This document shows, in pieces, positions 1 through 51,279 of a stretch of DNA of 51,279 nucleotides. Under the pieces are notes generated by a model. It was not told the origin of the DNA. It worked only from the letters and a program-made list of their open reading frames with translations, and searched no databases. The translations under genes and the position numbers were made by a program. The first letter of the stretch is position 1. Each line of letters begins with the position of its first letter. Source of the stretch: a virus; IMG/VR virus record IMGVR_UViG_3300046520_000328, positions 1-51,279 of that record; one strand, 5' to 3'.

Positions 1-81
1 AACGCGAGCGATTGCTTCGAAGTCGCCGGTGTCGGCAACCACGGTGGTCATTTGTTTGAGTTGTTCCAGCTTGGAAGTCAT
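1..81 (-). CDS. tal: Transaldolase, N-terminal fragment (cut by window edge)
   Basis: The minus strand encodes 27 codons beginning [20 protein letters not shown], which matches the N-terminus of Pseudomonas transaldolase (non-oxidative pentose phosphate pathway: transfers a dihydroxyacetone unit between sugar phosphates in the cytosol). Only the start is in the window; the rest lies to the left. The gene follows the AbrB-like gene and dusA in the same direction. Recognised from a short stretch, so the call depends on this N-terminal motif and on the gene order. Confidence 0.85.
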
Positions 82-259
82 GGGCGTGCTCTGTCCTATG
101 GGTCTAATGACATTACCCGAGCGCTTGCAGCCACTCAAGGGCGCGTACGTGTATCGATGGCCCCAGCGGCAACAACCTGAAAACGGATGTTTGAAAGGCG
201 GGGCGTGGTATCGGTAGATACGATGCTGAAATGGGGGACAGGTTCAACGCAGGTGACGG

Positions 260-487
260 TTAGCTTGACGGGCAGGCCTGGGCCATGTCCTCAACGCTTA
301 CCGATTTGGACGGTTTACGGATTAGACCTTTGAGCGCTCGGACCGAACAAGTGGCGGCCACGATTTCAAAGCTGCCATTTTTTAACGAAACAAACTGAAC
401 GCGATCGCCGGGGCTAAGCCCCAGTGAGGCACGCAGCTTGGCTGGAATGGTGATCCGTCCTTTAGATGTCAGCGTGGCTATTGCCAT
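260..487 (-). CDS. AbrB/MazE/SpoVT-type DNA-binding protein
   Basis: A 75-residue protein with a swapped-hairpin AbrB fold signature at residues 4-45 (TLTSKGRITIPAKLRASLGL, then GDRVQFV). Such proteins are transition-state regulators or the antitoxin half of MazEF/VapBC-type toxin-antitoxin pairs, and usually repress their own promoter. A GGAG sits 9 nt before the ATG. No toxin-like ORF follows it: the 178 bp before tal hold no gene I can support. It may be an orphan antitoxin or a stand-alone regulator. The family assignment is firm; the role is unknown. Confidence 0.8.
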   Translation of the reverse strand: MAIATLTSKGRITIPAKLRASLGLSPGDRVQFVSLKNGSFEIVAATCSVRALKGLIRKPSKSVSVEDMAQACPSS

Positions 488-530
488 AGATGATTACTCC
501 GTTCCGTCTTACGAATGAGCGGTAGGGGAA

Positions 531-1550
531 TCAGCGCCCCTCGAGTAATTCCGCCGCCTGATCCAGCAAGGCCAAAGGCTCTTTGGCCTTATGAATATCC
601 ACCGACAACAATTGCCGAAATTTCCGCGCCCCCGGAAACCCGGTGCCCAGCCCCAGCACATGCCGAGTGATGTGATGCATCGATCCACCCGCCAGCAGAT
701 GCTCGGCAATATAAGGCCGCAACTGCGCCAGCGCCTCGGCTCGAGTGATCACCGGCGCCGTGCTGCCGAACAGCTGCTGATCCACCTCTGCCATCACATA
801 AGGGTTGTGATACGCCTCACGACCCAGCATCACGCCGTCGAATGTCTGCAGATGTTCGTGACAAGCCTCCAGCGTCTTGATCCCGCCGTTGAGAATAATC
901 TCCAGCTCCGGAAAATCCGTCTTCAACCGCGCCGCCACGTCATAGCGCAGAGGCGGAATGTCGCGGTTCTCCTTCGGCGACAACCCCTCCAGAATCGCAA
1001 TCCGCGCATGCACGGTAAAACTCGTGCACCCGGCATCCCGAACCGTGCCGACGAAATCACACAACTCCTCGTAACTGTCCCGCCCATTAATCCCGATCCG
1101 ATGCTTCACCGTCACCGGAATCGACACCGCATCACGCATCGCCTTCACGCAATCGGCCACTAACTGCGGATGCCCCATCAGGCACGCGCCGATCATATTG
1201 TTCTGCACCCGATCACTCGGGCAGCCGACGTTCAGGTTTACCTCGTCGTAGCCGTGGTCCTGGGCCATGCGCGCGCAGGCGGCCAGGTCCAACGGGACAC
1301 TGCCGCCGAGCTGCAGGGCGAGCGGGTGTTCGGCTTCGTTGTGACGCAGGAAACGGTCGTGGTCGCCGTTGAGGAGCGCGCCGGTGGTGACCATTTCGGT
1401 GTAGAGGAGGGCGTGCTTGGAGAGTAGGCGCAGGAAGAAGCGGCAGTGACGATCTGTCCAATCCATCATCGGCGCCACGCTGAAACGGCGAGACGGCTCG
1501 GAACGGGTAAGGATAGTGTTTACGGGCGCTTCAGGTTTTTCGAGATTCAT
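531..1550 (-). CDS. dusA: tRNA-dihydrouridine synthase A with a prophage-supplied N-terminus
   Basis: A 339-residue flavoenzyme that reduces uridine in the D-loop of tRNA (U20/U20a) using FMN and NADPH. Visible DusA features are SVAPMMDWTDRHCR near residue 25, the catalytic-loop segment EVNLNVGCPSDRVQ near 110, and the FMN-binding ILNGGIKT near 220. The first 17 or so residues (from MNLEKPEAP) lie on the prophage side of the att core at 1458-1472. Integration therefore replaced the native start and promoter while keeping the frame. The displaced start is at 44784-44858. No clear Shine-Dalgarno precedes the ATG. Confidence 0.97.
   Translation of the reverse strand: MNLEKPEAPVNTILTRSEPSRRFSVAPMMDWTDRHCRFFLRLLSKHALLYTEMVTTGALLNGDHDRFLRHNEAEHPLALQLGGSVPLDLAACARMAQDHGYDEVNLNVGCPSDRVQNNMIGACLMGHPQLVADCVKAMRDAVSIPVTVKHRIGINGRDSYEELCDFVGTVRDAGCTSFTVHARIAILEGLSPKENRDIPPLRYDVAARLKTDFPELEIILNGGIKTLEACHEHLQTFDGVMLGREAYHNPYVMAEVDQQLFGSTAPVITRAEALAQLRPYIAEHLLAGGSMHHITRHVLGLGTGFPGARKFRQLLSVDIHKAKEPLALLDQAAELLEGR
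1458..1472. other. attL core inside dusA
   Basis: CCAATCCATCATCGG is identical to 44790-44804. The homology continues imperfectly outward over about 30 bp in the direction of the dusA start. The core encodes the conserved PMMDW segment of DusA on the minus strand, so recombination here swaps N-termini without breaking the enzyme. Confidence 0.9.
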
Positions 1551-1608
1551 TAGTACTGATCTTTTATACAGCAGTTTTTACCCATTTTTCCTTGTTTTTT
1601 GAAGTCGG

Positions 1609-1646
1609 TTGCTACAATGTAGCAAGCGTATTCAGCAATGTAGCAA
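1609..1646. promoter_or_regulatory. TTGCTACA repeats before integrase (arm-type sites or operator)
   Basis: A 17-bp palindrome TTGCTACAATGTAGCAA (1609-1625) is followed by a half-site ATGTAGCAA (1638-1646), ending 6 bp before the integrase ATG. The same TTGCTACAA occurs near the right att site (44723-44731) and near the third att-like site (50168-50176). Their presence at both prophage ends fits integrase arm-binding sites. The position also allows autoregulation of int. Confidence 0.6.
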
Positions 1647-1652
1647 CTGGAA

Positions 1653-2756
1653 ATGGGCACGATCACATCACGCAAGCGCAAGGACAATTCGACGGCTTAC
1701 ACGGCGCAGATACGGATCAATCGGGACGGGAAGACAGTTTATCAGGAAAGCCAAACCTTCGACCGCAAGCAGGTCGCCCAAGCCTGGATCAAGCGCCGTG
1801 AGACGGAGCTGGCGGAGCCTGGTGCGATCGAGCGCGCGAACCGCAAGGGTGTGACGATCAAGAAGATGATCGAGCAATACCTGGAGGAATACGAAAAGAT
1901 CCGTCCGCTGGGGAAAACCAAAAACGCCACGCTGAAAGCGATCAAGGACACCTGGTTGGGCGAGCTCGACGACTCGGCGCTGAGCAGCCAGAAGCTGGTG
2001 GAGTTTGCGCAATGGCGGATGAGTGAGGAGGGCGGCGGTGTTCAGGCGCAGACGGTCGGTAATGATCTCTCGCACCTGGGTGCGGTCTTGTCCGTGGCTC
2101 GGCCGGCGTGGGGCTACGAGGTAGATCCGCTGGCCATGCCTGACGCACGCAAGGTGTTGCGAAAGCTAGGTATGGTAAGCAAGAGCAAGGAGCGTAACCG
2201 TCGGCCGACGCTCGACGAGTTGGACAAGTTGATGGAGCATTTTTTCGAAATGCAGGTTCGTCGCCCTGAGTCGATCAACATGCCGAAAATGCTTGCGTTT
2301 GCTCTCTTCTCGACGCGTCGGCAGGAGGAGATCACGCGGATTCGCTGGGATGATCTCGACGAGTCCCGGCAGGCCGTCCTGGTGCGTGATATGAAGAACC
2401 CTGGACAGAAGATCGGTAACGACGTGTGGTGCCATTTGCCGGACGAGGCTTGGGCGATCCTGCAGAGCATGCCTAGGACCGAGCGAGAGATCTTCCCGTA
2501 CAACTCCAGGTCGGTGTCGGCCTCCTTCACGCGGGCATGTCCGTTGCTTGGGATCGATGATCTACATTTCCACGATCTACGACATGAGGGCGTTAGCTGG
2601 CTCTTTGAGATGGGCTGGGACATCCCTCGGGTATCCAGTGTCTCTGGTCATAGAGACTGGAACTCGTTACGTCGCTACACTCATTTCCGTGGACGGGGTA
2701 ATAGGTACAAAAAGTGGGGCTGGTTGAATAGGGTATTAACCATGAGCACTGAATAA
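1653..2756 (+). CDS. int: Tyrosine site-specific integrase (dusA-targeting)
   Basis: A 367-residue phage integrase. It catalyses strand exchange between attP and the dusA attB through a covalent 3'-phosphotyrosine. The catalytic Arg lies in STRRQEEITRIRW (about residue 218), the H-x-x-R box in HDLRHEGVSW (about 305), and the later His and nucleophilic Tyr in SGHRDWNSLRRYTH (about 335-342). An arm-binding/SAM-like region precedes the catalytic domain. The gene starts about 100 bp from dusA, divergent from it, with repeats overlapping its promoter region. ATG 1653 is chosen because it gives the usual length and MGTITSRKRKDNS is a typical start. No separate excisionase was recognised. Confidence 0.95.
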   Translation: MGTITSRKRKDNSTAYTAQIRINRDGKTVYQESQTFDRKQVAQAWIKRRETELAEPGAIERANRKGVTIKKMIEQYLEEYEKIRPLGKTKNATLKAIKDTWLGELDDSALSSQKLVEFAQWRMSEEGGGVQAQTVGNDLSHLGAVLSVARPAWGYEVDPLAMPDARKVLRKLGMVSKSKERNRRPTLDELDKLMEHFFEMQVRRPESINMPKMLAFALFSTRRQEEITRIRWDDLDESRQAVLVRDMKNPGQKIGNDVWCHLPDEAWAILQSMPRTEREIFPYNSRSVSASFTRACPLLGIDDLHFHDLRHEGVSWLFEMGWDIPRVSSVSGHRDWNSLRRYTHFRGRGNRYKKWGWLNRVLTMSTE

Positions 2757-2822
2757 AAAAGTTGTGATATTTTGTTAATGTCCCTTTGTTCGACAAATAA
2801 AAAGTAGCGTCATGGGTGATAA

Positions 2823-3734
2823 ATGGAATTGAAAATTGTATGGTGGAATACTGGGATGTCTCCACCGACGACGAGAAAAATAAAGGATAAGAGAGGTTCT
2901 GAAGGGTTCACAACTGTATTGCGGCACCTGCTGATTGATGATGAGGTTGATTTGTTAGGGCTGTGTGAGGTCGCGCCTCTGGAGATATCAGTTATTGATA
3001 CTTTGTTGGGGGAGTGTGGGCTAGAAGATTATAAAGTTCAGTCTCTGTATAATTCGGCTGGTAATAGCGTTAATGATTTTTGTATTGTGTTTAATGATAA
3101 AAAATTGAAATATTTGGATCATCAGTTTGTAAATCGACGCGATGAAAATCGAGTATTCTATAAGGCTGGAGTTAAGGTGAGGCTCATTGCTTGTGAGGGA
3201 ACGATTTTTAATGTTTATCTTTCTCACTGGCAGAGCAGGCGCTCGATGCATGATAAACCCCATAGGGCTGGATTGGGTAGTACTTTAAGAGACTCTATAA
3301 ATTCGGTGTTTCAGGCTACGGGGGAAAATTCCCATGTCATTTTAATGGGCGATTTTAACGATGATCCATATGAAGACTCGATGACTCACCACCTGAAGGC
3401 AACGCGTGATAAAAATTTTGTTCTGGCGAATAAGCGTGTGCTGTATAACCCCTTTTGGAGAGAAATGGGAGCTTTGATTCCATATGTGCATTCTGATAGG
3501 TCCGTATGGGATTACCCTTACGGTACCTGTTATTATAAGAATCATAGCGAGATGACCTTCTGGAAAACTTTCGATCAAATATTGTTTTCCTCATCGTTCT
3601 TTGGTAAGAATAATTGGCACCTGTCGGAAGGAGCGACTAAGATATATTCTCTAGTTGAGTTTGGTCGCTACTTTGAGGATTGGAGCAAGGTGTCTGATCA
3701 TTTGCCGGTTTCAACAAAGGTTATGAGGGTTTGA
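2823..3734 (+). CDS. Endonuclease/exonuclease/phosphatase (EEP) family protein, prophage cargo
   Basis: A 303-residue protein with the full EEP active-site set: Asn in VWWNTG (about residue 9), the metal-binding Glu in GLCEV (about 49), His in LSHWQSR (about 135), the GDFNDDP box (about 176), FDQILFS, and the closing SDHLPV (about 291). The fold hydrolyses phosphodiester bonds in nucleic acids or phospholipids, and with all motifs present it is probably active. There is no signal peptide, so it is likely cytosolic. It is AT-rich compared with the flanking phage genes, and one base separates it from the next gene. Its position between integrase and a terminator is typical for lysogenic-conversion cargo. 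The substrate is unknown. Confidence 0.85.
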   Translation: MELKIVWWNTGMSPPTTRKIKDKRGSEGFTTVLRHLLIDDEVDLLGLCEVAPLEISVIDTLLGECGLEDYKVQSLYNSAGNSVNDFCIVFNDKKLKYLDHQFVNRRDENRVFYKAGVKVRLIACEGTIFNVYLSHWQSRRSMHDKPHRAGLGSTLRDSINSVFQATGENSHVILMGDFNDDPYEDSMTHHLKATRDKNFVLANKRVLYNPFWREMGALIPYVHSDRSVWDYPYGTCYYKNHSEMTFWKTFDQILFSSSFFGKNNWHLSEGATKIYSLVEFGRYFEDWSKVSDHLPVSTKVMRV

Positions 3735-3735
3735 T

Positions 3736-4644
3736 ATGTTTGATTTTGTTGGGGCATTCAAGCGAGGCGTTAGGGCGGCAAAGGATCTTAATAAACACCA
3801 TCTTGAAGTTGAAGAGGTTTTTCATGAGTTATCAAGAAAGTTTCTGGTTGCGACGGATGGTGAATTCGAAATAGTGCGTTCTAGTTCATTTGTATCAGGG
3901 GTTTCGGCAGCGTTAGAAGTTTTGAGTGGTGCTCCTCCAAACTCGCAGACTCAAACTGGTGGGTCAATACTCATACAGTCCAGAAGCAATGCTAATTTAA
4001 ATGCGAAAATTGCCAACTGGATTAAGCATCCAAAAGGTTTTACTTTTGTACTCCACTTTGAGCAGCGAGAGATTATTTCGAAGAGTCAGGCGGAGTTGGG
4101 CGCTGCATTAGAAGAGCTTTTGAGCGCTCCAGTTGTAGGAAAGGCTTATTTGAATCTTCTGAGCTCACTTAAAAATAGTCGTAAAGAAAAAGAAGTTGTC
4201 CAAAACCGTCCATTGAGAGTGACAAAAGAGGCGGCTACTTTGGCCGCAGAGAAACCTGTTGTTGTCAAAGTAGCGGCGAAGCATGCAGCGAAACCTGCTG
4301 CGGCCAGGGCTGCGGCAAAGCCTGCAGCGAAACCTGCTGCGGCCAGGGCTGCGGCAAAGCCTGCAGCGAAACCTGCTGCGGCCAGGGCTGCGGCAAAGCC
4401 TGCAGCGAAACCTGCTGCGGCCAGGGCTGCGGCAAAGCCTGCAGCAAAACCTGCTGCGGCAAAGCCCTCGGCGAAACCTGCTTCAGCCAAGGCGCCTAAG
4501 CCAGCGGCGGCACATGTAGCGAAACCTGCGGTGCCCAAGCAATCCGATGCTCCAAATGCTGATGCGTTGGGTGACGGTGTGAATGAAATGTCGCCCGGAA
4601 CCTCTCAACGTGTGCTCAATCCAGGTGCGAGTCCCACAAACTAA
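3736..4644 (+). CDS. Unknown protein with Ala/Lys/Pro-rich repeat tail
   Basis: A 302-residue protein. The first 145 residues or so form an AT-rich, mixed alpha/beta-looking region that I do not recognise. Residues 175-265 consist of Ala, Lys, Pro and Arg, built from a 13-residue unit repeated four times and decaying copies. This tail resembles the KPAA tails of AlgP/histone H1-like Pseudomonas proteins, which bind nucleic acid, so the tail may do the same (inference). The start codon lies one base after the EEP stop, so the two are surely co-transcribed and may act together. Codon use changes sharply from AT-rich to GC-rich at the repeat. Confidence 0.75.
   Translation: MFDFVGAFKRGVRAAKDLNKHHLEVEEVFHELSRKFLVATDGEFEIVRSSSFVSGVSAALEVLSGAPPNSQTQTGGSILIQSRSNANLNAKIANWIKHPKGFTFVLHFEQREIISKSQAELGAALEELLSAPVVGKAYLNLLSSLKNSRKEKEVVQNRPLRVTKEAATLAAEKPVVVKVAAKHAAKPAAARAAAKPAAKPAAARAAAKPAAKPAAARAAAKPAAKPAAARAAAKPAAKPAAAKPSAKPASAKAPKPAAAHVAKPAVPKQSDAPNADALGDGVNEMSPGTSQRVLNPGASPTN
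4285..4440 (+). repeat. Four tandem 39-bp repeats inside coding sequence
   Basis: Four head-to-tail copies of a 39-bp unit (4285, 4324, 4363, 4402) appear identical, followed by a degenerate fifth starting at 4441. Each encodes 13 residues (AAKPAAARAAAKP). The length is a multiple of three, so copy-number change would keep the frame. Confidence 0.97.
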
Positions 4645-4654
4645 GGCTTAGAAT

Positions 4655-4686
4655 ATAAATAATGGGGCCAAAGCCCCATTATTTAT
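4655..4686. terminator. Bidirectional terminator between convergent genes
   Basis: A 14-bp perfect stem with a CAAA loop (ATAAATAATGGGGC paired with GCCCCATTATTTAT). It lies between the cargo pair (plus) and the PrtN-like operon (minus) and overlaps the latter's stop codon. A/T-rich outer arms give a U-tract in both directions. Confidence 0.9.
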
Positions 4687-4952
4687 GCAGCTCGTCCCAT
4701 AAGCTTATTTTGTTCCTTCGCAGCCTTTTCCCTTTGTCGGTCAATGTAGTCTGCTAAATCTTTGATATGAATCCCCAATGCCGCTTTCTGAGTGTCGGCC
4801 CCTAATCTAATTATTGGGACGTCAATCTCGCCATCAAGTCGCTTTCGTTTGAATTTTTCTACAGTTAAATGCATGTAGTCTTCACAGACGCGATTTAGCG
4901 GAATAACGGCTTGCCCATCGTATTGGGCCATCAGCAGAAAAAGAGTATTCAT
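4683..4952 (-). CDS. PrtN-family pyocin activator-like protein (copy 1)
   Basis: An 89-residue protein with the PrtN layout: NTLFLLMAQYDGQAVIPLNR, then CEDYMHLT, RKRLDGEIDVPIIRL, and a C-terminal DLADYIDRQREKA helix. PrtN activates pyocin genes after RecA-dependent loss of PrtR. Prophage homologues are likely small DNA-binding regulators. It is the last gene of the leftward operon; its ATG overlaps the previous stop by one base (TAATG). A second family member is encoded at 5792-6109. Its target is not deducible here. Confidence 0.85.
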   Translation of the reverse strand: MNTLFLLMAQYDGQAVIPLNRVCEDYMHLTVEKFKRKRLDGEIDVPIIRLGADTQKAALGIHIKDLADYIDRQREKAAKEQNKLMGRAA

Positions 4953-5308
4953 TAAGGCTCCAAAAAAAGATGCACATACCCCTGGGCAAGCTGCGCGAGC
5001 GGGCGATTCTGAGCGATTAGCGTTGCATTGGGCGCGGCTGCCTCGCGCAGCTTTTCGAGGGGTATGAGCGCCTCGGTGGTGCTGCTGGCAGGAGCAATAA
5101 TGCCTGCTGCTACGCAGCAGAGGCTTTTTGTTTCTAGTGCGTCGACACTGGTTTCCTCGCGGAGCAAAGCGGTCGTGGATTGGGTGTCGTGCTGGTCCAT
5201 TTGCAAGCCGCTTTCCTCCGAGGTTCGATTGCGCGTTGGTTCATCAGCCGCTGGTGAGGCGTGAGCCGGATTACGGTGGGTGTGGGTTTGGGAGCAGGCG
5301 TGGCTCAT
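4952..5308 (-). CDS. Unknown small phage protein
   Basis: A 118-residue protein without a family I recognise. The N-terminal half is polar and low in structure (His/Thr/Ser-rich). The C-terminal third (IPLEKLREAAAPNATLIAQN) could fold as a short helical region. It is judged real because its ATG overlaps the upstream stop (ATGA) and its stop overlaps the PrtN start, so the three are translationally coupled. Confidence 0.6.
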   Translation of the reverse strand: MSHACSQTHTHRNPAHASPAADEPTRNRTSEESGLQMDQHDTQSTTALLREETSVDALETKSLCCVAAGIIAPASSTTEALIPLEKLREAAAPNATLIAQNRPLAQLAQGYVHLFLEP

Positions 5309-5736
5309 GCGGCGTTCTCCTGATCTGCCGGCTCCAGCAGTGCAGCGATGGCGAGCGCCTGGTCGCGCAGGACACGGGTTTCGCGTTCGAGTTTTTTGCC
5401 CGTGCGGAAGGCGGCGAACGTCTCAGCCGCGATCCGCAGTTTCTCGGCAATCTCTAGCAGGGTGATCCGTGTAGGTTCTCCAAGTTGCGAAGCCTCTACG
5501 GCGCGTTTGTAAAAGTCGTAGAGTTGCTCGTGTTTGTTTTGAACCTGCTTGAGCGATAGCGTGAGGTTGCGGATCTCTTCAGACTTGTCAGCGCTCTGAA
5601 CTGCTATGCCTTCGCTGTAGCCTTCTGCATGACCCTCAGCGAGGCCGTTGCTGAATCCGTTCCGGTAGGCGAGCCAGTAAATGCCGGCGGTCATGAGGAC
5701 GATTGCTATCAGCGCGTAGATTTGAATTGCGGTCAT
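5305..5736 (-). CDS. Single-pass membrane protein with coiled coil
   Basis: A 143-residue protein. An N-terminal membrane helix (IQIYALIAIVLMTAGIYWLA, about residues 4-23) is followed by a short Gly-rich stretch (NGFSNGLAEGHAEGYSEG) and long heptad-like helices up to the C-terminus. The start at 5736 is preferred over an upstream ATG because CAGGAG lies 8 nt before it. Function unknown; an inner-membrane anchor with a cytoplasmic coiled coil is all that can be seen. Confidence 0.7.
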   Translation of the reverse strand: MTAIQIYALIAIVLMTAGIYWLAYRNGFSNGLAEGHAEGYSEGIAVQSADKSEEIRNLTLSLKQVQNKHEQLYDFYKRAVEASQLGEPTRITLLEIAEKLRIAAETFAAFRTGKKLERETRVLRDQALAIAALLEPADQENAA

Positions 5737-5791
5737 TTGGTTTGCTCCTGGTTCAGTTGCGGACTGGTGGTGGCAGTCCATTTGGTGGTGG

Positions 5792-6109
5792 TTACTCGGT
5801 TGGCTCATCCTGCTGAGACTGCATGTCTTCGTCGGCTTGGTAGGCACGAATGTCGATGAGCGATGCGACATGCCGAATGTGTGCGTATTTGGGCGCTTTC
5901 CGGCTTGAATCCAGCGTGGTGATCGGAAGCTGGATCCGGCCGCTGTTGATTTCCGACACGAACTTTTGCTCGTTGAGGTTGCGGAAATACTTCTCGCGCA
6001 CGGTCTCCAGCGGAATCAGTACGTCACCGAAGGTGCGGTACAGCAGCTCGATGGTGGTGGATTCAGGGGCGGGACGGAGCCGCAGTGGAGCTTGGGCTGC
6101 GTTACTCAT
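5792..6109 (-). CDS. PrtN-family pyocin activator-like protein (copy 2)
   Basis: A 105-residue protein with the same order of elements as the PrtN-like gene at 4683: LLYRTFGDVLIPLETVREKY, SGRIQLPITTLD, and a C-terminal helix around HVASLIDIRAY. Sequence identity to copy 1 is low by eye, so this is an old duplication or a separate acquisition. AAGGAGG lies 12 nt before the ATG, and the start overlaps the stop of the upstream small gene. Probably a second small regulator in the left operon. Confidence 0.75.
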   Translation of the reverse strand: MSNAAQAPLRLRPAPESTTIELLYRTFGDVLIPLETVREKYFRNLNEQKFVSEINSGRIQLPITTLDSSRKAPKYAHIRHVASLIDIRAYQADEDMQSQQDEPTE

Positions 6110-6281
6110 GGCTTTGTGTGGCCTCCTTGCGTTGTTTTCTTGCCGGATGGTTCCAGGCGTTCAGGCAGTGCCGTTTGGTCAGCTCCCGCAGATGCTCGGG
6201 CACCTCAAGGAGCGCGGCGTTGCGCTCCTCTCGTGTCCGCATGGCGATGATCTGTCGGGCGTATTCCCTAGGCCACGTCAC
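6102..6281 (-). CDS. Small conserved phage protein (DUF7696-like)
   Basis: A 59-residue ORF with a GTG start. The sequence begins VTWPREYARQIIAMRTREER, then VPEHLRELTKRHCLNAW. I recognise this pattern from a small protein family common in Pseudomonas and Burkholderia prophages (DUF7696, from memory). It overlaps the upstream gene by 14 bp and the downstream PrtN-like gene by 8 bp, which fits the coupled operon. Function unknown; mostly helical and charged. Confidence 0.7.
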   Translation of the reverse strand: MTWPREYARQIIAMRTREERNAALLEVPEHLRELTKRHCLNAWNHPARKQRKEATQSHE

Positions 6282-6570
6282 GGCGGTCTGCCGGGATGGC
6301 GGGTAGGTCGATGCCGAGTTGTTCAGCCAGCCAGCGGATGCCGGCTTGCTGGACCCGGGTCGACTGGCTGTATTGCAGACCGTACTTCTCGTCGTACCAG
6401 GTACTGTCCTTGACCCGCAGATACTCTTTGTCGCGTTTAGGGTAGGCCGGCAGGTTTCCTTTAAGCAGGTCTTTCTCCCGCATCAGGGCGATCAGCTTTG
6501 GTCGGGTTAGGCCGAGTTGCGCTGCAGCTTGGGCGAGGGTGCGTTCCAACTTGTCCACCTCATGCCGCAT
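6268..6570 (-). CDS. Antirepressor C-terminal (KilAC-like) domain protein
   Basis: A 100-residue protein. After a helical lead-in (EVDKLERTLAQAAAQLGLTR), it carries the pattern of the phage antirepressor C-terminal domain: LMREKDLLKG, KDSTWYDEKYGLQYSQSTRV, then GIRWLAEQLGI. The usual N-terminal BRO/Ant domain is missing, so this is a stand-alone KilAC-type DNA-binding module. The start at 6570 overlaps the upstream stop. It could modulate lysogeny or early transcription; direct evidence is lacking. Confidence 0.7.
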   Translation of the reverse strand: MRHEVDKLERTLAQAAAQLGLTRPKLIALMREKDLLKGNLPAYPKRDKEYLRVKDSTWYDEKYGLQYSQSTRVQQAGIRWLAEQLGIDLPAIPADRRDVA

Positions 6571-7150
6571 GTGCGGCAGGTGTTGCGGCTGCCGCGAGAT
6601 GGATAATGGATTCGGTAACCTTGCCGTAGATCTCGACATCGGTGTCGCACACGGTGAAGCAGCGGGTATTTGGACTTTTGTTGCCGATGCTCAGGATGAC
6701 GGTCACACCTCGGCGCGTGTGGGTGCGGTGAATGGCAACATGCAATGGGAGATCAAATCCCATGTCGAGGCTCAGTACGCCGCCGGTCCGCACAAGTTCA
6801 TACACTCGCTGCTTATCTTGCACCTCAAACCGACCGTACTCCCGGCTGGCGTGCGGGAGATGAGTTAGGTCGCTGGAATTGCTCGGATCAAGCGGTCCGT
6901 TGGCGATCTCCTCAATGAAGTCGGCCAGCTTGAGGTGCATCTTCTTGTCATTCTGCAAGGTCAGCGTGTGGCGTTCGCAGCCCAGCTCGACGACAAAAGT
7001 GCTTTCCACTGTGCCGCGTTCAGCCTTGAGTCGGAATGCCAGGCATTCACGCTTAGGTGCTGTTCGCAGGACGTGGTTGAAGGTCTCGGTCAGGTTGACC
7101 TGGGCGTTGAGTAACAGCAGGGTGCGGTTGTCGATCTTGTACTTGCTCAT
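6560..7150 (-). CDS. Unknown phage early protein
   Basis: A 196-residue protein that I do not recognise. It begins SKYKIDNRTLLLLNAQVNLT and contains alternating beta-like segments (FVVELGCERHTLTL, RRGVTVILSIGN). There is no signal peptide or membrane segment. The C-terminus is Ala-rich (HLAAAATPAAHAA) and overlaps the next gene. It is co-transcribed with the short gene upstream, whose stop overlaps its ATG. Confidence 0.7.
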   Translation of the reverse strand: MSKYKIDNRTLLLLNAQVNLTETFNHVLRTAPKRECLAFRLKAERGTVESTFVVELGCERHTLTLQNDKKMHLKLADFIEEIANGPLDPSNSSDLTHLPHASREYGRFEVQDKQRVYELVRTGGVLSLDMGFDLPLHVAIHRTHTRRGVTVILSIGNKSPNTRCFTVCDTDVEIYGKVTESIIHLAAAATPAAHAA

Positions 7151-7323
7151 GCCGCGTGCCCTCCGTCATTCGGATCGAAAGGGAAGGGCTGGGTTTTGGC
7201 TATCAGCTTGGGTTTGCTGTTATGAATGATGACCAGGCAGCCGGTGGTCGACTGCAGCTGCTCGATCATCTTTTTGTTGCTGACGCACGCCGGATGGACG
7301 TGGAGGGTTGCGCTGGTTTGCAT
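7147..7323 (-). CDS. Small unknown protein, first gene of the left operon
   Basis: A 58-residue protein (start MQTSATLHVHPACVSNKK). The start at 7323 is preferred because GAGG lies upstream and a longer version would run into the operator region. A basic patch (NKKMIEQLQ) and a short beta-like C-terminal part are visible; no family recognised. Its stop overlaps the next ATG. Transcription probably starts in the operator-rich stretch at 7324-7420, so repressor binding there would silence the whole operon in the lysogen. Confidence 0.6.
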   Translation of the reverse strand: MQTSATLHVHPACVSNKKMIEQLQSTTGCLVIIHNSKPKLIAKTQPFPFDPNDGGHAA

Positions 7324-7363
7324 GGTTTTGCCTCGCTCTGTGGTGAAAGAGTGAGGCAAATAT

Positions 7364-7419
7364 CACGCAGTGTGTTTTTTAAGTCAACACGAAATGTGAT
7401 TATTTTGTCACGTTGCGTG
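7364..7419. promoter_or_regulatory. Left operator cluster, three CACGnnnnGTG sites
   Basis: Three 11-bp sites: CACGCAGTGTG (7364-7374), CACGAAATGTG (7388-7398), CACGTTGCGTG (7409-7419). Centre spacing is 24 and 21 bp, about two helical turns. They precede the left operon, and the last overlaps the repressor stop codon. The same pattern recurs between the repressor and Cro-like genes. Confidence 0.7.
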
Positions 7420-8133
7420 CAAAAAACGTGATGACTTTAGGATGCCGCCGACTAGGTGAATCTCAATCACGTCGCTCGAGGCGATATGGATTGGAGGGTG
7501 TTCGGCATTTACGCTGTCCAAGCGGTACATCCCATCTCTCAGGTAAATGAATTCCTTGATCATCGTTCGGCCTTCTGCAGTTCTGACCACAACCTCATCG
7601 CCGCTGAAGTAGCTCTTGTTGGGTTCGATTAGCACGTACTCACCATTTTTTATCCTGGGAAGCATGCTGTCGCCGGTAACCTTTAATCCATAGGCATCAG
7701 GGTCATCGCTGTGGATGCTCAAGTAACCATCGCCGTGGCCTGGAGGAAAATCAAGCGCCTCAAAATATCCTTCATTGCCCAGCTGTGCGGTTCCAACCAC
7801 CGGAACACTCCCTGTTTTCGCTCGTCCTGCTGATGTCAATCCTTCGCTCTGGCTGCTCTTGAGTCGAGGGGGGTATCTGATGTCGAAAATGTTTCCGTGC
7901 GCATCACCAGATAAATGGGGTAATGGTCCCTCGACATCTTTGACCAGTTCTGTCAGCGGCGTTTTCAGGGCAGCAGCAATTTTCCCTAGATCCTGTAGGT
8001 TGGGCTGGCGTTGATCCTTCTCATAGTTACCAATTCGGGACTGTGATTCCCAGCCACAGGCAAGTGCCAGATCCTTCTGGCTCATACCTTTGGCTTTTCT
8101 GAGTGATTTGATGCGTGAGCCTAGTGTGTTCAT
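7408..8133 (-). CDS. CI/LexA-type prophage repressor
   Basis: A 241-residue repressor. Residues 1-60 are an XRE helix-turn-helix (SLRKAKGMSQKDLALACG, then ESQSRIGNYE). A linker with a possible self-cleavage site (SAGRAK) leads to an S24/LexA peptidase domain with the Ser nucleophile in VTGDSMLPRIKNGEY and the Lys in EGRTMIKEF. It should bind the CACGnnnnGTG operators, hold the lytic promoters off, and be cleaved under RecA stimulation after DNA damage. It diverges from the Cro-like gene. Confidence 0.9.
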   Translation of the reverse strand: MNTLGSRIKSLRKAKGMSQKDLALACGWESQSRIGNYEKDQRQPNLQDLGKIAAALKTPLTELVKDVEGPLPHLSGDAHGNIFDIRYPPRLKSSQSEGLTSAGRAKTGSVPVVGTAQLGNEGYFEALDFPPGHGDGYLSIHSDDPDAYGLKVTGDSMLPRIKNGEYVLIEPNKSYFSGDEVVVRTAEGRTMIKEFIYLRDGMYRLDSVNAEHPPIHIASSDVIEIHLVGGILKSSRFLHAT

Positions 8134-8169
8134 TTGTCTTTTTTACCACGCATTGAAATAATTTTATCG

Positions 8170-8201
8170 CACTTTGCGTGTTGTAAAAATCACGAATCGT
8201 G
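8170..8201. promoter_or_regulatory. Right operator, two CACnnnnnGTG sites
   Basis: CACTTTGCGTG (8170-8180) and CACGAATCGTG (8191-8201) have centres 21 bp apart and sit between the divergent repressor and Cro-like starts. They share their consensus with the three sites at 7364-7419. This is the expected position of the lysis/lysogeny switch. Confidence 0.7.
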
Positions 8202-8233
8202 TTTATTCTGCGCTCCAGTTACAGGAGATCTCT

Positions 8234-8458
8234 ATGAACAGGATTGCTGACCATCGAGAGAAGGCGGGTATCAAACAGCGTGATTTGGTTTCGATTCTGG
8301 GCTGGACGCAGACACGGATTAGTAATTATGAGTCCGGGCGCCGTATAGCCGGACTTGCAGAATCTCGTGCAATTACGGCTGCGTTGAATCAGCTCGGACT
8401 CAAATGCTCGCTTGATGATGTTTTTCCGCCTGAGATGGATTTCAAGAAAGTAGCTTAG
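8234..8458 (+). CDS. Cro-like XRE regulator
   Basis: A 74-residue protein that is almost entirely a helix-turn-helix: HREKAGIKQRDLVSILGWTQ, then TRISNYESGRR. The start at 8234 has AGGAG 8 nt upstream. Placed divergently from the repressor, it is the first rightward gene, the Cro position, and should compete for the same operators to permit lytic growth. A hairpin directly after its stop acts as a terminator only on the minus strand, so its transcript can continue into the CII-like gene. Confidence 0.85.
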   Translation: MNRIADHREKAGIKQRDLVSILGWTQTRISNYESGRRIAGLAESRAITAALNQLGLKCSLDDVFPPEMDFKKVA

Positions 8459-8785
8459 AAAAAAGGCGACCCAAGGGTCGCCCAGTTCCTCCCGACACGC
8501 ACCACCACAGCGCTGTCGGGCCGCGATTGGGGTTGGCGGGCAAACCAAATGCAAAACCGCCCCCACCTTTCGCGTTTTCCAAGGCTCGGAAGCCTTGGTG
8601 TTGCTGCCTTTTCCACCACAGAGCTGGCAGCTGTTGCGCCAGGGGTGAACAACGGATTGTTCGCCTCGGCACGGTGCCGGTGTTGGTCTTAGGAACCTTG
8701 CCGGCGTTTGGGCCTATCAAGCCACACGACAAATGTATCACCACTCCCTGTCGTGCGGCACTGGCAACTTACAAGGATTAATGCC
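8459..8785. other. 327-bp gap: possible minus-strand RNA or Ash-like ORF
   Basis: No confident gene. The perfect stem GGCGACCC/GGGTCGCC (8465-8482), read on the minus strand, is followed by TTTTTT: a good terminator for leftward RNA ending just before cro. Upstream on that strand a 100-codon ORF (8442-8744) contains FAFGLPANPNRGPTALWW, which recalls P4 Ash-type small ORFs. A plus-strand ORF across the same DNA (8527-8781) is equally open. The gap most likely encodes a regulatory RNA antisense to the cro-cII leader, but this is inference. Confidence 0.4.
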
Positions 8786-9304
8786 ATGAGCCGTATCATT
8801 CTGAGCTCTCTAGACCGGGCGCAGCGGGAAGTCCTGCCGCTCGATCTTGCGCTTTACCATGCCGCACGGGACTACCCCGGTGGTGCCGCCGCCATCGCCG
8901 CCACCACCGGCCGGAATGCGACCACGCTGCAGCACAAGCTTTCCCCAACCCACCCCAGCCACACGGTGAACATTCAAGAGTTCGGCGAGATTCTGGAGCT
9001 GACCAAGGATCGTCGCATTCTGGATGCGGTGCATGCGTTGGTCGGTGACACGATCTGGCAGGAGCTGGCCGAGGCATACACCAATGACATGCCCGAGACG
9101 TTGACCACCGGCATCGCGGAATACTTCCGGAAGGTCGCAGATCTGGCGGATACCTGGGCCAAGAGTATTGGTGACGGTGTTGTTACTGATGAGGAACTGG
9201 CCGCGATTCGCCTGCAGGTGTTTCGTGGGATTCAGGGGCTGTTGGGGATGTTCAATCGCGCCACGTATGTCAACCAGACGACGCGGGGTGTGGATCGTGG
9301 CTGA
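8786..9304 (+). CDS. CII-like phage regulatory protein
   Basis: A 172-residue protein of the phage CII/CP76 type: LDLALYHAARDYPGGAAAIA, then TTGRNATTLQHKLSPTH (helix-turn-helix) and VNIQEFGEILELTKD. Family members act early to set lysogeny or replication gene expression. The start at 8786 follows AAGGATTA, and the upstream in-frame start lacks a ribosome site. The C-terminal half is helical. The last codons overlap the zinc-finger gene. Confidence 0.8.
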   Translation: MSRIILSSLDRAQREVLPLDLALYHAARDYPGGAAAIAATTGRNATTLQHKLSPTHPSHTVNIQEFGEILELTKDRRILDAVHALVGDTIWQELAEAYTNDMPETLTTGIAEYFRKVADLADTWAKSIGDGVVTDEELAAIRLQVFRGIQGLLGMFNRATYVNQTTRGVDRG

Positions 9305-9521
9305 TATTGCTGACTTCGCTAATGACCTCGTGCAAAGGCGCATCGATCAGGCGCTCGCTGCACGCAACGCCACCAAGCCCGCCTTGGTGACGCATTCGTT
9401 TCTGTTCTGCGAAACGTGCGATGACCCAATCCCGGAGGCCCGTCGTTTGGCGCAGCCTGGTTGCACGGAGTGCGTGGGATGCCTGTCTCTCGCGGAACTG
9501 AAGGGGGCTCGCCATGCTTGA
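9297..9521 (+). CDS. TraR/DksA-type zinc finger protein
   Basis: A 74-residue protein with a GTG start overlapping the CII-like stop. Four cysteines in CETCDDPIPEARRLAQPGC and ECVGC form the C-x2-C-x17-C-x2-C zinc finger of the DksA/TraR family. Short phage members bind the RNA polymerase secondary channel and mimic DksA plus ppGpp. The N-terminal helix (FANDLVQRRIDQALAAR) is where the channel-entering residues would lie. Longer upstream starts are out of keeping with the family length. Confidence 0.8.
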   Translation: MADIADFANDLVQRRIDQALAARNATKPALVTHSFLFCETCDDPIPEARRLAQPGCTECVGCLSLAELKGARHA

Positions 9522-11733
9522 TGAGGTGCTGGGGCAATTCGCGGATTACGGTCTGGAGCCTGCGCAGCCGCTGGTGTTTGGCAAGCTCACACGATGCAAG
9601 ACGGCGCAGGACAAGGGCAAGGAAAAGAACGGCTGGTATATCGCCCACGAGCATCGCACCGAGAAGGGCGAGACGCTGATTTTCGGCGCGTTCGGTGATT
9701 GGCGTTCGGGTGAGTCGCAGAAGATCAAGGTCAAGGCCGGGCGGATGTCGCCGGAAGAGCGTGAGGTCATGCGCGCTCGGCAGGAGGAGGCGAAGCGTCG
9801 GGCTGCGGAGATTGCGGCCAGTGCGACGCGTCGAGCTGCGAAGCGGGCGGCGGGTATGTTCAAGCGAATGCCGGAGAAGGGCCGTAGTGACTATCTGGAT
9901 CGTAAGCAGATAGTCGGTATCGGTGTTCGGTATGCACCGCGCACTGGTGCCTTCCTGGTGCCGATGTGCAACGTGCGCGACGAGATTGTCGGCCTGCAGG
10001 TGGTGTATCCAACCAAACAAGAAGACACCGGTCGGGACAAGACGTATTGGCCCTATGGGATGTCGAAGGAGGGCGCCTTTCACCTGATCGGTCCGCATCC
10101 AGATCCGGGCGAGCCAGTGCTGGTGTGTGAGGGCTACGCCACCGGCGCCAGCCTACACATGGCGACGTCGCTGACGGTGGCTATTGCGTTCGATGCCGGG
10201 AATCTGCTGGTGGTGTGCAAGGCAATGCGTGAGCGTTTCGCCGGCTGCCCGCTGATCATCTGCCGGGACGATGACTGGAAGACAACGAAACCGAACGGCG
10301 ATTCCTGGAACCCCGGTGAAGAGAAGGCCAATAACGCGGCGCTGATCGTCGGTGGTCAGGTGGTTGCACCGATCTTTTCCGGTGAGCGGGAAATCAAGTG
10401 GACCGACTTCAATGACCTGCATGTCGCGGAAGGTTTGGAAGCGGTGCGCCGACAGGTGCTGGCTGTGGTCAAGCCGCCGGCCGCTGGTGGCTGGAAGGAC
10501 ATGCTGGCTCGAAGTGAAAGCGGGGCGTTGATCGCGCATATGCAGAACGTCGAGTTGATCTTGGCCAACGATGAGCGCTGGGCCGGGGTGATCAGTTACA
10601 GCGCTTTCAGTTCGAAAATCGTGAAGCTGCGTGCGGCACCGTATGGCGGCGGCACGGGCGATTGGGCGGACATCGATGATGTACGGGTGATGAAGTGGCT
10701 CGCGCAGCAGTACAACCTGCGGGTCAAGGCGTCGCATGTGATCGAGGCGGTGAGCGTGGTTGCGCATGACCATGCGTTTCATCCGGTGCGGCAGTACCTG
10801 CGCAAGCTTGAGTGGGATCGCGTGCCGCGCCTTGAAAGCTGGCTCACAGCCGTCATGGGTGTGAAGGCCACCGATTACTCGAGCAAGGTCGGCAAGCGCT
10901 GGATGTTGTCGGCCGTGGCGCGGGTTATGAAGCCGGGCTGCAAGGCTGACTCTGTGATGATTCTTGAGGGTGCGCAGGGCGCCGGTAAGTCGACGGCGAT
11001 GAGCATTCTCGGCGGGGAGTGGTTCATGGACACGCCGTTCGCCCTCGGCGACAAGGACGGCTTTCAGGCGATCCGGGGCAAGTGGATCGTCGAGCTGGGC
11101 GAGCTGGACAGCTTCAACAAGGCCGAGAGTACTAAAGCCAAGCAGTTTTTCTCGGCTTCCACCGACACCTACCGCGAGAGTTACGGCCGTCGCACGATGG
11201 ACGTGCCGCGTCAGTGCGTGTTCGTGGGGACCACGAACCAGGACGAGTACCTCAAGGACGCGACCGGTAACCGCCGTTATTGGCCGGTGGCGTGTACCAA
11301 GGTCGATCTGGAGTTGTTGCGCTCGATCCGCGACCAACTGTGGGCCGAGGCGGTGTTCTGCTACGACGCGGGCGACCTTTGGTGGGTAACGCTGGATGAA
11401 GCGGCACTGTTCGCCGAGGAGCAGGACGAGCGCTTCGTAGTGGACGAATGGGAAGCGCCAATCTTGACCTGGTTGGAAGAGTCGCAGATCGGTGAAACCA
11501 CGACAGGCAGTGAGGTGTTGACGCAGGCGCTCAAGCTCGACCCAGGGCATTGGGGCAAGCCCGAGCAGATGCGGGTCGGGGCGATCCTGCATCGGTTGGG
11601 CTGGCGACGTTATCGGCTCGGGGCTATGACCAAGAGCCGGCAACGACTGTGGGGCTACAAGAAACCTGCAGATTGGGGCAGGGCGCCTGCTCTGGAACAA
11701 CCTGCTTTCGAGGAGCCTTGCTTCGATGATTAA
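9514..11733 (+). CDS. Toprim primase / VirE-type helicase, phage replication protein
   Basis: A 739-residue protein. A basic N-terminal region is followed by a Toprim-like domain (LVCEGYATGASLHMA near residue 206, IAFDAGN near 228). The C-terminal half is a VirE/VapE-type P-loop ATPase: Walker A EGAQGAGKSTAM near 488, Walker B-like KWIVELGELDSF near 525, the TTNQDEYLKDATGNRRYWP sensor near 575. It should prime and unwind phage DNA at the origin. Its start overlaps the zinc-finger stop. A repeat cluster downstream (12130-12386) may be its origin. Confidence 0.88.
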   Translation: MLDEVLGQFADYGLEPAQPLVFGKLTRCKTAQDKGKEKNGWYIAHEHRTEKGETLIFGAFGDWRSGESQKIKVKAGRMSPEEREVMRARQEEAKRRAAEIAASATRRAAKRAAGMFKRMPEKGRSDYLDRKQIVGIGVRYAPRTGAFLVPMCNVRDEIVGLQVVYPTKQEDTGRDKTYWPYGMSKEGAFHLIGPHPDPGEPVLVCEGYATGASLHMATSLTVAIAFDAGNLLVVCKAMRERFAGCPLIICRDDDWKTTKPNGDSWNPGEEKANNAALIVGGQVVAPIFSGEREIKWTDFNDLHVAEGLEAVRRQVLAVVKPPAAGGWKDMLARSESGALIAHMQNVELILANDERWAGVISYSAFSSKIVKLRAAPYGGGTGDWADIDDVRVMKWLAQQYNLRVKASHVIEAVSVVAHDHAFHPVRQYLRKLEWDRVPRLESWLTAVMGVKATDYSSKVGKRWMLSAVARVMKPGCKADSVMILEGAQGAGKSTAMSILGGEWFMDTPFALGDKDGFQAIRGKWIVELGELDSFNKAESTKAKQFFSASTDTYRESYGRRTMDVPRQCVFVGTTNQDEYLKDATGNRRYWPVACTKVDLELLRSIRDQLWAEAVFCYDAGDLWWVTLDEAALFAEEQDERFVVDEWEAPILTWLEESQIGETTTGSEVLTQALKLDPGHWGKPEQMRVGAILHRLGWRRYRLGAMTKSRQRLWGYKKPADWGRAPALEQPAFEEPCFDD

Positions 11734-12085
11734 GGAGATTGATTCGTTGCTGAAGCTGTGGGCTCAGGAGCTGCATTCCGAACATTCGAAAGGGGGGCTT
11801 GCTGGGGGGAACATGGTTGCCATGATGATGGAGAGTAATGGGCAACTGATCCGTGGGCGGCGTGCCTTTCGTGCACCGCTGGAGAGTTCTCTCGACATCG
11901 AGCTGATCGTGAATAAGCATCTCGCGCCTGAGCTGGTGACAGTTGTGCGGGAGCATTACTGCACGCTCGATGGGGATATGCGCTTGCGTTACGCCCATTG
12001 CGGTTGTGGTCGCGACACCTACTACCAGCGTCTGCATGACGCGCATCTGGTTATCTGGGGCATGTTTATGGGGGTGGCTGCTTGA
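11726..12085 (+). CDS. Possible late-gene regulator (Q-like)
   Basis: A 119-residue protein overlapping the end of the primase gene. The C-terminal half (ELVTVVREHYCTLDGDMRLR, then CGRDTYYQRLHDAHLVIWG) looks like the sigma-region-4-type helix-turn-helix seen in phage antitermination Q-like proteins. Its location at the end of the early region, before the gap leading to holin and packaging genes, supports this. The N-terminal part carries a Gly/Met-rich turn with no assigned role. The call is tentative. Confidence 0.5.
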   Translation: MIKEIDSLLKLWAQELHSEHSKGGLAGGNMVAMMMESNGQLIRGRRAFRAPLESSLDIELIVNKHLAPELVTVVREHYCTLDGDMRLRYAHCGCGRDTYYQRLHDAHLVIWGMFMGVAA

Positions 12086-12611
12086 CCCCAGGCATGGCTC
12101 CGGCAGTTGTTGTCCTACCGGCCCGCCTTGTCCCACTATGTTTTGACGTAGTGGGACAGGTGCGGGCCTTGTCTTTTCAGGGTTGTCCCACCGTCCCACC
12201 TTGCAACGTCACCCGCCCGCATATGCGTAGCAGGCAGCAGTACGCGCGTTTCACGCGCAAGCGTGTTCTTTAAGTTCTCCCTTTACACGAGAAAGTAGAG
12301 AAGAAAGTAGGACGGTGGGGCGAGGCCCCGAATTTAGGCGCTCTCAGGCGTCCCACCTCAATTCTAAAAGGTGGGACGGATGGGACGCCGCCAAAACAAC
12401 AGAATGCCGGGGTGGGTTATTCGCCCACATTCGCTAGACGTTCACCCCTCATTACCCACTTATTCACTGGGTGGCATTAAACCGAGGTTGCTGCCACCGG
12501 AATCGACCTGTAAAAAGTAGTCATCTTCGATAGGTGCGACCGCAGAGAGCGGCAGGCACCACACCACCAAACCCGGCCATTGCGCCGGGTTTTTGCGTTT
12601 AGGGGTTGGCG
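12086..12611. repeat. GTCCCAC repeat cluster and hairpins in a 526-bp gap (possible origin)
   Basis: Four exact GTCCCAC copies (12130, 12185, 12193, 12350) and two inverted GTGGGAC copies (12151, 12371) lie in 250 bp. A variant ATGGGAC is at 12380. Two pairs form hairpins: 12120-12168 (GGCCCGC outer arms plus TGTCCCACTA inner arms) and 12349-12378 (CGTCCCACC/GGTGGGACG). An A/T-richer patch lies between them (about 12265-12305). The cluster directly follows the primase-helicase and Q-like genes, so a replication origin or a late regulatory site is plausible. No gene is seen here. Confidence 0.55.
12571..12594 (+). terminator. Intrinsic terminator before holin
   Basis: The stem ACCCGGC/GCCGGGT with a 6-nt loop is followed by a run of five T. 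It would stop early rightward transcription and is a natural site for antitermination if the 11726 protein is Q-like. Confidence 0.75.
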
Positions 12612-12956
12612 ATGACAAACGAGCAACAAGCGCTGGCAGAGATGCCGATTTGGTTAGTGATCGTCCTGGCCCTGGTCGGCGGCGTATCGGGAGAGATGTG
12701 GCGGGCCGATAAGGACGGGGCACGGGGCTGGGCGTTGATGCGCCGGCTGGCACTGCGGTCGGGTGCCTGCATTGTCTGCGGCGTGTCGGCGATGATGTTG
12801 ATGATCGCGGCAGGCATGTCGATCTGGACGGCGGGCAGCTTGGGTTGCCTGACCGCGATGGCCGGCGCCGATGTCGCCATTGGCCTCTACGAACGCTGGG
12901 CCGCCAAGCGGCTGGGCGTCAGCGAGGTGCCGACGGCAGGCGGCGAGCAAGGGTGA
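12612..12956 (+). CDS. Phage holin (holin superfamily III/LydA-like)
   Basis: A 114-residue protein with three hydrophobic segments: PIWLVIVLALVGGVSGEMW, ACIVCGVSAMMLMIAAGMSI, and SLGCLTAMAGADVAIGLY. This is the layout of the phage holin family with a polar C-terminus (YERWAAKRLG). Holins form the timed lesion in the inner membrane that releases endolysin. ATG 12612 is chosen over a TTG six bases upstream because AGGGG precedes it at good spacing. The gene sits ahead of terminase, 21 kb from the endolysin. Confidence 0.8.
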   Translation: MTNEQQALAEMPIWLVIVLALVGGVSGEMWRADKDGARGWALMRRLALRSGACIVCGVSAMMLMIAAGMSIWTAGSLGCLTAMAGADVAIGLYERWAAKRLGVSEVPTAGGEQG

Positions 12957-13122
12957 TGCACCGTTCCGGGGCGCCGAAAATCGCCGGGGACCCTGGGGGT
13001 GTCCGAGGGGTACGGGGTCGGAAACCCGCGGGAAAGTGTTAGCGGGAGCGCCCCCAGCTTACTGAAATTCAACCCATTGAAATTGAAAGGTCTGCATTGA
13101 AAAGCCGTTGAAAGGAGGGCTT
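12957..13122 (+). other. Non-coding stretch before terminase; candidate cos region
   Basis: Between holin and the small terminase gene lie GC-rich imperfect palindromes (around 12989-13010: GGGGACCC, then GGGTGTCC) followed by four TTGAAA copies in 37 bp (13077, 13083, 13097, 13108). In lambda the cleavage and terminase-binding sites lie directly upstream of the small terminase gene. The position and repeat character fit, but no sequence identity to a known cos is claimed. Confidence 0.35.
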
Positions 13123-13725
13123 ATGACAGAACCAACTTACCTGTCGAAAAGCGCCTTCGCGGCGCGGATAGGCAGGGCGCCGAGCTACATCACTTGGTTG
13201 AAAAACAACAACCGCCTTGTGCTGTCGCCGGACGGAAAACTGGTGGACGTGCAGGCCAGCGAAGCGTTGATTCGCGACACCGCTGACCCAAGCAAAGCCG
13301 CCGTCGCTGAACGCCACCAACAAGACAGGATTCAGCGCGACGTTTACAGCCAACTGTCAACTTCGGTCGAGCCGACTTCCACGGCTGCGCTGCCGCAGGT
13401 GATCACCGGCGACGGCAAGCTCCCCGACTTCCAGAAAGCCCGCGCCTTGCGTGAGCACAACATGGCCAAGCTGGCCGAGATCGAACTGGGCAAAGCCCAG
13501 GGCTCACTGGTCTCCAAGGACGCAGTCGAAACCGGCGCCTACAACGCCGGCCGCTTGCTGCGCGATCAGCTGTTCGGCCCACTTCCGCAACTGTCCCACG
13601 ACCTTGCGGCCATGACCGATCCCTGGCTGATCGAAAAACACCTGACGGCCACCTTCCGTCGAACGTTGGAGGAAGCCGAGCGCCTCTCTTCAGCCGACCT
13701 TGAACATGCCATGACAACGGACTGA
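13123..13725 (+). CDS. Terminase small subunit (Nu1-like)
   Basis: A 200-residue protein. An N-terminal winged-helix-like module (LSKSAFAARIGRAPSYITWL, then KLVDVQASEALI) should bind the packaging initiation site. The middle is helical (KARALREHNMAKLAEIELGK), and the C-terminal part would contact the large subunit. AAAGGAGG lies 4 nt before ATG 13123, which decides the start. The large subunit gene follows after 4 bp. Confidence 0.8.
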   Translation: MTEPTYLSKSAFAARIGRAPSYITWLKNNNRLVLSPDGKLVDVQASEALIRDTADPSKAAVAERHQQDRIQRDVYSQLSTSVEPTSTAALPQVITGDGKLPDFQKARALREHNMAKLAEIELGKAQGSLVSKDAVETGAYNAGRLLRDQLFGPLPQLSHDLAAMTDPWLIEKHLTATFRRTLEEAERLSSADLEHAMTTD

Positions 13726-13729
13726 ACCC

Positions 13730-15757
13730 ATGCACACGGAATTTCCTGACGGTGCAGAGGTGTACCGTGAGGCTTATTTCCGTGGACTGCGCCCGGACCC
13801 AGATCTCTGGATCGACGAATGGGCCGACGAGTACATGCGGATCCCGCGTGACACCGGTGCACCCGAGCCCGGCCAGTACCGCACTTCACGGACACCTTAT
13901 GCCCGCGAGCCAATGCGTTGCCTGTCGCCGGCTCATCCCTGCAGGCGCGTGGTCACCATGGTGGCCTCGCAGTTGATGAAAACCCAGATCGCCCTGAACT
14001 GGATGGGCGGCCTGATCCACATGGCGCCCTCGAACATCCTGGCCCTGCTGCCCAGTCTTGGCCTGTCTAAGCGGGTGTCGGGTCGGATCAGCAAGACCAT
14101 CAAGGCCACCCCTGTGTTGCGCGAGCGCGTCGCGGCCACCCGTTCGCGGGACGCCCGTAATACGATGGACACAAAGGAATTTGAGGGTGGTTCGCTGTAC
14201 GTCACCACCGCCGGTTCTGCGGCCAACCTGTCGGAACTGTCGGCCCGTTACATCTACGGCGACGAAGTCGACCGTTGGGAAAACGATGTCGGCCAAGAGG
14301 GTGACCCCATCAAGCTGGCAGAGACTCGGGCGACCAACTTCGGTCGCAACGCCAAGATCTACTTCTCCAGTTCGCCGACGATCAAGGGCGCCTCGCGGAT
14401 CGCCGACTTATTCGAGTCCAGCGACCAGCGTTACTACTACGTGCCATGCCCCACCTGCGGTCATATGCAGGTGCTGGAGTGGGAGCGGCTGCTCTACAGC
14501 AAGGACTACAGCACCGTACATTACGAGTGCGCAGGCCCCGAATGCGACGTGCTGATTGAGGAGCACCACAAGAGCGATATGCTCGCCCGGGGCGAGTGGC
14601 GCGCTCATGGCAGCGGCGACGGCAAGACGGTCGGCTTCCATCTCAATTCCCTCTACTCGCCGACCGGCTGGATGGACTGGGCCTCGCTCGCCGAAGAATT
14701 TGAGGACGCCAAAAAGGCCCAGGCCCAAGGCGATACGAGCCTGATGCAGGTGTTCTACAACACCCGTCTGGCCAAGGTTTGGGACAGCGCACTCGAACAG
14801 ACCAAGGCGGAAGTGCTGATGGCCCGGGCGCGGCAGGAGGCCTACACCCTCGGCACGATGCCGGCCGGTGTGCTGATGCTGACCGGTGCCGTCGACGTCC
14901 AGGCCAACCGCCTGGAAATGATGGTGATGGGCTTCGGCGTCGGCATGGAACGCTGGGTGGTCGATCACCAGGTCATCTGGGGCGATCCGGCCGACGAGCG
15001 CACCTGGGCTGTGCTGGACGAGAAACTCAAGGCTCGCTACCGGCATCCGTGCGGTGTGGGCTTGGGGATCCTTGCCGTCGGCGTCGACTCCGGCGGTCAT
15101 CACACCGACGAGGTCTACCAGTTCTGCCGTGTTCGTCGCTGGCGCAATATCTTCGCCATCAAGGGCGCGAGTAAGCCGGGCCGACCGGTGATTGCGCAGC
15201 GTCCGTCCATGGTCGACGTGACCTGGAAGGGCCAGACCGAACGCAACGGCGCCGAGCTGTGGTTCGTCGGCACGGACACAGCAAAGGACTGGATCTACAA
15301 CCGCTACCCGTTCCCGGATGGGCCGGGCTCGCTGCACTTTGCCAACGACCTGCCAGACGAGTTCTTCGCCCAGTGTGTCGCCGAGCGCAAGGTCGCTCGC
15401 TACGTGCGCGGTCACAAGCGCATTGAATGGGTCAAGGGCAAGGCCGAGCGCAACGAAGCCCTCGACCTGATGGTGTATTGCCTGGCCATGGCCCATTACC
15501 TCGGCATCAACCGCTACCAGGAACACGACTGGGATAGGGTACGGCAGGCGCTGGCCCAGTCCGGTCTGTTCGACGATGCCCTCGGCGTCAAGCCGGTTCA
15601 GGGTGAGCGCGTCGAGGAAGACGAAACACCTGAACCTGCGGCTGTGCGACAGGCTCAAGCCGCATCACTACCTGCTGTACCAGTTGCTCCGGCGCGACCG
15701 CCAGCTGCACCACCTCAACGCCGCAGTTCCACCAGCGGTTACCTGAAGAGACGCTGA
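13730..15757 (+). CDS. Terminase large subunit (lambda gpA type)
   Basis: A 675-residue packaging motor and nuclease. An ATPase domain occupies the first half, with VVTMVASQLMKTQIALNWMG as the degenerate Walker region and YIYGDEVDRW as the Walker B/DEAD-like box. A zinc-ribbon-like CPTCGHMQVLEW segment follows. The second half is the nuclease domain (LTGAVDVQANRLEMMV, AVGVDSGGHHTDEVYQF, EALDLMVYCLAMAHY). It cuts concatemers and pumps DNA into proheads. Its length is typical of GpA. The last 40 residues are Ala/Pro-rich. Confidence 0.93.
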   Translation: MHTEFPDGAEVYREAYFRGLRPDPDLWIDEWADEYMRIPRDTGAPEPGQYRTSRTPYAREPMRCLSPAHPCRRVVTMVASQLMKTQIALNWMGGLIHMAPSNILALLPSLGLSKRVSGRISKTIKATPVLRERVAATRSRDARNTMDTKEFEGGSLYVTTAGSAANLSELSARYIYGDEVDRWENDVGQEGDPIKLAETRATNFGRNAKIYFSSSPTIKGASRIADLFESSDQRYYYVPCPTCGHMQVLEWERLLYSKDYSTVHYECAGPECDVLIEEHHKSDMLARGEWRAHGSGDGKTVGFHLNSLYSPTGWMDWASLAEEFEDAKKAQAQGDTSLMQVFYNTRLAKVWDSALEQTKAEVLMARARQEAYTLGTMPAGVLMLTGAVDVQANRLEMMVMGFGVGMERWVVDHQVIWGDPADERTWAVLDEKLKARYRHPCGVGLGILAVGVDSGGHHTDEVYQFCRVRRWRNIFAIKGASKPGRPVIAQRPSMVDVTWKGQTERNGAELWFVGTDTAKDWIYNRYPFPDGPGSLHFANDLPDEFFAQCVAERKVARYVRGHKRIEWVKGKAERNEALDLMVYCLAMAHYLGINRYQEHDWDRVRQALAQSGLFDDALGVKPVQGERVEEDETPEPAAVRQAQAASLPAVPVAPARPPAAPPQRRSSTSGYLKRR

Positions 15758-15758
15758 T

Positions 15759-15965
15759 ATGTCCTTTACCCCGAAACACCTCGAAGCCATCGAGCGAGCC
15801 ATCGCACGCGGCGAAAAGATCGTGCGCTACAGCGACCGGACGGTCGAGTACCGCACGGTCGATGAACTCCTGCGGGCTCGTGAAGAAATCAGCAGGTCGC
15901 TCACCAGTGCTGCCGCTCCGCGTTCGCGGGTCGTGCGGCTCAGTCACGGAGGCAAGGGAATCTGA
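15759..15965 (+). CDS. gpW-like head-tail joining protein
   Basis: A 68-residue protein starting SFTPKHLEAIERAIARGEKI, with VEYRTVDELLRAREEI in the middle. This is the small alpha/beta fold of lambda gpW, which stabilises DNA in the filled head and forms part of the connector. It sits in the conserved A-W-B order. Its stop overlaps the portal start by one base. Confidence 0.85.
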   Translation: MSFTPKHLEAIERAIARGEKIVRYSDRTVEYRTVDELLRAREEISRSLTSAAAPRSRVVRLSHGGKGI

Positions 15966-17449
15966 TGTCTCGACATTTTCCGGCGCTGTCACGAAGCGGA
16001 TTTTTGCTGCCATCGAACATCAAGGCCAGCTACGAAGGCGCCGGAGAGGGCCGTCGTTCGGCCAGTTGGGATGCCTCCGATAACGGCATCAACAGCATCA
16101 ACACTCCGGCCCTGCGCAATTTGCGCGCCCGTTCGCGGGCAGCGGTGCGCAATGACCCGTATGCGGCCAACGCGATCAACAAGCGGGTCAGCAACCTGAT
16201 CGGCACCGGCATCACGCCTCGCCCGAAGGTCAAGGATGAAGAGCTGCGCAACTTGTTGCAGGAACTCTGGGATGACTGGGCCGACGAGTCGGATGCCGAC
16301 GGCCTCTGCGACTTCTACGGGCAGCAAGCGCTGGTGGCACGCACCGTCGAGATGGCAGGCGAGTGCTTTGTCCGGTTGCGTCCGCGTGGTCTCGACGAGG
16401 GCCTGGTCGTGCCACTGCAACTGCAAACCCTGGTACCGGAGTTTGTACCGCACGACAAATTCGAAACCACCCGTGATGGCAACATCATTCGCGCCGGGAT
16501 CGAATTCAACCCGGCCGGCAAACGCGTGGCCTACTGGATGTACCGCTCGCACCCGCGTGACGCATCGTCGCTCAACAGCGGTTACAACCAGTTGGTGCGT
16601 GTGCCGGCCAGTCAGGTGCTGCACATCTTCGAACCGCTGGAGCCGGGCCAGCTACGCGGCGTTCCGCGCATGTCGCCGGTCCTCAAGCGGCTACGTAGCC
16701 TGGACAACTACGACGACGCAGTGCTGTTCCGGCAGGAGGTCTCCAACCTGTTCGCCGGCTTCATCAAGCGCCCATCGCCGGACATGGGCCAAGTACCTCG
16801 GGACCCGGTCACCGGCCAGTTGATCACAACCGACCGCGATGGCTTCACGCCGATGGTTGCGCTGGAGCCCGGCACCATGCAGGAGCTGGGCGCCGGGGAG
16901 GAGGTTGAATTCTCCAAACCGCCGGACGCCGGCAACAACTACCCGGACTTCATGCGTCAGCAACTGATGGCCGCAGCGGCGGGCACCGACACGCCTTACG
17001 AGATCCTCACCGGTGACATGAAGGGCATCAACGACCGGGCACTGCGCGTGGTGCTCAATGAGTTCCGGCGCCGCCTGGAACAGCTTCAATTCAACGTCTA
17101 CATCCACCAGCTCTGCCGGCCGGTACGCGCCGCGTGGCTGGACATGGCTGTACTGGCCGGTGTGATCGAGCTGCCGGACTACGCCAAGCGCCGCCGCGAA
17201 TTTCTGCGTACGCGCTGGGTGCCGCAAGGCTGGGCCTACATCCAGCCGGTGCAAGACGTGCAGGCGCGGATGCTGGAGGTCAACGCCGGGTTCGCCTCGC
17301 GCAGTGAGATGTGCCTGCGTACCGGCTATGACGCCGAAGCCGTCGACGCGGAGAACGCGGCCGACGCTCAACGTGCCCGCGATTTGGGCCTCAATTACCG
17401 AACGCTCGTCGAGGTCGATACCCACCCCGACGATCAGGAGAAACCATGA
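15965..17449 (+). CDS. Portal protein (lambda gpB family)
   Basis: A 494-residue protein that forms the dodecameric ring at the unique vertex, through which DNA enters and leaves. Family landmarks are RNDPYAANAINKRVSNLIGT near residue 60, VPASQVLHIFEPLEPGQLRG near 215, and PYEILTGDMKGINDRALRV near 345. The C-terminal region carries the usual short helical tail. It is coupled to the next gene by an ATGA overlap. Confidence 0.92.
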   Translation: MSRHFPALSRSGFLLPSNIKASYEGAGEGRRSASWDASDNGINSINTPALRNLRARSRAAVRNDPYAANAINKRVSNLIGTGITPRPKVKDEELRNLLQELWDDWADESDADGLCDFYGQQALVARTVEMAGECFVRLRPRGLDEGLVVPLQLQTLVPEFVPHDKFETTRDGNIIRAGIEFNPAGKRVAYWMYRSHPRDASSLNSGYNQLVRVPASQVLHIFEPLEPGQLRGVPRMSPVLKRLRSLDNYDDAVLFRQEVSNLFAGFIKRPSPDMGQVPRDPVTGQLITTDRDGFTPMVALEPGTMQELGAGEEVEFSKPPDAGNNYPDFMRQQLMAAAAGTDTPYEILTGDMKGINDRALRVVLNEFRRRLEQLQFNVYIHQLCRPVRAAWLDMAVLAGVIELPDYAKRRREFLRTRWVPQGWAYIQPVQDVQARMLEVNAGFASRSEMCLRTGYDAEAVDAENAADAQRARDLGLNYRTLVEVDTHPDDQEKP

Positions 17450-18588
17450 AACTGCATCCCCCTCAGCGGATCTTCAACAAGGTCGGCGATCAACTGCCCA
17501 CCCAGAATCAACACTGGTACAGCCTCAGGGCCAGCGGCGAAGCCGAACAGCGCATCATTGAGGTCTACGTCTACGGCGAAATCGGCACCTGGGGCATCAC
17601 CGCCAATCAGTTCGTGCGCGATCTGGTCGCACTGGATGACGGCACTTCACCGATTGTCGTGGCGTTTAACAGCATCGGCGGCGACCTGTTCGACGGTCTG
17701 GCCATTCATAACGCCCTGTCGCGATTGGGCGAGCGCTGCACCGGCCGCGTCGATGCCCTCGCGGCGAGCGCGGCAAGCGTCGCGGTCTGCGGTGCCCATC
17801 GGGTGGTGGTGGCGGAAAACGCCGCGCTGATGATCCACAACCCGTGGACGTACGCCTCGGGTGATGCCGAAGATATGCGCAAGGTAGCGACCGCGCTGGA
17901 TCAAGCGCTGGAACTCATCATCACGGCCTACAAGGCCAAGGCGCCGAACATCGACGAAGTCGAGCTGCGGCGCCTGGTCAATGCAGAGACCTGGCTGACG
18001 GCCCGCGAAGCGGTTGCTCTCGGATTGGCCGATGAGGTCGGTGACGGCGTGCAAATCAAGGCGTGTCTGGGGCAGGGCACCGTGATGCAGAAATACCAGC
18101 ACACGCCCCAGGCACTGCTGGATCTGCTCAACGAACCCGCGAAACCTACCGAGCCGGTGATCGACGATCCTGAACCACCAGCGCCTGGTGCGGATGCGGC
18201 GGCGCTGGCGCTGCTGATCACCCAGTCCTGCAACCATGGCGGAATGAGCAACCTGATCGAGCCACTGCTGGCCGCCACCAAGTTGGTCGATGAGGCGACC
18301 GTGAAGGCCGCGATCACACAGGCCAAATCAATCCGCGATCTGTGCGTGGCCGCCCGGCTGCCAGAGTTTGCGGTGGAGTTCGTGCAGGCCGGACTGGACA
18401 CCAGCGCCGTGCGTGCGCGGCTCTTCGACAAAGTCGTAGGGAAAGGCGGGGGCTTCGAGATCGACAACAGCCTGCCGCAGAACGAAGACCCGGCTCCCAG
18501 AATTCAAGCCAAGCAACCCGATCCGTCCTCGATCTGGGCAGCCCGTCAGGCCGCACAGTCCACAACCTCGAAAGGAGCAAGACCATGA
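17446..18588 (+). CDS. Head maturation protease, ClpP-like
   Basis: A 380-residue protein. Residues 35-200 match ClpP/SppA-fold phage proteases: IVVAFNSIGGDLFDGLAIHN, the serine in LAASAASVAVCGAH (about residue 107), then NAALMIHNPWTYASGDAEDM containing the catalytic His. It cleaves scaffold and capsid during prohead maturation. The C-terminal 160 residues may be the scaffold portion, as in lambda C/Nu3. A 4-bp overlap joins it to the decoration gene. Confidence 0.9.
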   Translation: MKLHPPQRIFNKVGDQLPTQNQHWYSLRASGEAEQRIIEVYVYGEIGTWGITANQFVRDLVALDDGTSPIVVAFNSIGGDLFDGLAIHNALSRLGERCTGRVDALAASAASVAVCGAHRVVVAENAALMIHNPWTYASGDAEDMRKVATALDQALELIITAYKAKAPNIDEVELRRLVNAETWLTAREAVALGLADEVGDGVQIKACLGQGTVMQKYQHTPQALLDLLNEPAKPTEPVIDDPEPPAPGADAAALALLITQSCNHGGMSNLIEPLLAATKLVDEATVKAAITQAKSIRDLCVAARLPEFAVEFVQAGLDTSAVRARLFDKVVGKGGGFEIDNSLPQNEDPAPRIQAKQPDPSSIWAARQAAQSTTSKGARP

Positions 18589-18929
18589 CCTCTAAACTGG
18601 AACCGATGCACGCAGGCGAATTCCTGCTGTCCGAGGGCGTCGGCAACATCTCGCGTGAAGCGATCAACGTCGCGGCCGGCCCGGCGCTGGAGCCCGGACA
18701 GATTCTCGGGCTGGTGACCGCGACCAGCGAATTTGCTCCGTACCACCCGACCGCTGAAGACGGTACGGAGAATGCTGTCGCGATCCTCTACGGCCCGCTC
18801 GGCGAGTCGGACGTCGTTCGTCGTGGGCGTGCCGTGGTACGACTGGCCGAGGTCAGCGAGGCCCACCTGACCGGCCTCGACCCAGCCGCCGAAAAAGCCC
18901 TGGCCGCGCACTTCCTGATCGTCCGCTAA
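18585..18929 (+). CDS. Head decoration protein (lambda gpD-like)
   Basis: A 114-residue protein with the gpD signature (GEFLLSEGVGNISREAINV, then ENAVAILYGPLG). It trimerises on the expanded capsid and stabilises it against internal DNA pressure. AAAGGAG precedes the ATG, which overlaps the protease stop. A terminator follows. Confidence 0.88.
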   Translation: MTSKLEPMHAGEFLLSEGVGNISREAINVAAGPALEPGQILGLVTATSEFAPYHPTAEDGTENAVAILYGPLGESDVVRRGRAVVRLAEVSEAHLTGLDPAAEKALAAHFLIVR

Positions 18930-18950
18930 GACCTTCCTTCCTTTATATGC

Positions 18951-18973
18951 ATCCCGCCGTGTGCGGGATTTTT
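18951..18973 (+). terminator. Intrinsic terminator between gpD and capsid genes
   Basis: ATCCCGC/GCGGGAT with a 5-nt loop, then TTTT. Probably partial, so that the stem modulates capsid versus upstream gene levels; the capsid gene begins 20 bp later. Confidence 0.7.
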
Positions 18974-18992
18974 CGTTTCTGGAGAGTACCCC

Positions 18993-19988
18993 ATGGCCGA
19001 TATCGCCATTTTTGAAGACGACGCCTTCAGCGTCCCCTCGCTGACTGCCGCGATCAACGAGCAGGAATACCTGCCGGGTCGCATCAGCAGCCTTGGCCTG
19101 TTCCGCGAGGAAGGCATTACCACCCTGACCGTGCAGATCGAAAAAGACGGCGACACCCTGGCGCTGGTGCCCGCTGGCGAGCGTGGCACTTCGGGGCTGG
19201 TGGTGGGTGGCAGCAGACGTAACCTGATCCCTTTCAATACCGTGCACCTGCCAGAACGCTTCGCCATCAAGGCCGATGAGATTCAAGGCATTCGAGCCTT
19301 CGGCACACGAACCGAGCTGCAGTCGGTACAGGATGTGGTCAACCGTCGTCTTGCCAAGGCGCGGCGCCAGTTGGACGCCACTCATGAATTTCAGCGCATG
19401 GGCGCATTGAACGGCCAGATCCTCGATGCTGATGGCAAGACGGTTTTGCTGGATATCTATAAGTCCTTTGGCGTGAACCGGCAGAAAATGCCCATGGGGC
19501 TTAATGATCCTGAAGCTGACCTGCGAGTGAACGCTGGTGAAGCGTTGGACATGCAGGCGGATGCGTTGGGCAGCGTGACCAGCTCCGGCTCTCGAGCCTT
19601 CTGCGGTAAGAACTTTTGGAACAAGCTGGTCAGTCACAAGTCGGTCAAGCAAACCTATCTCAACACTCTGCAAGCGGCATCACTTCGCGGCGATGCCCGC
19701 GAAAGTTTTGAATTCGGCGGCATTGTCTGGGAGCGCTATCGCGGCAAAGTGGCGGGTGTGCTGTTCGTGCACGATGACAAGGCGCTGCTGGTTCCCGAAG
19801 GTGTGCCGGATCTCTACATCTCCACCTTCGCCCCGGCCGACTACATGGAGACGGTCAACACTGAAGGCCTGCCGTACTACAGCAAGCTTGAGCCGATGCC
19901 ATTCAACAAGGGCGTGGCCGGTGAAGCCCAGTCCAACCCGCTGCACCTGTGCACGCGACCTCGTGCGCAGATTCTCCTGGAACTCTGA
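18993..19988 (+). CDS. Major capsid protein (lambda gpE family)
   Basis: A 331-residue HK97-fold capsid protein of the gpE type: early segment LTAAINEQEYLPGRISSLGL, then PFNTVHLPERFAIKADEIQG, the central DATHEFQRMGALNGQILDAD, and the late TEGLPYYSKLEPMPFNKGVA. It forms the icosahedral shell together with the decoration protein. It directly follows a short hairpin and carries its own ribosome site (GGAGAG). Confidence 0.93.
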   Translation: MADIAIFEDDAFSVPSLTAAINEQEYLPGRISSLGLFREEGITTLTVQIEKDGDTLALVPAGERGTSGLVVGGSRRNLIPFNTVHLPERFAIKADEIQGIRAFGTRTELQSVQDVVNRRLAKARRQLDATHEFQRMGALNGQILDADGKTVLLDIYKSFGVNRQKMPMGLNDPEADLRVNAGEALDMQADALGSVTSSGSRAFCGKNFWNKLVSHKSVKQTYLNTLQAASLRGDARESFEFGGIVWERYRGKVAGVLFVHDDKALLVPEGVPDLYISTFAPADYMETVNTEGLPYYSKLEPMPFNKGVAGEAQSNPLHLCTRPRAQILLEL

Positions 19989-19990
19989 GC

Positions 19991-20311
19991 ATGTCTTTCC
20001 GCGAGCTGCTGGAAGACATCGACGACACGGTGTTCGAAACCCTCGGCGACACGGCCCGGATCGAGGGCTACGACGAACCGGTGCTCGGTATGTTTGCAGC
20101 CCCCTGGATGCAACCCAAGATGGGCAGCCTCAAAACGGCGTTGCGTGAGCCGAAATTCGAGATCCGCGTTCGTGATTCGCATGGCTTAAAAAAAGGGCTG
20201 CTGGTCAGCGTGGATCTGCCGGCGCTGGACGGCGGTGGTGACTACGACCTGATGCAGCTGGAGCCGGGCGGTGATGGGTTGGTCGCTTTGATCCTGAGGA
20301 AACGCCCGTGA
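19991..20311 (+). CDS. Head-tail attachment protein (gpFII-like)
   Basis: A 106-residue protein starting SFRELLEDIDDTVFETLGDT. Its size and position after the capsid gene match the lambda FII head-tail joining family, which sits on the connector and receives the completed tail. It is rich in acidic residues at the N-terminus and ends with a beta-strand-like LVALILRKRP. The next gene starts on its stop (GTGA overlap). Confidence 0.65.
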   Translation: MSFRELLEDIDDTVFETLGDTARIEGYDEPVLGMFAAPWMQPKMGSLKTALREPKFEIRVRDSHGLKKGLLVSVDLPALDGGGDYDLMQLEPGGDGLVALILRKRP

Positions 20312-20964
20312 GTGTTGGCAGCTACTTCAAACCCTCGGCCGGCGGCGGGATGATCTCCCTGCAGACCTCGGCGGCAGACCTGAAAGCCTTTCAGGATTTC
20401 GCCGCCTTGGTGCCCAAGGCCGCTGCTGCTGCACAGCGGCGAGCCATCAACAAAACTCTGCGCTGGCTCGCCACGCAAATTGCCCGCGCCGTTGGCCGAC
20501 AGGAGCGCATTGCGGTCGCTGCTGTGCGGCAGCGTCTGCGAGCTTACCCGGTCAGCGGTGGAGCGAACAGCGGCAAACTGTGGTTTGGTCTCAACGCGAT
20601 GGAGGCCAGTCGCATCGGTCGTCCTCGGCAGAGTCGCTCCGGTGTGTTGGTGGCCGGTCGACGCTTCCAGGGCGCATTTTTCAAGAAAGTCTACGGCAAC
20701 AGCGCAGACGTCTGGATCCGCACGGCCAGCAAGCATTTCGACGCCAATGACTACCCTGACAGCGAGGTCAGCGGGGCAGGTGGAGCCAGCTCGGGCTGGA
20801 TCGCCGAACACGGCAGTCGCTTCCCGCTGGCGAAGGCCAAGGTCTCGTTGGAGCAGGCGCGGCCACACTTCGAAAGCTGGATCCGCAAGGCTGACGAACA
20901 CCTGGTGCACGTCCTGCAGCAGGAACTCAACTTTGAAGTGCAAAAGCACCTGAAGGGGAAATGA
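20308..20964 (+). CDS. Minor tail protein (gpZ-like)
   Basis: A 218-residue protein with a GTG start. It contains QRRAINKTLRWLATQIARAV, VAAVRQRLRAYPVS and GRRFQGAFFKKVYG, as in lambda gpZ/Mu-type tail completion proteins that finish the head-proximal end of the tail. It is basic overall, and there is no membrane segment. It joins lambda-like head genes to the P2-like tail genes. Confidence 0.7.
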   Translation: MSVGSYFKPSAGGGMISLQTSAADLKAFQDFAALVPKAAAAAQRRAINKTLRWLATQIARAVGRQERIAVAAVRQRLRAYPVSGGANSGKLWFGLNAMEASRIGRPRQSRSGVLVAGRRFQGAFFKKVYGNSADVWIRTASKHFDANDYPDSEVSGAGGASSGWIAEHGSRFPLAKAKVSLEQARPHFESWIRKADEHLVHVLQQELNFEVQKHLKGK

Positions 20965-20965
20965 C

Positions 20966-21487
20966 ATGACGGATCAAGTCGACGAGCCGTTCAGTCTTGA
21001 GCAGTTGTATCAAGCCATTGAACGGCGCATTCAGGATCAATTTCCGGGCGTACAGACGGTGGCCATGTGGCCGAATGACTTGGATCGCTTGCCGCTGCCG
21101 GCGGTGCTGATCGAGCTGGCCGAGATGGAACCGGGCCTCGATCCAGCAACTGGCGAGACGGGGCTGGCCTGCAAGTTCGAGGCGCGGGTGATCACCGACC
21201 CCATTCAGCCCGATCATCATCAACAGGCGGTGTTTTTGGCGGGCCACCTCGCTGCGCTTTTGCGCATGCAGTGTTGGGGTGTCGCGGTCGAGCCGGCCGA
21301 GTTCGTGCAGGCCATGCCCGACTGGACCAAGCCGGAATTGGACGGTTACACGGTTTGGGTTGTGGAATGGACGCAGCAGATCTACCTCGGTGAATCCGTA
21401 TGGCCATGGCCAGATCAGCCACCGGGCACCCTGGTGCTGAACATCGAACCTGGCGACGGGCCGTTCCGTCCGGAGGACGTGCCATGA
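20966..21487 (+). CDS. Tail completion/terminator-like protein
   Basis: A 173-residue protein starting TDQVDEPFSLEQLYQAIERR. It has a conserved-looking DRLPLPAVLIELAEMEPG strand and the segment AGHLAALLRMQCWGV. Its position between gpZ and the baseplate spike gene is where tail-terminator or gp37-like proteins occur in related prophages. Sequence alone does not prove the role. It overlaps gpV by 4 bp. Confidence 0.55.
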   Translation: MTDQVDEPFSLEQLYQAIERRIQDQFPGVQTVAMWPNDLDRLPLPAVLIELAEMEPGLDPATGETGLACKFEARVITDPIQPDHHQQAVFLAGHLAALLRMQCWGVAVEPAEFVQAMPDWTKPELDGYTVWVVEWTQQIYLGESVWPWPDQPPGTLVLNIEPGDGPFRPEDVP

Positions 21488-22071
21488 GTTCCGGTTATGT
21501 CGCCGCTCAACACGACCGTATGCTGGCGGGCCTGGTCAAGGATTGCTACGTGGTCGCGGTGGATCTCGCCGCTTCACCGCCAGTGTGTCGTGTCTCGGAC
21601 GGTGAATGGGTCAGCGGCTGGGTGCGCTGGCACAGCGTCGCCGCCGGCAAAGCACGGCACTGGCGGGCGCCAAGCCTGAACGAGCAGGGGACCCTGATCA
21701 GTGCCAGCGGCGAGGTGGCACAAGGCACGTTCATCCCCGGTTTGTACGGTAACGGCGGGCCGCCACCGGACAACCGCGACCACGTCGAGGTCTGGCGTTT
21801 CGACGACGGCGGTTCCCTGGTCTACGACTGGCAGGCTAAGAGCTACAGCATCACCTTGCCGACCGGCACGGTCACCATCAAGGTCGGGGCGACCCAGGCC
21901 GAGGTGACCGACAGCGCCGTCGCGGTGAAGTCGACAACGATCAATCTGCAGGGCGCGGTGAACATCACGGGGCCGGTCAACATCGACGGCACGCTGCACG
22001 TCTCGCAAAACATCACCAGCGACGGCGCGATTCTGGATACCACCGGCAACAGCAACCACCACTCGCATTAG
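21484..22071 (+). CDS. Baseplate spike protein (P2 gpV-like)
   Basis: A 195-residue protein. An OB-fold-like N-terminal domain is followed by a beta-helix region of repeating short strands (STTINLQGAVNITGPVNIDG). The C-terminal tip NHHSH supplies the H-x-H pair that binds an iron ion in P2/phi92 spikes. The trimer pierces the outer membrane on sheath contraction. A terminator follows. Confidence 0.9.
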   Translation: MSSGYVAAQHDRMLAGLVKDCYVVAVDLAASPPVCRVSDGEWVSGWVRWHSVAAGKARHWRAPSLNEQGTLISASGEVAQGTFIPGLYGNGGPPPDNRDHVEVWRFDDGGSLVYDWQAKSYSITLPTGTVTIKVGATQAEVTDSAVAVKSTTINLQGAVNITGPVNIDGTLHVSQNITSDGAILDTTGNSNHHSH

Positions 22072-22088
22072 TGAGTCCTTTTAAATCG

Positions 22089-22110
22089 GCCCGCCACACG
22101 CGGGCTTTTT
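22089..22110 (+). terminator. Intrinsic terminator after gpV
   Basis: GCCCGC/GCGGGC with a 5-nt loop, then TTTTT. Confidence 0.8.
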
Positions 22111-22127
22111 CATGGCGGAAGATTTTT

Positions 22128-22397
22128 ATGAGCAAGCCAAAATCTGATGTGGAAGCGCTGGATCAGCATGAAGGACTTCCGGTGTCAGGGTTGATACCGA
22201 TTGCTCAGGGTTTCCCTGATACCGCGCCTGAGCGATTCACGACGTTTCGCGACACCCTCTATACCTCACGCACCGTCATCCTCCCGGACGGCCGCACGTT
22301 GGCCGTGGCGAAGAGCAAGGTCTCGGTCGACATCTCCGATGAGGTGGCGTTGACGTGTCTCAAGAACCACGCCGAGTTTGAACCCCTCAAGGAGTAA
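22128..22397 (+). CDS. Small phage protein of unknown function
   Basis: An 89-residue protein starting SKPKSDVEALDQHEGLPVSG. A central DTLYTSRTVILPDGRTLAV strand pair looks like a small beta domain. I have no firm family. It lies between the spike gene and gpW with 5 bp to the latter, so it may be a tail or baseplate accessory protein. Confidence 0.65.
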   Translation: MSKPKSDVEALDQHEGLPVSGLIPIAQGFPDTAPERFTTFRDTLYTSRTVILPDGRTLAVAKSKVSVDISDEVALTCLKNHAEFEPLKE

Positions 22398-22402
22398 TCC
22401 CG

Positions 22403-22729
22403 ATGATCGGAATGGATCGCCACACCGGGCAGCCCATCTCCGGCATCGAGCATCTACGGCAATCGGTGGCGGACATCCTCGGCACGCCGCTGATGAGCCG
22501 TCGCGAACGTCCGGAGTACGGCAGCAAACTGCGGCGCATGGTCGACCTGCCCATCAACGAGGGCTGGAAAAGCGCGGCCCAAGGGGAGGCCGTGCGAGCG
22601 CTGAACCGCTGGGAGCCGCGACTGAGGCTCGAGCGCGTTGTTGTCGTTTCCGTCCTTGGCGGCCAAATCAATTTCAAGATCAGCGGCGAGTACCTCGGTG
22701 AGCGCGGCACGTTGGAGGTGTGGGTATGA
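22403..22729 (+). CDS. Baseplate wedge protein (gpW/gp25-like)
   Basis: A 108-residue protein with the gp25 lysozyme-like fold signature (IGMDRHTGQPISGIEHLRQS, then LGTPLMSRRERPEYGSKLRR). It is part of the inner baseplate that nucleates the sheath and connects to gpJ. It is coupled to gpJ by ATGA. Confidence 0.9.
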   Translation: MIGMDRHTGQPISGIEHLRQSVADILGTPLMSRRERPEYGSKLRRMVDLPINEGWKSAAQGEAVRALNRWEPRLRLERVVVVSVLGGQINFKISGEYLGERGTLEVWV

Positions 22730-23610
22730 GTACCCTGGTGGATCTGTCGGAGCTGCCAGCGCCGGATGTGCTGGAACCGCTGGACTTCGAGGATACGTAC
22801 AGCGAAGCACTGGGCGTGTTCCGTGGGCACATGGGCCAGAACTGGACGGCCTCGCTGGAAAGCGATCCGGTGACCAAGCTGCTGGAGGTTGGCAGCTACA
22901 TCAAGCTCGGCAACCGGGCGCGGGTCAACGACGCGGCCAAGGCCCAGTTGCTGGCCTATGCCACTGGTGCCGATCTGGATCACCTGGCCGCCAACGTCAA
23001 CCTCAAGCGCCTGGTGATCCAGGCAGCGGATCCGCTGGCCGTCCCGCCCGTTGAGGCGGTGATGGAGTCCCACGATGCATTGCGCGAGCGCGTGCAGTTG
23101 GCCTATGAGGGGCTGACCACGGCTGGTCCGCGCAACAGCTACATCCTCCATGCACGCAACGCCTCGGCGCTGGTTGCCGACGCCACGGCGGAAAGCCCGG
23201 CACCGGCCTGTGTTGATGTCACGGTGCTGGGACTGGAGGGCGATGGTTCGGCCGAGCCGGAACTGTTGGCCTTGGTCGCGGGGGCCGTGAACGATGACGA
23301 CGTGCGCCCGGTCGGTGACCGCGTCACCGTGCGCAGCGCGGAGATCCTGCGTTACCGGGTCGACGCGGTGCTGCACATGAAGGGCAGCGGCCCGGAGAAC
23401 GACGCGGCGCTCACGGAGGCGACCCGTCGCTTGGAGGCCTGGATCAATCCACGTCGCCGGTTGGGCGTCGAGGTGGCCCGGTCCGGTGTCGATGCGCAGT
23501 TGCATGTCGCCGGCGTCGGCCGGGTGGAACTGACGGATTGGCAGGATCTGAAGCCGACCAAGGCTCAGGCCGCATACTGCACGGGTTATACCGTCGTGCT
23601 AGGAGGCTGA
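22726..23610 (+). CDS. Baseplate assembly protein J
   Basis: A 294-residue P2 gpJ-family protein forming the baseplate wedge periphery. Typical segments are LSELPAPDVLEPLDFEDTYS at the start, YATGADLDHLAANVNLKRL near residue 90, and RNASALVADATAESPAPACV near 145. ATG 22726 overlaps the gpW stop, which decides between it and a GTG two codons upstream. Confidence 0.92.
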   Translation: MSTLVDLSELPAPDVLEPLDFEDTYSEALGVFRGHMGQNWTASLESDPVTKLLEVGSYIKLGNRARVNDAAKAQLLAYATGADLDHLAANVNLKRLVIQAADPLAVPPVEAVMESHDALRERVQLAYEGLTTAGPRNSYILHARNASALVADATAESPAPACVDVTVLGLEGDGSAEPELLALVAGAVNDDDVRPVGDRVTVRSAEILRYRVDAVLHMKGSGPENDAALTEATRRLEAWINPRRRLGVEVARSGVDAQLHVAGVGRVELTDWQDLKPTKAQAAYCTGYTVVLGG

Positions 23611-23611
23611 T

Positions 23612-24220
23612 ATGCGCAGTCTTTTACCGCTCAACAGCACTCCCCTTGAACGGGGGATCGAAGCGACCTTCGCCGAGACCACGCTGATTCCGTTACGCAC
23701 GCTGTACAACCCCGACACCTGTCCGGTGCATTTGCTGCCACATCTGGCCTGGGCCTGGTCGGTCGACCGCTGGGATCCGACCTGGCCGGAGGCGGTCAAG
23801 CGCGCCGCGATCAAGGCGTCGTTTTTCATCCACAAACACAAGGGCACCATCGGCGCACTGCGTCGGGTGGTCGAGCCGCTGGGCTACCTGATTGAAATCA
23901 TCGAGTGGTTCAACACGGTGCCCGAAGGCGTGCCGGGCACCTTCGCGCTGAAGGTCGGGGTTCTGGACACCGGGATCACCGAAGAAATGTATCAGGAGCT
24001 GGAACGCCTGATCGACGACGCCAAGCCGGTCACCCGGCACTTGACCGGGCTGGCGATCAGCCTCGAAACCCAAGGCCATCTGAACATCAGTGTCGCCCTG
24101 TACGAAGGCGACGAAATCGACGTTTACCCGCCGGTGATGCGTGACATCGAGGTCACGGGCCGCTTCAGCGTGGCGGGGCGCGAACACTCCATAGATACCC
24201 TGGACGTTTACCATGATTGA
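23612..24220 (+). CDS. Tail protein I (baseplate)
   Basis: A 202-residue protein of the P2 gpI family: SLLPLNSTPLERGIEATFAE, then LLPHLAWAWSVDRWDPTWPE and FIHKHKGTIGALRRVVEPLG. It connects the baseplate wedge to the tail fibre. AGGAGG lies 5 nt before the ATG. It overlaps the fibre gene by 8 bp. Confidence 0.92.
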   Translation: MRSLLPLNSTPLERGIEATFAETTLIPLRTLYNPDTCPVHLLPHLAWAWSVDRWDPTWPEAVKRAAIKASFFIHKHKGTIGALRRVVEPLGYLIEIIEWFNTVPEGVPGTFALKVGVLDTGITEEMYQELERLIDDAKPVTRHLTGLAISLETQGHLNISVALYEGDEIDVYPPVMRDIEVTGRFSVAGREHSIDTLDVYHD

Positions 24221-26060
24221 TGTGAATTCCCAGTTTTTCGCCATCCTCACGAACGTGGGCATGGCCAAGCAGGCGAACGCCGATGCGCTCGGCATTCCCT
24301 GGAAGATCACCGAAATGGGCGTGGGCGATGCCAACAACACCGACCCGATCCCCAATGCCTCGCAAACCACACTGATCAACGAATGGCGGCGCCGGCCGCT
24401 GAATCAGCTCAAGATCGACCCAATCAACCCGGCGGTGCTGATCGCCGAGCAGATTATCCCGGCGGATGAGGGCGGCAAGTGGATTCGCGAAATCGGCCTG
24501 TACGACGCGGATGGGGATCTGGTGGCGGTGGCCAACTGCGCGCCGAGCTTCAAGCCGATCCTGTCGCAGGGCTCGGGCCGCACGCAGATTGTGCGGATGA
24601 ACTTCATCGTCACCAGCACCGGCAACATCACGCTCAAGATCGATCCGGCAATTGTGCTGGCCTCGCGGGTCTACGTCGACGCGGCCATTCTGGAAGTGCT
24701 GCCGAAGAACAAGACGCCCGGTGAATGGACCCGGGTCAAGACCAATGATCGCGGGATTGTGGTATCGGGCGACAACCCCAGCACGCTGGCCGGGATGGGG
24801 ATCACGGATAGCTATACCAAGGCCCAAATTGAGGCGATGATCGCGCAGGCCTCGGCCTTGCCGGTCGGGGCCACGGTGGCGTTTCCATTGGACAAGGTCG
24901 CTCCCGGGTTTCTTGAGCTGGACGGCAGCGTCAAGAGCATTGCGGCCTATCCGGATCTGGCGACGTTCCTGGGGACTGCGTTCAACAAGGGCGATGAGGG
25001 TGCGGGCAACTTCCGATTGCCGGAATCGCGCGGCGAGTTCCTGCGTGGCTGGGACCATGGGCGCCGGGTTGATGCGGGCCGGGCGGTCGGTAGCTATCAA
25101 GCCGGTACAAAGGTGCAAGGGGATGACGGTGTAGGCCCCACGGTGCAAGGCATTGGCAACGTCGAGCAAATCGACGCTGATCCCGCACCTGGGTTCGCTG
25201 GAGGTTCCATCAATTACACCAGTACGGGCATTCAGTCAGGTTTCTTCGCTGAACCCTATTGGAAGACAGTGCGCCCCCGAAACTTGGCGGTGATGTGGTG
25301 CATCAAGGCCTGGAACGCGCCGATCAATCAGGGAAACATTGATATCGCCGCTTTGGCCGCCAAAGTCGACACCATGTCGGGCCGGCTGGTGCGGCACACG
25401 CGTTATATCAACGTCGGCGGCGTTTTAAAGGCGTCGATTGATGGCGGTCCGTACATCAACGTCAGCTCCACCTTCACCAAGCACCCGCTATCTAAGCGCG
25501 CGCGTCGTCGGGTGCAGGGCGGTGGCGGCAAGGGCGGCAATGCGGCTTCGACAGCTGCGGGTCAAGTGGCGGCGGGCTGTGGCGGCGGAGGCGGTGGCTG
25601 GGCCGAAGACGAATCATCGATCGAGGATATCGACGGAATGATTGTGGCCGTAGGGGCGGGTGGCGAAACCGGTATTCCGGCCGGCACCACTTCTTTCGGT
25701 ACCGACCTTTCGGCCACCGGTGGCGGCCAAGGCTCAGACGGCGCTAACGCAACGCCGTCAGGAATTTCTACCGGTATCGCTCTCGGCGGTGTAGGGATTG
25801 GCGGGGATAGCAATGGACAGGGTGGCCAAGGTGGCTATGGGATCTACGGGTCAACGCCGCAACAAGGTTATGGCGGTTCTTCTCTATATGGCGCGGGCGG
25901 TGTCGCTCAAGGGGGGGCGCCAACGACCGGCACAGCTGGATTCGATGCGAACAGTTTCGGCGCGGGTGGTGGTGGAGCGGCTAACGGCGCCTCGGTACCG
26001 GCAGTCAAGCTCGGCGGTAAGGGCAAAACAGGTGTGGCAGAAGTTTGGGAGTGGACTTGA
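24213..26060 (+). CDS. Tail fibre protein with collar domain and Gly-rich tip
   Basis: A 615-residue host-recognition fibre. The N-terminal 160 residues follow the P2 gpH attachment domain (QFFAILTNVGMAKQANADAL). Residues 205-285 contain a collar-type segment (ATVAFPLDKVAPGFLELDGS, FRLPESRGEFLRGWDHG). From about residue 420 the protein becomes extremely Gly-rich (GCGGGGGGW, GGQGGYGIYG, SFGAGGGGAANG), resembling polyglycine adhesin tips such as those of T-even gp38 proteins. This tip probably sets host range. The chaperone gene overlaps the stop. Confidence 0.88.
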   Translation: MIDVNSQFFAILTNVGMAKQANADALGIPWKITEMGVGDANNTDPIPNASQTTLINEWRRRPLNQLKIDPINPAVLIAEQIIPADEGGKWIREIGLYDADGDLVAVANCAPSFKPILSQGSGRTQIVRMNFIVTSTGNITLKIDPAIVLASRVYVDAAILEVLPKNKTPGEWTRVKTNDRGIVVSGDNPSTLAGMGITDSYTKAQIEAMIAQASALPVGATVAFPLDKVAPGFLELDGSVKSIAAYPDLATFLGTAFNKGDEGAGNFRLPESRGEFLRGWDHGRRVDAGRAVGSYQAGTKVQGDDGVGPTVQGIGNVEQIDADPAPGFAGGSINYTSTGIQSGFFAEPYWKTVRPRNLAVMWCIKAWNAPINQGNIDIAALAAKVDTMSGRLVRHTRYINVGGVLKASIDGGPYINVSSTFTKHPLSKRARRRVQGGGGKGGNAASTAAGQVAAGCGGGGGGWAEDESSIEDIDGMIVAVGAGGETGIPAGTTSFGTDLSATGGGQGSDGANATPSGISTGIALGGVGIGGDSNGQGGQGGYGIYGSTPQQGYGGSSLYGAGGVAQGGAPTTGTAGFDANSFGAGGGGAANGASVPAVKLGGKGKTGVAEVWEWT

Positions 26061-26632
26061 TGAAGTGTTACGCGCGAGTTGATAACGAGGTGGTCGTCGA
26101 GTTTTACCAAACGGATGGCGACATTACCAAAGTTCATCATCCCTCCTTGATTTGGGTTTGCGTTGATGGCCTAGACCCAATGCTGGATGTTGGCTGGAAG
26201 GCCAATCAGACAGATGCGGGGTGGGAGTTCGCACCGCCGAGTTTGCCGGTGTCGACGCCTGAGCAACTGGCCGCCTTGGTCGCGTCCGAGCGATTTATGC
26301 GGGAGGCTACCGGCGTCGCCGTCGAGGGCTTTGTTGTCGAGTCGACGCGGGATAGTCAGGCGCTGATCGCCAGCACCGGGCTCTCTGCAATTCTTGACCC
26401 CGAATATCGTTGCAACTTCAAAACGGCCGAGGGTTTCGTCGAGATTGGCGCAGTGCAGATCATCGCCATCGCCAAGGCGGTGCGGGCGCACGTACAGGCC
26501 TGCTTTGATCGCGAGCTGGCGTTGCTGCAAGCGATCAAGGCCGGCAAGTACCGCGCCGAGATGCTGGACGAGGGTTGGCCGAATTCATTGCCGCCACCCG
26601 AGCCCGAGTCGGCCCCCGCAGAACTCCAATAA
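26060..26632 (+). CDS. Tail fibre assembly chaperone (DUF4376-like)
   Basis: A 190-residue protein starting KCYARVDNEVVVEFYQTDGD. The C-terminal half (YRCNFKTAEGFVEIGAVQII, then AIAKAVRAHVQACFDRELAL) matches the DUF4376 domain found in fibre assembly proteins. It should help trimerise or cap the fibre encoded just upstream, overlapping it in TGATG. The start at 26060 is chosen for that overlap. Two terminators follow. Confidence 0.8.
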   Translation: MKCYARVDNEVVVEFYQTDGDITKVHHPSLIWVCVDGLDPMLDVGWKANQTDAGWEFAPPSLPVSTPEQLAALVASERFMREATGVAVEGFVVESTRDSQALIASTGLSAILDPEYRCNFKTAEGFVEIGAVQIIAIAKAVRAHVQACFDRELALLQAIKAGKYRAEMLDEGWPNSLPPPEPESAPAELQ

Positions 26633-26713
26633 ACGCCCCGCACTGACGGGGCGTTTTCTTTTCCGTTACGCGTAACACGAACACCCTCACAGCCTCGCTT
26701 ATGCGGGGCTTTC
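26632..26713 (+). terminator. Tandem terminators after the fibre chaperone
   Basis: First hairpin AACGCCCCG/CGGGGCGTT (26632-26655) ends in TTTTCTTTT. Second hairpin AGCCTCGC/GCGGGGCT (26691-26708) ends in TTTCTCGTTT. They separate the fibre block from the sheath operon. Confidence 0.8.
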
Positions 26714-26733
26714 TCGTTTCTGGAGATTGCCTT

Positions 26734-27900
26734 ATGAGTTTCTTTCACGGCGTTACGACCACGCTGCTCGACACCGGGGCGCGGACCATCTCGCTGCCGT
26801 CATCGTCGATCATCGGTCTGTGCGACACCTTCACCCCGGGCCTCCTCGGCGGCGGTACGGCCAAGGCCGGCGAGCTGAAGCTGATCACCTCCGAGCGCGA
26901 AGCCATCGCGGCGTTCGGCGCGGGCTCGGCCATCGCCAAGGCGGCGGCCGCGATTTACGTGCGGGCCAAGGCGGTGATCGTGGCCATCGGCGTGCCCAAG
27001 TTGGACGACCCTGCGTTGCAAACCTCGGCGATCATCGGCGGCGTCCTGGCCTCAGGACAGCGTACTGGCTTGCAGGCACTGCTCGACGGCAAGAGCCTGT
27101 TCAATGCTCAGCCGCGACTGCTGATTGCACCGGCTCATTCGGCGACCCAGGCTGTGGCCACGGCGATGGATGCCCTGGCGCAAAAACTGCGGGCCATCGG
27201 CATCATCGACGGGCCATGCACCACCGACGAGGCCGCCATGGCCTACGCCGACAACTTCGGCAGCCGCAACCTGTTCATGGTCGACCCGGGCGTGCAGTTC
27301 TGGGATACCGGCGAAAGCAAGACGGTTGATGCGCCGGGATCGGCATGGACCGCCGGCCTGTTCGCCTGGACGGATGCCACCTACGGCTTCTGGGCCTCGC
27401 CATCGAACAAAGAGTTCACCGGCATCACCGGCACCACCCGTGCTGTCGAGTACCTGGACGGCGATGAGACCTGCCGGGCCAACCTGCTCAACAACGCCAA
27501 CATCGCAACGATCATTCGCGACGATGGCTTCCGCCTGTGGGGCAACCGTACGTTGTCGAGCGATCCGAAGTGGGCGTTCGTCACCCGCGTGCGCACGCTG
27601 TTCATCCTCATGGACGCGGTGCAGGCCGGGCACAAATGGGCGGTCGACCGCTCGATCACCAAGACCTACGTCAAGGACGTCACCGACGGTCTGCAGGCGT
27701 TCATGCGTGACCTGAAAAATCAGGGCGCGCTGATCAACTTCGAGGTGTACGCAGACCAGGAGCTGAACACGGCCAGCCAGATCGAGCAGGGCAAGGTGTA
27801 CTGGCGGATCCGCTTCACCGACGTGCCGCCGGCCGAGAACCCGAATTTCCTCTTCGAAGTCACCAACCAATGGATGACCGAAGTGCTTGAAGCTGCCTAA
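26734..27900 (+). CDS. Contractile tail sheath (P2 gpFI)
   Basis: A 388-residue sheath protein: FFHGVTTTLLDTGARTISLP at the start, SSSIIGLCDTFTPG, then ALVFNAQPRLLIAPAH-like central segments (actual KSLFNAQPRLLIAPAHS) and the C-terminal domain with RIRFTDVPPAENPNFLFEVT. It forms the contracting outer tube and establishes the phage as a myovirus. GGAGA precedes ATG 26734. Confidence 0.93.
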   Translation: MSFFHGVTTTLLDTGARTISLPSSSIIGLCDTFTPGLLGGGTAKAGELKLITSEREAIAAFGAGSAIAKAAAAIYVRAKAVIVAIGVPKLDDPALQTSAIIGGVLASGQRTGLQALLDGKSLFNAQPRLLIAPAHSATQAVATAMDALAQKLRAIGIIDGPCTTDEAAMAYADNFGSRNLFMVDPGVQFWDTGESKTVDAPGSAWTAGLFAWTDATYGFWASPSNKEFTGITGTTRAVEYLDGDETCRANLLNNANIATIIRDDGFRLWGNRTLSSDPKWAFVTRVRTLFILMDAVQAGHKWAVDRSITKTYVKDVTDGLQAFMRDLKNQGALINFEVYADQELNTASQIEQGKVYWRIRFTDVPPAENPNFLFEVTNQWMTEVLEAA

Positions 27901-27912
27901 GGAGGCCACCTG

Positions 27913-28416
27913 ATGATTCCTGAAGTTCTGTCCAACTGCGCCGGGTTTATCGACGGCGTGAGTTTTGCCGGCGAGATGCCGAGCCTGACCCTGCCCAAGG
28001 TCGTGCTGAAAATGGACACCTATCGTGGCGGTGGCATGGCCGGCGAGATCGAGATCCCGACCGGCGTGGAAAAACTCGAAGCCGGATTCACCACCAACGG
28101 GGTGCGTCGCGAGGCGCTGAAATGGTTCGGTCTGTCTGACCGCACCGCCTGTAACGCCGTGTTCCGAGGCTCGTTCAAGGGCCTCAAGGGCAAGGTCACC
28201 CCGGTGATCGTCACCATGCGCGGTGGACTGAAAGAGGTCGACATGGGCGACTGGAAGGCCGGTGAAAAGGCCGAGAGCAAACACAACATGGCGCTGACCT
28301 ATTACAAACTCGAAGTCGACGGTCGATTGATCTACGAGATCGACATGGTCGGCATGGTGCTGGTGATCGACGGCGTCGACGTACTGGCAGATGAACGTTC
28401 GGCCTTGGGCCTTTAA
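27913..28416 (+). CDS. Tail tube (P2 gpFII)
   Basis: A 167-residue major tube protein: IPEVLSNCAGFIDGVSFAGE, then KVVLKMDTYRGGGMAGEIEI and YYKLEVDGRLIYEIDMVGM. It forms the inner tube pushed through the envelope. AAGGAGG lies just upstream. It is paired with the sheath gene, as in P2. Confidence 0.93.
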   Translation: MIPEVLSNCAGFIDGVSFAGEMPSLTLPKVVLKMDTYRGGGMAGEIEIPTGVEKLEAGFTTNGVRREALKWFGLSDRTACNAVFRGSFKGLKGKVTPVIVTMRGGLKEVDMGDWKAGEKAESKHNMALTYYKLEVDGRLIYEIDMVGMVLVIDGVDVLADERSALGL

Positions 28417-28427
28417 GGAAATACGCG

Positions 28428-28742
28428 ATGAAACAAGACATTCAACCGACCACCGAAACGGCCCTGCCCAAATGGCTGCAACTCTCCGACGATGGTTTTC
28501 GCATCACCCTCAAGTACCCGACCGAACTGTCCGGTGTGAAAGTTGACACCCTGATGATGCGCGCACCATGCGTGCGTGATGTGCGGGCGGCACAGGCGGC
28601 GTCCAACGGCGATGCCGAGCAGCGTGAAATGTCGCTGTTTGCCTCGCTGACCCAGACCCCTGAAGCGGATCTGATGGGGCTGAAGATGGTCGACTACCTG
28701 CGCCTGCAGGCCGGCTACTTTCGCCTGGTCACGGACGAGTAA
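28428..28742 (+). CDS. Tail assembly chaperone (gpE-like)
   Basis: A 104-residue protein (KQDIQPTTETALPKWLQLSD, then FASLTQTPEADLMGLKMVDY) in the gpE position between tube and tape measure. In P2 and many other phages this gene is read into an overlapping downstream frame to make a longer E+E' chaperone. An open frame continues past its stop (28684-28860). Confidence 0.8.
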   Translation: MKQDIQPTTETALPKWLQLSDDGFRITLKYPTELSGVKVDTLMMRAPCVRDVRAAQAASNGDAEQREMSLFASLTQTPEADLMGLKMVDYLRLQAGYFRLVTDE

Positions 28743-28758
28743 ATGCGACGGAACCACG

Positions 28759-28860
28759 TTGAAGATCCTGGCCAAACGCATGGCCAGGGAGACCGGGTTC
28801 TCCGCGGCTGAGATCACGGCCATGCCCTTCAACGAACTGGTGTGGTGGCTCTCCGATTGA
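28759..28860 (+). CDS. E' extension of the tail assembly chaperone (frameshift product)
   Basis: The frame +1 (equivalently -2) to the E gene stays open from 28684 to the TGA at 28858. It encodes LKILAKRMARETGFSAAEIT and a C-terminal NELVWWLSD, the pattern of small gpE'-type polypeptides. No ATG with a ribosome site serves it, and TTG 28759 is given only as a conservative left boundary. It is probably expressed by ribosomal frameshift near the end of E, but the slip site is not identified. Confidence 0.55.
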   Translation: MKILAKRMARETGFSAAEITAMPFNELVWWLSD

Positions 28861-28898
28861 GCCACCGCTCAACCCTTTCCGACGCATAAGGCCCGCAC

Positions 28899-31337
28899 AT
28901 GGCGAAGAACCTCGCGCTCGGCTTTGTCATTGGCGGCGCCGTCGACCCGACGGTAGGCAAAGCGTTCAAGGACGTCGAAAGCAAGATCAAACACCTGGAC
29001 TCGGTGGGCAGCAAAGCCCGGGTCCTGCAGAACACCATCGGCGACACCATGCGTCTGCGCGAAGAATGGCGCAAGGCGCACACGACCGGTGCCGCCGGTG
29101 CGGACAAGCTGCTGGCCAAGTATGAAAAGAACCTCGAACTGCTGAAGAAACAAGGCGTCGAGGTGGGTCGGCTGAACAAGGCCTACGCCACGATGGGCCG
29201 TGTGGCGGCCGGTGCCGAATTGAAAGCAATGGGGCACCGGCAGATCGAAGAGGGCCGGTCCGGCCTGAAAAGCACCCTCGGTCAGGCCGGGGCGCTGACC
29301 GCCGCAGCAGCCATCCCGACCAAGGTCAGTGCGGATTACGGCGCGATCATCCGCGACATTGCGATCAAGGCCAACATTGCCAACTCGCCGGAAGAAGCGC
29401 AGCTGTCCAAGACCGTGATCGACACGTCGCGCGATACGGGCATGGCGCGCAATCAGGTGGCCGAGGTGGTCAATGCGCTGGTCGGCGCCGGCATGGAGCT
29501 GGACAAGGCGCTGGCCTACGCGCCGACGGCGGCCAAGTTTGCCGTGGGGCAGGGATCGGAGGGCACTGAAACGGCCAGGATGATCAACGCCCTGGGTCAG
29601 AACGCCAAGATCACTGACCCCAAGGTGATGGAGAAGGCGCTGGAAGCCATTGCCTATCAGGGCCAGGCGGGCAGCTTCGAAGCGGTCGACATGGCCCGAT
29701 GGTTTCCCGAACTGCTGGCCGGCATGGGCAAGCTGGGCATTACCGGCATGGACTCGGTGACGCAGCTGGGCGCCATGCTGCAGGTGCAGATGAAGACGGC
29801 CGGCGGTTCGGACGAGGCGGCCAACAACCTCAAGAACTGGATGGAAAAAATCGGTTCCGGCGAGACGGTCGACGCGTACAAGAAGGCCGGTATCGATTAC
29901 AAGGGTTCGATGCAGACCGGTTTGCAGAATGGCAAATCCACGCTGGAATCCAGTTTTGCTCTGGCCCAGAAGTACATCGAAGCGACCGATCCCAAGCGGG
30001 CCGCCGAGATGGCCAAGGCCACGGCAGCGATCAGCAAAGAGGCCGATCCCGAGAAAGCCAAAGCCATGATGAAGTCTCTGGAAGAGGCTTTGCGTACCGG
30101 CGACCTGTTCGCCGACATGCAGGTCAAGGCGGCTCTGACCGCGTACATGCAGAACAAGGATCTGTATAACCAGCTGAAAAAAGACTCGGCCGACGCCACC
30201 GGGATCCTCGACAAGAACCTGGCCGAACGCCGGCAGACATCTGCACAAAAATGGTCCGAGATGGCCCAGTCCATGGACGACGCCATGCGCAGCATCGGCG
30301 ATGCGTTGCGGCCGGTCACCGACGCCGTGGCCGACGGGATCAACAACGTCAGCCGCAAGCTGTCGGGGCTAGCCGACGAGTTTCCACGGGTCACGCTCGG
30401 CATCGGCACCGCAGTGGCCGGTCTGATCGCGCTCAGGGGCGTGGCCAATGCCTACAAGCTGGGCAAAGGACTGATGAACCTCGGGCGCGGCACCCTGATG
30501 GGCAACCCGAACATCCCGCAAAAGGTGATCGTCACCAATCTGCCGGGTGCAGGGGGCGGACTGGATGCCGGCGACCTCGGTGGCGGCGAAGGCAAGAAGG
30601 GCAAAGGTGGTAAGGGCGGCGCAGGTGGTAGTCGCGGTGCCAAAATCGGTGCCGGCATGAAAGGCCCGGCCGCGCTGGCGGTGGTCGATGCCGGTTTCAA
30701 AGCCTGGGACACCTACCAGAATGCCGAGACTCAGGATGAAAAGGCCGAAGGTTACGGCGAGGCAGCGGGCGGCCTGGCCGGCACCTTGGCCGGTGCGGCT
30801 GCCGGTGCGGCCATCGGCACGGCGGTGCCGATCATCGGCAACATCGTCGGCGGCTTGATCGGTGGTTACCTCGGTTACATGGGCGGCGATGCGGCCGGCG
30901 GTTTTCTGGGCAAGAAACTGTTCGGTACCGATGAGTCATTGAAGCGGGTGCCGGATGCCGGCCCGCTGATGATGGCCAGCGCCGGGCAGAACCTGCCGCC
31001 TGTGATGGGCGACATTGCAAAGTCATTCGAACCGAAGCCAGCCTCTGGCCCGTTGGCACCTTCAGCAATGGGCGATGTGGCTCGATCCCTTGCTGCGCCT
31101 GCCAGTGTGCCAGTTCCACCGGCGCTGCTGGCGGCGCCAATCCCGGCAACCCGATCCGAAACACCGAAGGTCGAACAGCGGGTCGAGATCTCGGCGCCGC
31201 TGCACATCATCGTGCAGGGCGATGCCAAGGATCCGGCGCAGATGGCGCGTGAGCTGCAGCCCTTCATTGCACAGCAAATGCAGCAGGCCACGCAGCAGCT
31301 GCAGAACCGCAAACTCTACGACGAACCGCATGTGTAA
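28899..31337 (+). CDS. Tail tape measure protein
   Basis: An 812-residue protein that sets tail length and is ejected ahead of the DNA. The N-terminal third is coiled-coil-like (DVESKIKHLDSVGSKARVLQ). The TMP core around LNAL-type motifs (VAEVVNALVGAGMELDKALA, ARWFPELLAGMGKLG) is followed by hydrophobic Gly/Ala-rich segments near residues 625-680 (GTLAGAAAGAAIGTAVPIIG). The C-terminus is Gln-rich. The usual order is kept: chaperone before, gpU after. Confidence 0.92.
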   Translation: MAKNLALGFVIGGAVDPTVGKAFKDVESKIKHLDSVGSKARVLQNTIGDTMRLREEWRKAHTTGAAGADKLLAKYEKNLELLKKQGVEVGRLNKAYATMGRVAAGAELKAMGHRQIEEGRSGLKSTLGQAGALTAAAAIPTKVSADYGAIIRDIAIKANIANSPEEAQLSKTVIDTSRDTGMARNQVAEVVNALVGAGMELDKALAYAPTAAKFAVGQGSEGTETARMINALGQNAKITDPKVMEKALEAIAYQGQAGSFEAVDMARWFPELLAGMGKLGITGMDSVTQLGAMLQVQMKTAGGSDEAANNLKNWMEKIGSGETVDAYKKAGIDYKGSMQTGLQNGKSTLESSFALAQKYIEATDPKRAAEMAKATAAISKEADPEKAKAMMKSLEEALRTGDLFADMQVKAALTAYMQNKDLYNQLKKDSADATGILDKNLAERRQTSAQKWSEMAQSMDDAMRSIGDALRPVTDAVADGINNVSRKLSGLADEFPRVTLGIGTAVAGLIALRGVANAYKLGKGLMNLGRGTLMGNPNIPQKVIVTNLPGAGGGLDAGDLGGGEGKKGKGGKGGAGGSRGAKIGAGMKGPAALAVVDAGFKAWDTYQNAETQDEKAEGYGEAAGGLAGTLAGAAAGAAIGTAVPIIGNIVGGLIGGYLGYMGGDAAGGFLGKKLFGTDESLKRVPDAGPLMMASAGQNLPPVMGDIAKSFEPKPASGPLAPSAMGDVARSLAAPASVPVPPALLAAPIPATRSETPKVEQRVEISAPLHIIVQGDAKDPAQMARELQPFIAQQMQQATQQLQNRKLYDEPHV

Positions 31338-31346
31338 GGAGGACTG

Positions 31347-32192
31347 ATGGCCTACATGGAGCAACTGCAGTCAGGCCTCAAGCAACTGGCGGCGGCAGGG
31401 GAGACCGGCCGGCGCAGCCTTGACGGCATGATGGGGCCGGTCAACGGCGCCATCAGCGAGATCAGCGGGGCGGCCTCGGAGCTGGAGGGTATTCCGATTG
31501 TCGGTCCAGCGATTGGGGAAAAACTGCAGCGCGTGATGCGCGGGGTGAATGCCGCGCAGGCCAAGGTGGGTCAAGTGGTCGCCACCTACAACAAAGCCAC
31601 GCGTGCCATGTCGCAGATCGATGAGCGCATGGACCAACTCAAGGAACAGGCCGCCCGAGCATCGACCGCGATCAACAAGATCGCCGGCAAGGTCAGCCCA
31701 TCACTGGGAAACATATTGCCGACCGGATCACTGGCGGGTGACGCGACACCGGTGCCAGAAGCGGTGAAGCCGTTCCCGCACCTGCTGATCGTGCAGCCGC
31801 TGGATCCCAAGGCGATCCCGTATTACTTCAACCTGGACACCGCCGCCTTCGACGAACTGCGGCGCTCGACGGAATACCGCTGGGCCTCGCAGGAACGCCT
31901 GACCCGGCGGCCGGCGCAACAGGCGGTGGGTATCGGTGAGGAAAAGATAACCCTCAAAGGGGCGATTTTTCCCGGCTTTAAAGGCGGCATCAAACAACTG
32001 GATACGCTGCGCAGTCTCGGCGCCCAGCTCCTGCCCCTGACCCTGACCACCGGCTATGGCGACGTGCTCGGCACTTGGTGTCTGAAGAACGTCGAAGAAG
32101 AACAGAGCGCGCTGCTGCAGGGCGGAATCCCGCGCAAGCAGGCGTTTACCTTGGAGTTTGTGCGTTATGGCGATGACCTGCAGAACGTCTGA
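31347..32192 (+). CDS. Tail protein U-like with N-terminal extension
   Basis: A 281-residue protein. The C-terminal 140 residues match P2 gpU (DTAAFDELRRSTEYRWASQE, then EKITLKGAIFPGFKGGIKQL and LGTWCLKNVEEEQSALL), a tail-completion/terminator component. The first 130 residues are helical with heptads (RVMRGVNAAQAKVGQVVATY), an extension that the P2 protein lacks. AAGGAGG precedes the ATG. Confidence 0.85.
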   Translation: MAYMEQLQSGLKQLAAAGETGRRSLDGMMGPVNGAISEISGAASELEGIPIVGPAIGEKLQRVMRGVNAAQAKVGQVVATYNKATRAMSQIDERMDQLKEQAARASTAINKIAGKVSPSLGNILPTGSLAGDATPVPEAVKPFPHLLIVQPLDPKAIPYYFNLDTAAFDELRRSTEYRWASQERLTRRPAQQAVGIGEEKITLKGAIFPGFKGGIKQLDTLRSLGAQLLPLTLTTGYGDVLGTWCLKNVEEEQSALLQGGIPRKQAFTLEFVRYGDDLQNV

Positions 32193-32373
32193 CGGGGATC
32201 TGCTCGACACCCTGTGTTATCACGCTTATGGACATCTTGCGGGCACCGTTGAGGCGGTGCTGGATGCCAATCAGGGCCTGGCCGACGAGCCGCAACCCTA
32301 TCGTGCCGGCATCGTGATCGAGCTGCCGGATCTGCCTCAGCCAACGGAAGACGGTATAGCGCTGTGGAATTGA
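32173..32373 (+). CDS. Tail protein X (LysM-like)
   Basis: A 66-residue protein: MTCRTSDGDLLDTLCYHAYG, then VEAVLDANQGLADEP and AGIVIELPDL. This is the small LysM-type gpX of P2-like tails, thought to sit near the spike and gpD. ATG 32173 is preferred because the family begins two residues before the xRTxxGD motif. It overlaps gpU. Confidence 0.88.
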   Translation: MTCRTSDGDLLDTLCYHAYGHLAGTVEAVLDANQGLADEPQPYRAGIVIELPDLPQPTEDGIALWN

Positions 32374-32428
32374 TGAACTATAGTCACCCGTAGTTTTCGT
32401 TGCTCCTTCAGCTTCATCCCCTTCAAAG

Positions 32429-32451
32429 CCCGCCTGTGCGGGTTTTTTTTT
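32429..32451 (+). terminator. Intrinsic terminator between X and D
   Basis: CCCGC/GCGGG with a 4-nt loop followed by nine T. The D gene begins 11 bp later, so part of the transcription must read through or restart. Confidence 0.85.
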
Positions 32452-32461
32452 GGAACAAAAA

Positions 32462-33511
32462 ATGACTCCGACCTTTCGCATCGTTGCCGACGGTGCCGAT
32501 ATCACCCTGCGGATCAATGATCGCCTGCTGCAGCTCAAGACCACCGACAAACCTGGTATGGAGTCCGACGAGTTTGAGCTGCGCATCGACGACCGCGACG
32601 GCGCGGTGGTGCTACCTCCACGCGGGGCCAGCATCGAGATCTTCCTCGGCTATGCAGAAACCAAACTGACCCGCATCGGCCGTTACGTCGTCGATGAGAT
32701 CGAGCTGTCCGGCCCGCCGGATGTGCTGGTGATCACCGGCAAGGCCAGCGACATGCGCGGCAGCGGCAAGACCACCCGCAGCGGCAGTTGGGAAAACGTA
32801 CCGCTGTCGCGGATCGTCGCCGACGTCGCCGCCCGCAATGGCTGGCAGGCGGTCTGCCCGGTGCAGACCAAAGTGCCGCGTGCCGATCAGCTCAACGAGT
32901 CGGACTTCAACTTCATCACCCGCCTGGCCAAACAGTACGACTGCACGGCCAAGGTCGCCGACGGCAAGCTGCTGGTGATGCCACGGCAAGCAGGGCAGAG
33001 CGCCTCGGGCAGGGCGTTTGGAGTGGTGACAATTCAGCGGCGGGACGTCAGCCGCTTCCAGTTCCGGCTCGGCGACCGCAACACGCACAAGGCGGTGTTG
33101 GCCAAGCACCAGGACAAGAAGACCGGCAAGCTCGCTGTGGTCACCCTGGACAACGACGAATCGCCGGACGGCCTGCCACCGGTGCACACCGACCGCCACA
33201 TCTACCCGAACAAGTCTGCTGCTGAAGCGGCGGCCCAAGCCCGCCTCACCGCCTTCAACCGCTCCACGGCCGGCGTCCGGCTGGAGATGGAAGGGCGCAC
33301 CGATCTGTTCGCCGAACGAACGATCAACGCCCAGGGCTTCAAGGTCGGACTCGACGGCGAGTACCTGGTCGACTCGGTGGAGCAGGTATTCACCCAGGCC
33401 GGCTGGAGCACAACGGTCGAGTGCAACGGTGGCAAGCAGGGCAAGGCGAAAGCCAAAGGCAAGAAGAAAAAACCGGTGAAAGAGCTGAAGGTCGTCCAGC
33501 TCAAGCAGTAG
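32462..33511 (+). CDS. Late control D / tail hub protein
   Basis: A 349-residue P2 gpD-family protein (TPTFRIVADGADITLRINDR, then IEIFLGYAETKLTRIGRYVV and LNESDFNFITRLAKQYDCTA). Structurally it is the gp27-like hub below the tube, into which the spike fits. The C-terminus is a Lys-rich tail (GKAKAKGKKKKPVKELK). ATG 32462 is chosen over an upstream TTG inside the terminator T-tract. Confidence 0.92.
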   Translation: MTPTFRIVADGADITLRINDRLLQLKTTDKPGMESDEFELRIDDRDGAVVLPPRGASIEIFLGYAETKLTRIGRYVVDEIELSGPPDVLVITGKASDMRGSGKTTRSGSWENVPLSRIVADVAARNGWQAVCPVQTKVPRADQLNESDFNFITRLAKQYDCTAKVADGKLLVMPRQAGQSASGRAFGVVTIQRRDVSRFQFRLGDRNTHKAVLAKHQDKKTGKLAVVTLDNDESPDGLPPVHTDRHIYPNKSAAEAAAQARLTAFNRSTAGVRLEMEGRTDLFAERTINAQGFKVGLDGEYLVDSVEQVFTQAGWSTTVECNGGKQGKAKAKGKKKKPVKELKVVQLKQ

Positions 33512-33541
33512 CGCCGCGTTCCCACAACCCAGGAGAAATCC

Positions 33542-34105
33542 ATGTCACTGACAGAACAGCAACTGCAACGCATCATGCCCAACGCCCGCCGCCAAGCGGG
33601 CGTTTTTGTTTCTGCACTCAATGCAGCGATGGTCCGCCGGCAGATCAACACACCGCAACGCCAAGCCGCGTTTCTCGCCCAGGTCGGGCACGAGTCCGGC
33701 GAGCTGAATTACGTGCGCGAACTGGGCGGCGACCAGTACTTGAGCAAGTACGACACCGGCACCCTGGCCACGAGGCTGGGCAACACGCCGGAGGCCGACG
33801 GCGACGGCCAGCGCTACCGTGGCCGGGGCCTGATCCAGATCACCGGCCGCAACAATTACCTGCGCTGCAGCCTGGCGCTGTTCGGCGATGAGCGTTTGCT
33901 ACGCACCCCGGAGCTGCTCGAGCTGCCGCAGTGGGCCGCCGAGTCGGCCGCGTGGTTCTGGTGGTTACGTGAGCTGAATGCTCTGGCAGATCGCAACGAA
34001 TTCGAAGCGATCACGCGCAAGATCAACGGCGGCCTGAATGGCTTGCAGGATCGCCTGCAGTTGTGGGAGCGGGCGAGGGCGGTGTTATGCGCCTCGGCGA
34101 ATTGA
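33542..34105 (+). CDS. Endolysin, GH19 chitinase-like
   Basis: A 187-residue peptidoglycan hydrolase of glycoside hydrolase family 19. The catalytic Glu lies in AQVGHESGELNYVRE (about residue 57), and the substrate-binding RYRGRGLIQITGRNNYLR near 97 is diagnostic. It cleaves the glycan backbone after holin lesions. There is no signal peptide, so release depends on the holin encoded at 12612. It overlaps Rz by 19 bp. Confidence 0.92.
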   Translation: MSLTEQQLQRIMPNARRQAGVFVSALNAAMVRRQINTPQRQAAFLAQVGHESGELNYVRELGGDQYLSKYDTGTLATRLGNTPEADGDGQRYRGRGLIQITGRNNYLRCSLALFGDERLLRTPELLELPQWAAESAAWFWWLRELNALADRNEFEAITRKINGGLNGLQDRLQLWERARAVLCASAN

Positions 34106-34629
34106 TCCCGGCACCGTATCGGCTGCTGGTCAATGCGATGCTGCTGGCCACTCTGACCGGCGGATCCGCTGCCGTCGTCTGGCAGGTACAGGACTGGCGT
34201 TACGGCAAGCAGCTCGCCGAACAGGATCGCCTCCACACCGAAACCCTCAATCAACTAGCCCAGGCCTCGGCCGCGCAGCAGCGTGCCGAACAAGTAAAAC
34301 GCCTCGCGCTCGAGCAGCGCCTGGCAACCAGTGAACAAACCCATTACCGAGCCTTGACTGATGTCCAACGTGATCAAGGTCGCCTGCGCGACCGCCTTGC
34401 CACTGCTGATCTGCGCTTGTCAGTCCTACTCGACGCCACCGCCGGCACCGGCGACGGGTCGATGCCAGCCACCGCCACCACCGGCAGCGTGGTTCATGAC
34501 CCCACAAGAGCCGAACTTGACCCGGCGCATGCTCAACGAATTATCGGCGTCACCGACGACGGCGACCGGGGGCTGATTGCCCTCGCCGCCTGTCAGGCAT
34601 ACGCCAAAGAAGTCTCAACACCGAAGTGA
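34087..34629 (+). CDS. Inner-membrane spanin (Rz-like)
   Basis: A 180-residue protein. One N-terminal membrane helix (LLVNAMLLATLTGGSAAVVW) is followed by a periplasmic coiled coil (QLAEQDRLHTETLNQLAQAS and onward), the architecture of Rz. With Rz1 it fuses inner and outer membranes in the last step of lysis. ATG 34087 gives a short cytoplasmic start (MRLGELIPAPYR). The Rz1 gene lies wholly inside it in another frame. Confidence 0.85.
   Translation: MRLGELIPAPYRLLVNAMLLATLTGGSAAVVWQVQDWRYGKQLAEQDRLHTETLNQLAQASAAQQRAEQVKRLALEQRLATSEQTHYRALTDVQRDQGRLRDRLATADLRLSVLLDATAGTGDGSMPATATTGSVVHDPTRAELDPAHAQRIIGVTDDGDRGLIALAACQAYAKEVSTPK
34361..34576 (+). CDS. Outer-membrane spanin lipoprotein (Rz1-like), nested in Rz
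   Basis: A 71-residue lipoprotein in the +1 frame within Rz. The signal sequence ends ALPLLICACQSYS, with a lipobox Cys at about residue 18 or 20, followed by a Pro-rich stretch (TPPPAPATGRCQPPPPPAAW) typical of Rz1. It would be anchored in the outer membrane and pair with Rz across the periplasm. Complete nesting is usual for lambda-like spanin pairs. Confidence 0.85.
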   Translation: MSNVIKVACATALPLLICACQSYSTPPPAPATGRCQPPPPPAAWFMTPQEPNLTRRMLNELSASPTTATGG

Positions 34630-34779
34630 AAAAGAGCGGCCGATCTGGATGCGTCAACATCCGGATCGACCGCCGTCCCTGCAGAATGTCCCTGCAAGTC
34701 CAGCCAAGGCTCTTGCTCCGTGCACAAAGCGCGGCGAGCCTAGCACCTGTTTATCCATACAGTAAAGGTCTTGCTTTTT

Positions 34780-35574
34780 ATGTCTACACCTATCATCCCT
34801 TGGATGGGCGGCAAACGCCGCCTGGCCGACCGCCTCCTACCGCTTTTTCCGCCACACGAATGCTACGTCGAAGTCTTTGCCGGCGGTGCCGCGCTGTACT
34901 TCATGAAGCCCCAGCCTTCGCCCGTGGAAGTCCTCAACGACATCAACGGCGACCTGGTCACGCTATACCGCGTCGTGCAGAACCACCTCGAAGAATTCGT
35001 GCGCCAGTTCAAATGGGCGCTCAGTTCGCGGCAGGTGTTCGAATGGCAGAAAATGACCCGCCCCGAAACTCTCACCGACATCCAGCGCGCCGCCCGGTTC
35101 TTCTACCTGCAGCACCATGCTTTCGCCGGCAAGGTCTCAGGTCAGACGTTCGGCACGGCGACCACAGCCCCGGCCATCAACCTGCTGCGCATCGAGGAAA
35201 ACCTCTCGGCCGCGTGGCAGCGCCTGTCCGGCACCTATGTCGAAAACCTCCCATGGCTTGAATGTGCAGAACGCTACGACCGTGCCCACACCTTCCACTA
35301 CATGGATCCGCCATACTGGCAGACCGCCGGGTATGGCGTGGACTTTCCGTTCGAGAACTACGAGCGGATGGCCGACTTCATGCGTCGCTGCAAAGGCAAG
35401 GTGATGGTCAGCATCAATGACCATCCGGACATCCGCCGTGTGTTCGCAGGCTTTCATTTGGAAACGCTCGACATCCGCTACTGCAATACCAACCAACGGC
35501 AGGGAAAGGCCGAGATGAGCGGCGAGTTAGTGATTATGAACTGGACGCCTGCTGAGCTCGGTGGCCTCTTTTAA
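34780..35574 (+). CDS. D12-class DNA adenine N6-methyltransferase (Dam-like)
   Basis: A 264-residue methylase. The SAM-binding motif IPWMGGKRRLADRLLPL is near residue 4, VEVFAGGAALYF near 32, and the catalytic DPPY box in FHYMDPPYWQT near 182. This is the Dam/DpnM arrangement. It transfers methyl groups to adenine in DNA and probably protects phage DNA or alters host regulation. The target site cannot be read from the sequence. No partner endonuclease is adjacent. ATG 34780 is preferred to the TTG nine bases upstream. Confidence 0.88.
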   Translation: MSTPIIPWMGGKRRLADRLLPLFPPHECYVEVFAGGAALYFMKPQPSPVEVLNDINGDLVTLYRVVQNHLEEFVRQFKWALSSRQVFEWQKMTRPETLTDIQRAARFFYLQHHAFAGKVSGQTFGTATTAPAINLLRIEENLSAAWQRLSGTYVENLPWLECAERYDRAHTFHYMDPPYWQTAGYGVDFPFENYERMADFMRRCKGKVMVSINDHPDIRRVFAGFHLETLDIRYCNTNQRQGKAEMSGELVIMNWTPAELGGLF

Positions 35575-35834
35575 CGCTAAATTGAGATCACGTATCGAGC
35601 TGATAGCAGCTGTTGTGTGAGTCTTGATTTGAATTTGATAAGCTCGCTGGAAACCGCAGTCACAAGGGTTTGGTTAAGCTCTGAAATGTGGCCAAAGAAT
35701 GACGCTCAAGACCGGTCCACTTAAAGGTCTTTCTACTCGAAAACATGGCACAATGGATGGAGAAGTCCTAGGCCAAAGGTCAATGGTGGGGTCCAGATGA
35801 AGCCAAGACTAATCAATAGAGGGTGTAGGGCGAT

Positions 35835-36983
35835 ATGCTAATTACTAAACTTACGTTAAAAAATTGGCGAAACTTCAAGCGTCTAGAGCTTCCCCTTCAA
35901 AATCGTACCTACATAATTGGTTCGAACGCATCAGGTAAATCCAATTTATTGGACGTCTTTAGGTTTCTTCGCGACATCTGCAAACCTGCGGGTGGAGGTC
36001 TGCAGAAAGCAATTGAAGATCGAGGTGGAATCAAAAAACTTCGTTGCTTGCAGGCTAGATCTGATATTGAAGTGAAAATTGATATAGAAATTTCTGAGGA
36101 GTTCGGTGAGCCACCTGTATGGGAATACTCCTTGGGGTTCAAGCCCGAGGGAACTGGCGCTCAGCGAATATTTGTGACGCGAGAGCTTGCAAAGTTTAAT
36201 GGAAAGGTTGTCCTAAATCGTCCGGATAAAGATGATGCAAAAGATAGGGTTCGACTTACTCAAACTGCGCTTGAGCAAATAAATGCGAACAAAGAGTTTC
36301 GTGATATTGCTGAATTCTTTGGAAGTACGACCTATTTGCATCTCGTGCCCCAGCTTCTGAAATTCTCAGAGATGTCAGGGCGAATTTTAGAGGATGATCC
36401 CTTTGGTCAGGGGTTGTTACAGCGAATTGCTAAAACTCCCGCTCGATCTAGAGATGCAAAACTCCGGCGTATTCAAGCCGCCCTAGAAAAGGCAGTGCCG
36501 CAGTTTAGTGAGCTTAAATTTGAACTAGATAAAGTAAATGGTCAGCCTCACCTCATGGCGTCATATCAGCACTGGAGGAATTATGGGGCATGGCAAAGAG
36601 AGGATCAGTTTTCTGATGGAACTCTACGTCTAATCGGTCTGCTCTGGATGCTTCAAGAGAGTAATACTTTGTTATTGCTTGAGGAGCCAGAGTTATCGCT
36701 TAATGATTCTATTGTATCTCATATACCATTGATGATAGATAGGATTCTGCGTAAGCAGAAGGCTCTCGGTAGGCAGGTGATCATCACAACTCATAGTGAG
36801 GCACTATTAAGAAATCCTCTGGAAGGGAACTCGATTTTGCTTCTTGAGGCCGGAGCTGATGGAACGACAGCACGGGTTGCTGATGAGTTTGAAATGGGGT
36901 TAATGAAGGCAGGGATGACACCCGCTGAGGTTATGTTGCCGAAGGCGCGGCCGGATAACATAGATCAATTAGGTCTATTATAA
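35835..36983 (+). CDS. AAA ATPase of OLD/AbiL (RloA)-like type, candidate defence component
   Basis: A 382-residue ABC/SMC-type ATPase. Walker A GSNASGKSN (residues 29-37) follows the start LITKLTLKNWRNF. The signature-like SDGTLRLIGLLWML is near 258, Walker B LLLLEEPELSL near 277, and the switch His in TTHSEALL near 318. The gene is AT-rich and joins the next by a TAATG overlap, an ATPase + TOPRIM arrangement seen in AbiL/RloAB, PARIS and split OLD systems. Such ATPases sense infection and release a nuclease partner. The exact subfamily is not determined. Confidence 0.8.
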   Translation: MLITKLTLKNWRNFKRLELPLQNRTYIIGSNASGKSNLLDVFRFLRDICKPAGGGLQKAIEDRGGIKKLRCLQARSDIEVKIDIEISEEFGEPPVWEYSLGFKPEGTGAQRIFVTRELAKFNGKVVLNRPDKDDAKDRVRLTQTALEQINANKEFRDIAEFFGSTTYLHLVPQLLKFSEMSGRILEDDPFGQGLLQRIAKTPARSRDAKLRRIQAALEKAVPQFSELKFELDKVNGQPHLMASYQHWRNYGAWQREDQFSDGTLRLIGLLWMLQESNTLLLLEEPELSLNDSIVSHIPLMIDRILRKQKALGRQVIITTHSEALLRNPLEGNSILLLEAGADGTTARVADEFEMGLMKAGMTPAEVMLPKARPDNIDQLGLL

Positions 36984-37579
36984 TGGGAGAGCGCATTGTC
37001 ATCGTGGGCGAGGATCAGCTTTGTTGTGCTTTAGCTGTAAAACTGGTCGTTCAATCGAATAAAGACGCGATCATCCAACAAACGACTGTTGCAAATGGAT
37101 GTGCTCCTTTTCGTTCAATGATTACAAAAATGAACTCTATCGCCCAGACTGTTATGCCAGTCCTTATGCTTGCTGATGCTGATCAGGCACCCTGTGTCGT
37201 TACTCAAAGAAATGCTTGGATGCCAGCTCATCCATCTCCACGGCTCTCTCTCAGATTGGCATTAAGAGAGGCTGAGGCATGGGTTCTCGCCGATCATGAG
37301 GGGTTGTCTGCATTCGCTCAATTCAGTCCAGCATTGATGGATCGTTCACCCGATGAGATTAGGGATCCGAAGCAGGAATTGTTGCGATTGATACGTAAAT
37401 CTAAGCGCAGAGATCTCAGAGAAGAGATGCTTCCTCGGAAGGGGAGTTCAAATATTGTGGGGTTGGGTTACAATATTCATTTAACACAGTTTGTGCGCGA
37501 TTTTTGGTGCGTTGAAAGGGCATCGGAGCGGTCTCCGAGCCTCTCACGCGCTATTCCAAGAATTGCCGCATTACTTTAG
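36983..37579 (+). CDS. TOPRIM-type protein (DUF4276-like), partner of the ATPase
   Basis: A 198-residue protein. TOPRIM-like acidic residues are Glu10 in IVIVGEDQLC, Asp65 and Asp67 in LMLADADQAP, and Glu96/Glu98 in LREAEAWVLAD, which is close to the EFEAWLLAD pattern of DUF4276. The usual N-terminal VEG is here VGE-D, so metal binding is likely but altered. It is translationally coupled to the ATPase. By analogy with AriB, OLD and AbiLii it would be the toxic nuclease effector (inference). Confidence 0.65.
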   Translation: MGERIVIVGEDQLCCALAVKLVVQSNKDAIIQQTTVANGCAPFRSMITKMNSIAQTVMPVLMLADADQAPCVVTQRNAWMPAHPSPRLSLRLALREAEAWVLADHEGLSAFAQFSPALMDRSPDEIRDPKQELLRLIRKSKRRDLREEMLPRKGSSNIVGLGYNIHLTQFVRDFWCVERASERSPSLSRAIPRIAALL

Positions 37580-37696
37580 CTGTGAAGGACGCGTGTCGAT
37601 TGTTTTGTGTTTTTGCGGATGTTTCGATCGATTGCTTTTGGTTGACAGTATCCACTCGCGGGTGCTGGACGTATTTGAATAGATCTTCATTTTTTA

Positions 37697-37978
37697 TTAT
37701 TTATTGTCTCGGATCGTTCGTTGTACCGCAAATAGCATCTTCTGGCACGTTTCCTTGGTATTAGGGAATTCTGATGCCATCCAATCAATAGGAACATAAT
37801 AGTGCTTAAGGTATTCGACGCATTCAGTCCCATCGTAAGCTAGGCAGAGGAATACCTCTTGCTCGCTACCACCCATTGCAGCTGGTACGAAAACTCGCCC
37901 ATCCTCGGTTACACCGATGCTCCTGGCCCACTCGGGGATTCTTTTTCCTTCGGGTTGTTCTACAGATATCCAGCGCAT
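37697..37978 (-). CDS. Unknown 93-residue protein
   Basis: The protein starts RWISVEQPEGKRIPEWARSI and carries TEDGRVFVPAAMGGSE and VEYLKHYYVPIDWMASEFPN. No family recognised. It looks like a small soluble alpha/beta protein of the size common for immunity proteins, but no toxin gene adjoins it. It is convergent with the TOPRIM gene and downstream of the two membrane genes on the same strand, 84 bp away. Confidence 0.55.
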   Translation of the reverse strand: MRWISVEQPEGKRIPEWARSIGVTEDGRVFVPAAMGGSEQEVFLCLAYDGTECVEYLKHYYVPIDWMASEFPNTKETCQKMLFAVQRTIRDNK

Positions 37979-38061
37979 CGAGATTATCTCTGTCCATGGT
38001 TAGGTGAGAGATACTAGCAGTGGGGCATAGTTGGAGCAATTGATCGGGTCATTGGGAATTC

Positions 38062-38685
38062 CTACCTGTTCGGAAAAATTGCAGAGAAAGGGTCGCGGTC
38101 AGGTGATGCCGAACGATGCTCCACGTGCGGCTGGTAGCGTGATGAATCAGGACTCCAATCAAAATAGAGCCCCGATTGGTCCTCATCGAGCTGAGCTTCT
38201 AGCGCTGGGAGAATTTCAAGTTCTTGGGAAAAAAGCTGAATAGGTTTGGAGTCGCCAAGCAGGCGTGCGTGAACCTTTAGCACATACCGACCAGACGTGA
38301 ATCGAAATGTGCTCCCATCATCCGGCGTGAGAAAGTGATGGTTCGCAGCAACACCTGCCTCACCTACATACAGACCGCTGCCTCGAACCAACTTGCCATC
38401 GCCATGAACCCAAATGTTGAAATTTTGGCGAGTCTCGGAACGCTCTATAGATACGTGCACGGATTCAATCACTCTGCCACGTTTGGAGGTCGCAAATAAG
38501 AGGGTTCGCAGGTAGACCTTTGGAGGTCCGTTTTTATGGCCTGGGCGGGTCACGTCCGGGCCAAAATAAATGACTGTCGGTTGCGTCATACGCACCGTAC
38601 CGCGCCGGAAAAGTGTAAACCATGCAGTGACAGCCGAGATGGATAGGGCAACAACTGAAACGGCCAATGCAATTGGATCATTCAT
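38062..38685 (-). CDS. Membrane-anchored protein, second of a pair
   Basis: A 207-residue protein. One N-terminal membrane helix (IALAVSVVALSISAVTAWFTLF, cut here to its core) is followed by a beta-rich soluble domain (RTLLFATSKRGRVIESVHVS, NFNIWVHGDGKLVRGSG, FRFTSGRYVLKVHARLLGDS). Its ATG lies 8 bp inside the upstream gene, so the two are coupled. Families with this TM plus beta-sandwich layout are widespread, but I know no function. A membrane sensor or effector role is possible, not shown. Confidence 0.65.
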   Translation of the reverse strand: MNDPIALAVSVVALSISAVTAWFTLFRRGTVRMTQPTVIYFGPDVTRPGHKNGPPKVYLRTLLFATSKRGRVIESVHVSIERSETRQNFNIWVHGDGKLVRGSGLYVGEAGVAANHHFLTPDDGSTFRFTSGRYVLKVHARLLGDSKPIQLFSQELEILPALEAQLDEDQSGLYFDWSPDSSRYQPHVEHRSASPDRDPFSAIFPNR

Positions 38686-39097
38686 CTGACACTTTTCCTT
38701 CTCGGACCTTCGACTGAGCCAGGCCCAAAAGAAGCGCGGCTATTTCCTCGCGACTTACCTTTGAGTCACCACGCATGGCGAGTACAAGACTGATTAGGCG
38801 TTCTCCCCCTTGATCTGTTGTTGCGACTGCACCTGCTTGCTCAAACTCGCACAACGCATTGATGACTTCAGCGGAGCCGTGGATCACAATTTTGCATTTT
38901 GCTAGTGCAGCATCGGCCAGGACTTTTCGCCGATCTTCCTGCGTTACTGAACGGGCAACTGCCGAAAGGTACTCCGCGTAGGCCTCTGTCCGAAGCGTGT
39001 TTCTTCGCTTGCTACGTTCACTCAAAATGCCGAAGCTGAAAGCCATTACTGCTGTACAGACAGCGACCAAAAGAGGTATCCAAACACTCCACGCCAT
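38678..39097 (-). CDS. Single-pass membrane protein, first of a pair
   Basis: A 139-residue protein. The membrane helix WSVWIPLLVAVCTAVMAFSF at the start is followed by a helical cytosolic domain (RTEAYAEYLSAVARSVTQED, KIVIHGSAEVINALCEFEQ). GGGAG lies 6 nt before ATG 39097. A longer in-frame ORF (to 39193) reads into a relic leader and is rejected. The helical domain recalls a common uncharacterised bacterial family. It forms an operon with 38062-38685. Confidence 0.7.
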   Translation of the reverse strand: MAWSVWIPLLVAVCTAVMAFSFGILSERSKRRNTLRTEAYAEYLSAVARSVTQEDRRKVLADAALAKCKIVIHGSAEVINALCEFEQAGAVATTDQGGERLISLVLAMRGDSKVSREEIAALLLGLAQSKVREGKVSDE

Positions 39098-39170
39098 AAC
39101 GGACTCCCAATGAAGACGTGACCGGCCTCGTCCACGGCGTACACACCCGGGCGTTCGTGGCTCGCATCTT

Positions 39171-39195
39171 CCTTTCGAGAAAACCCCAAGCATAG
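39171..39195. other. Relic of the leader shared with the 71-residue genes
   Basis: CCTTTCGAGAAAACCCCAAG plus CATAG closely matches the leader of the genes at 49873 (50096-50120) and 44425 (44651-44676). The gene itself is absent here, suggesting a recombination scar next to the direct repeat at 39216. Confidence 0.6.
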
Positions 39196-39215
39196 CAGCG
39201 GTAGAGGTGAAGAGG

Positions 39216-39241
39216 TTTAGGGCAAAATTAGGGCAGATTCA
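39216..39241 (+). repeat. Direct repeat copy 1 flanking the PAAR/cyclase cargo
   Basis: 26 bp (TTTAGGGCAAAATTAGGGCA plus GATTCA) are identical to 42380-42405. The similarity runs on for about 18 bp with three mismatches. The two copies enclose 3.2 kb of cargo. Confidence 0.9.
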
Positions 39242-39292
39242 AGGCCGCCTTAGACCGCAAGGCGCCGGCTGAGGGTATTCTTATGGGGGGCT

Positions 39293-39661
39293 TCAATTAC
39301 TGAGATGATGAAATTTCTTGAGCTCCTTCCAGATATAGCTGTAGCTGTAGCGTAGCCATGTAACTTTTAACAGGTCGAAGCGACGTCGAAGCCAACTGTT
39401 TTCTCGCGCTTTGAGTTCTTTGGCAATTTCATCGAGTAACCATTCATCCTGAAAACCAGTCCAAACAGGAGGGACGGGCGTTTCAAGGTTGCCGAAACAC
39501 ACGGGCGCGACCTCTGAGTACAAGATGTCTTCAACGACCTCTGGGTCATAGTCCCGAATTCGTTCTGCGATAGAGGCATAGTCGACAGTACTGTCTACAA
39601 AAGCCTCTGCCAGCGCGATCTGGATGCTAGCTCGTTCCGCGGGAGTCAGAATATGTCCCAA
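39293..39661 (-). CDS. Candidate immunity protein (DUF7079-like)
   Basis: A 122-residue soluble protein. The segment VDYASIAERIRDYDPEVVED, ILYSEVAPVCFGNLETP, then WTGFQDEWLLDEI matches a small family (DUF7079, from memory) often found beside polymorphic toxins. It is the last gene of the PAAR/effector cassette; its ATG overlaps the end of the putative effector by 16 bp. Coupled expression of the last two genes is what an effector-immunity pair needs. No membrane segment, so if the effector acts on membranes the protection mechanism is unclear. Confidence 0.55.
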   Translation of the reverse strand: MGHILTPAERASIQIALAEAFVDSTVDYASIAERIRDYDPEVVEDILYSEVAPVCFGNLETPVPPVWTGFQDEWLLDEIAKELKARENSWLRRRFDLLKVTWLRYSYSYIWKELKKFHHLSN

Positions 39662-40428
39662 TGGGCAAGCTCCTCTAGCTCTGCGTCGAATGTATCAGCC
39701 GCGACCCCGCCTGCAATGCCACCGGCAATGCTTCCGATGAGAACAACGGCTATGGCGCAGGCCGGAGCTCCAGGACCACAAAGAGCGGATATGCCCAAGC
39801 CCGCCAGAAATCCACCCGCCGCACCACCACCCAGGATCGTGGCTTGACGAGCCGTTTCCTTGGCCTTGTCGTCTGCGTTCAGTATTTGGTAAGTGGCCAG
39901 CACCGCTGTCATGATGATGCCAACCTTGCCCATAACGGACATGATTTTGGTGCCAGAGGTGAACTTGGCATTGGCACTGCCGGACCGATCCAGAGCTCTG
40001 TACAAGACTTCTTTCTGCTGAGCCTTTGAAAGTTGTTCGTAGTTCTTGTTGAACTGGGTTTGAGATTTTTCGTTCAGGATGTCGCTGTGTGTTCGGCCGG
40101 CCTTCTTCTTTTTTTGCACGATGGCTAGGCCCTGCGCAGAGGTCAGCTTGCGGTGTTCGAACATGATTTTGTTGCGCATCTCATTGCTGAACTTTGTCGC
40201 GTCCTCAACGCTGATATTGCCAGCTCTCACCTCAGCAAATATCTGCTGTGACATTCGTCGAATATTGCCCTCGTAGCTCGCGCGGACGCGTTCGTCCTTG
40301 ATGGCATCGATGGAAAAACGACTGGCCGCCCCCTCCATGCCTGCGACCGCCATCTCAAGGGGAGACCGGTCGAGCGTATGCTCACTTTTTACAACATAAC
40401 TTCCGGTTACCAGGTTCGGTTCCATCAC
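39646..40428 (-). CDS. Putative type VI secretion effector with Gly-zipper membrane segments
   Basis: A 260-residue protein. The N-terminal two thirds are polar and helical (RRMSQQIFAEVRAGNISVED, RKLTSAQGLAIVQKKKK). The C-terminal third has three hydrophobic stretches with Gly zippers: VGIIMTAVLATYQIL, ILGGGAAGGFLAGLGISALC, IAVVLIGSIAGGIAGGVAA. This is a plausible membrane-inserting toxin. It lies 10 bp after a PAAR gene and overlaps the candidate immunity gene. No enzymatic motif is visible. The effector role rests on context plus the hydrophobic pattern. Confidence 0.6.
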   Translation of the reverse strand: MMEPNLVTGSYVVKSEHTLDRSPLEMAVAGMEGAASRFSIDAIKDERVRASYEGNIRRMSQQIFAEVRAGNISVEDATKFSNEMRNKIMFEHRKLTSAQGLAIVQKKKKAGRTHSDILNEKSQTQFNKNYEQLSKAQQKEVLYRALDRSGSANAKFTSGTKIMSVMGKVGIIMTAVLATYQILNADDKAKETARQATILGGGAAGGFLAGLGISALCGPGAPACAIAVVLIGSIAGGIAGGVAADTFDAELEELAHWDIF

Positions 40429-40438
40429 GAGAATATCC

Positions 40439-40984
40439 TTATCCCAAAATGTCGTTCAGCAGTCCGTCGATACCTGCGGTTGTGCAAGTGTTCTCGTGTT
40501 GGGCAAATGCCAAGGTATGGCATGCCCTTCCGGTGGGGTTGGAAAATTTGACCGAGTTGTTTGCGTCAAAGACACCGGGCATGGAAGACCCATCGTCAAA
40601 GTGAGCCGTGCAGGCAAACCCTTCATAGCTCTCTTCTGCGGGAATCTTAAAGCCGATCCAGTTCCCGTGGATGGTCATAGGGGTAGGCGGAATGAACGGT
40701 GCCGGCGTGTGGGAATCACCGATAATCACCGTACCCGAGCCGCCGATCACGACATCGCCATGGGTGCCGACAGTGCCGACCAGTGCGGCGTTCTTGCCAT
40801 TGATGAAGACCGTTGCTGCCACGCTCGAGGCTAGCGCGCTGCCGCAGGTGCAGGTGTCACCTTTGGTCGCGGCTGCAAGTCCATCGAAAAACACATCAGG
40901 AGAACCGGAGGCGATGGCTTTGGGGCCGTGCCCAGGTATGGGACAACTGGTCGGGTCGGTAATACGTGCGGCTGGCTTCGCCAT
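40439..40984 (-). CDS. PAAR-domain spike protein with C-terminal extension
   Basis: A 181-residue protein. Residues 1-95 form a PAAR domain: AKPAARITDPTSCPIPGHGP, DTCTCGSALASSVAATVFIN, TVGTHGDVVIGGSGTVIIG. PAAR proteins cap the VgrG tip of the type VI secretion spike and carry effectors. The last 85 residues (IHGNWIGFKIPAEES and onward) are an extension with Cys pairs that may bind the downstream effector. GGGAG lies 6 nt before ATG 40984. Finding this on a prophage is unusual; a host type VI apparatus elsewhere would be required. Confidence 0.85.
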   Translation of the reverse strand: MAKPAARITDPTSCPIPGHGPKAIASGSPDVFFDGLAAATKGDTCTCGSALASSVAATVFINGKNAALVGTVGTHGDVVIGGSGTVIIGDSHTPAPFIPPTPMTIHGNWIGFKIPAEESYEGFACTAHFDDGSSMPGVFDANNSVKFSNPTGRACHTLAFAQHENTCTTAGIDGLLNDILG

Positions 40985-41461
40985 GCTTGACTCCCTGTCA
41001 ACGAATTTAACGGGGGCGACTGTATCAGACTTGCTCTGAAAAATGGCTCGCGAAGTTGTCCGCAAGGTCATGCCTGGGGCATGCGGCAGGAGATGATGAA
41101 CCAAGGTTATACGACCAAGCTTGACCAATGCGGGTGGTGATATGCAAGTAGGAAGGTGGTGGCCGGTTGAAGGTGCGGCAGGATGGATTGGTTTCTGAGT
41201 CGGCTAAGCGCTGGTGTCTGTTTGAGTTGGTTTGGATTCTGTGAAAACCAGAAACAGACACCTTAACAGACACCTAGTTGACGCGGGGTAGGCTGGAGGC
41301 CTTGAAAATAGTGGAGCGGGTGAAGGGAATCGAACCCTCGTTATCAGCTTGGGAAGCTGCATCATTTGAGGTGGCTTTGGTTAAATGTAACTGCTTCTGT
41401 AGGGTGTTTTAGTCGGCGGAAAATCGGCATAATCCCGTTCTTTTTTCAGGGAGGGATTTAT
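40985..41461. other. 477-bp gap with a long hairpin and a tRNA fragment
   Basis: No gene is seen. A hairpin at 41213-41262 has 11-bp outer arms (GGTGTCTGTTT/AAACAGACACC) and 6-bp inner arms (TGGTTT/AAACCA). A third half copy, AACAGACACC, follows at about 41265. Then comes the tRNA-Gly remnant (41312-41360), and AGGGAGGG serves as the ribosome site of the next gene. Confidence 0.7.
41312..41360 (-). pseudogene. 3' half of tRNA-Gly(CCC), probable att remnant
   Basis: Read on the minus strand, this has an anticodon arm GCAGCTTCCCAAGCTG with anticodon CCC, a variable region, a T arm GAGGGTTCGATTCCCTT, the 3' acceptor strand CACCCGC and an encoded CCA end. The D arm and 5' acceptor strand are absent. 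A duplication from the anticodon stem to the 3' end is what tyrosine integrases leave at tRNA genes. It is therefore the footprint of another integrative element, not a working tRNA. Confidence 0.85.
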
Positions 41462-42301
41462 ATGTATGAAGAGAGATTTATTGCGTTTGTCGACATACTC
41501 GGTTTCGGCAAGCTTGTGGATAAAAGTGTAGTAGTTCCAGATTTGCCTAAGCAAATACTGAATGCTCTAACCGCTATGCATCCAACGCAGATTCAGAATG
41601 AACTCTACAACACTGTTAACGTAGAGCTAACTCCTCCAGAAAAACTAGAGGCCGTTAAGGAAATGGCTCGTTATATGGCTGCTGCACAACAGGAGATGCA
41701 TCCTGTTAGTATTAATTATTTCTCTGACAGTCTTGTGATATCTGCACTTGCTGGCGATGTGATCGCATCGCAAATGGTAATGGATCTACTGACGAAGATC
41801 AGCGCAATGATGTGGATGTCCCACAGGCTTCTATTGCGGGGTGGGGTGACTATCGGAAAGCTTATACATATCGAGGCTGGACCGATGTTCGGACCAGCCA
41901 TGAATAGAGCGTACTACCTAGAGTCCAAGCTGGCGAGTCAGCCAAGATTTTTGATCGACGCTCTCTGCATTGAACGGTATAGGGAAGTTCACTCGTTTGG
42001 TATTTTTGAATCATTCATTCAAAAGACCTTCATACCGAAAGAAGGTGAATTTTATTATGCATCTCTGGCGACATCATTCAAGCATATTCTCAATGATAGT
42101 TCACTTGTCATGTCGGGAGAGAGGGTTCTTCGCAAGTTTCGGCAATCAATGCTAGCCGCACCGGCTGAAATTGAAAAATTAAGAGAACTATTCAAAGCAG
42201 ATGAACGAGTGGGGCCAAAATATGACTGGCTTGCAGAGGAGTTCGCTGCTCGGATCCCAGAGGTCAATCCAGCATTTCCATGCGAAGATGATGAAAGGTA
42301 G
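41462..42301 (+). CDS. Class III nucleotide cyclase-like protein
   Basis: A 279-residue protein. RFIAFVDILGFGKLV at residues 5-19 parallels the first metal Asp (here Asp11) of class III cyclases. INYFSDSLVIS near residue 84 supplies a second Asp (Asp89). LLLRGGVTIGK near 124 and GPAMNRAYYLESKLA near 144, with Asn148-Arg149, resemble the transition-state-stabilising segment. The protein could make a cyclic nucleotide, as Pycsar cyclases do, but substrate residues and activity are not provable here. There is no obvious effector gene next to it. It is AT-rich, and AGGGAGGG decides start 41462. Confidence 0.6.
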   Translation: MYEERFIAFVDILGFGKLVDKSVVVPDLPKQILNALTAMHPTQIQNELYNTVNVELTPPEKLEAVKEMARYMAAAQQEMHPVSINYFSDSLVISALAGDVIASQMVMDLLTKISAMMWMSHRLLLRGGVTIGKLIHIEAGPMFGPAMNRAYYLESKLASQPRFLIDALCIERYREVHSFGIFESFIQKTFIPKEGEFYYASLATSFKHILNDSSLVMSGERVLRKFRQSMLAAPAEIEKLRELFKADERVGPKYDWLAEEFAARIPEVNPAFPCEDDER

Positions 42302-42379
42302 AGTCTGATCCTGCATCACTACCACAGAGATGACCGTCTCTAATCGATCACCTACATGCTTCTGCTGGGGTGGCAAAGA

Positions 42380-42405
42380 TTTAGGGCAAAATTAGGGCAG
42401 ATTCA
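42380..42405 (+). repeat. Direct repeat copy 2 flanking the PAAR/cyclase cargo
   Basis: Identical over 26 bp to 39216-39241, with similarity continuing into GGCCGCATTAGGCCGCA. Same orientation as copy 1. Confidence 0.9.
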
Positions 42406-42523
42406 GGGCCGCATTAGGCCGCAGCAGGCCATAAGCACGCGACCAACGATGTGTATTTGATGGCCTATGGCGGCCTCTGAGTACGTGAGAAGGGGTTCGA
42501 ATCCCTATCCACTGTAATTAGGA

Positions 42524-42553
42524 CTCTCCCACAGGTTGAAACCTATGGGAGAG
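42524..42553 (-). terminator. Hairpin after the 42570 gene
   Basis: CTCTCCCA/TGGGAGAG arms plus an inner AGGTT/AACCT pair directly follow the stop of the minus-strand gene. The U-tract is weak (CCTAATTAC), so termination is likely but not certain. Confidence 0.55.
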
Positions 42554-42569
42554 AAATTCACTCTTATTT

Positions 42570-43256
42570 TCATGCCATGTCTGAAAACTTATCACCAAAT
42601 CCGTCAGGGAAATCGCCAATGTACTCAGTTTTTTCGCGCTGTTGATGCTCTCTATCAGCACATTCCTGTTTCAGCTGTTCCCGCCTTTGCCTTTCTTGTT
42701 CTCTTCTGATCTCAAGTTGGATCGCGTAAAGTGAACTACATTCAATACGTGATCCATTCATGTGGTCGCATTGGTTCCTTACAGCTTCATAAACTTCCCG
42801 TTTGATTTTTCCATCATCGTAGTCAGTTTTGCAGTCAGTCTCTGTTTTATCAATTCTATCTTTAAACGCAGGTAAGGCTGCTTCAGACATGTCGATTCGA
42901 TGATCGATTCCGCCTAGGTTGAATACTCCAGTGAATCCGATCTCTGCGGTTCCTTCTACTCTCCAAAAAGTTTTTGGTTCAAATCTTTTAATTATTTCTC
43001 CGAATGGTAAAATATTTATTCTCTTTTCATCTGTATCGCTCCAAGGAATAATCGTGTATTTACGAAGTTCGGGAGGGACTTTTTGAATTAACTCTGTAAA
43101 TCCGTCGACACTGTCTAAGTTGGCTTCACCTAGTAAAGAACCAATTTCTTCGAGAATAGTGGGGTCAATCAAAAGTGTACGTCTGATCGTGATGTCTACA
43201 AGTGCCGTAGGAATCCCTGCGATCGTTCTAACTTCTGCCTTCCATTGGTCAGACAT
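42570..43256 (-). CDS. Unknown 228-residue protein
   Basis: A soluble protein starting SDQWKAEVRTIAGIPTALVD. The N-terminal half contains beta-like segments (KYTIIPWSDTDEKRINILPF, TAEIGFTGVFNLGGIDHRID). The C-terminal quarter is a charged coiled coil (QLEIRREQERQRREQLKQEC). I do not recognise it. It is AT-rich, is alone on its strand, and is followed by a hairpin. GGAGGAGAAC lies before the ATG. Confidence 0.65.
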   Translation of the reverse strand: MSDQWKAEVRTIAGIPTALVDITIRRTLLIDPTILEEIGSLLGEANLDSVDGFTELIQKVPPELRKYTIIPWSDTDEKRINILPFGEIIKRFEPKTFWRVEGTAEIGFTGVFNLGGIDHRIDMSEAALPAFKDRIDKTETDCKTDYDDGKIKREVYEAVRNQCDHMNGSRIECSSLYAIQLEIRREQERQRREQLKQECADREHQQREKTEYIGDFPDGFGDKFSDMA

Positions 43257-43636
43257 GTTCTCCTCCTATATTTACACTGTTATACAGATTGGATTTATGA
43301 GGGCGAACACACTGATTATGTAAACTTTTACATTCGTAAATTGTCGGTGATCCTAGCCGGTTAATGGATTGCGTTCGCAATTGGCTCTAGCCCTCAGTAA
43401 ATTCAGAATAGCTTGAGTTGTTGTCTCCATTTGCTGGTTTTTTGGTTTGTACTAATCAAAATATAATAACCCTTAAAGCGATTTTGAATATGTCAGTGAT
43501 TTAGATGCGCCTCCAAAGAATTGCAGCAACATTGGTATGATCGTTCTGGCTGAATTTTGGCCATCACTACAGCTCTTGCGCGACCGACTACACTGCCTAA
43601 TTGGAATTAGCTATCTTACTTTTCAAGGGATACATT
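43257..43636. other. 380-bp gap
   Basis: AT-rich intergenic stretch between divergent genes. I see no ORF with a ribosome site, no strong hairpin and no repeat. It probably holds the promoters of both neighbours. Confidence 0.6.
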
Positions 43637-44125
43637 ATGATGCGTCTAATCTGGATGAGCTTGCTGTTCCCACTTTCTGGTTGCTTGCACCAAGTTAACA
43701 AACCGAGTGAAATCACCCTGGTCGAAGCCATGAAGCAAGTTGGTCAAGGATTGGCAGCGATGCGGGAAGAGCAAGGAGATATCAGGACTGGATTGATCGC
43801 CGAGTCAGCAGAAGTGACATTCAAAATCACCGCCGACAGTAAATCTGGTGGTGAGCTGAAGGTCGACCTCGCTGCTCCTGCGGTAAGCGACGGTGTCGGA
43901 GTGTCGGGCGGCCTTTCCGGTGAACGCTCAGGTGGTCGGTCTAACACCGTTATCATCAAATTCAAGAATCTGCTCACCCTTCCGAAGGACACCATTGGCT
44001 ATATGGCGGCCACTGCACAGGTTAATGAAACAGTTAAATCAGGAAGCGGAGCCAAGTCGCCCATTGTGGTTCTTCCAGAGAACATGACCAACTGGCCATA
44101 TGGCCACAAAGCGCGCAAACAGTGA
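43637..44125 (+). CDS. Lipoprotein with trypco2-like domain
   Basis: A 162-residue protein. The signal peptide with lipobox (LLFPLSGCLH, Cys about residue 15) predicts a lipid anchor. The body (ITLVEAMKQVGQGLAAMREE, then AEVTFKITADSKSGGELKVD) resembles the trypco2 domain described as coupled to trypsin-like proteases in bacterial conflict systems. A trypsin-like protease is encoded at 48287, though in a different element. A Ser/Gly-rich linker follows. The assignment is by pattern memory and tentative. Confidence 0.5.
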   Translation: MMRLIWMSLLFPLSGCLHQVNKPSEITLVEAMKQVGQGLAAMREEQGDIRTGLIAESAEVTFKITADSKSGGELKVDLAAPAVSDGVGVSGGLSGERSGGRSNTVIIKFKNLLTLPKDTIGYMAATAQVNETVKSGSGAKSPIVVLPENMTNWPYGHKARKQ

Positions 44126-44424
44126 CAGGTAGCGCGCTTTATCGGACTGATAACCCTTATTCTGAGGATGCTCTGATGGTCGGGTTCTGGTCGTTCGCAT
44201 TTACTCTGGTGTCATCAGCACCGCAAGCGTCATTTTGATGGATTACTCATTGCGGTCGATAGCTAACGCTCCACCCGAAGACCCGAAGCGACCGCAATGG
44301 CAAACAGATCTAGCCCTACCGCAAATTCAGGCTTTTTCGTTTCTTCACTTTCCTATTCGAAACGTCCATTCCTAGCCCTGTGAAATGAACGGAACTGGTA
44401 CCAGAATTTACCCCGATATAAAAC

Positions 44425-44640
44425 TTAACCGATATCCAATTTCTTCAATCGCGCCAGGCCTTGTTTGATATGGCCGGCGTTTTCACCCATGGTCCACAGT
44501 GCTCCACGGACATTTCCGCCCACTTCCTGCGCCCCTTGCTCCTCAACCAAGAGGGTCAACTCCATAATGGCCGCCTGCAGAGCCTCCTGATTTTCGTACA
44601 ACCTTTCCAGTACATCCGACAGTGAGTATTCGCTTGGCAT
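44425..44640 (-). CDS. 71-residue helical protein, copy A
   Basis: A small helical protein (PSEYSLSDVLERLYENQEAL, then AIMELTLLVEEQGAQEVGGN). AAAGGAG lies 7 nt before ATG 44640, which rules out the longer frame. A paralogue at 49873-50088 is about 75 percent identical by eye. Both genes lie 150 bp from an att-like core, so the gene belongs to the right end of these dusA elements. Function unknown. The 299 bp before it (44126-44424) show no gene. Confidence 0.75.
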   Translation of the reverse strand: MPSEYSLSDVLERLYENQEALQAAIMELTLLVEEQGAQEVGGNVRGALWTMGENAGHIKQGLARLKKLDIG

Positions 44641-44710
44641 GGTTTCGACTCCTTTCGAGAAAAAGTACAAGCATAGTACCGGCAGTGCTTCTGTCAGGCA
44701 GTTATTAAGG

Positions 44711-44731
44711 GTTGCTTAGAAATTGCTACAA
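44711..44731. other. Right arm-type site near attR
   Basis: GTTGCTTAGAAATTGCTACA followed by A contains TTGCTACAA, which matches the repeats before int and the copy at 50155-50176. It lies about 60 bp from the core, a usual distance for integrase arm sites. Confidence 0.55.
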
Positions 44732-44783
44732 AGCGAAGAGGTTGCAGCGGATTAGTCAGTCTGGCTGGGGCGTTGGGGCAGGG

Positions 44784-44858
44784 CTAGACCCAATCCATCA
44801 TCGGGGCGACGGAGAAGCGGCGGGAGAGCGGGGCGGGTGTGGCAGTGATTAGGGGCAT
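44784..44858 (-). pseudogene. Displaced former dusA start (24 codons)
   Basis: The minus strand reads ATG, 23 codons, then TAG. The peptide runs MPLITATPAPLSRR, then FSVAPMMDWV. From LSRR to MMDW it matches DusA (SRRFSVAPMMDW), after which it diverges and stops within three bases of the att core. This is the earlier 5' end of dusA, cut off by integration. A native-type upstream region probably follows to its right. If still transcribed it yields only a short peptide. Confidence 0.88.
44790..44804. other. attR core
   Basis: CCAATCCATCATCGG is identical to attL at 1458-1472. It lies inside the displaced dusA start. Confidence 0.9.
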
Positions 44859-45106
44859 TGGCGTTTCTGGAGTGGGTGGGGCGAGAAAGACGGGGAGTTT
44901 ATCAGGAATGAGGTTGAATGGCTGAAAGGGAGGAGGCGAACGTTAAGCACTGCTCTGATCAAAAAAACGTGGGTGTTGTTGTCTTCACATGATGATGGCG
45001 TTGGGCTATTGTCTGGTTGGCCCAGAAGGATCTTATCCTCAAATTCAATAGATAGGCGGGCGTTGAAGGGCGCGATAGGAAATTTAATTAACTTTAAGGA
45101 TAGAAC

Positions 45107-46906
45107 ATGGGCGATAAAATAATTCAGAATAAAATTCTTCTAGGTCTGTTGAGGGAGTTTGAGGAGGATTTTGGGATTTCTGATAATGACGAGGCGAAGT
45201 CATTCGAAAGGCTTGTTAATTATGTGGTTCTCTCAAAAATTGATCCTGAAGCTTTTTCTGAGCCTGCTGTTTTTGATCTTATAGATGTTGATAAGGCTAG
45301 TACCTTTGGTATCGATGCGTTTGCGCTTATCGTTAATGATAATTTAATTACAGATAAGAGTGAAATTGAGTTACATAGGAAATCTAAAAGGTTGGAGGTT
45401 CGCTTTGTATTTATTCAAACAAAGCGATCTACTTCGGTTGATTCAGGTGCTTTGCTGAAGTTTACTGCGGCTGTGCGAAATGTTTTTTCGAATAAGCCTT
45501 TGGTGCCATTATCGGACGAGTTGCAGGTAGCTAAAGAGTTAATAGATGAGGTTTTTAAAACCGAAAATGCGCGCTTGCTAAATAAAAAGCCTAGGTGCGA
45601 ATTGTATTATGCTACCTCGGGGAATGCTATTAAAGATGCGGCCTTATTGGGGGTGATGGAGTCCGAAGAGCAAAATATACTTGCTATGATTCCAGAGGTG
45701 CAAACGGTTTCAATAAAGCATGTTGATGCTGATTTTATTATTGATTCATTTAGTGAGATTGAAAATAGATATAGCGTCCTTATTAATTTTGAAAAAAATG
45801 TTCCTTGTGAGCGCATAGAGGATGTAGAGCAGGCATTCATTGGTTACCTTCCGGCTTCTGAATTTTTGAAGCTTATTACTGGGTCGGATGGCAATCTTCG
45901 GAAAAATATATTTTATGAGAATGTGCGAGATTTTCAGGGCTCAGAAAATGCAGTAAATACAGAGATTAGCGAAACACTTTCTGATGTTGCAATGCTGGAT
46001 AAGTTTATACTGCTTAATAATGGTGTTACAGTTGTGGCTCGTAGCTTTTCTAATATTCGTTCTATTCAGTATGAGATTAGCGATTATTATGTTGTTAATG
46101 GTTGTCAGACGAGCAACATGATTTATAGGTTTAGGGATCAGGTTCGTGATGACTTGAGCTTGAAGGTTCCGGTTAAATTTATTCATACTACCAGTAGCGA
46201 GTTGATCACCAAGTTGATTCGCTCGACAAATCGCCAGACTCCTGTGCCTGATGAGGCGTTTGTGTCTTTGGAAAAGTTTCATAAGAGGCTGCAAGAGTTT
46301 TACAGACTTTATTCTAGTGCATCGCCAGAAGCTTTATATTATGAGCGGCGCTCCAAAGAATTTTCAAGTGCTGAAGCGAAAATCGAGAAGCCTCGAATTA
46401 TAAATCTCCATGCTCAAATCAGATCTTTCACTTCTATCATGCTGAATGAACCACAATTGGTCATGAGTAATAACCCCGTTGCAATTCTTAGGGAGCATGG
46501 TGGGCGTCTTTTTGTTGAGGATCATAAACAGACTCCGTACTTTTTATCCTCGTTACTGTTATATCTTTTTCATCGCCTTTCTATTGAGGGTGCAGTGGAT
46601 GGTAAGTACGTGATTTCTAGATATTGGATTTGCTGGATTGCCAGGGTTCTGTGTTCTGGAAAACTTGATATGGGGCTGATGAATTCTCTCGGTGTTGAAA
46701 AGGACTCTGAGGCAATCGTGGCGCGTCTTGCATCGAAAGATTTTGTTTTGAGGCTGTTTAAGGACGCTATTGCTTTGTTTGACAAATCTAGGGGGGAGCA
46801 TTTTGCAAAGTATGGGCGTGTAAAAAATGCTGAATTAGTTAGGCTTAGAACGTTTCGAGACTCTATTAAAGAGAAGCTAGCTCGCACCAAAATGCAGAAG
46901 TACTAA
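45107..46906 (+). CDS. AIPR-family protein (abortive phage infection)
   Basis: A 599-residue protein. The central region shows the AIPR pattern: GYLPASEFLKLI near residue 247, LRKNIFYENVRDFQGSENAV near 265, FILLNNGVTVVARSF near 300, then YYVVNGCQTSNMIYRF near 325 and KLIRSTNRQTPV near 370. Members occur in abortive-infection and restriction-associated loci, and the biochemical activity is poorly defined. The N-terminal part (EVRFVFIQTKRSTSV) has a restriction-nuclease-like D/E...QxK pattern (Gln-Thr-Lys), so a nuclease activity is conceivable. AT-rich, single gene. Confidence 0.8.
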   Translation: MGDKIIQNKILLGLLREFEEDFGISDNDEAKSFERLVNYVVLSKIDPEAFSEPAVFDLIDVDKASTFGIDAFALIVNDNLITDKSEIELHRKSKRLEVRFVFIQTKRSTSVDSGALLKFTAAVRNVFSNKPLVPLSDELQVAKELIDEVFKTENARLLNKKPRCELYYATSGNAIKDAALLGVMESEEQNILAMIPEVQTVSIKHVDADFIIDSFSEIENRYSVLINFEKNVPCERIEDVEQAFIGYLPASEFLKLITGSDGNLRKNIFYENVRDFQGSENAVNTEISETLSDVAMLDKFILLNNGVTVVARSFSNIRSIQYEISDYYVVNGCQTSNMIYRFRDQVRDDLSLKVPVKFIHTTSSELITKLIRSTNRQTPVPDEAFVSLEKFHKRLQEFYRLYSSASPEALYYERRSKEFSSAEAKIEKPRIINLHAQIRSFTSIMLNEPQLVMSNNPVAILREHGGRLFVEDHKQTPYFLSSLLLYLFHRLSIEGAVDGKYVISRYWICWIARVLCSGKLDMGLMNSLGVEKDSEAIVARLASKDFVLRLFKDAIALFDKSRGEHFAKYGRVKNAELVRLRTFRDSIKEKLARTKMQKY

Positions 46907-47104
46907 ATTTAGACTTGTTTTCGAACTCGTTGGGGCAGATTTGTTTGTTGTTAGGGTAAAATAAATACGTCCATTTTTTGTCACCAAACCTGCTACACGA
47001 CTTGGACCTAAAGCTGCCACTCATCTAACAATGACGTGAATCACCGGTTTAAACGCTTTACGGATATGATTGTCTTTGCAAAGCGTGTGAACGATATAGC
47101 AGAA

Positions 47105-47140
47105 AGCCCTCCCCAGAGCGTGGCTGGAGAGGGCTGTTTT
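47105..47140. terminator. Bidirectional terminator between convergent genes
   Basis: AGCCCTC/GAGGGCT with an inner CCAG/CTGG pair, followed by GTTTT on the plus strand and TTTCT on the minus strand. It lies between the AIPR gene and the lipoprotein gene. Confidence 0.8.
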
Positions 47141-47141
47141 A

Positions 47142-48290
47142 TTACTTTTTCTTTTCGTCTTCCGCGAGAACTTCAGAAGCCTTATCAACAAGAGCTTTAG
47201 CGATGTCAGTTTTCTTTGCTGCTGTAGCTGTCAGAAGATCAGCGGCAGGCATTGAATCAGTCCCTTCTAATATTTTTACTTGAAGAGACTGAAATGCCTT
47301 TTCTCGGGGCGACTCAAATGATGTGTATCTGGTTGAGAGGATTTTGCTTGTGTAGTTATTTCCACTTTTCATTTTCTCTAGGGTTATCACCGGGTTCCTA
47401 TCGCCAAGTGTAAGTCCGATGGTGATTGTTCTTTCGAGCCCTCCAAAGGTGTGTTTGTGAAGAGGGTTTGGGTAGAATATGTTTTTAGGTACAATGAAGT
47501 ATTGAACTACATCTTTTTTTCCGACTGGTATTATTTGAATCTCTGTGACGAATGATGGGTCTTCAGATAAGCCCTGAAAAGGGCTAGGGGATGCATCTCT
47601 TTTCAGTCCTGGGATGACAAGCTCATAATTATCAAGCGGCCCATCTTTTGCTCCAGTTGTATTTTTATATTTGCTCTTTATTTCATTCCCTTTTCCGGGG
47701 TTTGAATATTCTCCAGTAATAGCAAGGATGCATAAGCTTTCTTTGGGGTCTATGTTGACTGTAGGTGTACTTTTGTCATATTCAGCGCCAGCCGCCTCTT
47801 TAACCTTGTTTTTTGCTGCAACAAGGCCGGCGTCATCATCTTTCACTCCAGAATGATTAGCCTTGTAAGTGCGCTCGGCATTAATAACTGCGTTTTCAAT
47901 GTCACGGTCTCTTGTCACCGTATAATTATTCAATACATCTAGACTAGGCCAAAATGGGGTGTCTGCCAACGATAGCAAAGAGGATCCTGACGAGCTAACC
48001 TCTGCATTGAGATATGCAGCTTCATTCTTTATGGCCTCTTCAGCTTTGTCTGCAATAAAGTTGATGATGAAACTGGCTACGGCTATTTCAACCCCTGATT
48101 CATCATCTTTGTTTGTATAGTTACATATTGCACTTTTCTTAACGAATACTCTTGTTTCAAAAAGAGATGGGCTGCTGGCTTTCATCGCATCATAATCAGC
48201 TGGTCCGGTTCTTATGGTACCTATTTTGGGTGTAAAACATCCAGAAACAGATAGCGCAAAAAACATTGCAATCATGTATTTTTTTTTCAT
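47142..48290 (-). CDS. Unknown lipoprotein, partner of the serine protease
   Basis: A 382-residue protein. The signal peptide and lipobox (MIAMFFALSVSGCFTP, Cys at residue 18) predict anchoring in the outer or inner membrane. The mature part has a hydrophobic stretch (VEIAVASFIINFIADKAEEA), a central polar region and a beta-rich C-terminal half (FVTEIQIIPVGKKDVVQYFI, RTITIGLTLGDRNPVITLEK), ending in a Lys/Glu-rich helix. No family recognised. Its ATG overlaps the protease stop (ATGA), so the two are made together and probably act together in the periplasm. Confidence 0.7.
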   Translation of the reverse strand: MKKKYMIAMFFALSVSGCFTPKIGTIRTGPADYDAMKASSPSLFETRVFVKKSAICNYTNKDDESGVEIAVASFIINFIADKAEEAIKNEAAYLNAEVSSSGSSLLSLADTPFWPSLDVLNNYTVTRDRDIENAVINAERTYKANHSGVKDDDAGLVAAKNKVKEAAGAEYDKSTPTVNIDPKESLCILAITGEYSNPGKGNEIKSKYKNTTGAKDGPLDNYELVIPGLKRDASPSPFQGLSEDPSFVTEIQIIPVGKKDVVQYFIVPKNIFYPNPLHKHTFGGLERTITIGLTLGDRNPVITLEKMKSGNNYTSKILSTRYTSFESPREKAFQSLQVKILEGTDSMPAADLLTATAAKKTDIAKALVDKASEVLAEDEKKK

Positions 48291-49423
48291 ATTCCTTCTC
48301 CTTTTATCTTGCTGGCATAGTTAACGTTTAAATCAACTCCGCACTTTCCATCAGTCATGACCGTTTCTTCATTAGCATTTGTTCCGGAGTGAATGCCAGC
48401 TATTTCAAATCTTCCTTTGGATGTACTCTTTTGATAAAGAGGTGATCCAGAGAATCCTTTCAGCGTGCTACATCCATGGATTAAACATCCGTTACTCGAA
48501 TCATTCATTATCATGCAAAAGGAATTGCCAACTGGCGCCCATAATAGTTGCTTTTGATATTCAGAAAAATCTCTCAGTGACATTAAATCCTGCCCCTCAG
48601 GTAGTCCTGTTATTATTAAGTGTTGCATCCAATAATTAATGCCGAGTAGTTCGCGTTTTTTTGGGATGTCGTTGTTGGAAAGTTTCGGTGTTGTTGCCTT
48701 TATGGTTGCTATGTCACAGTTTTTTGATTTGCACCAGCTAACTGAGTTTGCCTTTAATGGTATAAACAATCCGTCAACCAATATCGACATTTTTAGTTGG
48801 ATGTAGTCAATCGGAACACAATGGGCCGCCGTTATCCATAAACCATCACCTATTACTGAAACGACGCACTTGTGTCTATATTTTCTATCTGCCAATGATG
48901 ATATGAAGTTAAAGGATGGTATGTATTGTATGTCTTCATATTGCGCTTGGCTCGTATTAAAGAAACACTTCCTTATTTCTTCTTGGTTTCTCCCCCCCAT
49001 TTCTTTTTGTTCCCCTTTGCAGGGCCTTGCAGTCGAGACGATCGCTTCGATTTGAGCTTGGCTAAGCTTGTCTTCAAGAAGTTTGTTTGCTGCGGCCTCT
49101 CCGTCAGTCACATCCATTGTCATTTCGGTATTGCTTCCATTGCGAAGCTTTCTAACTTGAAATGAATTATTTATTTTTTCCTTGACTTTGCTCTCACTAC
49201 GCAGTGGTGGAGTGTCAAGAATATTTTGTTTGTATGAGTCTTCACTATGGAGTTTGTTAAATTTTTCAAAGTTGGTAATGCTTTCGCTAGGCGCCATGTC
49301 TTTCTGCATTAATTCCAATTCGCTCTGATCACGCTCTTCAAAATTCACTGCCGCATGAAGGGAATGCACGGATACGAAAAATACGAACAAAAAAACTATT
49401 GGCTTTAGTGCTGATTTCTTCAT
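48287..49423 (-). CDS. Secreted trypsin-like serine protease
   Basis: A 378-residue protein. A signal peptide (KKSALKPIVFLFVFFVSVHS, then LHA) is followed by about 150 polar residues, then an S1 protease domain: His in LWITAAHCVPIDY (about residue 200), Asp in KNCDIATIKA (about 237), Ser in LKGFSGSPLYQK (about 325). The triad is complete, so it is likely active in the periplasm or outside. The polar N-terminal region may be a propeptide. Start 49423 is preferred; ATG 49435 is an alternative. Confidence 0.82.
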   Translation of the reverse strand: MKKSALKPIVFLFVFFVSVHSLHAAVNFEERDQSELELMQKDMAPSESITNFEKFNKLHSEDSYKQNILDTPPLRSESKVKEKINNSFQVRKLRNGSNTEMTMDVTDGEAAANKLLEDKLSQAQIEAIVSTARPCKGEQKEMGGRNQEEIRKCFFNTSQAQYEDIQYIPSFNFISSLADRKYRHKCVVSVIGDGLWITAAHCVPIDYIQLKMSILVDGLFIPLKANSVSWCKSKNCDIATIKATTPKLSNNDIPKKRELLGINYWMQHLIITGLPEGQDLMSLRDFSEYQKQLLWAPVGNSFCMIMNDSSNGCLIHGCSTLKGFSGSPLYQKSTSKGRFEIAGIHSGTNANEETVMTDGKCGVDLNVNYASKIKGEGI

Positions 49424-49872
49424 GATCAAGTCCATTTTGAATCAAAAGGTTATTCTGTGGTCTAGCTCGCTAATTTAATAATGTCAAGTAGCTACTAGGA
49501 AAAACTTTCGAGCGTAATAAAAATAGGCTGGTCAATGGGGTGCAGAGGAGGGGTTGGCTTGGTGTTTTTTCGGTGGGAGACGCTGTGGTTAGGATTTTAC
49601 TTTAGTAAGTCGACGGGTTGCCTAGATCAATGAAAAATTAGTAAGTAGAGGAGTTAATTTGCATTTTTATGATCTTCTAGAGAGATACTCAAACCATATT
49701 GGCTGATATCGATCCCGGTTGTATTCCGTTCAACAATGATCGTTACTGGCCATTAACTGACTGTGGCGCGTAACCAGACTGGCCGCCCGAGATTCTGGAA
49801 ACGATAGTTACTAAACCATCAGCTGAATTCGCTTCGCTATAGCCCGCCGACAGGTCTTCGGTGCGCAATCCA
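49424..49872. other. 449-bp gap
   Basis: AT-rich. No ORF with a ribosome site, tRNA or strong hairpin was seen. It should hold the promoter of the protease-lipoprotein operon near its left edge. Confidence 0.6.
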
Positions 49873-50088
49873 TTAACCGATGTCCAGTCTCTTCAATCGA
49901 GCCGAGCCTTGTTTGATATGTCCGGTATTTTCACTGATTGCCTCCATTGCTCCACGGATATTCCCACCCACTTCCCGTGCCCCTTGCTCCTCTGCCAGTA
50001 GGGTCAATTCCATAATGGCCGTCTCCACAGCCTGCTGGTTTTCGTACAGCCTTTCCAGTTCATCCGACAGTGAATAATCGCTTGGCAT
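49873..50088 (-). CDS. 71-residue helical protein, copy B
   Basis: Paralogue of the gene at 44425: PSDYSLSDELERLYENQQAV, then AIMELTLLAEEQGAREVGGN and HIKQGSARLKRLDIG. Leader, ribosome site (CGAAAGG) and 150-bp spacing to an att-like core are shared with copy A. Substitutions are mostly conservative, so both appear to be kept functional. Role unknown. Confidence 0.75.
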   Translation of the reverse strand: MPSDYSLSDELERLYENQQAVETAIMELTLLAEEQGAREVGGNIRGAMEAISENTGHIKQGSARLKRLDIG

Positions 50089-50154
50089 GGTGTCGCCTTT
50101 CGAGAAACTCCCCAGCATAGCGGCGACATTCGCTCGTGACAGGCACTTGCCGAA

Positions 50155-50176
50155 GGTTGCTTAAAAGTTGCTACAA
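50155..50176. other. Arm-type site near the third att-like core
   Basis: GGTTGCTTAAAAGTTGCTAC followed by AA. It differs from 44711-44731 at few positions and contains the same TTGCTACAA. Confidence 0.5.
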
Positions 50177-50236
50177 GTCAAAGACACAGGGAGAGGTTGG
50201 TCAATCCGGCCGGGGCTTCTGGGAATTACTGCGCCT

Positions 50237-50248
50237 AATCCATCATCG
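50237..50248. other. Third att-like core
   Basis: AATCCATCATCG matches 12 of the 15 core bases. On the minus strand ATGATGGATTAG follows CGCTATTCG, a decayed form of the DusA RRFSVAPMMDW coding region with nine bases missing. It is probably an old attR or a degenerate remnant of the ancestral dusA start. Confidence 0.55.
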
Positions 50249-50357
50249 AATAGCGACAATGTCATTCTGTTTATGGCATCACGCCAATGTCGGAGATTTC
50301 CTGCAACCCGTGTCGCCATCGCCCACCTTGCACTCCTCCAACCACCCAGATAACCTT

Positions 50358-50387
50358 CCCTTGTCGCTGCAAAATCAGCGACAAGGG
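50358..50387 (+). other. Strong hairpin in the leader of the DUF6124-like gene
   Basis: A 12-bp perfect stem CCCTTGTCGCTG/CAGCGACAAGGG with a 6-nt loop. It has no T-tract, so it is not a classical terminator. It directly precedes the first target-like site (50388). Confidence 0.75.
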
Positions 50388-50451
50388 TGTGGAAGCCCTT
50401 CACAAGATCTAGGCGCACAAGCGCCACCAAAATTTCAGCGGGCGCTTTTTT
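50388..50451 (+). promoter_or_regulatory. Upstream target sites overlapping a possible attenuator
   Basis: TGTGGAAG (50388-50395) and GATCTAGG (50406-50413) are complementary to two segments of the RNA at 50472-50547. The second overlaps a GGCGC/GCGCC hairpin (50412-50425). That hairpin excludes an AAGCGCC/GGCGCTT terminator followed by T6 (50419-50451). RNA pairing to GATCTAGG could free the terminator stem. This recalls seqA of the P4 immunity system. Confidence 0.5.
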
Positions 50452-50471
50452 CGTGTCTGCTGTTAAATTAT

Positions 50472-50547
50472 GGCGGCTGTGCGCGGGGCACTTTCGGGTG
50501 CGCCGGGTTCCTAGATCCCCGGTCTTCCACACCTGCGTACAGCTGCC
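50472..50547 (+). ncRNA. C4/P4-CI-type antisense RNA
   Basis: A closed three-way junction. The outer stem 50472-50487 with 50532-50547 is 16 bp (three G-U pairs). Hairpin GCAC/GTGC lies at 50488-50501. Hairpin CCGGG/CCCGG lies at 50503-50522 with loop TTCCTAGATC. The loop plus its closing G (GTTCCTAGA, 50507-50515) is complementary to TCTAGGAAC at the ribosome site of the downstream gene. CTTCCACA (50524-50531) is complementary to TGTGGAAG at 50556. This two-part pairing is the C4 antisense scheme of phages P1/P7. I recall similar elements before small genes in Pseudomonas. Probably cleaved from the leader transcript. Confidence 0.75.
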
Positions 50548-50555
50548 ACCCATCA

Positions 50556-50598
50556 TGTGGAAGTGATGCTGGCAGTTCCTTAATTTAATTCTAGGAAC
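50556..50598 (+). promoter_or_regulatory. Downstream target sites of the antisense RNA
   Basis: TGTGGAAG (50556-50563) is displayed as the exact loop of a CATCA/TGATG hairpin (50551-50568). TCTAGGAAC (50590-50598) contains the AGGAA ribosome site, 7 nt before the ATG. Pairing of the RNA with both would block translation of the DUF6124-like gene. Confidence 0.65.
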
Positions 50599-50605
50599 AA
50601 AAGCA

Positions 50606-50977
50606 ATGAAGAAAATCACTCCAAATCCCCCAGAAACCTCAACCGTTTCCGACCCTCTCGATGAGCTCTCCAAAGCCACTCAACGCGCTGTCAGCAAACG
50701 CCTTCGTAACCCAAACCACGCCGACCCGATCAGCCACGTTTTCACCATCCTCCCCAACGTCGATACAGAAACCCTGTTAAGCCACGCCTGCGAAACTCTC
50801 GCGTCCCTAAACGTCCTAACCACCGACCTGGCCTGCGAACTCGAAGGTTCACACCGCAGTCTCGCGCTGTCGATTCAGCAATTAGCAGTAGTCGGTGAGT
50901 TATTGGTAAACCGAGCCCTGGATAATCTTGACCCGCCCGACGGTGAGTCCGAGATTCCATCCACCAGCCAAGCCTAA
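50606..50977 (+). CDS. DUF6124-like Pseudomonas protein
   Basis: A 123-residue protein (KKITPNPPETSTVSDPLDEL, then ILPNVDTETLLSHACETLAS and AVVGELLVNRALDNL). The pattern matches a small helical family common in Pseudomonas (DUF6124, from memory) with no known function. The N-terminal 45 residues are polar; the rest is two or three helices. Expression is likely controlled by the antisense RNA in its leader. The next gene starts 35 bp later on the same strand. Confidence 0.7.
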   Translation: MKKITPNPPETSTVSDPLDELSKATQRAVSKRLRNPNHADPISHVFTILPNVDTETLLSHACETLASLNVLTTDLACELEGSHRSLALSIQQLAVVGELLVNRALDNLDPPDGESEIPSTSQA

Positions 50978-51012
50978 GCGGCCACGCTCGTTTACCTAAT
51001 GGAGGTTCAACC

Positions 51013-51279
51013 ATGGCTCGATATATGCCAATCACCGGAATCGATTGCACAATTCCGTCGCTGTTGATCGATACCGAAGCACCCGTCGACGTGTTGCACG
51101 ACACGGCCGCATACCGCATCCGCGCCGTGACGCAACTGCTGGAATCCCTTTCTCTGGACGAAGGCATTGGTCGTGATGCATTGCTGCTACGGGACTTCGC
51201 GCGGGTGTTGGCGATTCCGCTGCGCGATGGCTGCGATTTACTGGATGTGATGGGGCGGCGCTTGCAAGCGCAGGTGTAG
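51013..51279 (+). CDS. Unknown 88-residue protein
   Basis: A small helical protein (ARYMPITGIDCTIPSLLIDT, then YRIRAVTQLLESLSLDEGIG and DFARVLAIPLRDGCDLLDVM). No firm family. GGAGG lies 7 nt before the ATG. It ends on the last base of the window and is probably co-transcribed with the DUF6124-like gene. Such pairs recur in Pseudomonas, but a function cannot be given. Confidence 0.6.
   Translation: MARYMPITGIDCTIPSLLIDTEAPVDVLHDTAAYRIRAVTQLLESLSLDEGIGRDALLLRDFARVLAIPLRDGCDLLDVMGRRLQAQV

Follow-up and report, generated by a model that had tools for sequence, protein, structure and literature searches.

A P1-type C4 antisense RNA module ahead of a DUF6124 gene and its multi-copy, mostly private use in Pseudomonas

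The RNA located ahead of a DUF6124 gene at the right end of the window, i.e. the whole 51,279-nucleotide stretch of IMG/VR record IMGVR_UViG_3300046520_000328, is a C4 antisense RNA, the already known gene switch of the phage P1 type. We propose, with a probability of about 0.8, that it belongs to a P1-type C4 module which would block translation at its downstream targets a2 and b2 and, in leaders like that of the window, terminate transcription at its upstream targets a1 and b1, the copies of this module being mostly private. The C4 layout is the known part of this description; the multi-copy, mostly private use of C4 in Pseudomonas before DUF6124 and DUF3077 genes is the unexpected part.

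Searching Rfam with cmscan, positions 50466-50553 (+ strand) were matched by the full C4 antisense RNA model (RF01695) with 80.6 bits and an E-value of 2.7e-14, for a cut-off of 45 bits. The upstream target element at 50350-50403 was matched by the c4-a1b1 model (RF03163) just above its cut-off (47.2 vs 46.7 bits). A sequence-only reading of the window had located a structured RNA at 50472-50547 and recommended a covariance search with the Rfam C4 model; its coordinates proved essentially correct and the search returned the full-length match given above. Among 38 homologues, compensatory changes were found at 13 of the 25 predicted pairs of the C4 fold. The processed C4 RNA would be expected at about 50472-50550, its ends being placed from those of P1 c4.

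Two segments of the RNA, a' (CTTCCACACC, 50524-50533) and the b' loop (GTTCCTAGATC, 50507-50517), are complementary to sites located on both sides of it, all on the + strand. Read from the sequence, a' pairs at 10 of 10 positions with a1 (GGTGTGGAAG, 50386-50395), and the part of b' spanning 50510-50517 (CCTAGATC) at 8 of 8 positions with b1 (GATCTAGG, 50406-50413), a site overlapping the 5' arm of a predicted anti-terminator. On the downstream side, a' pairs over 8 bp with a2 (TGTGGAAG, 50556-50563), in the loop of a hairpin ATCA...TGAT, and the part of b' spanning 50507-50515 (GTTCCTAGA) over 9 bp with b2 (TCTAGGAAC, 50590-50598). The b2 site contains a Shine-Dalgarno-like AGGA ahead of the ATG at 50606 and covers the ribosome site of the DUF6124 gene. 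As in a C4 RNA, a' and b' are complementary to a2 and b2, b2 lying over the ribosome site of the gene that follows, and a1 and b1 are present upstream, as they are in P1. The sequence-only reading had described two RNA segments pairing with two downstream sites, one being this ribosome site, and with two upstream sites in the same order; both descriptions hold, and so does the general proposal of an immunity-type antisense RNA that pairs through two segments and is flanked by its targets. In the stretch 50575-50598, a GTTCCT is complementary to the AGGAAC of b2, and this local hairpin may provide a further closure of the ribosome site. AGCTCC/GGAGCT pairs resembling it are seen at many other loci.

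In the annotation of the P1 record (AF234172), a1 is located at 48255-48261, b1 at 48269-48276, c4 at 48343-48419, a2 at 48423-48429, b2 at 48452-48459 and icd from 48470, followed by ant. The window shares with the C4 of P1 and P7 the fold, the a' and b' segments, the ordering a1/b1-C4-a2/b2 with nearly the same spacing, and the covered ribosome site of the first gene. The P1 a1 and a2 sites both read TTGACAG, which is the a-site of one Pseudomonas class. P1 differs in the controlled genes, icd-ant, whereas the first gene behind the window C4 encodes DUF6124, so that the window does not carry a P1 immI locus, in which C4 lies ahead of an icd-ant antirepressor operon. It also differs in its single C4 copy, to be compared with up to about 40 copies per Pseudomonas genome. 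Control of icd-ant characterises the P1 operon and does not define the C4 RNA family.

The targets flanking the RNA on both sides had been interpreted in the sequence-only reading as a hybrid of the P4 and P1 plans. We rejected this interpretation: since the P1 record annotates the same order and Rfam already holds c4-a1b1, the layout of the window is the ordinary C4 layout. The c4 antisense RNA and c4-a1b1 are both listed as motifs in Weinberg 2010 (PMC2864571). The CI RNA of satellite P4 has complementary sites, seqA and seqC, on both sides and acts by premature termination (PMC4825925). The window likewise has an antisense RNA flanked by sites complementary to it, but differs by its two pairing segments, its C4 match and its DUF6124 target. 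In P4, a single seqB pairs with both seqA and seqC, ahead of the P4 replication genes. Neither the single seqB nor the position before replication genes is found for the window RNA, which thus does not belong to the P4 CI immunity RNAs.

Another related arrangement, studied experimentally, is that of Gifsy-1, in which IsrK is reported as a leader RNA that stops at a Rho-independent terminator and is followed by the processed RNA STnc1160 and an antirepressor (PMC4825925). As predicted for the window, IsrK-STnc1160-orf45-anrP comprises a leader with a terminator, a processed RNA complementary to the leader and a small ORF (PMC4825925); an antirepressor follows the small ORF in Gifsy-1, whereas none lies directly downstream in the window. 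The isrK Rfam model remained below its cut-off in the window. In two Pseudomonas phage or satellite records, the isrK and c4-a1b1 models overlap on the same leader (L162, 2158-2257; L164, 2447-2542), which suggests that, in a C4-type operon, isrK would be the a1b1 leader in its terminated form.

The pairing was further assessed by comparing loci, as the sequence-only reading had recommended for Pseudomonas. Homologues of the DUF6124 gene were taken from viral contigs and bacterial genomes, most of them having the same leader, and 85 C4 loci that differ in their loop segments were retained, with 83 different b' and 27 different a'. Each loop was scored against its own upstream and downstream regions and against those of all other loci. 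The mean own-locus pairing scores were 18.3 upstream and 20.5 downstream for b', for maxima of 15.2 and 15.6 over 10,000 permutations of the 85 loci, and 19.3 and 17.6 for a', for maxima of 14.9 and 14.2, a comparison that does not amount to a strict probability because the loci are mutually related. A stricter check was provided by close paralogue pairs from one chromosome, in which swapping loops and targets lowered the pairing in 18 out of 18 pairs (from 75.3 to 57.1, Wilcoxon p 0.0002), these pairs sharing members and hence not being all independent. The expected co-variation is thus observed, and all four target sites vary together with the C4 loops in the sequences compared.

The leader of the window begins near 50358. 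A probable promoter, identified by eye, abuts the leader hairpin at 50328-50356 (+; TTGCAC, 17 nt, TAACCT), and a TANNNT-like box just ahead of the 5' hairpin is also present in leaders at other loci. A consensus promoter scan of the window leader stretch called no promoter. A separate promoter for C4 was considered and rejected, as the leader alignment exhibits nothing conserved between classes immediately 5' of C4; a1, b1 and C4 would share one transcript. At the transcript start, the 5' hairpin CTTGTCGCTG/CAGCGACAAG (50360-50385, +), obtained by folding, lies within the c4-a1b1 match and is conserved in most aligned leaders. It is followed by a predicted anti-terminator hairpin, GGCGC(ACAA)GCGCC (50412-50425, +), with a probability of 0.99 in the nascent leader, and by a predicted intrinsic terminator, AGCGCC...GGCGCT TTTTT (50420-50451, +), the two being mutually exclusive. 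A generic terminator scan called none in the window stretch; the loop allowed by the scan is shorter than that of this terminator.

Terminator-like hairpins were enriched between b1 and C4, with 25 out of 86 compared to a mean of 6.1 and a maximum of 10 in shuffled sequences. Among 128 distinct leaders, 51 exhibit a terminator-like hairpin, that of P1 included, and blocking b1 increased their mean predicted terminator probability from 0.33 to 0.89, with a rise in 44 leaders and a decrease in 2. In the P1 leader, the predicted probability went from 0.53 to 0.93. In the window it went from 0.79 to 1.0, a smaller effect than in most leaders because the terminator already predominates when b1 is unblocked. 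As a control, an 8-nt block was placed in the 50 leaders other than P1: at b1 the change was +0.53, and at 4-40 nt further 5' it was comprised between -0.05 and +0.18. All these attenuation figures are thermodynamic predictions. Since about 60% of the leaders have no clear terminator, attenuation cannot be universal.

We propose that a single promoter ahead of 50360 would yield a leader RNA containing a1, b1, C4, a2 and b2, followed by the DUF6124 message. C4 would be cut out of this leader as an RNA of about 77-80 nt, as in P1, and its a' and b' segments would pair with a2 and b2 of transcripts of the same kind, covering the ribosome site, so that DUF6124 would remain untranslated. In leaders such as that of the window, binding of C4 at a1 and b1 would disrupt the anti-terminator and the intrinsic terminator would form upstream of C4; the operon, including C4, would thus be shut off by its own product in a negative feedback. 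The module would have been copied many times in Pseudomonas before small genes, with a loop/target match mostly private to each copy, so that the copies would not silence one another.

An integrase gene and genes for terminase, portal and tail proteins occupy the left and middle of the window, and the C4 unit lies at the right end. The sequence shared with other copies begins near 50230-50288 and, in most of them, stops near 50935-50945, the DNA beyond these limits being different; the C4 unit is thus a discrete element, about 0.7 kb long. Among close relatives, the similarity extends through the second small gene. Elsewhere in the window, a two-gene pair at 35835-37579 matches PADLOC HEC-01A and HEC-01B (E 2.7e-153 and 3.4e-75), and the Pseudomonas sRNA P10 (RF01668) is found at 40893-40964 on the minus strand (52.7 bits). 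An AIPR-domain protein encoded at 45107-46906, adjoining the prophage end, has AbiU as its top PADLOC match and is likely the product of an abortive-infection gene.

The first gene behind C4 (50606-50977, +, 123 aa) matches DUF6124 (PF19619) with 97.3 bits. Its product is predicted to form a helical hairpin (residues 54-78/81-106), and the AlphaFold model exhibits a confident two-helix hairpin at 54-106 with a low-confidence N-terminus (mean pLDDT 75.9). No relative of solved structure was detected by sequence, and a fold search returned generic helical-hairpin matches only, none with E below 0.001; we therefore claim no function for DUF6124. The second small gene (51013-51279, +, 88 aa) is an ORF with no Pfam match; by eye, look-alikes of its product sit directly behind their own C4 in L097, L100, L132 and L134. 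A Pfam search was performed on 37 proteins, namely 35 encoded downstream of C4, in the complete chromosome of P. fluorescens FW300-N2E3 (hereafter G005) and in other genomes, plus those of the two window genes. It yielded 21 DUF6124, 9 DUF3077 and 2 Bro-N proteins, the latter matching phage antirepressor families. By position, 17 of the 27 C4s of G005 are directly ahead of a DUF6124 gene. Behind the remaining ones are found DUF3077, a gene of the Bro-N (antirepressor-like) type, genes resembling the second one of the window, and further small genes without a name. Among the searchable papers, we found none on DUF6124 and one passing mention of DUF3077.

Behind most of the distinct C4s of viral contigs lies a conserved ORF of about 52 codons, at the place taken by icd in P1. 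In phages and satellites (e.g. L181, L188, L206, L218), this ORF, directly behind C4, has the motif M.ALIPSKIRA.AHR.MALAALHA.SSL..R..RYN. At the G005 locus L127, the same kind of short ORF is followed by overlapping small genes, the last being DUF3077-like by eye. No similarity to P1 Icd was visible in the proteins of about 52 codons.

Icd, encoded by the first gene behind the P1 C4, is annotated as an inhibitor of cell division, and one may ask if the small proteins would damage the cell when their production goes unchecked, each C4 being the RNA antitoxin of its copy, in the manner of a type I toxin-antitoxin. The private character of the matched loops, for which this would give a reason, and the many copies per genome would fit such a role. 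We nevertheless regard it as rather unlikely. Searches of Pfam, NCBIfam and PADLOC gave no toxin family match, the protein downstream of C4 having no match at all in the latter two; no sign of harmful DUF6124 or DUF3077 was encountered here, and the predicted DUF6124 protein is a soluble-looking helical hairpin. Moreover, DUF6124 genes persist without C4 at L139, L142, L144 and L073, which would be intolerable for a toxin placed behind an RNA antitoxin. At these four G005 loci the 5' hairpin and an a-type site are kept directly before the gene, L142 retaining TGTGGAAG and ATCTAGG as in the window; they look like C4-deletion derivatives and are possibly targets in trans. An array of repeated DUF6124 C-terminal fragments behind one intact gene is also observed in this chromosome (G005:C1:4297503-4302425).

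The P1-type module is present in many copies. In seven Pseudomonas genomes, picked for having DUF6124 loci, 6, 29, 25, 43, 27, 36 and 20 C4 matches were counted, for 8, 23, 19, 34, 31, 29 and 15 DUF6124 matches, respectively (r = 0.92). In 150 genomes of Pseudomonas species, sampled evenly across the genus, C4 was present in 139 (138 above cut-off); the counts per genome are lower bounds, with at least 27 C4s in many genomes and only one to three in some. Among 184 genomes of other Gammaproteobacteria, 6 had C4, in one to three copies each, and none had DUF6124. In this sample, DUF6124 is therefore almost confined to Pseudomonas, a genus in which C4 is strongly expanded. No description of this expansion was found among the searchable papers, which covered a minority of subscription journals.

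The 27 C4s of G005 are dispersed along the chromosome, in agreement with the sequence-only reading of a phage-type circuit before a small host-type gene, such small genes being present at many host chromosomal sites. The units could also be decaying prophage relics, left by satellites and devoid of present function, as the position of the module at the end of a prophage-bearing contig and the loss of C4 from some copies might indicate. Against this are the dispersal of 27 copies around one chromosome, the four target sites still matched to the loops, and the conservation of the protein through synonymous change described below, and we consider the relic explanation very improbable.

In G005, the summed pairing scores were highest for the own locus in 25 of the 27 C4s, the other 2 matching the target of another locus better than their own. 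For paralogue pairs with a gene identity above 80%, the mean identity was 0.88 in the gene, 0.80 in the promoter region and 0.79 in the C4 stems, and fell to 0.53 in the leader, 0.62 in the loops and 0.59 in the a2-b2 region. For instance, the two members of the L155 tandem pair (G005 1176000-1181500) are 0.97 and 0.98 identical in promoter and gene but 0.48 and 0.54 in leader and loops. The proteins of this pair are identical, 6 of 6 nucleotide differences being synonymous; the same is true of L158/L159, with 21 of 21 synonymous differences and a loop identity of 0.48. Yet in both pairs the RNA loops, and in L155 the targets also, are unrelated between copies and matched within each. In a third pair, 28 of 31 differences are synonymous. 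Such synonymous differences point to a protein maintained by purifying selection behind an RNA key and locks that differ between copies. This selection and the dispersed copies make a domesticated phage circuit plausible from the sequences. The divergence of key and locks may come from selection for insulation or from recombination homogenising the ends of the unit, and both may act.

Chromosomal C4s could also act in trans on incoming phages and satellites having the same a and b sites, thereby forming a host immunity repertoire. Identical a' and b' are indeed found in some C4s from bacterial genomes and in C4s from phages or satellites (e.g. L113/L168, L121/L165, L090/L170), and c4 heteroimmunity between P1 and P7 is described (PMC12197685). 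The bacterial loci concerned may, however, be integrated elements in their own right, a viral partner is lacking in our sample for the majority of chromosomal loops, and the conserved cis targets and coding gene favour control of the local gene; we find such an immunity repertoire quite unlikely.

Taking the P1-type module with mostly private copies as the preferred reading, a broader proposal, to which we give even odds, is that Pseudomonas has made of the C4 immunity circuit a set of 20-40 antisense switches spread over the genome and insulated from one another, with the same protein behind several private regulators. Promoters and proteins of paralogues would be kept nearly identical by recombination or selection, the RNA key and its four locks would diverge together, and C4 would act, already in P1, by triggered termination plus translational block. 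With paralogous antisense RNAs present by the dozen per chromosome, specificity, cross-talk and the birth of new specificities become directly measurable. DUF6124 and DUF3077 gain a first regulatory context, and attenuation at a1/b1 constitutes a testable prediction for the classical P1 system.
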